From an uncultured Eubacteriales bacterium (GTDB taxonomy: Bacteria > Bacillota > Clostridia > Saccharofermentanales > Saccharofermentanaceae), in NCBI GenBank assembly GCA_900317035.1, contig ONFC01000021.1, positions 1 through 44,608 on the forward strand: 44,608 nucleotides of DNA. Reading direction: 5' to 3'. Under the pieces are notes generated by a model. The model saw only the letters and a program-made list of their open reading frames with translations. It did not search any database and was not told the origin of the DNA. Made by a program: the position numbers and the translations under genes. Positions 1-44,608 of this stretch are shown in pieces (the stretch's first letter is position 1; each line of letters opens with the position of its first letter).

Positions 1-1
1 C

Positions 2-178
2 TATATTGACAAGCATGGTAAAGCCCACAAGCCTTTCTGCCTGCCACAGGCACATCCTTCGTTCTACGACAACAATCTGAAGTCGTTCAATGCGCCAGAG
101 TTAGGAAAAGGCAAGGTGCCGTTCGATGTTGAAGATGTGGCCAAAGCAATGAAAAAAGAATCCGTGACCTTTAAATAG
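2..178 (+). CDS. 3' end of a PD40/TolB-like beta-propeller protein (partial)
   Basis: An open frame runs from the window edge to a TAG at 176-178 and gives the last 58 residues of a protein. The segment contains a KPFCLPQ stretch followed by FNAPEL, and it aligns by eye with the end of the oppositely oriented gene at 193-450 (KPFLLPQ, FNVPDF). From memory, this tail is typical of Bacteroidetes WD40-like (PD40/TolB-type) beta-propeller proteins, which are often near outer-membrane or cytochrome-maturation genes. The two tails differ clearly in sequence, so they are paralogs and not an inverted copy. The function is unknown. It probably comes from a different organism than the rest of the window (see the junction at about 450). 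Confidence 0.55.
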   Translation, partial: YIDKHGKAHKPFCLPQAHPSFYDNNLKSFNAPELGKGKVPFDVEDVAKAMKKESVTFK

Positions 179-194
179 TCACGGATTCTTTTTT
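152..194. terminator. Bidirectional terminator, perfect 17-nt arms
   Basis: Arms 152-168 and 178-194 are exact reverse complements around a 9-nt loop. The A-run at one end and T-run at the other make it a rho-independent terminator in both directions. It serves the two convergent genes. The stop codon of the rightward gene (176-178) spans the loop and the first base of the right arm, and the stop of the leftward gene begins at 195, at the right edge of the hairpin. Confidence 0.85.
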
Positions 195-450
195 ATTTCA
201 CCTTCGTTTCAACACGTTGATCGGAAGCTATTTCACGACCGGCATTGTAAGCGTCGAAAACAACTTTTGTTTTGGTAAAGTCGGGTACGTTAAACGAGAA
301 AATACTTTCCTCGTAGTACTCTTTCGGATGTCGCTGAGGCAACAGGAATGGTTTTGAGAAGTGTCCTTTGTCATCCACACAAGCCAGATAGAGATGACTA
401 TAAAGTCCATCGCCACGGCGACTGGTAAAGACAATCCAGTGCGAGTTTAC
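193..450 (-). CDS. C-terminal part of a PD40/TolB-like beta-propeller protein, 5' end replaced at junction
   Basis: The leftward frame ending at 193 encodes a conserved block with FTSRRGDGLYSHLY and, later, KPFLLPQ and FNVPDF. This is the hallmark C-terminal propeller blade of Bacteroidetes PD40/TolB-like proteins. The family-like sequence begins with VNSHWIVF at about position 450. The residues in front of it (to a possible start at 492) are read from DNA that in another frame encodes a Clostridial VWA domain, so they are not genuine. I therefore place the real 5' boundary at the junction near 450. It is a paralog of the gene ending at 178. No start codon or ribosome binding site can be assigned. 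Confidence 0.6.
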   Translation of the reverse strand, partial: VNSHWIVFTSRRGDGLYSHLYLACVDDKGHFSKPFLLPQRHPKEYYEESIFSFNVPDFTKTKVVFDAYNAGREIASDQRVETKVK

Positions 451-455
451 ATGCT
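445..455. other. Apparent chimeric junction between two unrelated genomes
   Basis: To the right, the VWA frame is family-like through DQIKEA (codon at 452-454) and then turns into nonsense. To the left, the beta-propeller frame becomes family-like from the codon at 448-450. Two unrelated coding sequences meet within a few bases, in different frames, with no spacer, repeat or mobile element. This is what a misjoin of metagenomic contigs looks like. A real transfer event is possible but less likely. Confidence 0.7.
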
Positions 456-931
456 TCCTTGATTTGATCAAGAACCTCGATGATATAGTCATAATCAGTT
501 GTTAAAGGTACAAGAGTGACTGTCTCAGAGTTAAAGATCGTAATACCGAATCGTTCTCCATGTAATCCGGCAACAAACTCTTTTAATTTATCGCAGACCT
601 CCAAATCAACCTCAAACATAGATCCGGAGGTATCCAGACACAGGAAAATATCACGGTTGTGGACCTCAGTGATCGTCTGCTTCGAACGGAACGGTCTCGC
701 GATAAGTGACATCAGTAGAGACAGTGCAAGTACAAGGCTGACAATTACTATGACTGCACAAAGTCTATACTCTAAGAGTTTCCTCTTAAAATACGGGGTA
801 TTCTCGATAAATTCTGTATTTGCAACCTTACGGCCTTTTTTGAACTTCTTTCTTACACCATACGTCAGAATCGCAAGAAGGATGATTACAGGTATGCCGA
901 TAGTAATCGCATATGGAAATTTTAATTCCAT
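451..931 (-). CDS. BatA-like VWA-domain membrane protein, truncated at its C-terminus
   Basis: The N-terminal ~160 residues of a VWA (von Willebrand A) membrane protein remain. They comprise a transmembrane helix near residues 7-25, a basic stretch, a second helix near 57-78, and the start of a VWA domain with the metal-ion (MIDAS) motif LDTSGSM at residues 99-105. Proteins of this kind (BatA-like) usually have about 320-350 residues and end with another membrane helix, so roughly half is missing. The frame is lost at the junction near 450. The ATG overlaps the end of the upstream gene by 10 bases, as expected in the operon moxR-DUF58-small membrane protein-VWA. The presumed role is an envelope-associated partner of the MoxR ATPase. 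Confidence 0.75.
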
Positions 932-1404
932 CGAACAATCACCTCCCTTGCCTGTGCTATAGAGCTTCTAGCTTCCTTTTCTGATCGTTCCGCAAATTCA
1001 GGCGCATAGAACTCTTCTATCAGATTACTGATCTGATAGATATTATGGGCTTTCAGCTCATTCAGAGAGAAATTCTGCGCATTGATGCCTGTAAGATCAT
1101 GTACGAACATACGGACAATCGCAGACAGTTCCTGATGCGTATTACGCACATCGATCTGTCCTGCCAGGTATTTCTGTTCGACAACAGCGATCTTTTCCAG
1201 ATACTCTCGCTGCGCCTGTTCCTTACTCTTCAGTCTGAATACCGGAGCAGGTACAGCCTTCTGCTTCACTGGAGCCTTTTTCTTTCTGCGGAGCAGGAAA
1301 ACGACCAGCAGGGCAATCAGCGAAGCAGCGATAATTATAGAAATCACCACGATCGGAACGATACTATAGGAGAATGGATCTTGTAAATCAACGGATGTTT
1401 GCAT
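922..1404 (-). CDS. Small single-pass membrane protein of a MoxR/VWA operon (DUF4381-like position)
   Basis: This 160-residue protein has a short outside segment, one strong membrane helix at about residues 16-38, a basic cluster (RRKKK), and a soluble helical cytoplasmic tail of about 110 residues. I do not recognise a catalytic motif. Its place between a DUF58 gene and a VWA gene matches the small DUF4381-type proteins of MoxR operons, and the tail length and helical character are compatible, but the family call rests on context. A GGAG-type ribosome binding site precedes the ATG at 1404. It overlaps the DUF58 gene by 17 bases and the VWA gene by 10, so translation is probably coupled. Confidence 0.7.
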   Translation of the reverse strand: MQTSVDLQDPFSYSIVPIVVISIIIAASLIALLVVFLLRRKKKAPVKQKAVPAPVFRLKSKEQAQREYLEKIAVVEQKYLAGQIDVRNTHQELSAIVRMFVHDLTGINAQNFSLNELKAHNIYQISNLIEEFYAPEFAERSEKEARSSIAQAREVIVRWN

Positions 1405-2263
1405 ATCTGTGTCTCTCCAATAGTTCTGTGATCTTTAATGTAAGCTCGTCCTTCCCGCTGACATCGGTAGAAAGGATTGCATGATGCTTGAGTTTTTTCT
1501 CGTTTTCTTCTGTAATCTTCTTTTTAATATTCTTTTCCATAGAAGCAAGTCTCTTATTCATCGTTACAAAACGAGGAAGATACCTGTTATTCTCAACTTT
1601 AAAAGAATGCTCGCCTGTAATATCGGCATCGTTAACCTGAATAAACAGGATATCGTGCTGGCAGATAAGTTTCTTCAGTACGGTTTCAGAAACTTCAGAG
1701 GCACCTTTAATATCGGTAATGACAAACACGACCATTTTTCTTCTGAAATTCTTTAGAAGATACTCCAGCGTCTTGTTTAGATCCGATTTCTGAGACTTCT
1801 GAACATCTTTATCATACTGGGCGAGAAAATGTTCAATATCATACAGGCGGTTCCGAAGAGGGAAAAATCGCATCTTTCCATCAACATTGTAAAGTGAACC
1901 GACAAAATCGCCATTCGAATAGGCAAGATACGACAGCGTTCCGGCAGTATAGATGGCCACGTCTTTCTTTGTCTCACCCTTATCGGTTTCAGCCGTCATC
2001 TTTATACCTGAGTCAAAAACCAGCAGAATATTGTGTTTTTTCTCTGCGATATATCTTTTGACAAGTAGCATACGGCTACGGGATGAAGCTTTCCAGTCAA
2101 TATCGCGAATATTATCACCGGGGATATACTCACGAAGATCTTCGAAGTTCAGGCTTTTTCCCATAAACACAGATTTGTACGAGCCATCAAGTATACTTGT
2201 TGCCTTGATGTTGGTATGAATCGCGATATTTGCCTTAATTTTCGTAATATAATCAAGGATCAT
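1388..2263 (-). CDS. DUF58 domain protein
   Basis: This 291-residue cytoplasmic protein has the classic DUF58 signature. Near residues 35-55 it reads GKSLNFEDLREY followed by DNIRDIDWKASSR, then a VWA-like fold with LLVFDSG near residue 80. DUF58 proteins accompany MoxR AAA+ ATPases and are thought to work with them in folding or assembly of envelope complexes. The precise substrate is unknown. The ATG overlaps the moxR stop by four bases (ATGA). The length is complete for the cytoplasmic form of the family, which lacks the N-terminal membrane helices seen in longer members. Confidence 0.88.
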   Translation of the reverse strand: MILDYITKIKANIAIHTNIKATSILDGSYKSVFMGKSLNFEDLREYIPGDNIRDIDWKASSRSRMLLVKRYIAEKKHNILLVFDSGIKMTAETDKGETKKDVAIYTAGTLSYLAYSNGDFVGSLYNVDGKMRFFPLRNRLYDIEHFLAQYDKDVQKSQKSDLNKTLEYLLKNFRRKMVVFVITDIKGASEVSETVLKKLICQHDILFIQVNDADITGEHSFKVENNRYLPRFVTMNKRLASMEKNIKKKITEENEKKLKHHAILSTDVSGKDELTLKITELLERHRYANIR

Positions 2264-3249
2264 GGTGTCTGAATAGCTCCTACGATCTTATCAATGATCT
2301 GCTCAGATGTGACTCCGTCAGCAACAGCGGCGAAGTTCAGCGAAATACGATGACGAAGAACACTGTGGATCAGTGTTTTTACATCATCAGGAGTTACATA
2401 ACTTCTGCCGTTGATCAGAGCAACCGCCTTGGAAACTTCCATCAGTGAAATACATCCACGTGTACTGGAACCCAGAGTAATGTACTCGGCAAGATCCTTG
2501 CCGATAACGTTTGCAGGATTTCTGGTAGCATTTACGATATTAATGATATATCTCTTGATGGCATCATCCAGATATACTTTTCTTGCCATCTGCTGCAGGA
2601 AATAAACATCTTCCAGTTCAACAACGGCGTCAGATTTTGAGAATACATCCTTCTCGATACGATTCAGGATCTCGAATTCCTCGTCTTTTGTCGGATAATC
2701 GATCTTCTCCTTTAAAAGGAAACGGTCAAGCTGTGCTTCTGAAAGGAGATATGTTCCTTCCTGCTCGATCGGGTTCTGAGTTGCGATAACTGTAAAGATC
2801 TTCGGCATCGCGTAATTATATCCGCCGATGGTCGTCTGATGCTCCTGCATAACTTCGAGCATGGCACTCTGGGTCTTCGCACTGGAACGGTTGATCTCGT
2901 CAAGAAGAACGAAGTTTGCGTAAACCGGACCGAGCTTGGTTTCAAAAGTATTCGTAGTATAGTTAAAGATCTGTGTACCGATGATATCACTCGGCAGAAG
3001 GTCTGGTGTACACTGGATACGGGAAAACTTACCATTTACCGCATCAGTAAGTGTTTTTGCAGCAGTTGTCTTCGCTAGACCAGGAACAGATTCCAGGAGG
3101 ATATGGCCGTTTGAAATAATCGCGATCAAAAGGGACCATCCAAGTCTTGTCTGACCTACCATTTTCTTATAATAACTATCCGTTATTTTAGAAATAATAA
3201 GCTTACTCTTCTCCAGCTCAACATTCGAAATCTCTGAGTAATTCTCCAT
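2260..3249 (-). CDS. MoxR-family AAA+ ATPase
   Basis: This 329-residue AAA+ ATPase of the MoxR/RavA type is a chaperone-like motor that acts with DUF58 and VWA partners encoded just downstream. It shows the family Walker A variant with VPGLAKT near residue 58, Walker B LLDEINRS near residue 117, the sensor-1 segment ATQNPIEQEGTY, and the arginine-rich AAA lid (STRGCISL). The ATG at 3249 follows a GAGGAG ribosome binding site, and the length is normal. It is the first gene of a leftward operon whose last gene is cut off by the contig junction near 450. A good promoter lies upstream. Confidence 0.93.
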   Translation of the reverse strand: MENYSEISNVELEKSKLIISKITDSYYKKMVGQTRLGWSLLIAIISNGHILLESVPGLAKTTAAKTLTDAVNGKFSRIQCTPDLLPSDIIGTQIFNYTTNTFETKLGPVYANFVLLDEINRSSAKTQSAMLEVMQEHQTTIGGYNYAMPKIFTVIATQNPIEQEGTYLLSEAQLDRFLLKEKIDYPTKDEEFEILNRIEKDVFSKSDAVVELEDVYFLQQMARKVYLDDAIKRYIINIVNATRNPANVIGKDLAEYITLGSSTRGCISLMEVSKAVALINGRSYVTPDDVKTLIHSVLRHRISLNFAAVADGVTSEQIIDKIVGAIQTP

Positions 3250-3303
3250 CTTTTTCTCCTCTCAACAAACCTAAAGATTCATTGTCATTTTCTATAAGTA
3301 TAA

Positions 3304-3332
3304 ATAGTATTACATATGTTTACAGATTGCAA
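3304..3332 (-). promoter_or_regulatory. Promoter of the moxR operon
   Basis: On the minus strand, a -35 box TTGCAA (3327-3332) is separated by exactly 17 bases from a -10 box TACTAT (3304-3309). Transcription would start about 45-50 bases upstream of the moxR ATG. This is a sequence match to the sigma-A consensus only. Confidence 0.65.
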
Positions 3333-3400
3333 ATGACTAAAATATCACGCATATTTCTGCCCACCAAACATAAAGACGAGATAGGATTCAACTTTGTTGC

Positions 3401-3428
3401 AAAAAAAAACGCTCTTTTTTGAGCGTTT
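3401..3428 (-). terminator. Terminator of tRNA-Leu
   Basis: Arms AAACGCTC (3407-3414) and GAGCGTTT (3421-3428) flank a six-base loop and are followed, in the leftward direction, by a run of T. It sits directly after the CCA end of the tRNA gene. Confidence 0.85.
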
Positions 3429-3432
3429 AATT

Positions 3433-3517
3433 TGGTGGGGCTGATGGGACTTGAACCCATACGATTTAAGGTCGGCAGATTTTGAGTCTGCTGCGTCTGC
3501 CATTCCGCCACAACCCC
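3433..3517 (-). tRNA. tRNA-Leu (anticodon CAA)
   Basis: This 85-nt class II tRNA has acceptor arms GGGGTTG and CAGCCCC, an encoded CCA end, and a long variable arm. The anticodon stem-loop GCAGA-CTCAAAA-TCTGC gives anticodon CAA, which reads UUG leucine codons. It has its own consensus-like promoter (3533-3561) and terminator, so it is a stand-alone unit between the moxR operon and galE. Confidence 0.95.
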
Positions 3518-3532
3518 GTAAATGACGGAAAT

Positions 3533-3561
3533 ATATTAGCATAACGAAAATACCGTGTCAA
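3533..3561 (-). promoter_or_regulatory. Promoter of tRNA-Leu
   Basis: On the minus strand, a perfect -35 TTGACA (3556-3561), a 17-base spacer and a -10 TAATAT (3533-3538) place the start just upstream of the tRNA at 3517. The -35 box lies within an imperfect inverted repeat (ACCGTG/CACGGT) that may act as the galE terminator. Confidence 0.75.
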
Positions 3562-3600
3562 ACAAGATACAGCACGGTCAAAACGGACAGAAAGCCTTAA

Positions 3601-4602
3601 TTACAGCGCTTTCTTCGCAAAGTTGTAGGAGTCTTTGCACATCTTCTCCAGATCATACTGTGCTTCCCACCCGAGTTCTCTCTCCGCTTTTGAAGGATCC
3701 GAATAACACGCATCAATATCACCGGGGCGGCGCTCAACGATCTGATAAGGGATCTCGATATCATTCGCTTTTTCAAAGGCTTTGACGATATCCAGAACGC
3801 TATAACCGATACCGGTTCCAAGATTGTAGATATAAACTCCGGGGGCATCCTCGAACTTTTTCATAACAGCTACATGCCCTTTTGCAAGATCAACGACATG
3901 AATGTAATCCCGCACGCCGGTGCCGTCATGCGTCTTATAATCGTTGCCAAAAACACGTAAATAAGGCAGTTTCCCAACAACGACCTGCATAATATACGGC
4001 ATCAGATTGTTAGGAATACCGTTTGGTTCTTCGCCGATCAGGCCGCTTTCGTGTGCGCCGATAGGATTGAAATAGCGAAGAAGCATGATATACCAGTCAG
4101 GATTTGCCTTCTGAAAATCCGAAAATATCCTCTCAAGCATTTTCTTCGTCTCACCATACGGATTGGTCGTCGTTCCAAGAGGACATTCCTCTGTGATCGG
4201 GATGATGGCCGGATCCCCGTATACTGTTGCAGATGATGAAAAGACGAGTTTTTTTACATTAAACTCCTTCATAACCGATAGAAGGTTCAAAGAACCGACA
4301 ACATTGTTGTAGTAGTATTCCCAAGGTTTCGCAACACTTTCACCTACCGCTTTTAAACCTGCAAAATGAATGACCGCCTCGATATTATTCTCCTGAAAAA
4401 CCGGACGCATAGAATCGGTATCCCGCATATCCGCGCAATAAAACTTCGGACGCTTTCCTGTAATTTCAAAGATCCGGTCAAGACATGTCTCCTTTGAATT
4501 AGAGAGATTATCGAAAACAATAACATCATGGCCGGCATTTATAAGCTCTACGCAGGTATGAGATCCAATATAACCGGTACCGCCAGTAACAAGAATATTC
4601 AT
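3601..4602 (-). CDS. galE: UDP-glucose 4-epimerase
   Basis: This 333-residue enzyme interconverts UDP-glucose and UDP-galactose in the Leloir pathway and supplies UDP-sugars for surface polymers. It is a short-chain dehydrogenase with NAD-binding [11 protein letters not shown] at the N-terminus, the SSSATVYG segment and the catalytic Tyr-x-x-x-Lys pair in NPYGETKK. The C-terminal [10 protein letters not shown] and [12 protein letters not shown] segments are typical of GalE, and the length is normal. The ATG at 4602 follows an AAGGAG site. The gene lies only 30 bases after the sugar-binding lipoprotein at 4633-6414 with no terminator between, so the two are probably co-transcribed. This hints at galactose-containing substrates. 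Confidence 0.95.
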
Positions 4603-4632
4603 ATCACATATCTCCTTAATTATTCTTAGATT

Positions 4633-6414
4633 TTATCCGTTATTCATCCGTCGTTCAAGTTCCGCCTGCATTTCGTTAAGGAATAACTCCGGCTTACATG
4701 CGGCATACGAATCCATGTAATTTTGCCATTCCTTTTCAAAATCCTTCGCAAAAATAACTTTCGGGAGAAATTCATGCTTAACATCTGTTATCTTGATCCA
4801 ACTGAGGCCATAATCCGTGGTAGTATCCATCATATTAGAATACGTGTACATGGGGTACCACGGACCCGGTTCAAAATCTTTTTCCGATCTAAGCCAGTCG
4901 CAATAGGATGTATAGCCGTACGCCTCGAACGCATTTTTTAGAGGATCAGGCATGCTGCTGAAAAACTCGGATTCCTGCTCGGAAGGCTTCATCGCATTTA
5001 TTCCATCCACGGAAGTTCCGTTCCACTGAGGGAATGCCGGATATACACAGGAATGCTCACAAAGATAATCAGCATCCTGCCATTTAACCCGCATATCATC
5101 CGTTCTGTAAAAGGATCCGGTATCATCAACATAGTAGTCCTCTCCTTCAATTCCCCAGAACCGAAGATCATGGATCTCCTGCGTTAAGCAGCTGTTTAAA
5201 AATGCAAAAGCCTTCTGATAATCATAGCAGGACGTAGTTACCGCGATGCCGGTAGATGTATCGACTGCCGAAGAATATGTATGCCACTTATTCTTCGTCT
5301 GCCCCCTATTGGCAACAAGCCCAAGAGGTACATAGCTGTAACCGAGTTTATCAAAGCCTTTTGCAGCAAATTCATCATCAATTATCGAAAAATCCCAGTG
5401 TCGGTCACACATTCCAAGAACAGCGCCCGAAGATAGTTTAGCAATATATGTATCATAATTCATTGAAGCAAAACCAGGGTCCAGGAGACCGGATTTCGCT
5501 ATTTCATTCAATTTCTTAAAATACATTTTGGCTGTCGGAGTTATGTTATAATCTTCGATCTTCAGATGTTCGGGATCATCCGTATTAACAATGACTGAGC
5601 CATCGTCAGGATAACCGTCAAGATAGTAAGGAGCGTTCTCCACACAATAATATCTCCATCCTTCACACATCGCTGTGTAAGGAATAACATCTACACCATC
5701 TTCATTCTTCGGGTGTCTTTTGGCAAAATCCTCAATAAGAGTGAAGTAATCATCAAGTGTTTCAATTAAAGGATAACCCGCCTCCTCAAGAACGCGCACC
5801 TGTATCCAAAAGGCCTGGCCATTATAATTTCTTGCAGTTGGTTCACCACGCTGAGCACCGTATGCATTTGCCCAGTAGATATGTCCATCATCCCGGCGGA
5901 ATAATTCCCACTGTTTATCCGAATACATAGATCTCAGTTCAGAATAGGCAGGATCTTCAAGAAATTCATCCCATGGAACAAGATAATCATTTTCATAAAG
6001 CTGTTGTATTTCAGATCTAGCCTCGATAAAATCAGGTAATTGACCGGAAGCCATCATAGCACCGATTGCCTCATCCTGGCTTGTGTAGGTGATCCAGTTC
6101 TCTTTTACACGGACACCGGTAGCCTGGGCAATCATTTCCTGAATGACATTTCCATCTTTTATTTCTCTATTAGGAGCAAAACCGACAAACGTGTAATCAA
6201 TTATTTCAGTGTCTTCAGGTGCTGATGTATTACTATCGGAATAAACTGTTGTAGGTGTATCATCCGTCTGGGTCGGTTCAATTTCAGTTGTCGTAGTTGT
6301 CCGTAAAACCACATCCCTGAAAACCTTAGCATTATGTTTCTTCTTTGCGCCGCAGCCGGTCAGAATCGCAAGACCCAGAATAACAGCCAAAAGCTTTACT
6401 AAAAAACGCTTCAT
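4633..6414 (-). CDS. Sugar-binding lipoprotein of an ABC transporter (LplA-like), orphan
   Basis: This 593-residue extracellular solute-binding lipoprotein starts at the ATG at 6414, preceded by GGAG. A lipoprotein signal peptide ends in LTGC with lipidated Cys21, followed by a Thr/Glu-rich linker. The rest matches the large LplA/YtcQ-type binding proteins of oligosaccharide ABC importers. It is a clear paralog of the lipoprotein at 14207-15994 with the same length and block order, including YWANAYGAQRGEPTARNYN versus YWANVFGKTYGEPKSRGHN. There are no permease genes beside it, so it may share the permeases encoded at 12261-14122. galE follows in the same direction. The ligand is unknown. Confidence 0.85.
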   Translation of the reverse strand: MKRFLVKLLAVILGLAILTGCGAKKKHNAKVFRDVVLRTTTTTEIEPTQTDDTPTTVYSDSNTSAPEDTEIIDYTFVGFAPNREIKDGNVIQEMIAQATGVRVKENWITYTSQDEAIGAMMASGQLPDFIEARSEIQQLYENDYLVPWDEFLEDPAYSELRSMYSDKQWELFRRDDGHIYWANAYGAQRGEPTARNYNGQAFWIQVRVLEEAGYPLIETLDDYFTLIEDFAKRHPKNEDGVDVIPYTAMCEGWRYYCVENAPYYLDGYPDDGSVIVNTDDPEHLKIEDYNITPTAKMYFKKLNEIAKSGLLDPGFASMNYDTYIAKLSSGAVLGMCDRHWDFSIIDDEFAAKGFDKLGYSYVPLGLVANRGQTKNKWHTYSSAVDTSTGIAVTTSCYDYQKAFAFLNSCLTQEIHDLRFWGIEGEDYYVDDTGSFYRTDDMRVKWQDADYLCEHSCVYPAFPQWNGTSVDGINAMKPSEQESEFFSSMPDPLKNAFEAYGYTSYCDWLRSEKDFEPGPWYPMYTYSNMMDTTTDYGLSWIKITDVKHEFLPKVIFAKDFEKEWQNYMDSYAACKPELFLNEMQAELERRMNNG

Positions 6415-6444
6415 AGCACACTTCTCCAATAGAAAGATATTTCA

Positions 6445-6450
6445 ATTATA
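6445..6450 (-). promoter_or_regulatory. -10 box of the orphan lipoprotein gene
   Basis: A perfect TATAAT on the minus strand lies about 30 bases upstream of the ATG at 6414 and directly beyond the T-run of the tRNA-Tyr terminator. I see no convincing -35 box. Confidence 0.5.
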
Positions 6451-6460
6451 CAGGAGAAGC

Positions 6461-6489
6461 AAAAAAATGGACAGACACTAGGTCTGTCC
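6461..6489 (-). terminator. Terminator of the tRNA-Tyr/Met unit
   Basis: Arms GGACAGAC (6469-6476) and GTCTGTCC (6482-6489) with a five-base loop are followed leftward by seven T. It begins two bases after the encoded CCA of tRNA-Tyr. Confidence 0.9.
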
Positions 6490-6490
6490 T

Positions 6491-6575
6491 TGGTGGGAGA
6501 AGGTGGATTCGAACCACCGAAGTCGGTGACAACAGATTTACAGTCTGCCCCCTTTGGCCGCTCGGGAATTCTCCC
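6491..6575 (-). tRNA. tRNA-Tyr (anticodon GTA)
   Basis: An 85-nt class II tRNA with acceptor arm GGGAGAA/TTCTCCC, encoded CCA, long variable arm and anticodon loop CTGTAAA, giving GTA. It is transcribed together with tRNA-Met upstream of it from the promoter at 6727-6755. Confidence 0.95.
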
Positions 6576-6608
6576 TCGAAATATATATTTTTTGTGTTGG
6601 CTTCAAAG

Positions 6609-6685
6609 TGGTGGGCCTTCAGGGACTCGAACCCAAGACCGACCGGTTATGAGCCGGTTGCTCTAACCAACTGAGCTAAAGGCCC
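6609..6685 (-). tRNA. tRNA-Met (anticodon CAT)
   Basis: A 77-nt tRNA with acceptor GGGCCTT/AAGGCCC, encoded CCA and anticodon loop CTCATAA, giving CAT. The acceptor begins with a G:C pair and the anticodon stem lacks the three G:C pairs of the initiator, so it should be elongator Met. A lysidine-modified Ile tRNA with the same anticodon cannot be excluded by eye. Confidence 0.88.
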
Positions 6686-6726
6686 GCTTGTTTGAGTTTG
6701 TACCCATTTCTCAAAGCGCAAGAAAG

Positions 6727-6755
6727 ATTATAACGATATTAGCTGGTTTCGTCAA
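6727..6755 (-). promoter_or_regulatory. Promoter of tRNA-Met and tRNA-Tyr
   Basis: On the minus strand, -35 TTGACG (6750-6755) and perfect -10 TATAAT (6727-6732) are separated by 17 bases, about 40 bases upstream of tRNA-Met. The 6756-6882 stretch further right holds the end region of asd and a widely spaced inverted repeat (AGAATCCG/CGGATTCT) but no gene. Confidence 0.75.
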
Positions 6756-6882
6756 CACCTTTTCCAAAAAACATTTTTAGAGCGGAAGTATAAGAGAATC
6801 CGTCTACTGATTCATCTGCGGATAACCTTTATGAAACCAAAGTCATTATACAGATGATATCAGCAGATCGGATTCTTTAACA

Positions 6883-7968
6883 TCAGTCTTTTGCTGTCAA
6901 ATAGCCTTTCTTATAAAGGAGTTCTGCAGAGAGCATCGCACCGCCCGCTGCACCGCGAAGAGTATTATGAGACAGGCAGGTAAACTTATAGTCAAAGATC
7001 GGATCTTCTCTGAGACGGCCGATCGATACACCCATACCGCCTTCAAACTTCGCATCCAGCGCCGGCTGCGGACGATTATCCTCGTCGATGTACTGCAGGA
7101 ACTGCTTCGGAGCATGTGGAAGATCAAGTTCCTGTGGAGCACCCTTATAATTCTTCCATGCTTCCAGCATCTCTTCCTTTGTCGGCTTTCTATCAAACTT
7201 AACAGATACTGCAGCAGTATGTCCTTCCTGTACAGCGACACGATAGCACTGAGCAGAAATGATAGGAGCTTCTGCCTTGACGATCTCGTTACCCTCGATG
7301 TGGCCCCAAACCTTCAGCGGCTCCTGCTCACTCTTCTCTTCTTCCCCACCGATGTAAGGAATCATGTTGCCAACCATCTCCGGCCAGTCTTTAAATGTCT
7401 TACCCGCACCGGAAATCGCCTGATAAGTACAAACATTGATGTACTTAATGCCGAATCCGAGAAGCGGAGTAAGTGCCGGAACATAGCTCTGGATCGAGCA
7501 GTTTGGCTTAACTGCGATAAATCCGCGCTTTGTTCCAAGTCTCTCACGCTGCTTCTCAATGATAGCAGCGTGATCAGAATTGATTTCAGGAACCATCATC
7601 GGAACATCAGGAGTCCATCTATGAGCAGAGTTGTTAGATACTACAGGAGTCTCAAGCTTTGCGATCTTTTCTTCAAGAGCACGGATCTCGTCCTTCTTCA
7701 TATCAACAGCACAGAAGACAAAATCAACCTTCTCACAGACTTTTTCAATATCATCAGTACTCTCAACGATCATATCCTTCACGTAAGAAGGCATCTCACA
7801 GTCGATCTTCCATCTTCCCTCTACCGCCTCGGCATAAGGTTTACCGGCAGAACGCGGAGAAGCAACCACCGCTACACACTCAAACCACGGATGATCATCC
7901 AGCAGAGAGATAAATCTCTGTCCTACATAACCTGTTGCGCCAATAACGCCAACTCTTAACTTAGCCAT
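6883..7968 (-). CDS. asd: Aspartate-semialdehyde dehydrogenase (archaeal/fungal-type)
   Basis: This 361-residue enzyme reduces aspartyl-4-phosphate to aspartate semialdehyde, the branch point to lysine/diaminopimelate, threonine and methionine. The start is the ATG at 7968 (MAKLRVGVIGATGYVG), preceded by a GAGGAA site. The longer open frame to 8052 would begin upstream of the promoter. The NADP-binding GATGYVGQ motif is at the N-terminus, and the catalytic cysteine lies in KPNCSIQ near residue 155. The length and the PNCSIQ form match the archaeal/fungal-like Asd subgroup and not the E. coli type. It stands alone, divergent from the recombinase gene. It works upstream of ddh, which lies about 21 kb away in this window. 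Confidence 0.93.
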   Translation of the reverse strand: MAKLRVGVIGATGYVGQRFISLLDDHPWFECVAVVASPRSAGKPYAEAVEGRWKIDCEMPSYVKDMIVESTDDIEKVCEKVDFVFCAVDMKKDEIRALEEKIAKLETPVVSNNSAHRWTPDVPMMVPEINSDHAAIIEKQRERLGTKRGFIAVKPNCSIQSYVPALTPLLGFGIKYINVCTYQAISGAGKTFKDWPEMVGNMIPYIGGEEEKSEQEPLKVWGHIEGNEIVKAEAPIISAQCYRVAVQEGHTAAVSVKFDRKPTKEEMLEAWKNYKGAPQELDLPHAPKQFLQYIDEDNRPQPALDAKFEGGMGVSIGRLREDPIFDYKFTCLSHNTLRGAAGGAMLSAELLYKKGYLTAKD

Positions 7969-8023
7969 TTTTTCTTCCTCTTTCACTGTCCGCGTGTCGT
8001 GGACATTTGTCTTTGATGGGTGT

Positions 8024-8052
8024 ATTATAGCGCAACGTCTATTGGAAAGCAA
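8024..8052 (-). promoter_or_regulatory. Promoter of asd
   Basis: On the minus strand, -35 TTGCTT (8047-8052), a 17-base spacer and perfect -10 TATAAT (8024-8029) give a leader of roughly 50 bases before the asd ATG. The leader contains a short hairpin (TGTCC...GGACA) but is too short for a lysine riboswitch. Confidence 0.75.
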
Positions 8053-8071
8053 GTCATTTTTTCGATATTTA

Positions 8072-8080
8072 TGTTACTAT
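8072..8080 (+). promoter_or_regulatory. Extended -10 of the recombinase gene
   Basis: TGT followed by TACTAT (8075-8080) is a TGn-extended -10 box about 40 bases upstream of the recombinase ATG. Its -35 region would touch the -35 box of the divergent asd promoter, so the two promoters are back to back. Confidence 0.45.
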
Positions 8081-8119
8081 TAGCTTAAGAGTATACGTTT
8101 TGTTTAATCAGGAGGAGTT

Positions 8120-9124
8120 ATGAGCCGTCCAAAAGGGAAATCTTCCGGGGAAAATGCCACCTTTCCGATACTGGAGCAGTATTTAAGGTATATGCAGGCA
8201 GTTCAGGAGAAATCACCTTTGACGATTAAAGAATACAAATACGATCTTCTTCTTCTCTTCCGTTTTTTGAAGCTTGATCGAGGCCTCGTAAAACTCGATG
8301 ACGAAACTGCATTTGAAGATATTTCTATAAGTGATATCGACGAGAAATTCCTAAATAGTATCTCTTCAGATGATCTTTTCGCCTTCATGATCTTTCTTTC
8401 CCGGGAAAGGAAAGCCTCTTCTGCAACCAGGGCACGAAAAGTCGCTACGATGAAGTCTTTTTTCAAGTATCTTTTCCAGAAGAAAAGAATCATTAAAGAC
8501 GACCCGTCGTATGATCTCGAAACTCCAAGACGCGCGAAGCGTCTTCCGAAGTATCTTAATCTGGAGCAGAGCCGCAATCTTCTTTCTGCTGCAGAAGCAT
8601 CCACCAGTGAATTTGCGGAGCGGGACTACTGTATCGTGACGTTATTTCTCAATTGCGGAATGCGTCTTTCCGAACTTAGGAATATCGATCTTTCAGACAT
8701 TTCCGATGATACTCTTCGAGTAGTCGGAAAAGGCAACAAAGAGCGTACTATCTATTTAAATGATGCCTGTCTTCGCGCTTTGGAGGACTATTATCCGGTT
8801 CGGGATACAATGAAGAAAAAGGATAAGGAAGCTCTTTTCTTAAGCAGCCGCGGAACGAGGATAAGTGCTCCGATGATCCAGAATATTATTAAACGCCTGT
8901 TTACTGCTTCCGGTATCGACGCTTCTTCATATTCCGTGCATAAGCTTCGTCATACCTGTGCAACTTTGATGTACAAGTACGGGCAGGTCGATATCCGTAC
9001 GCTACAGGCTATCCTTGGTCATCAAAGCGTTGCGACAACACAAATATATACCCACGTGGATGAAGAATCACTTCATGATGCCGTATCAAAGAATCCTCTG
9101 TCAGGAATTAAAAAGGACAGTTGA
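8120..9124 (+). CDS. Tyrosine recombinase, XerC/XerD-like
   Basis: This 334-residue site-specific recombinase has an N-terminal SAM-like core-binding domain (about 15-125) and a C-terminal catalytic domain (about 145-325). The full active-site set is present: Arg182 (GMRLSEL), Lys204 (VGKGNKERT), His274 and Arg277 (HKLRHT), His301 (LGHQS) and nucleophile Tyr310 (IYTH). The ATG at 8120 follows GGAGGAG. The length and compact form fit housekeeping Xer-type recombinases that resolve chromosome dimers. No neighbouring attachment sites, excisionase or phage genes are visible, so I do not call it an integrase of a mobile element. A shared terminator lies at the 3' end. Confidence 0.88.
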   Translation: MSRPKGKSSGENATFPILEQYLRYMQAVQEKSPLTIKEYKYDLLLLFRFLKLDRGLVKLDDETAFEDISISDIDEKFLNSISSDDLFAFMIFLSRERKASSATRARKVATMKSFFKYLFQKKRIIKDDPSYDLETPRRAKRLPKYLNLEQSRNLLSAAEASTSEFAERDYCIVTLFLNCGMRLSELRNIDLSDISDDTLRVVGKGNKERTIYLNDACLRALEDYYPVRDTMKKKDKEALFLSSRGTRISAPMIQNIIKRLFTASGIDASSYSVHKLRHTCATLMYKYGQVDIRTLQAILGHQSVATTQIYTHVDEESLHDAVSKNPLSGIKKDS

Positions 9125-9140
9125 TTTCAACTGTCCTTTT
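9111..9140. terminator. Bidirectional terminator between recombinase and acetylesterase genes
   Basis: Arms 9111-9124 and 9127-9140 are 14-nt exact reverse complements with a TT loop, A-run on one side and T-run on the other. The recombinase stop codon (9122-9124) is part of the stem. Confidence 0.9.
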
Positions 9141-9143
9141 CTC

Positions 9144-10760
9144 TTACGCTTCATTTTCAGTATACTTTTCAAAGAATCTCTGCGCGACTTCCTTTTTATT
9201 CTGCGGATGCAGATCATTGTAAAAGCCTAGATCGTATGTCGGTATCAGATAACAGTCCGGGATCTTGGATTCCACCTCATGCTGAGCTTTTCTTACGCCA
9301 TCAAAAGGATCATCCTCATAAACCGGTCCATCTCCAAGCCAATAAGTTACTTCTGCCATATAAAACGGTAATGATTCTCCAAAAAGTGATCTCCATTCAG
9401 AAACCATCTCCTGAAGCAGCGGTCCATAATACTGCGGGTACTCACAATTAGATTCACCCTGATAGAAAAGGATTGCTTTTGCGGAATATCCACGGATCGG
9501 ATAGATCATGGAATTGAAAAGCGCTGTCGGCGACCAGATAAAGAATGTCTGACCTTCAAGATCCTCCGCCTTTGCGCCGATCCTCATATTCCAATTACCA
9601 CATAGATCGATCTTCTCTTCACCAAGCTTCAAATAGTACGGACATTTTTCGACAGCACCGCCGATATTAGTGTCGATCACCAGACGGATCGTGAACACAT
9701 TTCGTCCCGGCTGAAGTGTACCAGGAGCAAGAAAGTATCTTCTCGGCGGGTATTTAAACCCAAATCCGCCAACATATGTCCCATTTACATATGTCGTATC
9801 ACCATCCATTAAGGTACCGAGGCGGAGCTCCACTTCCTGATCACACCAGGATTCCGGAACATCTACAATTCTTTGGAGCCAAATACTTCCCTTGAATGAT
9901 TCATACCTGGTCTTATAGAACGTTTGCGGCATGCTGAAAGACTCGTACGTTCCTTCATCCCAGACGTTTATCCAATTCTCCTTAAGTCCCGGATCACGAT
10001 CATCAACGTCTTTATGCCACTTTTCCTGTCTCTGCATATCCTCTTTCGCGACAGATGCGACATATTCCATATCGCTGTACTTCGACAGTTTTTCCTTATA
10101 GCACCACAAACAGCCTTTACTCTTATCGTTATTACACTTCCCGGTATGTATGTACTTGCTTTCTATACTGGAAAAGCACTCTCTGAGAGTTTCCTCGCTC
10201 ATAAGGCTCTCCACCGGAGCACCGCCAACAGCAGTCTGAATTAATCCGACCGGGATATGATCTTTCAGATACTTTTCTTTCGCGAAGTAAAACCCGATTG
10301 CGCTGAAATTACCTATATGGTTCTGATCCGCATTAACCCAGGACCCACCTTCGAGAATATCGTTTTTCTTACCAAAAAGAGGAATCTTAGGAACTTCAAA
10401 TTGTCTGATAGATGTAAAATCCGCACTTCTGATCTCATCATAATGATAATCAGTAGTCCAGTTCAAAGGAAGTTCCATGTTGGACTGGCCGCCAAGAATA
10501 TAAACATCGCCGATCAAAATACCGGAAATCTCTATTTTCTTTTCACCGTTTACTTCTATGGTCAAAGAATAAGGGCCGCCGGCTTCCATTGCCGGGATAG
10601 AGGCAGACCATAGTTTCTTTTCGCGATCATATTCAACGGACAGTTCTTTTGTATCAAATGAAACAGAAATCGACTCATCAGCTTCAAACGAGCCTCGAAT
10701 CTTGTTGACAGCTCCACGCTGAAGGACCATGCCATCACTATAGATACTGGAAAGTTTCAT
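9144..10760 (-). CDS. Sialate O-acetylesterase-like SGNH hydrolase
   Basis: A 538-residue SASA-type (sialate O-acetylesterase) SGNH hydrolase, expected to remove acetyl groups from sugars. The start is the ATG at 10760 (MKLSSIYSDG) after a GGAGGA site. The catalytic Ser is about residue 93 in LGGQSNMELP, the oxyanion block is YQGESNCEYP, and the Asp/His pair is in DLHP near residues 516-518. A beta-sandwich insert with a GxWxxRIG-like element splits the hydrolase fold, as in this family. There is no signal peptide, so it acts inside the cell. It is the last gene of the DUF624-membrane protein-esterase unit, which fits deacetylation of an imported oligosaccharide such as acetylated xylan fragments. 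The substrate is inferred. Confidence 0.85.
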   Translation of the reverse strand: MKLSSIYSDGMVLQRGAVNKIRGSFEADESISVSFDTKELSVEYDREKKLWSASIPAMEAGGPYSLTIEVNGEKKIEISGILIGDVYILGGQSNMELPLNWTTDYHYDEIRSADFTSIRQFEVPKIPLFGKKNDILEGGSWVNADQNHIGNFSAIGFYFAKEKYLKDHIPVGLIQTAVGGAPVESLMSEETLRECFSSIESKYIHTGKCNNDKSKGCLWCYKEKLSKYSDMEYVASVAKEDMQRQEKWHKDVDDRDPGLKENWINVWDEGTYESFSMPQTFYKTRYESFKGSIWLQRIVDVPESWCDQEVELRLGTLMDGDTTYVNGTYVGGFGFKYPPRRYFLAPGTLQPGRNVFTIRLVIDTNIGGAVEKCPYYLKLGEEKIDLCGNWNMRIGAKAEDLEGQTFFIWSPTALFNSMIYPIRGYSAKAILFYQGESNCEYPQYYGPLLQEMVSEWRSLFGESLPFYMAEVTYWLGDGPVYEDDPFDGVRKAQHEVESKIPDCYLIPTYDLGFYNDLHPQNKKEVAQRFFEKYTENEA

Positions 10761-10773
10761 GTCATCTCCTCCT

Positions 10774-11496
10774 CTATGAGAACAGATAATCAAGCATCTT
10801 TTCATTTAATTCCCTGTGATTCTTTTTATTGGAGAAACAAAGATAAACCTCATCTTGTTTTACTCCAAGTTTATCTTTCATCTCGTCGGGAAGCCTTATA
10901 GCTTCCGGGTGTCCCTGTGCGCTATAAAGGATCTCGTACTGAGAATAATTAGCAAAATTATTCAGTTCATTAAGATCAATAAAGATCTCATATGGCATAA
11001 AATACTCATACTTTTCTTTCGTTATTAGAAGATATTGAAACATATCACCTTCTAATTGTGAGAAGAACGCCATCTCAACAGAACTTTCGTTATACTCTCC
11101 ACTGGTTGGAACAAAGAGTACATTTCCGCCATAAGCAGCAGTTTTTTTCGAGTAGTCATCGCCCAGATAACTGATGAAGCCGCTTTTTAAGAACTCGCTA
11201 CCATCTGTACCGACATCCACTCCAACTCCGGCACCGGAGTAAACGATCTTTTTGTTCTGATGAATATCATGAAGAAGCCAGCCTGCCACCAAAACAATAG
11301 CTAGACCGATCAACACTTTGATCAGATAATAATCTCGGAAATACTGGATCTTCTCATTAAAGTTCATCTCAGAAAATGTCTTCTGTTTAGGCCTGACCGG
11401 AAGATCATCTTCTTTTTTTGAACTTTCCTTAGTCTCTATTGAATCGATTTCAGCGATATCTTTAACCGCTGTTTTCTCAGTTTCTTTTTCTGACAT
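10774..11496 (-). CDS. Single-pass membrane protein of unknown function
   Basis: I do not recognise this 240-residue protein. It has a charged, Lys/Glu-rich cytoplasmic N-terminus of about 60 residues, one membrane helix at roughly 60-77, and an extracytoplasmic domain of about 160 residues with mixed strands and helices. There is no lipobox and no catalytic motif that I can see. The gene starts two bases after the DUF624 gene ends and is followed by the acetylesterase, so it belongs to the sugar-uptake block. A helper for the transporter or an accessory sensor are guesses only. Confidence 0.75.
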   Translation of the reverse strand: MSEKETEKTAVKDIAEIDSIETKESSKKEDDLPVRPKQKTFSEMNFNEKIQYFRDYYLIKVLIGLAIVLVAGWLLHDIHQNKKIVYSGAGVGVDVGTDGSEFLKSGFISYLGDDYSKKTAAYGGNVLFVPTSGEYNESSVEMAFFSQLEGDMFQYLLITKEKYEYFMPYEIFIDLNELNNFANYSQYEILYSAQGHPEAIRLPDEMKDKLGVKQDEVYLCFSNKKNHRELNEKMLDYLFS

Positions 11497-11498
11497 AC

Positions 11499-12173
11499 TT
11501 ATTTATCGGCCTCCTCTGAAGATTCGGCCTCATCTTCTTCAGATGACTCTGGATCAGCATACTTTTCTTCCAGCCTCGAAAAACCACGTACTAGTATCAA
11601 ACAAAGACAGAATACAATAATGACATGGGAAACAACGACGACAAGCGGAAGGAACCGCATATACTTGATACAAAGATATACCGAGAAAACTGAAATGATT
11701 GAAACAGATAGAAGCCCCAGGAAATAAACCATCGAGAATAATACGGAGGTTTTAAAGGCTTCTCTTATTGTTACCTGAAATCTGGCAATAATCGGAAAAA
11801 TCGTCATTATGATAAATGAAACGATCAATGTCGTAATAATTGCCGCCATTAGATAGAAAGGCGAAACATTACCGATTCCGTTCTGAAAGATCCAATTCCA
11901 GTCAATAAATAAAAGGAAACATGCGACCAGGAGAACACTCCAGATAATGATCGACTGTTTGAAGTTGTTTTTAAATGCTCTAAAAAAGGGACGAAAGATC
12001 GTAGGCTCTTCTTTTCTAACTATACGCATTGCCACATCATACTTTGCCGCTAGTGCAGGTCCGATCGTAATAATCGGGATGCAGCATACAAAACACAGAA
12101 TATTTAAAAACATCAGGTCAAAAACTGTATTTAAAAACGACATCAGTGGACTGTCGTACTTGAAAATGTCCAT
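11499..12173 (-). CDS. DUF624 (YesL-like) membrane protein
   Basis: A 224-residue integral membrane protein with about five hydrophobic segments and an acidic Ser/Glu tail. The N-terminal pattern (PLMSFLNTVFDLMFLNILCFVCCIPIITIGPALAA) is characteristic of DUF624, the YesL family. Such proteins are found next to LplABC-type oligosaccharide transporters and YesMN regulators. Their role is unknown but probably connected to sugar uptake or sensing. The ATG at 12173 follows GAAGGAG. A strong terminator lies only about 30 bases upstream, so expression may depend on read-through from the transporter genes. Confidence 0.85.
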   Translation of the reverse strand: MDIFKYDSPLMSFLNTVFDLMFLNILCFVCCIPIITIGPALAAKYDVAMRIVRKEEPTIFRPFFRAFKNNFKQSIIIWSVLLVACFLLFIDWNWIFQNGIGNVSPFYLMAAIITTLIVSFIIMTIFPIIARFQVTIREAFKTSVLFSMVYFLGLLSVSIISVFSVYLCIKYMRFLPLVVVVSHVIIVFCLCLILVRGFSRLEEKYADPESSEEDEAESSEEADK

Positions 12174-12203
12174 TTACTCACTCCTTCGTCAAAGATTTTA
12201 CGC

Positions 12204-12245
12204 AAAAAAATGCTACCTGTCCATATTAAATACGGACAGGTAGCA
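12204..12245 (-). terminator. Terminator after the sugar ABC permease genes
   Basis: Arms 12211-12222 and 12234-12245 are perfectly complementary (12 bp) around an 11-base loop, followed leftward by seven T. It separates the binding protein/permease genes from the DUF624 gene, which starts about 30 bases further on. Confidence 0.9.
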
Positions 12246-12260
12246 AAATATTTGCAAGTA

Positions 12261-13160
12261 TTACTCTTTTACACCACCGATCGTAAGACCAGTAACAAAG
12301 TATCTCTGCAGGAACGGATACAAGCAGATGATCGGGAGCATTGTCGCGATCGTAGCCGCTGCACGAACCTGAATCTCAGTTGTCATGTTCTCAGTCTTAC
12401 CTTCAGAAGTTGTGGAAGGATTGAGCTGAGTCAAGCTGCTGAGGAGTTTCTGAAGCTCGTACTGCAATGTAGTATTCTTTTCCTTCAGTCTGTTATAAAC
12501 CATAGCGTCGAACCAGGAGTTCCAGTGACCTACAGCTACGAACAGGAATACTGTCGCATATACCGGCTTACACAGAGGAGAAATAATTCTCGTGAATACC
12601 GTCATGTGACCTGCGCCATCAAGCTGAGCAGACTCTTCATATGAATCCGGAAGAGAGTTCATGTAAGTACGGAGGACGAGAAGATTAAATGCACTTACAA
12701 GACCCGGGAAAATGTAAACCCAGAATGTTCCGGTAAGATGGAGATATCTCATCAAGATAACGGAAGGAATAAGACCACCGCTTGCATACATCGTGATAAC
12801 CCAGAACAGTGAGAGGCTCTTCTTAAAGAGGAACGTTTTTCTGGAAACGATGAACGCGAGAAGTGCGTTTGCAAAGAGGGACAGGAAGGATCCAAGGAAC
12901 GTACGGGAAACCGTAACGAGAAGACCCTGACGGAAGCCCTTCATTGCAAATACTTGCTTATACGCTGCTAAAGTAGGCTTTTTAGGAAGCAAGTGAATAT
13001 TCTTAAGAATAGCTTCAGAGCTGTCCGTGAAAGAATAAGCAAGCGTATTCAGTACAGGATAAAGAGTAACGATACAGAACAGGACAAGGAAAGTCGTATT
13101 GCAGATAACAAACGCCCAGTCCCATCTAGACATCTTGTGTTTTGTTTTACCTTTAAACAT
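12261..13160 (-). CDS. Carbohydrate ABC transporter permease (LplC/YtcP-like)
   Basis: A 299-residue inner-membrane permease with six hydrophobic helices. The cytoplasmic EAA loop that contacts the ATPase is visible as YEESAQLDGAGHMTVFTRIISPLCKP near residues 190-215. The C-terminus ends in the family-typical FVTGLTIGGVKE. It forms a heterodimer with the permease at 13175-14122 and receives sugar from the lipoprotein at 14207-15994. No ATPase gene is present, as is usual for this CUT1 group, which shares an MsmX-like ATPase encoded elsewhere. An AGGTAG-type site precedes the ATG at 13160, 14 bases after the partner gene. Confidence 0.92.
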   Translation of the reverse strand: MFKGKTKHKMSRWDWAFVICNTTFLVLFCIVTLYPVLNTLAYSFTDSSEAILKNIHLLPKKPTLAAYKQVFAMKGFRQGLLVTVSRTFLGSFLSLFANALLAFIVSRKTFLFKKSLSLFWVITMYASGGLIPSVILMRYLHLTGTFWVYIFPGLVSAFNLLVLRTYMNSLPDSYEESAQLDGAGHMTVFTRIISPLCKPVYATVFLFVAVGHWNSWFDAMVYNRLKEKNTTLQYELQKLLSSLTQLNPSTTSEGKTENMTTEIQVRAAATIATMLPIICLYPFLQRYFVTGLTIGGVKE

Positions 13161-13174
13161 ATGCTTCTACCTCC

Positions 13175-14122
13175 CTAGAACAGACGTTCGTCGCCTGTCT
13201 TCTTAGCTATAAAGTTAAATAGCAAGATCAGGGTCATTGATACAAATGTTTTGAAAATACCTGCTGCAGTACCAAGAGAGAAGTTCTTCATACCATAATT
13301 CAGTACGTAGATATCGATTGTCTCAGATACCGGCTTGAGAACACCAAGACCGAGCAGATACTGGACTTCAAATCCTGCATTGATAACATTACCGATATTC
13401 ATGATCAACAGAATGATGATCGTAGAACGAATACCCGGAAGTGTAATATGCTTAATTCTCTGCCATCTTCCGGCACCATCCATAGCGGCCGCTTCGTAAA
13501 GAGACGGATCGATCGCTGTAATTGTAGCCAGATAGATGATAGCATTCCAACCTGTTTCTTTCCAAACATTGGAAATAGCAACGATCGGCCAGAAATACTG
13601 TGTATGCATGAAAAAGCTGATAGGATTTTTAATAATTCCTAAGCTTGTAAGCAGCTCATTGATCATTCCCTTTGTTGCGAAAGCATCTTTTACGATACTT
13701 GTAACAACGATCCAGGAAAGGAAGTGTGGCAAGTAGGAAATCGTCTGAACGATCTTCTTGCCCATCACGTTACGAACTTCACTTAAAAGAATAGCAAAAC
13801 CAATAGCAGTTACAGTCGTAGCAACAAGGTTAATTACACCCATTGCGAGAGTGTTTCGAATAACACGAATAAAGGTCTTATCTTCAAAGAGTGTTTTGAA
13901 CCATTTCAAACCAACCTTCTCGGAACCAATGATACCATCCTTGAGCTTAAAGTTCTCGAATGCCATCGTCCAACCGGCTAGTGGAAGATAATAAAACACA
14001 ATACCATAAATAACATACAGACCGGCAATGATGAGCAGGACGCTCTGACGTCTAAGCTCGGTCTTGGTTATTTTTTTCTTAAGAACGACGGAACCTGCGC
14101 CGCCGTTATTACCAACCTTCAT
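13175..14122 (-). CDS. Carbohydrate ABC transporter permease (LplB-like)
   Basis: A 315-residue permease with six membrane helices and the EAA loop YEAAAMDGAGRWQRIKHITLPGI. The GIVFYYLPLAGWTMAFENFK segment after the first helix is typical of LplB-type CUT1 permeases for oligosaccharides. I use the ATG at 14122 because AGGGGG precedes it at a suitable distance. The open frame to 14155 would start inside the hairpin that separates this gene from the binding-protein gene. It is the partner of the permease at 12261-13160. Confidence 0.92.
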   Translation of the reverse strand: MKVGNNGGAGSVVLKKKITKTELRRQSVLLIIAGLYVIYGIVFYYLPLAGWTMAFENFKLKDGIIGSEKVGLKWFKTLFEDKTFIRVIRNTLAMGVINLVATTVTAIGFAILLSEVRNVMGKKIVQTISYLPHFLSWIVVTSIVKDAFATKGMINELLTSLGIIKNPISFFMHTQYFWPIVAISNVWKETGWNAIIYLATITAIDPSLYEAAAMDGAGRWQRIKHITLPGIRSTIIILLIMNIGNVINAGFEVQYLLGLGVLKPVSETIDIYVLNYGMKNFSLGTAAGIFKTFVSMTLILLFNFIAKKTGDERLF

Positions 14123-14149
14123 GTATTTTTTTCCCCCTAAACCGAGTGA

Positions 14150-14181
14150 TGGCAACCACAGTCATACAACAGTGGTTGCCA
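14150..14181 (-). other. Intercistronic mRNA hairpin
   Basis: Arms 14150-14159 and 14172-14181 are 10-bp perfect complements around a 12-base loop between the binding-protein stop and the permease ribosome binding site. No T-run follows, so it is not a classical terminator. Such hairpins often protect the binding-protein mRNA 3' end and create excess binding protein over permease. Confidence 0.7.
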
Positions 14182-14206
14182 CCACACATCATTTAGTTAA
14201 TGAAAC

Positions 14207-15994
14207 TTATTTGCTGAGCGCTACGCGGCGATCAAGTTCCTTCTGCATTTCTTCGAGGAAGACTTCCGGCTTACAATCCTTATAAGCTTTCTGATACTTC
14301 TCCCAATCGGACTCGAAGTCCTTAGAGATAACTACCTTCGGCAGCCACTCGTGCTTGCAGTCACCCATTCTGGACCAAGCCATACCGTAATCGGTTGTTG
14401 TATCCATATCATTGGAGTGAGAGTACATCGGATACCAGAAACCAAGTTCTGTGATCTTTTCAGATCTGAGGAAGTCACCGTAAGAAGTATATCCGTAAGC
14501 TTCGAATGCCTTCTTGAGCGGCTCAGAGAGAGTTGCGAAGAACTCAGACTCCTGATCACCCGGCTTCATAGCGTTCTTACCATCACGGGAAGTACCGCCC
14601 CACTGCGGGAAGTAGGAGTATGTGCAGACGTGCTTAGCGAGGTAAGCGTCGGACTGCCAGTTCTGTCTCATTTCTTCTGTTCTGTAGTACATACCATTCT
14701 CATCTACGAGATAGTCTACATCTTTGATACCCCAGAAACGGAGATCGTGGATATCCTGGTCAAGGCAGGTGTTCAGGAACTTAAATGCCTTATCCGGATC
14801 CTTACACTTTGTTGTAACAGCGATACCGGAAGAAACGTTCGGTACGTCTGCATAAGCGTGCCACTGGTTCTTTGTCTGGCCCTTCTGAGCTACGAGTCCG
14901 AGAGGTACATAGTTGTAACCCTTCTTATCAAAGCCCTTCTCGATGAAGGTGTTGTTGATCTGTGCGAAGTCCCAGTTCTGGTCGCACATACCAAGTACAG
15001 CACCGGAAGCCAGCTTAGCAATGTATCCATCGTAGTCCATTGTAGCGAACTCAGGATCCATGATGCCTGCGTTGTAAACTTCGTTCAGCTTCTTGAAGTA
15101 CATCTTAGCTGTCGGAGTTGTGTTGTAGTCCTGAATTGTCGGCTTGTTCGGATCGTCAAGGTTAACGATTACGGAACCGTCGTTCGGATAACCATCGAGG
15201 AACTCAGGAGCGTTCTCAATACAGAAATATCTCCAACCTTCGCAAAGAGCTGTGTAAGGAATTACGTCTGTACCATCTTCGTTCTTCGGATACTTCTTAG
15301 CATAGTTCTCAAGAAGTGCGAAGTACTCGTCGAGAGTCTCGATTACAGGATAGTTAGCGTCCTCAAGAACACGAACCTGTACCCAGAATGCTTCGTCGTT
15401 GTGGCCTCTGGACTTCGGCTCACCATAGGTCTTACCGAAAACGTTTGCCCAGTAGATGTGACCATCAGCCTGACGGAAGAGTTCCCACTGCTTATCAGAG
15501 AACATTTCCTTCAGCTGAGCGTATGCAGGATCTGCGAGATAATCGTCCCAAGCAACGAGGCAATCATTCTCAGCGAGCATCTTACATCCGTTACCACCAT
15601 CGATAAAGTCCGGAAGATCGCCGGAAGCGATCATTGTACCTACAGCTTCACCAGCTTCCTGGTTAGCATTCCAGGTTTCCTTAATGCGGACACCAGTACG
15701 CTTTGCCAGTTCTTCCTGGATGTCATTTCCGTCATTGATTTCCTTGTTAGCCATGAAAGCCAGGAATGTGTAATCGGAAATTTCATCTGCACCATAAGTA
15801 CTTGCTTCTGTAGCAGCTGTTGTACCCTCAGTGGAGCTGTCAGTAGCAGACTCAGACTGAGACTCTGAAGCTGTTGTGTCAGAACCACTGGAAGCTGTTG
15901 TATCGCTGCTGTCGCTCTTTTTCTTACAGCCTGCGAAAGAACCAACTGTCATCATACATGCCAGTGCAACCGCAAAAATCTTCTTCGATTTCAT
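14207..15994 (-). CDS. Sugar-binding lipoprotein of an ABC transporter (LplA-like)
   Basis: A 595-residue solute-binding lipoprotein. The signal peptide has a lipobox GSFAGC with Cys23, followed by a Ser/Thr/Glu-rich flexible linker to about residue 70, then the two-lobed binding domain. The ATG at 15994 has an optimal AAGGAGG site. It heads the transporter genes (binding protein, LplB-like, LplC-like). The two-component system gene pair lies directly upstream. Its paralog at 4633-6414 shares length and block order. The substrate is unknown. The arabinoside-degrading enzymes encoded nearby make an arabinose-containing oligosaccharide plausible. Confidence 0.92.
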   Translation of the reverse strand: MKSKKIFAVALACMMTVGSFAGCKKKSDSSDTTASSGSDTTASESQSESATDSSTEGTTAATEASTYGADEISDYTFLAFMANKEINDGNDIQEELAKRTGVRIKETWNANQEAGEAVGTMIASGDLPDFIDGGNGCKMLAENDCLVAWDDYLADPAYAQLKEMFSDKQWELFRQADGHIYWANVFGKTYGEPKSRGHNDEAFWVQVRVLEDANYPVIETLDEYFALLENYAKKYPKNEDGTDVIPYTALCEGWRYFCIENAPEFLDGYPNDGSVIVNLDDPNKPTIQDYNTTPTAKMYFKKLNEVYNAGIMDPEFATMDYDGYIAKLASGAVLGMCDQNWDFAQINNTFIEKGFDKKGYNYVPLGLVAQKGQTKNQWHAYADVPNVSSGIAVTTKCKDPDKAFKFLNTCLDQDIHDLRFWGIKDVDYLVDENGMYYRTEEMRQNWQSDAYLAKHVCTYSYFPQWGGTSRDGKNAMKPGDQESEFFATLSEPLKKAFEAYGYTSYGDFLRSEKITELGFWYPMYSHSNDMDTTTDYGMAWSRMGDCKHEWLPKVVISKDFESDWEKYQKAYKDCKPEVFLEEMQKELDRRVALSK

Positions 15995-16015
15995 TATATA
16001 ACCTCCTTAAAATTG

Positions 16016-16031
16016 AGTTGCTTATGCAACT
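16016..16031. promoter_or_regulatory. Perfect short palindrome in the lipoprotein leader
   Basis: AGTTGC-TTAT-GCAACT lies 22 bases upstream of the binding-protein ATG, just before its ribosome binding site. It could be an operator or a small mRNA hairpin. Only the symmetry is seen. Confidence 0.4.
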
Positions 16032-16043
16032 TATTCTTTTTTA

Positions 16044-16072
16044 ATTTTAGATTTCGTTATTATTTCAAACAA
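16044..16072 (-). promoter_or_regulatory. Promoter of the sugar transporter genes
   Basis: On the minus strand, -35 TTGTTT (16067-16072), a 17-base spacer and -10 TAAAAT (16044-16049) precede the binding-protein gene by about 50 bases. A cre-like site lies further upstream at 16134-16147. Confidence 0.5.
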
Positions 16073-16133
16073 CCCGAAAAACTCTTACTCATTTCATGAA
16101 AAAGTCTAGGCAAGTTTCACAACTAAAGTCGGC

Positions 16134-16147
16134 CGAAACCGTTTGCG
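16134..16147. promoter_or_regulatory. Possible CcpA (cre-like) site
   Basis: The 14-bp element has the core AAA-C-CG-T-TT of catabolite-responsive elements, with three mismatches to TGAAAnCGnTTTCA at the outer positions. It is placed between the response-regulator gene and the transporter promoter. Carbon catabolite control would make sense but is not shown. Confidence 0.3.
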
Positions 16148-16182
16148 ATTTATGCTATATGCCTTTAAGGCTTGAAAAATGC

Positions 16183-17775
16183 CTATTTTTCGGCGTGTGT
16201 CTTTCTATATTTTGACGGGGTACAGCCCATCGTTTCAATAAATTTCCGGATAAAATAGTCACAATCCCTGTATCCGACATCTGCCGCGATCTGATTGATC
16301 TTTTTATCTGAGTATACCAGTTGTTTCGCCGCTTCATTGATCCTATAAGTTGTCAGGTAGTCTTTGAAAGACTGGTTATACTTCTTCCGGAAGATCTGTC
16401 CAAGATAAGAACTATTAATGAAGTACTTCTCCCCTAGATTTCTAAGACTGATGTTTTCCGCATAATGATCCTTTATCTCCGCTTCGATGCTGGAAAGGAT
16501 CCCGCGGGAAACATTCTTGCGAAGTCCCATCAGGTAATCGGCATATTCGATGGCAAAACGCTCCATGTGCTGCCGGGAGCCACGCTTAAATGAATTTTCA
16601 AATGATTTTTCCGAAATATACTGGATAACTTCTTCCTGATTCACGTTATCATCCTGTTCAGAAGCCAGATGGATCAGCTGAAACATAAGGTAGTTAATAT
16701 TCAGATCTACTACATTATTATTCTGTCCGGAATTATTCATTTCCTCGTATAGAGCAAGAACAGCGCTTTTAATTGCTTCTTCATTATTTGACTGAATCGC
16801 GCTGATCACCTCATCCAGACTGTTTTTACACAAAACGATACCGCTCTGTCCAAACTGGATATCATCCTCATAGAAGTAGAGGTTCTTCTGCTTATGGAAG
16901 CCCTTAATGCTGCTGATACGGATGCAGGAGCTATAGGATTTAGATAGCGAAGCCACATCCGGAACAGTCTTACCGCACATGATACGGACAGGCTTAATAA
17001 AAAGCACCTCCAGTTTCTTAAGGAACATCTGGAAAAACTCTTTTTCGGTCATATCCCGTCTGGTAGACATGTTTTCACAGTATATGAATCCTACATCATA
17101 ATTATCTTTATCGTAAGAAACATCAAAAATGAAATGACTGGCATTCTCTTTCAGGATCTCCTTGCATGCGGAAAACATCTGTTTTTGAAGCACCCGGAGA
17201 TCATAATCGTCTTCTTCGTCGGAAGAATCCTCTGTCATCATCTCGATGTCTACAAATCGGATTCCGCCGGCAAGCTGCAGATGATTATTCACAAAATCGA
17301 TATTATTCTCATCGAATTTCCCTTTAATGATGGACATGAGGTTGGATGCAAGGAAAGCATCTTCCATGTTCTTCTGACTCTCACGTACTTTTTCCTTCTC
17401 TTCATTCAGATTAGAAACCTTATGCAAAAGTGCCAGAAGGTCTTCTTTACTGACAGGCTTAAGAATATAATCCAGGCAATTGTTTCTTATCGCCCTTTGG
17501 ACGTAGGAAAAATCATCATAACCTGTAAGGAATACGAACTTCGCCTCAGAAAGATGCTGTCTTTCGACTTCATCGAGAAGATCCAGGCCATTCATCACCG
17601 GCATTTTAATATCTGAAATGATAAGATCGATCTTATGATCAGCAAGATAGTCCAGTGCTTCTTTACCATTACTCATCAGAGCATCGATTTCAAAGCCCTC
17701 GTGATTCCAGTCGATCAGCAGCTGCAATCCCTGAAGGATATATGGTTCATCATCAACGATCATTACTTTAAGCAT
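16183..17775 (-). CDS. YesN-like response regulator (REC plus AraC-type HTH)
   Basis: A 530-residue DNA-binding response regulator. The N-terminal receiver domain (1-120) has the acidic pair Asp8/Asp9, phosphoacceptor Asp55 in ISDIKMP, and the conserved Lys in LKPVSKEDL. A central region of about 280 residues has no motif that I recognise. The C-terminal AraC-type double helix-turn-helix (about 430-527) includes YFINSSYLGQIFRKKYNQSF and VGYRDCDYFIRKFIETMG. It pairs with the kinase that ends 14 bases upstream. The downstream neighbours are the sugar transporter genes, its most likely targets. A GAGG site precedes the ATG. Confidence 0.93.
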   Translation of the reverse strand: MLKVMIVDDEPYILQGLQLLIDWNHEGFEIDALMSNGKEALDYLADHKIDLIISDIKMPVMNGLDLLDEVERQHLSEAKFVFLTGYDDFSYVQRAIRNNCLDYILKPVSKEDLLALLHKVSNLNEEKEKVRESQKNMEDAFLASNLMSIIKGKFDENNIDFVNNHLQLAGGIRFVDIEMMTEDSSDEEDDYDLRVLQKQMFSACKEILKENASHFIFDVSYDKDNYDVGFIYCENMSTRRDMTEKEFFQMFLKKLEVLFIKPVRIMCGKTVPDVASLSKSYSSCIRISSIKGFHKQKNLYFYEDDIQFGQSGIVLCKNSLDEVISAIQSNNEEAIKSAVLALYEEMNNSGQNNNVVDLNINYLMFQLIHLASEQDDNVNQEEVIQYISEKSFENSFKRGSRQHMERFAIEYADYLMGLRKNVSRGILSSIEAEIKDHYAENISLRNLGEKYFINSSYLGQIFRKKYNQSFKDYLTTYRINEAAKQLVYSDKKINQIAADVGYRDCDYFIRKFIETMGCTPSKYRKTHAEK

Positions 17776-17789
17776 ACGATTTCCTCTCT

Positions 17790-19562
17790 TTACTTATTCT
17801 TACGAAGCCGTTTAATCGGAATTCGGATAAGAACACACATACCGACACCGACTTCGCTGTCAATAGAAAAAGACACATTATTGTTTGTATGTATTTTCAA
17901 TCGAAGACATGCATTAAGGATACCTACATGTTTTTTACCTTTGATCTGATCAATACTCACCGTTCTTATACTTCTCAGCAGGCTTTTGATCTCCTCTTCC
18001 GACATTCCGCCGCCGGTATCTTCAATTTCCATGCAAAGATCTCCTTCTTTCTTATACACGCGTACGAAGATCCATCCGGCAGAAGATTTTGATTCAATTC
18101 CATGAACACAGGCATTTTCAACAAATGTAACGAGTGTCAGTTTAGGGATCAGATAATCTTCACAGGCCTTATCCACATCGACATCAAAGGATAAACGGTC
18201 ACCAAAGCGATAGCTTTGCAAATACAGATAAGCTTCGATAGATTCTGTCTCTTTTTTAACCGTAACAAGGTCATTACCCCACTCAACGTTCTGTCTGGTC
18301 ATCAGCGCAAGTTTTTCAACCATCTCCGCTGTCTCATCCTCACCTTTCAGAATGCTGTGCATTCTGATACTTTCAAGAGAATTAAACAGGAAGTGCGGGT
18401 TGATCTGACTCTGAAGCGCCAGGAGCTCTGCATTTTTACGGGAAAGATCGTTTTCCCTTTCTTTTAGCTTATCTTTATATAATGAATTTATAAGGTCATT
18501 ATTTATCGATACGATATTATTATAGTTATGCATAAGCGCGGAGATCTCATCATTACCCTCAACAGAGCTGATCGGCTGGAATTTATCTACTTTACTGCCG
18601 TTAAATGCATCTCCGAGTTTAACGATACGCATTGCCAGAGACTTCTCGATTATTTTCATAATAAGGATCGGAATGATCAACGTAAACAAAAGAAGGAAGA
18701 CTATGATCCAACGGTTACTAAAGATAACAGAGTTGACCAGGAGTTCATTGCTGAAAACATATACATCAAGTTTGGAACCATACGCATTGTATTCTTTATG
18801 CGACATGATCTTGTAGTCTTCTTTAACATTGTCGATGTTAATACTCATTACAGCGGTACCGTACTGAGTAAAAGCAACATAATCGTCACAGCACACGTAC
18901 ATTTTGTACTGGCTGGAACTTCTAAGAAGCTGATTCCTTAACTCTTCACTGTTCATTTCAACACGAATAATTTTTTCGCAGCCGGTATCAAAGGAAGTCA
19001 TTTTCTTGACAAATATAAATTTCTTTCGGCTTTCACCAAGTTCAACGGTATCATCGTAATAAACCATAAGACACTCATTGAGTCCCGATTTTACAAATCT
19101 CTTATACCACTCTTTATCCTTGATCTTCGACATTTGTTTAAATGTTGCACTCTCAAAAACCGTAGGATTATCTACATAGATCATTATTCTGTCATGTCTT
19201 TCGGTAACCAGGCTGACCAGTGACTGGAAATACGTCTTATTAACAAAATCATAGTATTTACTGTAATAATCACTTAAGCTTTCATATTTTTCATTCAAAA
19301 AAGCATTCAGCTGCTGATTTCCGGAAATAGCTCTGGCAATGCGGACATTATAGTCAAGTGCTGAATCGATCGTGGATATATATGTTGACGCAACATCATC
19401 CAGTTCATGGACACGATTGTTGTACTCTTTGGTATAAATGGAATTGAAAACAAGAGCATTTGTTATAACCAGAGGAATGATAACGCAAAACAGATACATA
19501 ATAAGGAACTTATTATGCAGTTTAATGTTATTCAGAAATTTAATCAGGTACTTACGTATCAA
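17790..19562 (-). CDS. YesM-like sensor histidine kinase
   Basis: A 590-residue membrane sensor kinase. Transmembrane helices are near 20-40 and 284-303, enclosing an extracellular sensing domain of about 240 residues. A HAMP-like linker follows, then the His_kinase domain with QINPHFLFNSLESIR (phosphorylated His390). The ATPase domain carries an N-box (FVENACVHGIE) and a G-box (DTGGGMSEEE). This architecture is that of the YesM/LytS-type kinases that sense extracellular oligosaccharides or their binding-protein complexes. It is the first gene of a two-gene unit with the response regulator and has its own promoter at 19594-19602. Confidence 0.93.
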   Translation of the reverse strand: MIRKYLIKFLNNIKLHNKFLIMYLFCVIIPLVITNALVFNSIYTKEYNNRVHELDDVASTYISTIDSALDYNVRIARAISGNQQLNAFLNEKYESLSDYYSKYYDFVNKTYFQSLVSLVTERHDRIMIYVDNPTVFESATFKQMSKIKDKEWYKRFVKSGLNECLMVYYDDTVELGESRKKFIFVKKMTSFDTGCEKIIRVEMNSEELRNQLLRSSSQYKMYVCCDDYVAFTQYGTAVMSINIDNVKEDYKIMSHKEYNAYGSKLDVYVFSNELLVNSVIFSNRWIIVFLLLFTLIIPILIMKIIEKSLAMRIVKLGDAFNGSKVDKFQPISSVEGNDEISALMHNYNNIVSINNDLINSLYKDKLKERENDLSRKNAELLALQSQINPHFLFNSLESIRMHSILKGEDETAEMVEKLALMTRQNVEWGNDLVTVKKETESIEAYLYLQSYRFGDRLSFDVDVDKACEDYLIPKLTLVTFVENACVHGIESKSSAGWIFVRVYKKEGDLCMEIEDTGGGMSEEEIKSLLRSIRTVSIDQIKGKKHVGILNACLRLKIHTNNNVSFSIDSEVGVGMCVLIRIPIKRLRKNK

Positions 19563-19593
19563 GACTCTCTGCTCTCTCTTATAAAATACCTAT

Positions 19594-19602
19594 ATTATAA
19601 CA
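19594..19602 (-). promoter_or_regulatory. Extended -10 of the kinase/regulator operon
   Basis: On the minus strand, TG-T-TATAAT is a perfect extended -10 about 30 bases upstream of the kinase start. It lies directly in the T-rich tail of the isomerase-gene terminator. Confidence 0.55.
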
Positions 19603-19643
19603 GAAAAGGACTGCCCCCGCATCTTAGAAACGGGAGCAGTCCT
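19603..19643 (-). terminator. Terminator of the arabinose operon
   Basis: Arms 19607-19619 and 19631-19643 (13 bp, one G-U pair) with an 11-base loop are followed leftward by TTTTCT. It closes the arabinofuranosidase-to-isomerase operon and insulates it from the kinase gene. Confidence 0.88.
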
Positions 19644-19683
19644 ACGTGTTCAGTAGTTAAGATCAGCGATCAGAATACCGTGA

Positions 19684-21165
19684 TCATTTGAACGGGTTCT
19701 CTGTCTTATAGAGATCACCTGCCGGCTTATTGTAGCCGATCTTGCACGGGCAAATGCCGAGGAGCTTAAATGTCTCGAACATCAGCTTGCCGTAGTGACC
19801 AAATGCTACAGCGCCATGATGCGGGAATCTTCCCTGGATAAGAACGTGACGATAGAATCTTGCCATTTCCGGAATAGCGAAGATGGCGATACCACCGAAG
19901 GAACGTGTCTTAACATCGAGGATCTCACCCTCAGCGATGTAGGAGACGAGTTCTCCGTCGCTGTTGCACTGCAGACGATAGAACGTGATCGGAGAAGCAG
20001 CGATGTCACCCTCAAGAGTACCACGTGTGAAATCCGGATCAGAACCAGCCGGCTCAAGGAGTCTGTGCTGGATGAGCTGATACTTGATTGCACGGTCGGA
20101 GCACATCTTGCAGGAAGGTGTGTTACCGCAATGGAAGCCCATGAATGTATCTGTGAGTTTGTAGTTCTTGAAACCAGCTCTATCCTCATCGTAGATGTAC
20201 TGCGGAACGGAGTTGTTGATGTCAAGAAGAGTGATGGCATCATTGCTGATGCAGATACCGATGTACTCGGAAAGAGCACCGTAGATATCTACTTCGCAGG
20301 ATACCGGAATACCACGGGAAGCCAGACGGCTGTTAACATAGCAAGGCTCAAAACCGAACTGGGACGGGAATGCCGGCCAGCACTTATCAGCAAATGCTAC
20401 ATACTTTCTTGCACCCTTGTGCTTCTCAGCCCAGTCGAGAAGTGTGAGCTCAAACTGTGCCATACGAGCGCTCATCTCAGGATAGTACTTGCCTTCACCC
20501 ATTTCCTTTGCCATGTCAGCGCATACATCCGGGATACGCGGGTCATTCTCATGTTCCTTGTAAGAAACGAGAAGATCGAGCTCAGAGTTCTCTTCGATCT
20601 CTACGCCCAGCTCATAAAGACCCTTGATCGGAGCGTTACAAGCGAAGAAGTCCTGCGGACGAGGTCCGAATGTGATGATCTTGAGGTTCTTTACACCGAT
20701 AACTGCACGAGCGATCGGGACGAAATCAGCGATCATCTTAGCGATATCTTCAGCTGTGCCGACAGGATATTCAGGAATATATCCGTCAAGATGTCTCATA
20801 CCGAGGTTGTATGAGCAGTTGAGCATACCACAGTAAGCGTCACCACGGCCATTGACCATGTCTCCGTCACCTTCTGCTGCAGCCACGAACATGCAAGGAC
20901 CATCAAAATTCTTCGCAATCAGGGTTTCAGGTGTTTCAGGACCGAAGTTGCCGAGGAAAACAACCAGCGCATTGCACTCTGCCTTCTTTACATCTTCCAC
21001 TGCCTTGAGCATATCGAGCTCATTCTCAACTGTTACCGGGCACTCATAAAGATCACCCTTATAAGCTGCCTTGATTGCTGCTCTTCTCTTCTCGGAGAGA
21101 GCGATCGGGAAACAGTCACGAGAAACAGCAACGATACCTAATTTAATTTCTGGAATGTTGTTCAT
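19684..21165 (-). CDS. L-fucose/L-arabinose isomerase family protein
   Basis: A 493-residue protein of the fucose/arabinose isomerase fold. The N-terminal Rossmann-like part carries LGIVAVSRDCFP and VVFLGNFGPETPE. The C-terminal part has the metal and substrate region CEVDIYGALSEY, a MGFHCGNTPSCKM block and GRFPHHGAVAFGHYG. Classical AraA has a different sequence. In this operon (arabinofuranosidase, kinase, AraD, this gene) the missing step is arabinose to ribulose, so I infer that this is the functional arabinose isomerase. A different aldose isomerase activity, or fucose or an unusual pentose as substrate, remains possible. An AAGGAGG site precedes the ATG. A terminator follows the gene. 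Confidence 0.85.
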   Translation of the reverse strand: MNNIPEIKLGIVAVSRDCFPIALSEKRRAAIKAAYKGDLYECPVTVENELDMLKAVEDVKKAECNALVVFLGNFGPETPETLIAKNFDGPCMFVAAAEGDGDMVNGRGDAYCGMLNCSYNLGMRHLDGYIPEYPVGTAEDIAKMIADFVPIARAVIGVKNLKIITFGPRPQDFFACNAPIKGLYELGVEIEENSELDLLVSYKEHENDPRIPDVCADMAKEMGEGKYYPEMSARMAQFELTLLDWAEKHKGARKYVAFADKCWPAFPSQFGFEPCYVNSRLASRGIPVSCEVDIYGALSEYIGICISNDAITLLDINNSVPQYIYDEDRAGFKNYKLTDTFMGFHCGNTPSCKMCSDRAIKYQLIQHRLLEPAGSDPDFTRGTLEGDIAASPITFYRLQCNSDGELVSYIAEGEILDVKTRSFGGIAIFAIPEMARFYRHVLIQGRFPHHGAVAFGHYGKLMFETFKLLGICPCKIGYNKPAGDLYKTENPFK

Positions 21166-21206
21166 GTCTTAAATCCTCCTTAATTGGTTATTACATTATA
21201 GCATTT

Positions 21207-21864
21207 TTATTGACCATAATAAGCATTTTTTCCATGTTTTCTGAAATAATGTTTATCCTGCAGTTCAGACGGTGCCGGAAGTACTTCTTTATTGATAAGT
21301 TCCGTGCGGTAAGCCATCTTTGCAACCTCCTCAAGAACGACTGCGTTGTGTACGGCTTCATGCGCATCCTTGCCCCACGTGAACGGTCCGTGATTCTTGC
21401 AGAGAACACCGGGAACCGCTTCATAATCGAGGTTTTCTTTCTCAAAGGAATCAGCAATGAGAATACCTGTGTTCGTCTCATAATCTGCCTCGATCTCATC
21501 TTTTGTCAGGCAGCGGACACATGGGATCGCACCATAAAAATAGTCAGCATGTGTGGTTCCATAACATGGGATACTTCTTCCGCTCTGAGCCCAGGATGTC
21601 GCATAAGAGGAATGAGTGTGTACCACACCGCCAATGTTCGGGAAACGCTTATACAGGATCAAGTGCGTCGGAGTATCGGAAGAAGGTTTGTATTTGCCTT
21701 CGACCCGGTTACCATCGAGGTCCATGACGACCATATCGTCAGCATTCATCGTCTCATAAGGGACACCACTCGGTTTTATAACGAAAAGTCCACTCTGTGA
21801 CAAGCCCGTACTTGGGAAGAAGCATATTCGCTTCAAATACTTTCTGTTTTAATTCTTCAAGCAT
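21207..21864 (-). pseudogene. araD: L-ribulose-5-phosphate 4-epimerase, frameshifted by a small deletion
   Basis: AraD converts ribulose-5-phosphate to xylulose-5-phosphate. The native ATG is at 21864 after a GGAGG site and reads [23 protein letters not shown]. After that codon (21796-21798) the frame is lost, and the gene resumes in another frame at [13 protein letters not shown]. coli AraD has 13 residues here, including the conserved TWGNVS. Only four nucleotides remain, so a net loss of about 35 nt is indicated. The original frame hits a stop after about 40 codons. The rest (to HGKNAYYGQ) is intact, with the zinc ligands HTHS and the catalytic region. A TTG at 21836 could start a 209-residue fragment without the phosphate-binding Gly-Asn. 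This is either a real pseudogene or an assembly error. Confidence 0.85.
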
Positions 21865-21904
21865 AATTGCCTCCGTGAAATTGAGTTATAACCAGAGATG
21901 ATCC

Positions 21905-23494
21905 TTACAGAAAAACAACTGCAGCCTGTTCAACGGAAAGACCGGCAACATACTTCTTCATGAAGGTATTAAAGCCTTCAATATCTTCTGCAGAAGCCAT
22001 AAGTTCAATTCCTTCAGAACCGGCGAAGATCACTTTTTCAAGATAGGTGGCAAGTGTCTGCTTTGCCTTCTTCTCCACCATATATAGAGCAAGGATCGCG
22101 ATACCCCATGCGCCGCCTTCACCTGCTGTCTCCATGACACTTACAGGAGAGCCGATAGCAGCGGACGCGATCGTCTGACCGGCCTTTGGTGTCTTAAAGA
22201 AGCCACCATGCCCATACATTTTCTTGACTTTCACCTTTTCTTCCACAGTCAGGATATCCAGACCGACCTTAAGTGTCGCCAGTGCAGAATAAAGATGCAT
22301 TCTCATGAAGTTGCTGAGAGTGAATGAATCCTCTGCCGTTCTGACAAAAAGCGGACTTCCCTTCGAAAAACCTGTTACCGGCTCACCGGAGAAATAATTG
22401 TAGGAAATAAGTCCACCGCAGTCTTTATCTCCATCAAGAGCAACGCCATAGAGTTTTGAAAAGAGTTCTCCGCGGTCAAAATCCTTACCCATAAGTTTCC
22501 CGAATTCATCGAAAATGCGTACCCAGGCATTGATTTCAGAAGTACAGTTATTACAGTGAACCATGGCAACTGGATCACCGGCCGGTGTCGTGACCATATC
22601 GATCTCTGTATGAAGGTTCTTCATATTCTCCTTCAGTACGATCATAGCAAATACCGAAGTACCGGCTGAGATATTACCTGTTTCCACTTTAACAGAATTG
22701 GTAGCAACCATCCCCGTGCCGGCATCGCCTTCCGGCGGACACATCGGAATACCGGCAAGCAGATCCCCATCCTTATCAAGCAGTTTAACGCCTTCTTCCG
22801 TCAGGCTTCCGGCATTCTCACCTGCAGAGAGGACTTCCGGAAGGATATCCTTGAGTTTCCATGGATACTTCATATCAGCGATCAAGCTCTCAAAAGTTGA
22901 AAGCATAGCCTTATCATAAGTTCCGGTCTTCGAATCGATCGGGAACATACCGGAAGCATCACCGACGCCAAGAACTTTTTTACCGGAGAGCTTAAAGTGA
23001 ACATAGCCGGCAAGCGTTGTGAAATGACGGATAGACGGAACATGCGGTTCACCGTTTAAAATCGCCTGATAAAGGTGTGCGATACTCCATCTCTGCGGAA
23101 TATTGAAGTTAAAAGCTTCTGTTAACTTGCTGGCCGCTTCTGCCGTGATCGTATTTCTCCATGTGCGGAAAGGAACCAGCAGAGTATCATTCTCATTAAA
23201 CGGCAGATATCCGTGCATCATGGCGGAAAAACCGATTGCTCCGAGCTTCTTGATAGTCACACCATACTGTTCCTTCACATTTTTCTTAAGATCAGAATAG
23301 CAATCGGAAAGGCCATTCCAAATCGCTTCCTCTGAATAAGTCCAAACGCCGTCAAGAAGTTCATTCTCCCATTCATGACTTCCGGAAGCGATAGGATTTC
23401 CATCTGTATCTACCAGCACAGCCTTGATACGGGTGGAACCGAATTCGATACCAAGTACGCTCTTTCCTTCTTCAATCAGTGTTTTCGCATCCAT
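21905..23494 (-). CDS. FGGY-family pentulose kinase (ribulokinase/xylulokinase-like)
   Basis: A 529-residue sugar kinase of the FGGY family, expected to phosphorylate ribulose or xylulose with ATP. The N-terminal phosphate motif is LGIEFGSTRIKAVLVD (residues about 13-28), and GAIGFSAMMHGYLP contains the substrate-binding region. The C-terminal ATPase part shows MYGHGGFFKTP and METAGEGGAWGIA. I start at the ATG at 23494 (MDAKTL), preceded by GAGGTG. The frame further upstream would overlap the DUF6171 gene. From its place between the arabinofuranosidase and araD it is most likely the ribulokinase, but the sequence alone does not settle the substrate. Confidence 0.88.
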   Translation of the reverse strand: MDAKTLIEEGKSVLGIEFGSTRIKAVLVDTDGNPIASGSHEWENELLDGVWTYSEEAIWNGLSDCYSDLKKNVKEQYGVTIKKLGAIGFSAMMHGYLPFNENDTLLVPFRTWRNTITAEAASKLTEAFNFNIPQRWSIAHLYQAILNGEPHVPSIRHFTTLAGYVHFKLSGKKVLGVGDASGMFPIDSKTGTYDKAMLSTFESLIADMKYPWKLKDILPEVLSAGENAGSLTEEGVKLLDKDGDLLAGIPMCPPEGDAGTGMVATNSVKVETGNISAGTSVFAMIVLKENMKNLHTEIDMVTTPAGDPVAMVHCNNCTSEINAWVRIFDEFGKLMGKDFDRGELFSKLYGVALDGDKDCGGLISYNYFSGEPVTGFSKGSPLFVRTAEDSFTLSNFMRMHLYSALATLKVGLDILTVEEKVKVKKMYGHGGFFKTPKAGQTIASAAIGSPVSVMETAGEGGAWGIAILALYMVEKKAKQTLATYLEKVIFAGSEGIELMASAEDIEGFNTFMKKYVAGLSVEQAAVVFL

Positions 23495-23504
23495 CTTTTT
23501 CACC

Positions 23505-23756
23505 TCACCATTTTTTCTCCGGGCACCTGCCCTTATTGATAGCGGCACGTATCTCCACATAGCAGCCACAGGAGAGACACGTTCCACTTAATAAGTTATC
23601 ACAAGAACGGCAAATAGATAACCGCTCCGTGTAAACTTTTTCATCAGATTTATCCCGATCCAGGATATCGCTGATCCCCTTCTTCACGATCTCCTTTGCC
23701 GCATCATCGTCCATCTCCGAAAGAAGGCATCTGCGGCAAGGTTTCGGAGCACTCAT
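23505..23756 (-). CDS. DUF6171-like cysteine-rich small protein
   Basis: An 83-residue cytoplasmic protein with eight cysteines: PKPCRRC at the N-terminus, then CRSC, CLSCGC and a last Cys in GRCPEKKW. The spacing suggests two zinc-knuckle-like sites. It resembles small Clostridial DUF6171 proteins of unknown function. The ATG overlaps the arabinofuranosidase stop by four bases (ATGA), and the kinase starts 11 bases after its end, so it is firmly embedded in the arabinose operon. Confidence 0.75.
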
Positions 23757-25267
23757 TGAAGTTCGACCTCGATGTGCATCACGCTGTTTTTCGGGATCGT
23801 AAAGGAGATCTTATCTTCATTAATTGAAAGCGCATCAAATGCCTTCACTTTGACATTTTCAGGATCATCAAATGTATTCTTCGCGTCCATTTCACCTGTC
23901 AGGATCTCGGCTTTTGCGGACTTGATTTTATTTCCCAGAAGATCAGTCATGATTTCATAAGACTCATCGATGGAAAGATTCGCAAGAGTAATATGATATT
24001 CCCCGTCTTTTCCCTTCGAACAGGACTCATGAAGATTCGGAACCTGATACTCTTCTTCGCGGCCGATCATCTTGTTATCTACGAAGCTTTCGATCAGGGT
24101 TGCGTCCTGATGATGCTTATACATCGAGAATACATAATATGTAGGTGTCTTGATCATCTGATCTCCTTCTGTCAGGATCACTGCCTGAAGAACGTTCACC
24201 ATCTGAGCAATATTAGCCATTTTCACACGGTCGCAGTGTTTATTGAAAATATTGAGGTTGATCGCTGCCACCAGTGCATCACGGATCGTATTCTGCTGAT
24301 AGAGGAATCCCGGATTCGTACCTTCTTCCACGTCATACCAGGTACCCCACTCATCTACGATCAGAGCAATATTATGGTCCGGATCATAACGGTCGATGAT
24401 GGCAGAATGCTTCGTTACCAGTTCTTCCATAAAAAGCGTCTTACTAAGTGTCATGTACCACTCTTTATCGTTAAACCCGGTTGCCGCGCCTTTCTTTGCC
24501 CAGTCATAAGGCAGGGTGTAATAATGCAGCGAAATACCATCCATGAAGCCATGCGAATTATTCCAGGAACCGGAAAGCTTATGGCACTGGTTCAGTACCG
24601 TCTCTGTCCATTCATAATCCTGTGCATTCGGACCACATGCGATCTTATTGATCTTCTTATTCGGATCATACTGTTTAACATAAGATTGATACTGACGGAA
24701 AAGGTTCGCATAATACTCCGGAACCATGTTTCCGCCGCATCCCCAGTTTTCATTACCAATACCGAAATAATCTACTGTCCATGGACCCTCATGACCATTG
24801 GCCTTACGAAGTTCTGCCATAGGAGAAACACCGTCAAAAGTCATATACTCGACCCATTCGCTCATCTCCTGGACAGTTCCGGATCCGACATTACCGTTAA
24901 TATAAGTCTTGCAGCCCAGCTGACGGCAAAGCTCCATATACTCGTGTGTTCCGAAGCTGTTATCCTCTACGACACCGCCCCAGTTGGTATTGATCATCTT
25001 TTTTCTCTTGGATTTATCTCCGATACCATCCTTCCAGTGATACTCGTCAGCGAAGCATCCGCCCGGCCAGCGAAGAACAGGAATAGAGATATCTTTCAGC
25101 GCGGAAACCACATCATTCCGGATCCCGTTGATATTCGGAATGGTCGAGTCCTCTCCGACAAAAACACCGCCATAGATACAGCGGCCGAGATGTTCGGAAA
25201 AATGTCCCTGAAGTTCGGGATTGATATGTCCGAGTTCTTTTTGAGGATCAACAATAAGCTTAAACAT
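23753..25267 (-). CDS. abfA: GH51 alpha-L-arabinofuranosidase
   Basis: A 504-residue retaining glycoside hydrolase of family GH51 that releases L-arabinose from arabino-oligosaccharides. The start is the ATG at 25267 (MFKLIVDP) after TAGGAGG. The acid/base is Glu173 in [11 protein letters not shown] and the nucleophile is Glu306 in [14 protein letters not shown]. The [18 protein letters not shown] block is the standard substrate-binding region. There is no signal peptide, so the substrate must be imported first, in line with the ABC transporters nearby. It is the first gene of the arabinose operon and diverges from the esterase-GH43 gene. Confidence 0.95.
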
Positions 25268-25341
25268 AAAACCTCCTACGCTTCTTGCGGGAAAGGAATC
25301 TACCTCTCTTACATGCAAAAAGCACTTGAATACATAAGATA

Positions 25342-25370
25342 AAATTACAAGACGGAAAAGGAAAAATCAA
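25342..25370 (-). promoter_or_regulatory. Candidate promoter of the arabinose operon
   Basis: On the minus strand, -35 TTGATT (25365-25370), a 17-base spacer and -10 TAATTT (25342-25347). The match is moderate. The 223-base divergent region 25268-25490 contains no gene. Confidence 0.4.
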
Positions 25371-25424
25371 CACAGCTTTCTATAGTTATGAAATTTTAGG
25401 GGGCGAGAACTAGACTTTATCATG

Positions 25425-25453
25425 TTGAAGTAAATCGCAAACTTTTTTAAGAT
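25425..25453 (+). promoter_or_regulatory. Candidate promoter of the esterase-GH43 gene
   Basis: -35 TTGAAG (25425-25430), a 17-base spacer and -10 TAAGAT (25448-25453), about 30 bases upstream of the GGAGG site and the ATG at 25491. Confidence 0.5.
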
Positions 25454-25490
25454 GAAATAAATATATAAATGTATTCCCTTGGAGGCAATA

Positions 25491-28385
25491 ATGCTTAAAT
25501 TAGTTAAAACCGAGAATGGTCTCGTACGAGGATTTCAGGGCAACAACACCAGGATCTCCGTTTTTAAAGGTATTCCCTTTGCTGCACCGCCGGTAGGCGA
25601 AAACAGATGGAAGGCTCCCCAGCCCTGCCAGAACTGGGAAGGAGTTCGTGAATGCAGTAAGTTTGCACCTATCTCCGTACAAGATCAGCCCGGAGTCGGT
25701 ACAGATATATATTGCCGTGAATGGCACGTGGATAAAGATATTGAGATGGATGAAGACTAGTGGGGGTATCCTCGTGAAATGGAATTCAACGGCGAAAATA
25801 TGGCCAAGCGCGGCATTATTGTCGTAAGCGTTAACTATCGTCTCGGTGCACTGGGATTTCTTTCCCATCCGGATCTGATTAAAGAGTCTCCGGACGCACC
25901 GGCTAACTTTGGTAATCTCGATCAACAGGCCGGAATAAAATGGGTCGTCCGCAACATCAGAAACTTCGGCGGAAACCCTGAGAATATCACGATCGCCGGT
26001 CAGTCAGCAGGAGGTGGTTCCGTCCTCACCCACCTCACTTCCGAGTCCAGCATCGGGCTGTACCAGAAGGCGATCGTGTATTCCGGCATTATCGAAAGCC
26101 CTTATATTCAGGATAATGTCATTACACCAAAGCCGATCGAAGAGACCTGTAAGATGGGTGAGAAATTCCTTGAGTCCCTTGGTGTTTCAACCATCGAAGA
26201 GGCAAGAAAGATCGACGCTGCTACCATCCGCTCCAAATATGCCGAATTCAGAGAGAAGAACATGTTCTTCTTCACTCCCTGTATCGACCATGTATATTTG
26301 AAGGATGAGCCTTTCAAACTGATGCTTCAGGGAAAGCAGGCAAATGTACCGATCATTGCCGGTAATACATTTGATGAATTCAAGAGCTACATCTATGCAG
26401 ACTCTAAGGAAAGCTTTGAAGAACAGGCTAGAAACACTTTCGGACCCCGTGCAGATCAGTTCCTCTCTTTCCCTGAATCATATGAAGTAGAAAACAGAAA
26501 TCAGTATGCAGGAGTCCGTGGTATCGAGTGTTCCGTAAAAGCGGCTCTGGATAAGACAGATGCTCCATGCTTCTACTACAGTTTCGAGGTCGATATCCCC
26601 GGTGAAGATGATCCTGGAACATTCCACTCGGTGGATCTGTGGTTCTTCTTTGAGACTCTGGCAGCATGTTGGAGACCTTTTGTCGGCCGCCACTATGATA
26701 TCGCTAGAAAAATGACGAACTATATAACGAATTTCGTCAAATCCGGAAACCCGAATGGCGAGGATATCACAGGCGAAGCTATGCCGAACTGGCTTGCATA
26801 CTCTGATTCCGACAGAAATGAGATGCATTTTACTGCCGATGGCTGTATCCCGAAGGTACAGGATTCCGACTATATCCAGTTCTTTGTTGACTGGCTGAGG
26901 GACAGAACTCTTGGCAATATCGAAGCTGCACCGCGTGAGAGTGCAAGTATTGCTGCTCTTGCGGCCCCGCCGAAGAAGCAGGCTTTCAATCCATACCTTC
27001 CGTCCTGGGAGTATATCCCGGATGGCGAGCCTTATGTTTTCGGAGACCGCATCTATATCTACGGTTCCCACGATTACTATAACTGCTCCTTCTTCTGCCC
27101 CGGCGACTATGTATCCTGGTCGGCTCCTGTGAATGATCTCGGATCCTGGAGATATGAAGGTGTTTCCTATAAGCGTACTGACGATCCGGATAACCAGGAA
27201 AACAAGGGATGTCTTTATGCACCGGATGTGACACAGGGACCGGACGGAAACTATTATCTCTTCTATGTTCTTGATAACCAGAGTGTGGTAGCTGTTGCCA
27301 AGAGTGACAAGCCGCAGGGACCTTTCCATTTCTACGGTCATGTTCACTACGAAGATGGTACGCTTCTCGGAAAGAAAGAGGGTAATGAGCCCCAGTTCGA
27401 TCCGGGTGTGATCACGATTGGTGACACCACCTTCCTTTATACCGGCTTCTGCGGTCAGACAGATGCTTCCCGACACGGCGCTATGGTCACTGTTATCGGA
27501 CCGGATATGCTGACGATCAGGAAAGGCCCCGAATTCATTGTTCCGGGCAAAGTATATTCCGAAGGATCCGGATTTGAAGGTCATGCTTTCTTTGAAGCTC
27601 CTTCCATCCGTGAGAGAAACGGTATCTTCTACTTCGTATATTCGTCTGAAGTCATGCATGAGCTCTGCTATGCTACTTCTACATCTCCGGAAGGCCCATT
27701 CACCTACGGCGGTGTAATCGTCAGCAACTGCGACCTTGGCATCGATTCGTATAAACCGGCAGATAAGTACACCTGCTATGGCGCGAATAACCACGGAAGC
27801 ATCGTCGAGATCAATGGTGACTGGTACATCTTCTATCACAGACATACGAACAATACCTGGTACTCCCGTCAGGGTTGTGCAGAAAAGATCGAATTCGCCG
27901 AAGATGGCAGCATTAAGCAGGTCGAGATCACATCCTGTGGTCTTAATGGAGGTCCTCTCCGTGATACTTGCGAGTATCCTTCCTATATCGCCTGCAACAT
28001 CTTCTCCGAAAAAGATGATCCGAAGATTCCTTATGTCGGTCAGCACAAAGCTGCCCGCGTTATTCAGGACGGCCGTGACGGTGATCACGAAGTTGCCTAT
28101 ATTACAGCGATTTCCGATGGTGCAACGATCGGATACAAATACTTTGACCTTAAGAAAGCAAAAGGTCTGATCCTCCACGTTCGCGGATATGGAGACGGAA
28201 CATTTGAAGTTCGGACTTCTATTGAAGGTCCGGTTCTCGCAGAGATTCCGGTCCGTTTCATGACCGTCTGGGAGAAATATGAGGCTTCCTTTACATCTGA
28301 GATCACGGATCCGAAAGCATCTCTTTATCTCACCTACCGTGGCGGCGGCGATGTACAGCTTAAATCGCTGTCATTTACTCACTAA
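25491..28385 (+). pseudogene. Carboxylesterase-GH43-CBM fusion, interrupted in the esterase domain
   Basis: One reading frame of 965 codons with a single internal TAG at codon 90 (25758-25760). Codons 1-89 and 91-470 form a type-B carboxylesterase: FKGIPFAAPPVGENRWK, nucleophile Ser172 in GQSAGGGS, Glu296 and His379. Codons ~498-800 form a GH43 arabinosidase/xylosidase with Asp511 (IPDGEPYVF), Asp579 (APDVTQG) and Glu702 (FFEAPSI). The last ~150 residues resemble a CBM6-type beta-sandwich. There is no signal peptide. Compared with the family, about 28-30 residues are missing between DED and GYPREMEF, namely the CLYLNIW...WIHGGG stretch with the oxyanion hole. The TAG sits at the scar. Total deletion length keeps the frame. 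The ATG at 25491 has a GGAGG site. The GH43 half may still be made from a downstream start such as 25779. Confidence 0.85.
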
Positions 28386-28422
28386 GTCTTCGATTCATTA
28401 CAATTTTTTCTACCTCATCCTC

Positions 28423-28460
28423 ATTAGAAAAGGACGGCCAAAAGACCGTCCTTTTCTAAT
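28423..28460. terminator. Bidirectional terminator
   Basis: Arms 28423-28437 and 28446-28460 are 15-nt perfect complements with an eight-base loop, A-rich on the left and T-rich on the right. It is shared by the convergent GH43 fusion and the small-protein gene. Confidence 0.88.
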
Positions 28461-28480
28461 AACTGCGTTTGAAGTATCGA

Positions 28481-28699
28481 TCAGAACATACCCTTGATTT
28501 TATCAACGATTCCGCCTGCCTTATCAACAGAGATCTTCGCCTTTACGCCATCTACAACATTATTGATAACATCATCCGGGAGATCTACACCGATAATGCC
28601 TTCAACTGTCTTAACCGGCTCTTTTTCAAAGTTTTTTGCAACATCCGGATCAGACTGTACTTTCTTTACGACTTCATCAACTTTTCCTTTAATATCCAT
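28481..28699 (-). CDS. Small helical protein with a DLPDD motif
   Basis: A 72-residue acidic protein starting at the ATG at 28699 behind a GGAGG site. The open frame extends to 28759 but lacks a ribosome binding site there. It is predicted to be all-helical: an N-terminal helix rich in Lys/Val, the middle stretch EKEPVKTVEGIIGVDLPDD, then a helix ending IVDKIKGMF. The middle segment resembles the end of Nif11/nitrile-hydratase-type leader peptides, which lie in front of modified peptides, but no modification enzymes are near and no Gly-Gly cleavage site with a core follows. Similar small proteins are common in Clostridia, with unknown function. Confidence 0.65.
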   Translation of the reverse strand: MDIKGKVDEVVKKVQSDPDVAKNFEKEPVKTVEGIIGVDLPDDVINNVVDGVKAKISVDKAGGIVDKIKGMF

Positions 28700-28727
28700 G
28701 ATTTCACCTCCATGATGTATTAATAAT

Positions 28728-28736
28728 ATTGTATCA
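28728..28736 (-). promoter_or_regulatory. Extended -10 of the small-protein gene
   Basis: On the minus strand, TGA-TACAAT is a TGn-extended -10 about 30 bases before the ATG at 28699. No clear -35 box is seen. Confidence 0.35.
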
Positions 28737-28801
28737 CAATTTACAAGAAGCGCTGTCATTCAAGGCCGAATCAAATCAATGAAAGATTTTGTAAAATGAC
28801 C

Positions 28802-28830
28802 TTGCATTTTTGATGATCTTTTAGTATTAT
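28802..28830 (+). promoter_or_regulatory. Promoter of tRNA-Leu(CAG)
   Basis: -35 TTGCAT (28802-28807), a 17-base spacer and -10 TATTAT (28825-28830), 12 bases before the tRNA. Confidence 0.75.
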
Positions 28831-28842
28831 ATTTAAGCGCTT

Positions 28843-28929
28843 GCGGATATGGCGGAATTGGCAGACGCGCTAGCTTCAGGTGCTAGTGATCGCAAGGTCA
28901 TACAGGTTCAAGTCCTGCTATCCGCACCA
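28843..28929 (+). tRNA. tRNA-Leu (anticodon CAG)
   Basis: An 87-nt class II tRNA with acceptor GCGGATA/TATCCGC, encoded CCA, a long variable arm and anticodon stem-loop CTAGC-TTCAGGT-GCTAG, giving CAG. It has its own promoter and terminator. Confidence 0.95.
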
Positions 28930-28957
28930 GACCGGGAATTCAGGTTCCCGGTCTTTT
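28930..28957 (+). terminator. Terminator of tRNA-Leu(CAG)
   Basis: Arms GACCGGGAA (28930-28938) and TTCCCGGTC (28945-28953) with a six-base loop and following TTTT begin right after the CCA. Confidence 0.9.
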
Positions 28958-28985
28958 CTTTTTCTCATCCGCATTAATCAGTTAT

Positions 28986-29022
28986 GCAAAAAGAAACTGC
29001 CCCACTTTCGTGAGGCAGTTTC
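28986..29022 (-). terminator. Terminator of ddh
   Basis: A 13-bp stem (28993-29005 with 29010-29022, one mismatch or wobble) closed by a GAAA tetraloop on the minus strand is followed by TTTTT. Confidence 0.9.
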
Positions 29023-29052
29023 CAAGTGCAACAAAATATCTTCGGGCCTATA

Positions 29053-30039
29053 TTAGACCAGTGTCTTTCTCAGTTCCTCATCAGACAGAGGGCTCAGATA
29101 CGAAGGAGCAATATCCAGAACCGTCTTGCATCCTGTTACGCCTTCCTTGGAAAGACGTGCGACTGCGCGGGCATAAGCAACAAGTACACCGGCAGTAAAT
29201 TCCGGGTTGGAATCAAGCTTGAGGCTGTACTCGATGATGTGCTTGTTCTCCTTATTAAATCCGGATACACCGGAACGGAAGCAGAATCCGCCATGCGGGA
29301 TACCGCTGTGGTTCTTCTGAAGTTCTTCCTCAGTGATAAAATGAACCGTTGTGTCATAATCAGCAAAGTAGTTCGGCATGGTTTTGATATCATTTTCGAT
29401 CTGCTTAAGATCTGCGCCTTCTTCCGGAACAACGAAGCACTCTCTTGTATGCTTCTGACGGGTCGTCAGCTCAGGCTGGGAACCGGAACGTACTGCTTCC
29501 AGTGCGCTTTCAACCGGAATCGTGTACTGCTTGCCGTTCTTTACGCCTTTTACGCGGCGGATCGCATCAGAATGACCCTGGCTGACGCCCTTACCCCAGA
29601 ATGTATAACTCTCGCCTTCCGGAAGGATGCTGCAGGAATAAATTCTTGCCAGAGAGAACATACCCGGATCCCAGCCAACGGAGATCGCACCGACAGTGCC
29701 GGCAGCCTTAGCCGCTGCATCTACCTCAGCAAAGTGCTGCGGGATCGTAGCATGTGTATCGAAACTATCCACAATATTAAACATAGAAGCAAGCTGCGGA
29801 CCCTGAACAGGAAGATCTGTAGCGCTGCCGCCGCAGAGGATCATAACATCGATTGCATCCTTCATGGAGGCAACATTGTTAACCGACATTACTTTTGCAG
29901 ACTCCGTCTGGATCTTCAGCGAAGAAGGATCACGACGGGTAAAAACAGCAACAAGTTCCATATCCGGATTCTGACGGATGCTGGCCTCTACTCCTCTACC
30001 CAGGTTACCATAACCATAAATACCAATTCGAATTGCCAT
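29053..30039 (-). CDS. ddh: meso-Diaminopimelate D-dehydrogenase
   Basis: A 328-residue NADP-dependent enzyme that makes meso-diaminopimelate in one step from tetrahydrodipicolinate, for lysine and peptidoglycan. The start is the ATG at 30039 (MAIRIGIYGYGNLG) after AAAGGAG. The Rossmann motif GYGNLGRG is at the N-terminus. The substrate domain shows the Ddh-typical SVGWDPGMFSLAR, FWGKGVSQGHSDAIRR and GIPHGGFCFRSG segments, and the length is normal. It is a single-gene unit with a strong terminator. It uses the semialdehyde made by asd. It represents the dehydrogenase variant of the lysine pathway. Confidence 0.95.
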   Translation of the reverse strand: MAIRIGIYGYGNLGRGVEASIRQNPDMELVAVFTRRDPSSLKIQTESAKVMSVNNVASMKDAIDVMILCGGSATDLPVQGPQLASMFNIVDSFDTHATIPQHFAEVDAAAKAAGTVGAISVGWDPGMFSLARIYSCSILPEGESYTFWGKGVSQGHSDAIRRVKGVKNGKQYTIPVESALEAVRSGSQPELTTRQKHTRECFVVPEEGADLKQIENDIKTMPNYFADYDTTVHFITEEELQKNHSGIPHGGFCFRSGVSGFNKENKHIIEYSLKLDSNPEFTAGVLVAYARAVARLSKEGVTGCKTVLDIAPSYLSPLSDEELRKTLV

Positions 30040-30181
30040 TTTGCAACTTTCTCCTTTCATTCTTTCATATCTGAAATCAACAACTTGAAGTATAGCACTC
30101 CATTTATATCTATTCAACGCATTTATGAATAATTTTATTTATGATATTGCATAATTTAAAAATATATGGCCGCAATGCATT

Positions 30182-30190
30182 TGTTATAAT
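30182..30190 (+). promoter_or_regulatory. Extended -10 directly in front of the helicase start codon
   Basis: TG-T-TATAAT ends at 30190. The usual start point six to seven bases downstream coincides with the ATG at 30197. No ribosome binding site is present before either ATG (30191 or 30197), so a leaderless mRNA is suggested. The upstream region 30040-30181 is AT-rich and holds no gene. Confidence 0.55.
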
Positions 30191-30196
30191 ATGTAT

Positions 30197-32641
30197 ATGG
30201 AAAAAGCACTTCACAAAATCTCTGTCAGAGCGCTCAGTGAGCGCATCTACCGCTCCGGTTCTCTTCTCGGCGCCGGATATGGCGGTGTGTCCGGGCTGGA
30301 CGGAACCAGGATGCATCAGCGTGTATTTAAGGATTTAAAGAATGAATACGGCGAAGAGGGTGTTTTTTCAGAGTATTCCCTGGGCACGACTCTTGAATAT
30401 GAACTGTTCACCATTCAGATATCCGGCCGTGCAGACTGTATCATCGAAGACAGCAGCACTTCTTCTGTAAACATCATCGAGATCAAGACACATAACCGTG
30501 TCGCTGAAAAGGTTGAATCTCTCATTCTCCCGACACACGAGGCGCAGGTCAAGATATATGCCTATCTTTACTATCTTTCGCATGCGGAAGCAGAAGATAT
30601 CACGATCACGCTCCGCTATGTATCTTTCCTGAACTATCAGTTTCTCGAGAAAAGCCGTGTTTTCACACGCGAAGAAGCTTCCGAATTCTTCGACAACACG
30701 ATGGCACTTTATCTTTCCGAGGCAACTCGGATAAGTAATTACGAAAATGCCAGAAATGAGTCTATTGCCGCGATGAAATTTCCTTATTCCGTAGTACGTA
30801 GCGGCCAGAAGGACTTTATGAAATCCGTGCTTTCTTCTCTCAAACATAAAGAAACGCTCATTGCAGAGGCACCTACCGGTATCGGAAAGACGATCAGTAC
30901 CCTGTATCCATCCATAAAGTGGCTCCCCAACGCCGAAGGCGGTAAGATCTTCTATGCCACAGCCAAGCTTGCCACCCGCGAAGTTGCCGACAAAGCACTG
31001 ATCGACATGAGAAATCAGGGACTAGTCATCAAATCGATACAGCTTGCCCCGAAAGAACAGATGTGCACAGCGAAAGAAGAGTTCTGTGACAGCCGCTTCT
31101 GTCCTTTTGCAGATGGATACTATTCCCGCCTGAATGCCGCTCTTGAAGAGCTTCACGGACTTGATGCCATCTATCCTGAAGATATAAGGCGTGTCGCTGA
31201 AAAGCACCGTATCTGTGCCCATGAACTGCAGTTAGACGCGTCGAATTTCTCCGATGTCATCATCTGCGACTATAATCATATCTTCCATCCGAGGATCCGC
31301 CTGCAGCGGTATTTTGCCGTCAACGAATTCTGTCACACCATTCTGGTCGATGAGGCGCACAATATGATATCACGTTCTCGTGACATGTTCAGTGCGACAC
31401 TCTCCAGAAGCACATTACTGACTGCACTTCCGGTCTTATCGACTATTTCTCAGAAAACCGAGAAATACAGTCATCAGCTCGTTGATTACTTCACGCTCCT
31501 TGACTATGCATTTGAGAAGGATTCTGCAGGACTGAACATGGCGGAACCCTCTATCAAGGAAAGCGAAGTCGTTATCGGAGAGGATTTCCGCGCAACCAGA
31601 ACCGTTCCGAAGAATCTCTATCAGCTTCTTTGGGCTCTGTGCTTTCATATTGCCAACATCCTCGCAGATCTGGAAGACCGTGAAAAACGCAGGATCCTTT
31701 CCGAGTTCTACTTTGAAGCAAGGTTCTTTCTGACTATTATCGAGCTTTACTTCGACAATGCCTATATTATCGAAGTGACACGCTCCGGTGCCTGCAGCAA
31801 CGGTCAGTACGATATATCGATCACGCTGGATTGTCTGGACGCCTCTGATAAACTGGCCTCTATTCTGAAGGATAATCACAATGCGGTTTTCTTCTCTGCA
31901 ACTATGTCCCCTGCACAGTACTATAAAAGCATGATCGTCGGCAAAGAAACGACTTTTTCGAGGATGATCCAGCTCCCGAGTCCTTTTCCGCCGGAGAATC
32001 TTCAGGTCCTTATCCTTAAGGATATTAAGACTACCTATCAGGAGCGGAATTTCACCTGTGACATGATCGCAAGGACGATTCTTCGTATGATCTCCGGGCA
32101 CAAGGAGAATTTCATGGTCTTCTTCCCGTCATTTGCCTATATGGAGATGATCTATTCCCGCCTGTCAAAGGCAACGCAGCAGGATCCGGATATCGAACTC
32201 ATGATCCAGACCCAGGGCATGGGTACCGAAGATAAGAAGCACTATCTTGACCGGTTTAACCGCCATGGCGACAAGACTCTACTCGGTCTTGCCGTTCTGG
32301 GAGGTCATTTCGGCGAAGGGATCGACCTGGTCGGAGACCGTTTGAAGGGCGCATTTATCGTCGGTGTGGGGCTTCCACAGATCAGTAAGGAACGCGAGAT
32401 CCTAAGCCAGTACTTCCAGAACAAATTCGGAGACGGCTTCTCATTTGCATATAAATTCCCCGGCTGGGAGAAAGTCCTTCAGGCGGCAGGCCGCGTAATA
32501 CGTGACGAAAACGATAAAGGCTTTATCGTTCTGATGGATGAGAGATACGCACGCGAGGATTATAGGGTGTTATGGCCGGAACACTGGAAAGCGACCGAAT
32601 ACCTATCCGACGAAGCCGAGATCTTCTGGGATGATCTTTAG
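30197..32641 (+). CDS. RecB-type nuclease fused to a DinG/XPD-like Fe-S helicase
   Basis: An 814-residue DNA repair-type enzyme. The N-terminal PD-(D/E)XK nuclease domain has Asp80 (GRADCII), Glu95 and Lys97 (EIKT) and the RecB-type Q-x3-Y (EAQVKIY). A superfamily 2 helicase follows, with Walker A APTGIGKT (225-232), DEAH (385-388), the SATMSP motif and the C-terminal QAAGRVIRDENDKG. Four cysteines (290, 297, 302, 340) between Walker A and DEAH match the 4Fe-4S cluster of XPD/DinG. ATG 30197 is preferred over 30191 because the promoter leaves no leader. The gene is single and overlaps recO tail to tail. Processing of damaged or branched DNA is likely, and a role in phage defence is possible. 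Confidence 0.85.
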   Translation: MEKALHKISVRALSERIYRSGSLLGAGYGGVSGLDGTRMHQRVFKDLKNEYGEEGVFSEYSLGTTLEYELFTIQISGRADCIIEDSSTSSVNIIEIKTHNRVAEKVESLILPTHEAQVKIYAYLYYLSHAEAEDITITLRYVSFLNYQFLEKSRVFTREEASEFFDNTMALYLSEATRISNYENARNESIAAMKFPYSVVRSGQKDFMKSVLSSLKHKETLIAEAPTGIGKTISTLYPSIKWLPNAEGGKIFYATAKLATREVADKALIDMRNQGLVIKSIQLAPKEQMCTAKEEFCDSRFCPFADGYYSRLNAALEELHGLDAIYPEDIRRVAEKHRICAHELQLDASNFSDVIICDYNHIFHPRIRLQRYFAVNEFCHTILVDEAHNMISRSRDMFSATLSRSTLLTALPVLSTISQKTEKYSHQLVDYFTLLDYAFEKDSAGLNMAEPSIKESEVVIGEDFRATRTVPKNLYQLLWALCFHIANILADLEDREKRRILSEFYFEARFFLTIIELYFDNAYIIEVTRSGACSNGQYDISITLDCLDASDKLASILKDNHNAVFFSATMSPAQYYKSMIVGKETTFSRMIQLPSPFPPENLQVLILKDIKTTYQERNFTCDMIARTILRMISGHKENFMVFFPSFAYMEMIYSRLSKATQQDPDIELMIQTQGMGTEDKKHYLDRFNRHGDKTLLGLAVLGGHFGEGIDLVGDRLKGAFIVGVGLPQISKEREILSQYFQNKFGDGFSFAYKFPGWEKVLQAAGRVIRDENDKGFIVLMDERYAREDYRVLWPEHWKATEYLSDEAEIFWDDL

Positions 32642-33408
32642 TCCTTCATCGGAGGAAGTGTATCCAGGATATCCATCTTGTCATAGTTCTTTTCGAGACG
32701 GTCACATAAATAGCGGTGTGTGACCGCGCAGAGATCATCGAGCACGTACTTTTCCGCGCGAAAAGCACTTAACCGCTCCAGAGGTGCTTCTCTTATATAT
32801 CTTAGTGCCTCGACACATCCGAGCGAGATAAACTGGTAGTCCTTCGCCTTCGCTACACATCCGATCGCCGAACAGTACAGGCGGCATTTACTGAAAGAAA
32901 ATGCCCGTGTCGGCATCTTATCCGGATTTCCACAGTCACATTCACTAAGATCAAATCCAAATCCCAGTGCATCCATCACCCTCCACTCAAAGGCGGCAAC
33001 GATCTGTCGGTATTTATCCGGATGCTTGGAAAGATCATATAAGACATATACCAGAAGTGGAAACAGTGACTGTGATGATTCAGGATCTACCGCTGTATCC
33101 TTTACGATTTCCAGGATATGCGAGGCACAGGTAAGTGCTTCAAAGGAATCGTAAAGGCCACGGAAACTCTCAACTGTCTCACCTTCTTTGAGATAATAGA
33201 ACCCTTTGCTCTCACTTAGCATAAAGTCTGCAAGAAGCGGCGGTGTGGCAAGAGGTGCCAGCCTGGACGAATGCTTCTTGGCACCCGGTACCATCACGGA
33301 GATCAATCCCTGCTGAGGCGTAAAGATCGTGATAATAGCATCCTGATTACGATGCGGTCTGGAAGCGATCACGATCCCGCGTATGGAAAAACTCGCTCCC
33401 ATTCTCAA
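32638..33408 (-). CDS. recO: DNA repair protein RecO
   Basis: A 256-residue recombination mediator that helps RecR and RecA load on gapped DNA. The N-terminal OB fold begins with IRGIVIASRPHRNQDAIITIFT and includes LISVMVPGAKK. The C-terminal helical part contains a cysteine zinc site (CDCGNP, CRLYCSAIGC). The ATG overlaps the ybeY-era stop by four bases (ATGA), so it is the last gene of that cluster. Its TAA stop overlaps the TAG stop of the convergent helicase gene (TTAG at 32638-32641), and no terminator is visible between them. Era-recO adjacency is common in bacteria. Confidence 0.93.
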   Translation of the reverse strand: MRMGASFSIRGIVIASRPHRNQDAIITIFTPQQGLISVMVPGAKKHSSRLAPLATPPLLADFMLSESKGFYYLKEGETVESFRGLYDSFEALTCASHILEIVKDTAVDPESSQSLFPLLVYVLYDLSKHPDKYRQIVAAFEWRVMDALGFGFDLSECDCGNPDKMPTRAFSFSKCRLYCSAIGCVAKAKDYQFISLGCVEALRYIREAPLERLSAFRAEKYVLDDLCAVTHRYLCDRLEKNYDKMDILDTLPPMKD

Positions 33409-34901
33409 TCATCCTTCTTCTTATAGCCAAACTCGTCGAGGAATACCTGACGATTCTTCCAATCTTTTCTAACTTTCACATGAAGATCGAGAAATACCTT
33501 ACATTCCGTCATTTTCTCGATATTCTCACGGGCTGCCGTTCCGATCCGCTTGATCATCTGACCGTTCTTTCCGAGAAGAATACTCTTATGGGAATCTTTC
33601 TCACAGATGATCGACGCATGGATACGGATCAGGCTTCTATCATAGCTATCTACTGCATCATCTTTTAATACTTCTTCAAAAGAATCGATCTCAACAGCTG
33701 TTCCATGAGGGATCTCTTCATTCGTATAATGCAGGATCTGCTCGCGGATTAACTCGGAAGAGATCTCTCTTTCCGACTGGTCCGTCACTTCTTCGATCGG
33801 GAAATATCTCGGCTGCGAGGGCAGGAGCCGGATGATCGCGTTCATCAGCTCATCCACGCCATCGTCTTTCAGCGCAGAGATTGGAACAATATCGGAAAAC
33901 TCCGCGATCTTCGAGTAGTTTAAGATCAGCGGGAGAAGGGATTCCTTTGAGACTGCATCTGCTTTATTCACCGCCAGGATCATCGGTTTTTTCAGTTTTT
34001 TCGCCATCTCTGCCGCACGGATCTCAACAGATGCCGGCTTCTCAAATCTGCCGTCAGCCATAAGAACGACGACATCCGCACCTTTCGCTGCGCGGAAAGA
34101 AGAATCCACCATAAACTCGGACAGTTTTGACTGCGGTTTATGAATACCAGGTGTATCTACGAAGATCACCTGGGCATCATCGCGGTTGTAGATCGCCTGG
34201 ATGTTATTTCTCGTGGTCTGCGGTTTGTGCGAAACGATGGCAAGTTTCATACCGGAGATCGTATTCAGAAGCGTGGATTTACCGACATTCGGACGTCCGA
34301 CAAGCGCACAGTAACCGCAGTGCGCAAGCATCTCGCCTACCGGGTGCTCATCTTCCGAAACAGGAAGCGTGTCCGAAGCTCTCGGAAGCCCGATCTCATT
34401 CATAATCTCGTCCTGTTTACTAAACATAATATCTTCATCTCTTCCGTTTTCATGATCGAATCCGAGAAGATGAAGGAAAGAGTGAACCGCCAGGAAAACC
34501 ATCTCTCTTAACATGGAATGGCCATATTCTTCTGCCTGTTTTTTCGCCTTTTCCGGGCAGATCACCACATCTCCGATCGGCAGGATCTTTTTCTCCTCAA
34601 CATAAGAAAAATCATACGGCATCAGTTTGTCAGAGAGTTTTCCGTCCGTCATATCGAGGATCGGAAAAGACAGAACATCCGTCACACGGTCTTTTTCGCG
34701 GTATTCGGCATTCAGTTTCCGGATCGCATCCTCACCCACCAGACGTACATCCACAGAGATCTCCGCATCAGAATCAGAGAGCGCAGTATCGATATACTCC
34801 TTAGAGATCAGAAGTTCCAGTGCTTTTTCCAAATAAGTAGAAAACTCTTTTACATCGTCTTTTTGAAAAGAACGCGTCTTATTCTCAATATTAATCATCA
34901 T
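33405..34901 (-). CDS. YbeY-Era fusion: endoribonuclease plus ribosome-assembly GTPase
   Basis: One uninterrupted 498-residue frame joins two rRNA maturation factors. Residues 1-172 are YbeY, the zinc endoribonuclease for 16S rRNA 3' processing, with the metal motif His140-x3-His144-x5-His150 (AVHSFLHLLGFDHE). Residues ~173-193 are an acidic linker. Residues 194-498 are Era, with GRPNVGKST (202-210), DTPG (249-252), NKAD (312-315) and a C-terminal KH domain (LLGKNGQMIKRIG). Both parts are full length with all key residues. An internal ATG at 34331 starts the Era part but has no proper ribosome binding site. Its ATG overlaps pgpH by four bases (ATGA), and it couples to recO. Confidence 0.95.
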   Translation of the reverse strand: MMINIENKTRSFQKDDVKEFSTYLEKALELLISKEYIDTALSDSDAEISVDVRLVGEDAIRKLNAEYREKDRVTDVLSFPILDMTDGKLSDKLMPYDFSYVEEKKILPIGDVVICPEKAKKQAEEYGHSMLREMVFLAVHSFLHLLGFDHENGRDEDIMFSKQDEIMNEIGLPRASDTLPVSEDEHPVGEMLAHCGYCALVGRPNVGKSTLLNTISGMKLAIVSHKPQTTRNNIQAIYNRDDAQVIFVDTPGIHKPQSKLSEFMVDSSFRAAKGADVVVLMADGRFEKPASVEIRAAEMAKKLKKPMILAVNKADAVSKESLLPLILNYSKIAEFSDIVPISALKDDGVDELMNAIIRLLPSQPRYFPIEEVTDQSEREISSELIREQILHYTNEEIPHGTAVEIDSFEEVLKDDAVDSYDRSLIRIHASIICEKDSHKSILLGKNGQMIKRIGTAARENIEKMTECKVFLDLHVKVRKDWKNRQVFLDEFGYKKKDD

Positions 34902-36985
34902 TCCGGATATTTCACCCTTTCATGGAAGAAGCCGGCATAAACCTGAATAAACGCCCGAATCATCTTCTCTATATCATCAAAAGACAGACCGGAGTGTACC
35001 AGCTGGTCCTCGTCGATCTTCTGCTTAACAATCTGACGGAAAAGCACTTCCGCCTCTTCAACTTCATGTACTCCACGGGAACGGACAGCAGCCTCACAGG
35101 AGTCAGCGATCATAATGATGGCGGATTCACGGGTAGATGGCACAGTTCCCTTATACGCGAAATTCTCTTTTGCCGGCTCCGGAAGTCCTTTCTCCTGTGC
35201 CTCTTTCTTTGCTTTGAGATAGAAATATCCGGGACATGTCGTACCGTGATGCTCGAGGATAATATTCTGGATCGCGAGCGGCAGACGGTACTTCTTCGCG
35301 AGTTTCAGTCCGTCGGACGGATGAGCAGTAATGATCGCTACACTGTCCTCGATATTGAGATTATCATGCGGATTCACTTTATCCTGCTGATTCTCGGTAA
35401 AGTATTCCGGTCTTTCGAGCTTTCCAATGTCGTGATAATACGATCCGACTTTTGCGAGAAGTGCATTTGCACCGATCGCTTCCGCAGCAGCATCGGCAAG
35501 ATTTGCAACCATCATACTATGCTGGGATGTACCAGGAGCTTCCAGGAAAAGCCTCTTCTGAAGCGGATGGCTCTGCTGGGCAAGATCCAGAAGGCGCATC
35601 GGAGATGCGGAATTGGAGATCAGTTCGAAAAGCGGCTGGAAGCCGATCGCAGCAACTACAGAACATCCTGTACTGATGACGCTCCACAGTGCAGAATTAA
35701 ATGTATCTGCCGCGGAAGACTGGGTAACAAGATTATAGCCGAGAGAGGATGCAAGCGATGCCACACATGACAGAATAATCAAGGTGGCTGCATTAAACTT
35801 ATGATTTCTCTGTCCGGCAACTACCGAGCAGACAAAAATCGATATAGCGGATACAAAGATGAATTCGGTATTAAACCCGCACATCGGAAGAACAACGAGA
35901 AGCGACAGCCAGCTCATCGTAATTCCACCCTGAATACCTAAATAGATCGAGAAGATCACAGCGGTAAACATGATCGTGGAGAACAAAGGAGAAATGGATG
36001 TCAGATATCTGCTGGAGATCAAAGGAATAATAAACGCCAGCATCAGGGCGATAAATGTCTTGGAATCGATGTTCTCCTTCTCATCATAGCGGGAAAGATA
36101 AAAGGCGCCCGCCGCGACAATAATGCACATATACACGATGATTCCAAGAAGCAGCATATAGTTAAAGGAATTCGTCGGCAGGAGATTCAGATCCTTCAGC
36201 TGGCTATATACATGAGGAGTAACCGTTTCACCCACACTGATGATACGTGTTCCCTTCTGGATCATTACCGGCTCGCTGATAGAGTTCTTATATGCAGCTT
36301 CTCTGGCATTTTCCGTTGCTTTTTCATCATAAACGGCATTTGGTTTCAGAAGATAGTTAAGGAGAATACGTACAAGATCTTTCTGCGAGATATACTCCTG
36401 ACTATCGTGTGTACGGCTGTCTTCAATATAGGATACGTAATTACTGATCTCCTGCTGAAGCGACTGGGAATCGAGTGTATTCATCGTGATCATGCCGGTG
36501 ATCTCTTTTGCTTCAAACTCGACATATGAATAATCAACGAAAGAAATATTGGCCAGAGTATAGGCGACTTCATCAGAAAGATCGATATCATAGGTCTCTT
36601 TTACCCCTTTTTGCAATAGAGTACCCATTTCCGCTTTGTTACGGATCACGACCCCGACATCGTCGATATTGGCTTTACGGAGCTGATCACAATACCGGAA
36701 GAAATCATATACCAGTTCCTGGTTATCATCGATGATTTCCGAAGAGATAACATAAATAGGAGCTACCTGAGATCTGGCGATCCTGGCACGTCTTTCCGTC
36801 TCATAAGAATCCTTTACGGTTCTTGAAGCGGTAATATCGTACTCGCTGACCTGTCCCTGATATACATCATACTGCTTCGGAAGAGAACCAAAATACACGA
36901 TCGCCACCATCAGCACGGCAAGAAGCACGATGGCAACGATTCGGATAACTTTAAACAGTTTCTGGTTCTTCTTCGAACTGCGCAT
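34898..36985 (-). CDS. pgpH: PgpH-like 7TM-HD cyclic-di-AMP phosphodiesterase
   Basis: A 695-residue membrane protein. One N-terminal helix (about 14-33) is followed by an extracellular 7TMR-HDED domain (to about 270), seven transmembrane helices (about 275-455) and a cytoplasmic HD domain with His489, His518/Asp519 in YYHDIGKLERP and the later HHGT motif. In Firmicutes this family (PgpH/YqfF) hydrolyses c-di-AMP, which controls osmolyte and wall homeostasis. It starts two bases after phoH ends and overlaps ybeY-era by four bases. This phoH-pgpH-ybeY-era order is widespread in Firmicutes. Confidence 0.93.
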   Translation of the reverse strand: MRSSKKNQKLFKVIRIVAIVLLAVLMVAIVYFGSLPKQYDVYQGQVSEYDITASRTVKDSYETERRARIARSQVAPIYVISSEIIDDNQELVYDFFRYCDQLRKANIDDVGVVIRNKAEMGTLLQKGVKETYDIDLSDEVAYTLANISFVDYSYVEFEAKEITGMITMNTLDSQSLQQEISNYVSYIEDSRTHDSQEYISQKDLVRILLNYLLKPNAVYDEKATENAREAAYKNSISEPVMIQKGTRIISVGETVTPHVYSQLKDLNLLPTNSFNYMLLLGIIVYMCIIVAAGAFYLSRYDEKENIDSKTFIALMLAFIIPLISSRYLTSISPLFSTIMFTAVIFSIYLGIQGGITMSWLSLLVVLPMCGFNTEFIFVSAISIFVCSVVAGQRNHKFNAATLIILSCVASLASSLGYNLVTQSSAADTFNSALWSVISTGCSVVAAIGFQPLFELISNSASPMRLLDLAQQSHPLQKRLFLEAPGTSQHSMMVANLADAAAEAIGANALLAKVGSYYHDIGKLERPEYFTENQQDKVNPHDNLNIEDSVAIITAHPSDGLKLAKKYRLPLAIQNIILEHHGTTCPGYFYLKAKKEAQEKGLPEPAKENFAYKGTVPSTRESAIIMIADSCEAAVRSRGVHEVEEAEVLFRQIVKQKIDEDQLVHSGLSFDDIEKMIRAFIQVYAGFFHERVKYPE

Positions 36986-36987
36986 GG

Positions 36988-37941
36988 TCAGGATCTTCTC
37001 CTTTCCCTTGCATTATAAGCCATTATGATCTTTTGTACCAATGGATTTCTGACAATATCCGTCTCCTGTAATGAAACTGTAGAAATACCGGAGATATCAC
37101 GAAGAACACGCATTGCATCGTCCAGGCCGTTCGGATAACCGGAAGGCAGGTCGATCTGTGTCGTATCACCGCAAACACAGACGCGGGAATTCATACCCAT
37201 ACGGGTCAGGAACATCATCATCTGCTCGATCGTCGTATTCTGCGCCTCATCAAGAAGAATAAATGAATCATCGAGATTTCGACCGCGCATATATGCCAGC
37301 GGTGAAACTTCGATAATACCGCGTTCCAGATTCCTCTCAAAAGCTTCTCTTCCCATTAGTTCCAAAAGAGCATCGTAGATAGGTCTCATATAAGGATCGA
37401 CCTTCTCTTCGATATCTCCGGGAAGATATCCGAGCTTTTCTCCGGCTTCTACTGCCGGACGGGTCAGAATAATGCGGGACACGGAACGTTCACGAAGTGC
37501 AAGAACAGCCATCGCCACCCCGAGGAATGTCTTACCGGAACCGGCAGGACCTTTACAGATGACCACATCATTTTTCGACATAGCATCCACATAAACACGC
37601 TGCCCCAGCGTCTTCGCGCGGACAGACCGTCCAGCAGGAGTCGTCAGAATAACAGGATCTTCGTCCGCCATAAATTCAGAAAGGCGGTTTTCCTTCTCAA
37701 GAAGACACAAATACCGGACAGACAGAAGATCCAGCTGTTCTTTCTTCGCGAGTATACTGTCCATCGATTTAAGAACATCTTCCGCTTTATGGATAACGTC
37801 GTCGCTACCCTTGATGGAGATGCCCGTATCCAGCGCAATTACATCACATCCGAACATCTCGGCGACTACTTTCAGCCAGGCACAATTGTTGGAGGCAATC
37901 TCAAACAGGTGATCTACATGCATAACCAATTCTTCGTTCAA
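36988..37941 (-). CDS. PhoH-family ATPase
   Basis: A PhoH-like (PhoL) NTPase of about 317 residues, linked to RNA metabolism. Walker A is CKGPAGSGKTFLG, Walker B is ILLDEAQNTT, and the C-terminal GDTTQIDLP segment is typical. I choose the TTG at 37941 because AAAGGAGG stands eight bases before it. The frame is open to an ATG at 37965, which has no ribosome binding site of its own, and a further ATG lies at 37923. It sits between rluD and pgpH in a tight operon. Confidence 0.9.
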   Translation of the reverse strand: MNEELVMHVDHLFEIASNNCAWLKVVAEMFGCDVIALDTGISIKGSDDVIHKAEDVLKSMDSILAKKEQLDLLSVRYLCLLEKENRLSEFMADEDPVILTTPAGRSVRAKTLGQRVYVDAMSKNDVVICKGPAGSGKTFLGVAMAVLALRERSVSRIILTRPAVEAGEKLGYLPGDIEEKVDPYMRPIYDALLELMGREAFERNLERGIIEVSPLAYMRGRNLDDSFILLDEAQNTTIEQMMMFLTRMGMNSRVCVCGDTTQIDLPSGYPNGLDDAMRVLRDISGISTVSLQETDIVRNPLVQKIIMAYNARERRRS

Positions 37942-37954
37942 ATCCGGTCCTCCT

Positions 37955-38863
37955 TTACACATCATTTCTCAGCAAATCCAGCAGTGTCTTATAATACTCC
38001 GGAACGTCTGCCTGAAAACTCATCAGTTCTTCTGTACGTGGGTGGATAAAACGGATCGAAGTACTGTGAAGCGCCTGTCCGGATAGATTATACTTTTCAC
38101 GTTTCGGAGCATAAAGCGGATCTCCGATACAAGGATGTCCGATATAAGTCATATGCGCACGGATCTGATGCGTTCGTCCCGTTTCCAGGCGGCAAAGAAG
38201 ATCCGTTCCCTTACGGAAACGTTCCAGGACTTCAAAGTGTGTGATCGAGTCTTTCCCGCCTTCGCACACCGTCATTTTTCTTCTATCATTCAGTGCTCTT
38301 CCGATCGGCGCATGGATCGTTCCCTTATCCGAATCAACAATGCCATATACGCAGGCACGGTATTCTCTGACCACTTCATGCTGAGCGATCATCTCTGCCA
38401 TGGCAAGATGCGTCTCGTTATTCTTCACGGCAACCATCAGTCCGGATGTGTCCATATCGATACGGTGAACAATACCAGGTCTGATAACACCGTTGATGTC
38501 AGAAAGCTTACCGGCACAGTGGAAAAGCAGCGCATTTACGAGCGTCCCGGAATAATGACCCGGAGCCGGATGGACGACCATCCCCTGCGGCTTATTGATG
38601 ATGATCAGATCATCATCTTCATATACAATATCCAGCGGGATATCTTCCGGTTTTGCATCAGTATCGACCGGAGGCGGAAAATCAATATCGATCTTCTCTC
38701 CTCCCTGCACCTTAAATGAAGCTTTGACCGGTTTACCGTCGATCAGCACCGCACCATCCGCGATAAGCTGCGCCGCACGAGATCTGGTAAGATCAGGACA
38801 TGCCTTGGGGATATATGCATCAACTCTTCCTGAGTAGTTTTCGACAATAAATGATTCGATCAT
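37955..38863 (-). CDS. RluD-family 23S rRNA pseudouridine synthase
   Basis: A 302-residue RluA/RluD-type pseudouridine synthase. An N-terminal S4-like RNA-binding domain (about 1-65) precedes the catalytic domain, with Asp136 in HRIDMDTSG and the later RTHQIRAHM motif. It shares its first base with the last base of the lspA stop (TAATG), so translation is coupled. The exact uridine targets cannot be read from sequence. Most likely it is the 23S helix 69 enzyme or a paralog such as YlyB, which is also next to lspA in Bacillus. Confidence 0.92.
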   Translation of the reverse strand: MIESFIVENYSGRVDAYIPKACPDLTRSRAAQLIADGAVLIDGKPVKASFKVQGGEKIDIDFPPPVDTDAKPEDIPLDIVYEDDDLIIINKPQGMVVHPAPGHYSGTLVNALLFHCAGKLSDINGVIRPGIVHRIDMDTSGLMVAVKNNETHLAMAEMIAQHEVVREYRACVYGIVDSDKGTIHAPIGRALNDRRKMTVCEGGKDSITHFEVLERFRKGTDLLCRLETGRTHQIRAHMTYIGHPCIGDPLYAPKREKYNLSGQALHSTSIRFIHPRTEELMSFQADVPEYYKTLLDLLRNDV

Positions 38864-39474
38864 TACTTATCCTCTCGGGAGCGGAGATCCGCTTCATTAT
38901 CTTCTTTCGGGAAAAGATTTCCGGATTCTTCTTTCTCTTCGTCTTTTTTCGAAGAAAACGGGATCTCGGGAATAAACTTCTCGTTAAAGATCAGCATCAC
39001 TGCTAACGCTATACAGGACAATGTGACGTAAATATCGGCAACATTAAAAATCGGAAATGTATAAGACCCAAAGTCAAAACGGATAAAGTCGATAACGTAC
39101 TTCAGACGGATACGGTCGATAAGATTACCAAGTGTTCCTGCCGAAAGGAAGATCAGAACGATCGAGAGCCGTCTGCTTCTAAAGCGGACAAGGACGAAAA
39201 AAGCCAGGAAAAGCAGCAGTATCAGAGCCAGCGCGGAGATCACCGACAGCATCGTCACGCCCCATGATTTATTAGAGAACATGCTAAAAGCACTTCCGGT
39301 ATTTCTTACGTACATCAGGGAGAGGAAGTTTTTGATGATCGGGTCGACCTGCGATAGCGCAAGGGACTTTACGATAATATCCTTGGTAAACTGATCAATA
39401 AAAACAAGAACGACAAATATTTCAGAAAAAACAACATATGTCATCCAAGTCGGCTTTCGTAGTTCTCTATTCAT
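38863..39474 (-). CDS. lspA: Lipoprotein signal peptidase (signal peptidase II)
   Basis: A 203-residue membrane aspartyl protease that cleaves lipoprotein signal peptides. It would process the sugar-binding lipoproteins of this window. Four transmembrane helices are visible, with the catalytic aspartates in LGNLIDRI and FNVADIYVT and the conserved MYVRNTGSAFSMF region. A charged C-terminal tail of about 35 residues is longer than usual. The ATG overlaps the end of ymdB by eight bases. Confidence 0.94.
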   Translation of the reverse strand: MNRELRKPTWMTYVVFSEIFVVLVFIDQFTKDIIVKSLALSQVDPIIKNFLSLMYVRNTGSAFSMFSNKSWGVTMLSVISALALILLLFLAFFVLVRFRSRRLSIVLIFLSAGTLGNLIDRIRLKYVIDFIRFDFGSYTFPIFNVADIYVTLSCIALAVMLIFNEKFIPEIPFSSKKDEEKEESGNLFPKEDNEADLRSREDK

Positions 39475-40255
39475 ATACCTTAACCCTTTCTATTTTCAGG
39501 CATTTTCCGTTTTTAATATCCAGATCGGCAAGAACAGCGTGCATGACAGCCGGTCCCTCGGCAGGCTGATATCTGGCCGGAAGCTTATCAGCAAGACGGC
39601 GGATCGAAGCATCCGCATCCATACCAAGAATGCCGTTTAACGTACCGGTCATTCCGACATCGCTGATGTAGCCGGTTCCGCACGGAAGGATCATCTCATC
39701 CGCAGTCTGCACATGTGTATGTGTGCCAAGGACGAGAGATACACGTCCGTCACAGTAAACGCCCATGGCTCCCTTCTCACTGGTCGTCTCCGCATGAAAG
39801 TCAACAAGGATATTTGTAGGTTTATACTCCGACTTCCACCGGTCAATATTTGCTTTAAAATATTCAAATGGCGAATCCGCAAGAGGAGTAACAAAGACCT
39901 GTCCCATTACCGGAACAATAAGAAGCCGGCCTTTTTCACCAAGGTCGATGAGGTATTCCGGATATCCGGGCCAGGATGAACTGACATTGCCGGGACGGAT
40001 GACCTTCTTCTCAGAGTCCGCAAACTGCATATAGCCGGGGCAGGAAAAAGCATGATTCCCAAGTGTGATGCAATCCGCGCCGAAAGAAAAGATCTCTTTC
40101 GCCGATGCATAATTTATACCAAGACCTGCCGCAACATTTTCAGCATTTACTACACAAACATCTACCTGATGTTCATCCAGATATGATCTAAGCTTATTCT
40201 TCAAAATGCGTTTCCCCGGATGGGCAACCACATCACCGACAAATAGTACCCGCAA
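39467..40255 (-). CDS. YmdB-like metallophosphoesterase
   Basis: A 262-residue cyclic-nucleotide-type metallophosphoesterase of the YmdB family (TIGR00282 type), a regulator of motility versus biofilm state in Bacillus. The metal-binding motifs are GDVVAHPG, VNAENVAAG, LGNHAFSC, DFHAETTSEK and GTHTHVQTAD. The start is TTG at 40255, with AGAGGAG six bases upstream. It follows rny, as in Bacillus, but a terminator separates the two genes here, and it seems to have its own promoter. It is the first gene of the operon that runs to recO. Confidence 0.92.
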   Translation of the reverse strand: MRVLFVGDVVAHPGKRILKNKLRSYLDEHQVDVCVVNAENVAAGLGINYASAKEIFSFGADCITLGNHAFSCPGYMQFADSEKKVIRPGNVSSSWPGYPEYLIDLGEKGRLLIVPVMGQVFVTPLADSPFEYFKANIDRWKSEYKPTNILVDFHAETTSEKGAMGVYCDGRVSLVLGTHTHVQTADEMILPCGTGYISDVGMTGTLNGILGMDADASIRRLADKLPARYQPAEGPAVMHAVLADLDIKNGKCLKIERVKVYE

Positions 40256-40287
40256 ATTCTACTCCTCTATTCTAAATACTATCCCTC

Positions 40288-40296
40288 ATTTTACCA
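40288..40296 (-). promoter_or_regulatory. Candidate extended -10 of the ymdB-recO operon
   Basis: On the minus strand, TGG-TAAAAT lies about 33 bases before the TTG start, directly at the T-run of the rny terminator. There is no clear -35 box. Confidence 0.4.
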
Positions 40297-40297
40297 T

Positions 40298-40336
40298 AAA
40301 AAAGAGCCTATTCCGTAATGAAATAGACTCTTTTTT
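40298..40336 (-). terminator. Terminator of rny
   Basis: Arms 40298-40312 and 40322-40336 (15 nt, one mismatch) with a nine-base loop are followed leftward by a T-run. It lies ten bases beyond the rny stop. Confidence 0.88.
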
Positions 40337-40345
40337 TGTTTCGGT

Positions 40346-41935
40346 TTACTTTGCTACATCCGAGGCACGTGTTTCACGGATTATATTGACCTTGATCTGT
40401 CCCGGATAATCGAGTTCTTCCTCGATTCTCTTACAGATATCACGGGCTCTTAAGATCATGTCGTCATCGGAAACCTTATCCGGGCTAACGATAACACGTA
40501 CTTCACGACCTGCCTGGATCGCAAAGGCTTTCTCGACACCATCAAAACTGGTAGCGATTTCTTCGAGCTTCTGGATTCTCTTAACATAAGTTTCCATGTT
40601 CTCACGACGGGCACCCGGTCTTGCCGCAGAAATCGCATCCGCTGCTGCAACCAGGACAGCGATCTCTGTTGTAGGCTCGACGTCACCGTGGTGGGACATG
40701 ATCGCATTTATTACCGTATCGTTTTCTTTATAACGGCGGGCAATATCTGCACCTAACTCAATATGAGAACCCTCAAGTTCAAAGTCAGCAGCCTTTCCGA
40801 TATCATGCAACAAGCCTGCTCTGCGAGCAAGCATCTCATCCAGACCTAATTCAGCCGCCATCATGCTGGCAAGCCAGGCGACTTCAATTGAATGCTGCAA
40901 CACATTCTGCCCGTAACTTGTACGATAACGCAAACGTCCGAGATATTTGATGATCTCCGGATTCAGTCCGACGATTCCTGTATCAAAAGCGGCTCTTTCA
41001 CCCTCTTGCTTGATCGTCTGGTTGACTTCTTTACGGGCTTTGTGAGACATCTCTTCGATTCTCGCAGGATGGATACGGCCATCCAAAATCAATCTTTCAA
41101 TTGTCAATCGGGCGATCTCACGCCGGATTGGGTCAAAACTCGATAGAATAACAGCTTCAGGAGTATCGTCGATAATAATATCAACACCTGTGCTGGTCTC
41201 GATCGCACGGATATTTCTTCCCTCACGACCAATAATACGTCCCTTCATCTCATCATTCGGCAGGGACACGACCGAAACGGTCACTTCGGACACATAGTCT
41301 GAAGCATAGCGCTGGATCGCATTTACGACGATCTCACGGGACTTCTTGTCCGCTTCAGCCTTTGCCTGTTCCTCCATCTGCTTGAGCATCACTGCCATAT
41401 CATGGCTGTATTCACGCTGAGCAGCATCAAGAACAAGATTTCGAGCATCACTTACAGATAATCCGGAAACCTTCTCCAGTTCGATCACTTTCTGACGTTC
41501 CAGTTCTTTTGCCTTTTCTTCCATAGCCATTACATCGCTGACTCGGGATTCAAGAGCACTTTCCTTCTGTTCCATCGCTTCGATCTTACGGTTTAAGGAT
41601 TCCTCCTTTTGCTCGAGACGGTTTCTTTCTCTGGCAATTTCGGATTTTCTCTCTCTAACGTCTTTCTCGAGATCGAGTTTTGCGTTAGTTATCTCCTCTT
41701 TCGCCTGTAAAAGAAGTTCCCTCTTTCTGCTTTCTGCATTTTTCTGCGCCTCACCAATCACTCTTTCTGCATCTTCTTCTGCTTTAGCCACATCTGCTTC
41801 CAGCTTCTGCTGTTTTGCGGACATACCCTTGCGGTAATATAATACGGAAAAACCTACACTGATGAGAGCACCGATAACGAAAGCAATTACAATCAATAGA
41901 ATTGCTAACCAAAGTTCTATGGTACTCACCTCCAA
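40346..41935 (-). CDS. rny: Ribonuclease Y
   Basis: A 529-residue membrane-anchored endoribonuclease that starts mRNA decay. An N-terminal membrane helix (about 8-30) is followed by a long charged coiled coil (about 40-200), a KH domain with [12 protein letters not shown] (233-243), and an HD domain with His348, His377 and Asp378 (LLHDIGKA). The C-terminus ends in a typical [13 protein letters not shown]. The length is normal. A GGAGG site precedes the ATG. It is a single-gene unit with its own promoter (41986-42015) and terminator. Confidence 0.96.
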
Positions 41936-41962
41936 TATTTAGTTTTCAAGATTCAAAAATAC

Positions 41963-41978
41963 GTTCGATGATTCGAAC
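41963..41978. promoter_or_regulatory. Inverted repeat at the rny transcription start
   Basis: GTTCGA-TGAT-TCGAAC lies just downstream of the predicted -10 box of rny. It could be an operator or a 5'-end mRNA hairpin. Confidence 0.4.
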
Positions 41979-41985
41979 CCATATA

Positions 41986-42015
41986 ATTTTAATGAATAAT
42001 TACTTCGATTGTCAA
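41986..42015 (-). promoter_or_regulatory. Promoter of rny
   Basis: On the minus strand, a perfect -35 TTGACA (42010-42015), an 18-base spacer and -10 TAAAAT (41986-41991). Confidence 0.65.
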
Positions 42016-42036
42016 CTTAATAAAACTATTTACTAT

Positions 42037-42669
42037 TTATTTTTTGTTACTCTTCTTAGTCTTTTTCGGGGGCATCCTTCTTTTTAATGCTTCTTTAGAT
42101 GCTACAGAGTATCCGAAAAACCCGAGCATCCTACCGATAGAATAATAATCGCCATGGCAATATGTCACTAGATGCGCCTTTTCCAGGCATATTTTTCCTT
42201 TACTGTTCAGAAGGCGTTCATCAATAGACACACCGACAACTTCCGCCAGGAACATATCGTGAGAGCCAAGTTCAAGGATATCCTTGAGCTTACACGAGAT
42301 CGATAGCGGCGCTTCTTCGATCATCGGAGCATAGCTCAGTTTGGGGGCAGGAACAGCATGAAGTTCCATTTTTTCAAACTTATCCTCATTTGCTCCTGAT
42401 CGTACTCCGCAGTAGTCACAGGCCTTTGCAAGATCTTCTGTGACCAGATTGATGACAAACTCCTGCGTCTCGCAGATCAGATCATGGGAATGACGGGATT
42501 TACGGATAGAAACCGAAACCATCGGCGGTTCGGAATTCACGGTACCCGCCCATGCACAGGTAATGATATTCGGTTTCTTATCAATCTTCTCCGGTTCTTT
42601 TCCTGCACAGGACACCATAACTACCGGAACAGGATTGAGCATAGTGGAAGGCGGCATTTCTATTTTCAT
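42037..42669 (-). CDS. Flavin reductase-like FMN-binding protein
   Basis: A 210-residue protein of the flavin reductase-like split-barrel family. Segments PVVMVSC, NIITCAWAGTVNSEPPMVSVSIR and EFVINLVTEDLAKACDYCG match the FMN-binding core. A Lys-rich tail (MPPKKTKKSNKK) ends the protein. Such proteins bind FMN or FAD and reduce flavin or act as flavoredoxins; the partner is unknown. The ATG at 42669 has an AAAGGAG site, and the gene lies 24 bases after the Ogt fusion, so they probably form one transcript. Confidence 0.85.
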   Translation of the reverse strand: MKIEMPPSTMLNPVPVVMVSCAGKEPEKIDKKPNIITCAWAGTVNSEPPMVSVSIRKSRHSHDLICETQEFVINLVTEDLAKACDYCGVRSGANEDKFEKMELHAVPAPKLSYAPMIEEAPLSISCKLKDILELGSHDMFLAEVVGVSIDERLLNSKGKICLEKAHLVTYCHGDYYSIGRMLGFFGYSVASKEALKRRMPPKKTKKSNKK

Positions 42670-42693
42670 GTATTTTTCTCCTTTGAATAACGG

Positions 42694-43785
42694 TTATGCC
42701 AGGTGTATACCAAACATCTCGTGATTGAGAAGGAATTCCTTGATCTCAAGTCCACCGGAAAAGCCGACAAGACGGCCATCCTTACCAATAATACGGTGAC
42801 ATGGAACAAGTATTGGAAGCGGATTGTCACCACAGGCAGCACCGACAGCACGTGTTAGATTTCTCGCAGACACTTTATCCCCGCCGGTTAGATCCAGGGC
42901 GATATCCTCGTAGCTGCAGGTCACCCCATAAGGAATAGTACTGACTTTATCCCAGACTTTCTTCTGAAAATCACTGCCATGCAGCGGTTTCGCATGAATA
43001 GTAAACTCTGTTCTGCGCTTCATGAAGTATTCGTTCAGTTCTTTCATGCATCGCATGACTTCTTTCGGGAACTCCATATCGAGAAGGTCCTTATATTCTG
43101 GCGAACCTTCTTCTTTCAGGACACCTGAGCTATCGGCAATTCCTGTACGGATCGCCACATTTCTCTCCAGATTGCCCTCCACCTGCTTTCCATATGAGAA
43201 GAACCTGGTCATCTCGATCACTTCATTATCTCCACGGATCGCAACCACGCCTTTTCGGAACGGCACAAAGCCGACAGAATAGTCCGGATAATCCGAGTCA
43301 AGAAGTGAAAACAGCGCAGCATCACAGTACGCATCGCCGATATATAGTGCCTCATCAAGCACTGCATCCTGCTGCATATGACAGGAAATCAGTATTTTTT
43401 CAGAGAAAGTGTCCGTAACCGGAATAAGCATCGATATACGATGGATCTGCAGATCAAAAAACGCATAGCGCAAAAGGCTGTCGAAAGCTGATCTTCTGTC
43501 TTCGTCCGATACCTGAAAAGGCTCATCCGGTGAAGGATCATTAAGGAAGTACATTACCGCACCGGCGCTTCTGTTTCTGGAGGAATAATTCTCCAGGCCC
43601 AAAACCCCGAAAAGCAGTTCATTTTCATTCGTGATCTTGGAAGCCGTGAAGTACTTCCGGTTCGTATCCGCGAGAGCAGCCCGGATAAAAGAAGGCACAT
43701 CATCCGTAACGGGATCGAGTATCCTCTTTTCCCGGATCTTTGCTGAATCCAGTATTCGTATTGGCGATAATCGAATGTCCGCCAT
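42694..43785 (-). CDS. GNAT-like acetyltransferase fused to Ogt-type DNA methyltransferase
   Basis: A 363-residue protein. The C-terminal ~100 residues are a methylated-DNA-cysteine methyltransferase (Ogt/MGMT) that removes alkyl groups from O6-guanine. They show SDFQKKVWDKVSTIPYGVTCSY, the active Cys329 in VPCHRIIG, and LVGFSGGLEIKEFLL. The N-terminal ~150 residues look like a GNAT acetyltransferase of the RimJ type (RYAFFDLQIHRISMLIP), although the usual acetyl-CoA loop is not clear. A middle segment (about 165-240) is unassigned and may be the degenerate N-terminal domain of Ogt. ATG 43785 is chosen because of GAGGAG six bases upstream. A flavin reductase-like gene follows. Confidence 0.8.
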   Translation of the reverse strand: MADIRLSPIRILDSAKIREKRILDPVTDDVPSFIRAALADTNRKYFTASKITNENELLFGVLGLENYSSRNRSAGAVMYFLNDPSPDEPFQVSDEDRRSAFDSLLRYAFFDLQIHRISMLIPVTDTFSEKILISCHMQQDAVLDEALYIGDAYCDAALFSLLDSDYPDYSVGFVPFRKGVVAIRGDNEVIEMTRFFSYGKQVEGNLERNVAIRTGIADSSGVLKEEGSPEYKDLLDMEFPKEVMRCMKELNEYFMKRRTEFTIHAKPLHGSDFQKKVWDKVSTIPYGVTCSYEDIALDLTGGDKVSARNLTRAVGAACGDNPLPILVPCHRIIGKDGRLVGFSGGLEIKEFLLNHEMFGIHLA

Positions 43786-43801
43786 CACTAGCTCCTCACA
43801 T

Positions 43802-44608
43802 CTATGTATCTTCGCCTGTATCCTGATCTGGCTTTTTCAAATTCAACTTCTCTATGTGTTCTGTAATATACTCAATATCTTTCGCATAAGCAGCACTACG
43901 TGATACTGCCGGGATCATAATAGCTTTCGTCATCAGAGGCTGGTACTGCTCCAGATAATCCCCGTATTTTTGCCCGCTAACATAGCTTTTCCATACGGAA
44001 GGAGATGATACAGACGGGAGATACCCCTGTCTGGGCTGAAGTCTTGATGTAAGGAGCAGTGCATCCTCATCAAATGCAATAAAGCATGCAAAATCAGCCG
44101 CTTCTTTAGGATGAGTGCAGGTAGATGAAACTACAAGAGGATAACTGATCAAAAGCGGTGATGAGTACTCATCCTCACGAAGTCCCGGAAACTGCATCAT
44201 ACAAAGAGTATGCGGCATGTAATTGTCATAGATCACCAGTTCATCCGTCGTTCCGGACCATACTCCGAGTTTTCTGGAAAGAATTGGAGAAACGCCGGTA
44301 AAAAGTGTACTGATCTGCTCATCATTAAGGCTTTCATAAGAATACCCCGAACGGATGATAGATTCGACATAAGACATAGAATCACGATAGGCCTGTTCAA
44401 GCCTATCTTCAGCATTTGAGGCAGAAAGGTATTCATGGTTAAACATCGCAGACGGAAGGAAAGGCATCATGTTGCCGGCAAGATAGAACGGGAGCACTGT
44501 CTGTTCCTCAGAATTCAGTTTTTCTAATTCCGCCAGCATATTCAGAAGCGAACTCCTTGTCTGACGGAAGCTTACCGAAGAAATACCTCCCTGACGCAAT
44601 ACCTCCAT
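43802..44608 (-). CDS. Extracellular binding-protein-like protein, C-terminal part (partial)
   Basis: At least 268 residues, open to the window edge, so the start is outside or exactly at the end. The segment with HPKEAADFACFIAFDEDALLLTSRLQPRQGYLPS is reminiscent of family 1 solute-binding proteins, in which such a stretch lies in the second lobe near the C-terminus. There is no signal peptide in the visible part. It is distinct from the two LplA-like lipoproteins. The function is uncertain. It ends 17 bases before the Ogt fusion and may be in the same transcript. Confidence 0.6.
   Translation of the reverse strand: MEVLRQGGISSVSFRQTRSSLLNMLAELEKLNSEEQTVLPFYLAGNMMPFLPSAMFNHEYLSASNAEDRLEQAYRDSMSYVESIIRSGYSYESLNDEQISTLFTGVSPILSRKLGVWSGTTDELVIYDNYMPHTLCMMQFPGLREDEYSSPLLISYPLVVSSTCTHPKEAADFACFIAFDEDALLLTSRLQPRQGYLPSVSSPSVWKSYVSGQKYGDYLEQYQPLMTKAIMIPAVSRSAAYAKDIEYITEHIEKLNLKKPDQDTGEDT

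Follow-up and report, generated by a model that had tools for sequence, protein, structure and literature searches.

Ogt is among the most widespread of the DNA repair enzymes, and in Ada the alkyltransferase is joined to a regulator domain. Other alkyltransferase fusions have been described, these being AGTendoV of Ferroplasma, with an endonuclease V partner, and AGT-2 of C. elegans, with a histone-like one (PMC10779285, accessible portion); within that portion of the review, the terms "acetyltransferase," "GNAT" and "dihydrofolate" do not occur. No description of a GNAT-Ogt or DHFR-Ogt fusion was found in the literature searched, a coverage with most subscription papers outside it. A GNAT fold carried by another enzyme and having lost its P-loop is found in human O-GlcNAcase, the pseudo-acetyltransferase domain of which did not bind acetyl-CoA (PMC3814719, accessible portion). 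According to the same portion of that paper, the P-loop for CoA has the form [Gln/Arg]-x-x-Gly-x-[Gly/Ala] and lies at the start of a helix (PMC3814719).

The window, by which is meant the whole stretch of 44,608 nucleotides that was analysed, encodes a protein that invites comparison with each of these systems. Like AGTendoV, AGT-2 and Ada, it has an alkyltransferase joined to another module, but its partner domain is a different one. Its predicted Ogt part is complete, with both domains and the whole catalytic set, as in stand-alone Ogt/MGMT (PF01035, TIGR00589; M. tuberculosis OGT, PDB 4wx9), but is preceded by an additional GNAT-fold domain of ~166 residues. Residues 1-166 are akin to the SpeG, BltD and RimJ/RimL acetyltransferases (PDB 5ix3, 6cy6, and 6c37) in fold and in profile; unlike these enzymes, the protein is without the CoA P-loop and the catalytic Tyr and is fused to Ogt. 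O-GlcNAcase differs in turn by its unrelated partner enzyme, its eukaryotic origin and the C-terminal position of its GNAT domain (PMC3814719, as far as accessible).

Two halves of the fusion protein

When the window's single sequence was scanned, PF01035 was the only Pfam family found on the fusion protein and no family matched the GNAT half; a PDB search with the same single sequence gave a sub-threshold match to a solved GNAT structure (E 0.045). A profile built from residues 1-167 of the window protein and 40 relatives, however, matched the BltD/SpeG-type polyamine acetyltransferases at E 7.5e-17. Scanned singly, 15 of these 41 members matched Acetyltransf_3 at E values of up to 1 (best 6.6e-06), and the distant relative L182 exceeded the gathering score of that family (30.3 versus 25.4 bits) in a scan of its full-length protein. 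An initial structure model made from 15 close relatives rendered the Ogt half poorly (pLDDT 62.3); a second one, for which 36 unfused Ogt sequences were included in the alignment, was used instead (51 rows; pLDDT 91.9, pTM 0.80). Fold comparison of the latter matched the GNAT half to SpeG (Z 19.5, rmsd 2.3 over 158 residues) and to RimL and RimJ (Z 18-19), such that, according to the model, residues 1 to ~166 are a SpeG/RimJ-type GNAT fold.

In the second half, PF01035 was matched at E 7.4e-27 (93.5 bits; cut-off, 27) over residues 273-357, as numbered from a GTG one codon upstream of the ATG, and the fusion gene is the sole PF01035 match in the whole assembly. Tyr292, Arg312, Asn321, Pro328, Cys329, His330, Arg331, and Glu356 (ATG numbering) are invariant in all 49 aligned members; among them are presumably the acceptor Cys of the PCHR motif, the Arg finger, the Asn hinge, and the Tyr and Glu of the Ogt active site. 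An intact catalytic set of this kind leads us to infer that the Ogt half would be active in alkyl transfer. In the fold comparison, the M. tuberculosis OGT-DNA complex (PDB 4wx9) aligned to model residues 169-360 with Z 18.8 and an rmsd of 2.3 over 151 residues. Since the alignment to M. tuberculosis OGT begins at residue 168/169 and runs to 360/363, residues ~167-245 are assigned to Ogt's own N-terminal domain, and the modelled protein is in this respect a complete two-domain Ogt (~167-363), the RNase H-like N-terminal domain included.

An earlier sequence-only reading of this DNA had proposed the fusion of a GNAT-like front half to an O6-alkylguanine repair domain, and the Pfam, profile and fold matches (Table 1) agree with it. 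It had further likened the front half to a RimJ-type acetyltransferase and had named structure prediction as the means of overturning this assignment; the prediction and the fold match upheld it instead. The middle of the protein, which it had left unassigned, proved to be the N-terminal domain of Ogt. Chance or an artefact (a frameshift or an assembly join) as the source of the fusion was rejected, because the same frame is unbroken in most genomes of the family and in the loci of the genus.

Table 1. Positions of the features of the window and of four DHFR-containing chains from family f2.
Feature	Position	Strand	Evidence
Fusion gene, predicted pseudo-GNAT + Ogt, 363 aa	42694..43785	(-)	ORF analysis (ATG at 43785, stop ending at 42694); ribosome-binding site
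Ribosome-binding site GAGGAG, 6 bases before ATG of fusion gene	43792..43797	(-)	Sequence
SpeG/RimJ-type GNAT-fold domain (modelled), residues 1-166	43288..43785	(-)	Profile E 7.5e-17 to SpeG; fold Z 19.5
CoA P-loop slot [QR]xxGx[GA], residues 90-95 = FQVSDE, motif absent	43501..43518	(-)	Slot scan; SpeG alignment
Residue 132, Leu at presumed catalytic Tyr site of SpeG/BltD	43390..43392	(-)	Column Tyr in 0/49; profile alignment
Ogt N-terminal (RNase H-like) domain (modelled), residues 167-245	43051..43287	(-)	M. tuberculosis OGT alignment from 168/169
Ogt helical + DNA-binding/active-site domain, residues 246-363	42697..43050	(-)	PF01035 E 7.4e-27; Z 18.8 to OGT-DNA
PCHR motif, residues 328-331, presumed acceptor Cys329	42793..42804	(-)	Invariant in 49/49
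Flavin reductase-like gene, directly after fusion	42037-42669	(-)	PF01613, E 1.6e-31
Solute-binding protein-like gene, extracellular type, truncated at contig edge	43802-44608	(-)	By eye
DHFR + very diverged GNAT-like domain + Ogt chain, f2	L191:642-2180	(-)	Pfam DHFR_1, PF01035
DHFR + very diverged GNAT-like domain + Ogt chain, f2	L196:155-1666	(+)	Pfam DHFR_1, PF01035
DHFR + very diverged GNAT-like domain + Ogt chain, f2	L187:137-1678	(-)	Pfam DHFR_1, PF01035
DHFR + very diverged GNAT-like domain + Ogt chain, f2	L195:675-2345	(-)	Pfam DHFR_1, PF01035

Distribution and origin of the fusion

Surveyed among relatives, the fusion was borne out: the fused form is the usual Ogt of the host's family and occurs in each of the order's four families. 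The order is probably Saccharofermentanales, as judged solely from one named relative, Ca. Scatonaster; Mageeibacillus sp. UBA3781, the nearest relative with a name, is classified elsewhere by NCBI. The N-terminal domain was matched in 106 of the 115 genomes of the family; of the nine others, G088 carries its Ogt at the edge of a contig and the remaining eight are also devoid of PF01035 matches. A search of the order with the full-length query found matches in 174 of 188 genomes, unfused Ogt being included in this count, and front domains of ~140-190 residues occur in members of all four families. That of family f2 is strongly diverged; a comparison of the profiles linked it to the f1 domain (probability 96.5, E 7.3e-10), and the f2 profile gave a weak GNAT match, RibT, when compared with the PDB (E 0.0072). 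Unfused Ogt within the order was found in genus g29 of family f4 (G181-G185), where the frames are of 178-191 aa. A second, unfused copy accompanies the fused one in nine genomes of f2 and in G158 of f3 (L252-L260, L262); in the Ogt tree the nine copies from f2 fall together in a single tight cluster, and the f3 copy (L252) clusters with other Clostridia.

In 391 genomes of the class, the top matches outside the order, among those listed, were frames of ~150-240 aa, a few long ones excepted, and a GNAT front was absent from the two long frames inspected (G254 and G261). A phylum sample of 398 genomes, searched at E 1e-45, held no match with a frame longer than 235 aa except that of the window's own genome. 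No GNAT-fronted form stood out in either sample, for the class among the matches listed.

For the Ogt tree, 128 sequences were taken, three contig-edge partials were omitted and near-copies were thinned, leaving 63 fused and 37 other rows, 100 in all. Rows were labelled as fused by the length of the frame ahead of Ogt, with five labels corrected manually (L109-L111, which have GTG starts; L103, labelled as Ada; and L229). A single change separated fused from other rows, compared to a mean of 30.1 upon shuffling. The branch parting the two has moderate support (SH-aLRT 83), in a tree with a weak root (48) and several long rows. Four unfused g29 rows adjoin the fused group, and one of the four (G185, L242) retains the flavin-reductase neighbour. 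A single origin of the fusion in the order fits these data; genus g29 would then be either primitively unfused or the product of a later loss. The fusion probably arose on a single occasion, in an Ogt gene with a flavin-reductase-like gene already at its side, and has been passed down through the order since.

Neighbouring genes and DHFR chains

Three genes follow one another on one strand of the window: that for the presumed solute-binding protein, which gave no NCBIfam match, then after 16 bases the fusion gene, and after a further 24 bases the gene with the flavin-reductase domain. The solute-binding protein gene lies just before the fusion in 14 of the 15 loci of the genus, L043 being cut by the contig end, and the flavin reductase-like gene lies directly 3' of the fusion in all 15. 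The gene order kept in the genus then continues with rny, ymdB, lspA, and rluD; as a functional clue, the neighbours in these loci yielded no mechanism. Among 18 further loci, the flavin reductase-like gene was within the fetched stretch in 12 (f1, 5/5; f3, 4/5; f4, 3/3; f2, 0/5), and at the f3 locus L247 it is ~1.1 kb from Ogt. The same gene was also seen beside unfused Ogt (L242 and L250).

In family f2, at least 13 of the 22 genomes searched have a DHFR gene immediately 5' of the Ogt gene and on one contig with it, and DHFR and Ogt share one frame in at least five of the 22 (G120, G127, G129, G130, and G131). All four of the chains scanned with Pfam (Table 1) carry both DHFR_1 (PF00186) and PF01035. 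The separate upstream DHFR gene of related f2 genomes is the only full DHFR match there. Because the front module stays while its neighbour changes, being flavin reductase or DHFR, a role tied to Ogt is more likely than one tied to the neighbour, and the chains of DHFR, GNAT-like domain and Ogt offer a concrete route to the module's job for the same reason.

The acetyl-CoA site and the role of the front domain

The CoA pocket was assessed from the sequence and the alignment. The strict P-loop, [QR]xxGx[GA], was found around the slot in none of the 49 aligned members, the residues in the window being FQVSDE; a relaxed form, xxxGx[GA], was found around it in three, and exactly at the slot in two, L181 (TAAGKA) and L182 (TGAGEA). 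A scan of the whole N-terminal half returned strings of the strict pattern elsewhere than the slot in several rows. The Tyr and Asn columns were taken from the alignment of the 41-member profile to BltD/SpeG. Column 132, the tyrosine column of SpeG/BltD, which we take to be that of the SpeG-type catalytic Tyr, holds no Tyr in any of the 49 members, the residues there being Leu, Ala, Val, Ile, Phe or a gap. At column 125, presumably that of the conserved GNAT Asn, Asp is present in 37 of 49 and Asn in four, L182 among them. We conclude that the front half is a putative pseudo-acetyltransferase, both in the window protein and in the majority of its relatives. The GNAT halves of L181 and L182 are the least degenerate; because both keep the relaxed P-loop and L182 keeps the Asn, some distant relatives such as these may still bind CoA.

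An active acetyltransferase is disfavoured by the missing P-loop and Tyr, and caution is warranted against labelling the fusion protein an acetyltransferase. The link between acetylation and alkylation repair that the sequence-only reading had suggested finds no support in these counts, its fusion and GNAT fold having stood. Its other suggestion, that the front half has become a scaffold for binding proteins, is compatible with the data as a putative role.

Constraint on the GNAT half appears modest, since this half evolves faster than Ogt: the median identity to the window is 24% versus 59%, and the median dN/dS is 0.218 for GNAT versus 0.154 for the N-terminal and 0.074 for the C-terminal domain of Ogt, these ratios being rough with synonymous sites largely saturated (pairs with dS < 2 numbered 28/105, 38/105, and 29/105, respectively).

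The explanation that we favour, and regard as reasonably probable from the sequence evidence, is that of an Ogt with a pseudo-acetyltransferase module at its front that serves structure or docking. The Ogt half would flip out the alkylated base and accept its alkyl group at Cys329 in an irreversible step. The GNAT fold, derived from a SpeG/RimJ-like ancestor, would no longer transfer acetyl groups and would act instead in self-association, in the binding of a protein partner or in giving Ogt additional support on the DNA. If Ogt has retained a pseudo-acetyltransferase throughout an order, alkyltransferase fusions would gain a further type of partner, and bacteria an example of a GNAT that lost its old job and took on a new one as a scaffold. 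A bolder form of this proposal, tentative and somewhat doubtful, is that the pseudo-GNAT is a dedicated docking module tying Ogt to a partner, so that suicide repair would take place in a larger assembly throughout the order and the DHFR fusion would hard-wire it further in f2. If so, DHFR in front would put the supply of nucleotide precursors and the repair of alkyl-guanine on one chain.

It is also conceivable, if unlikely, that a different small molecule, such as a polyamine, a nucleotide or a CoA precursor, occupies the former substrate or cofactor pocket and that this tunes Ogt. Consistent with such a sensor are the polyamines bound by the ancestor-like family SpeG, the GNAT fold that is intact in the model and its fold comparison, and the invariance of Asp13 (49/49) and near-invariance of Arg35 (48/49). 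The most strongly conserved GNAT positions (Phe109, Glu/Asp140, Leu143, and Asp155), however, coincide in the profile alignment with positions that are structural in the parent family.

A true bifunctional enzyme, with a GNAT half that acetylates a protein, a polyamine or a small molecule by way of an unusual CoA-binding loop, is given little chance. The nearest fold matches are to active SpeG and RimL/RimJ enzymes, two aligned members keep the relaxed P-loop and the GNAT half is under purifying selection, but the strict P-loop and the catalytic Tyr are missing from the entire alignment and the usual Asn is mostly replaced by Asp. Moreover, Asp, Pro or Ser at the glycine region of the P-loop abolished acetyl-CoA binding in a bacterial GNAT, according to the accessible portion of the report (PMC3814719).

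It is equally improbable that a dead GNAT, fused by chance, is tolerated as a neutral passenger that the joined chain requires for its folding alone. Its fast evolution, with the low median identity given above, and the strong degeneration in family f2 are in keeping with a passenger, but the domain has been retained in nearly the whole family and in all four families of the order, its fold is predicted with confidence and its dN/dS is well below 1.

Lastly, a relative of Ada was rejected, as Ada_Zn_binding (PF02805) had no match in the window's own genome. The long frame at the Clostridium locus L103 is, by eye, an Ada-type protein; in another unusual Ogt fusion, from the class sample and outside the order (L229, G261:C153), the long extension in front of Ogt is of another kind and, by eye, NYN-like.
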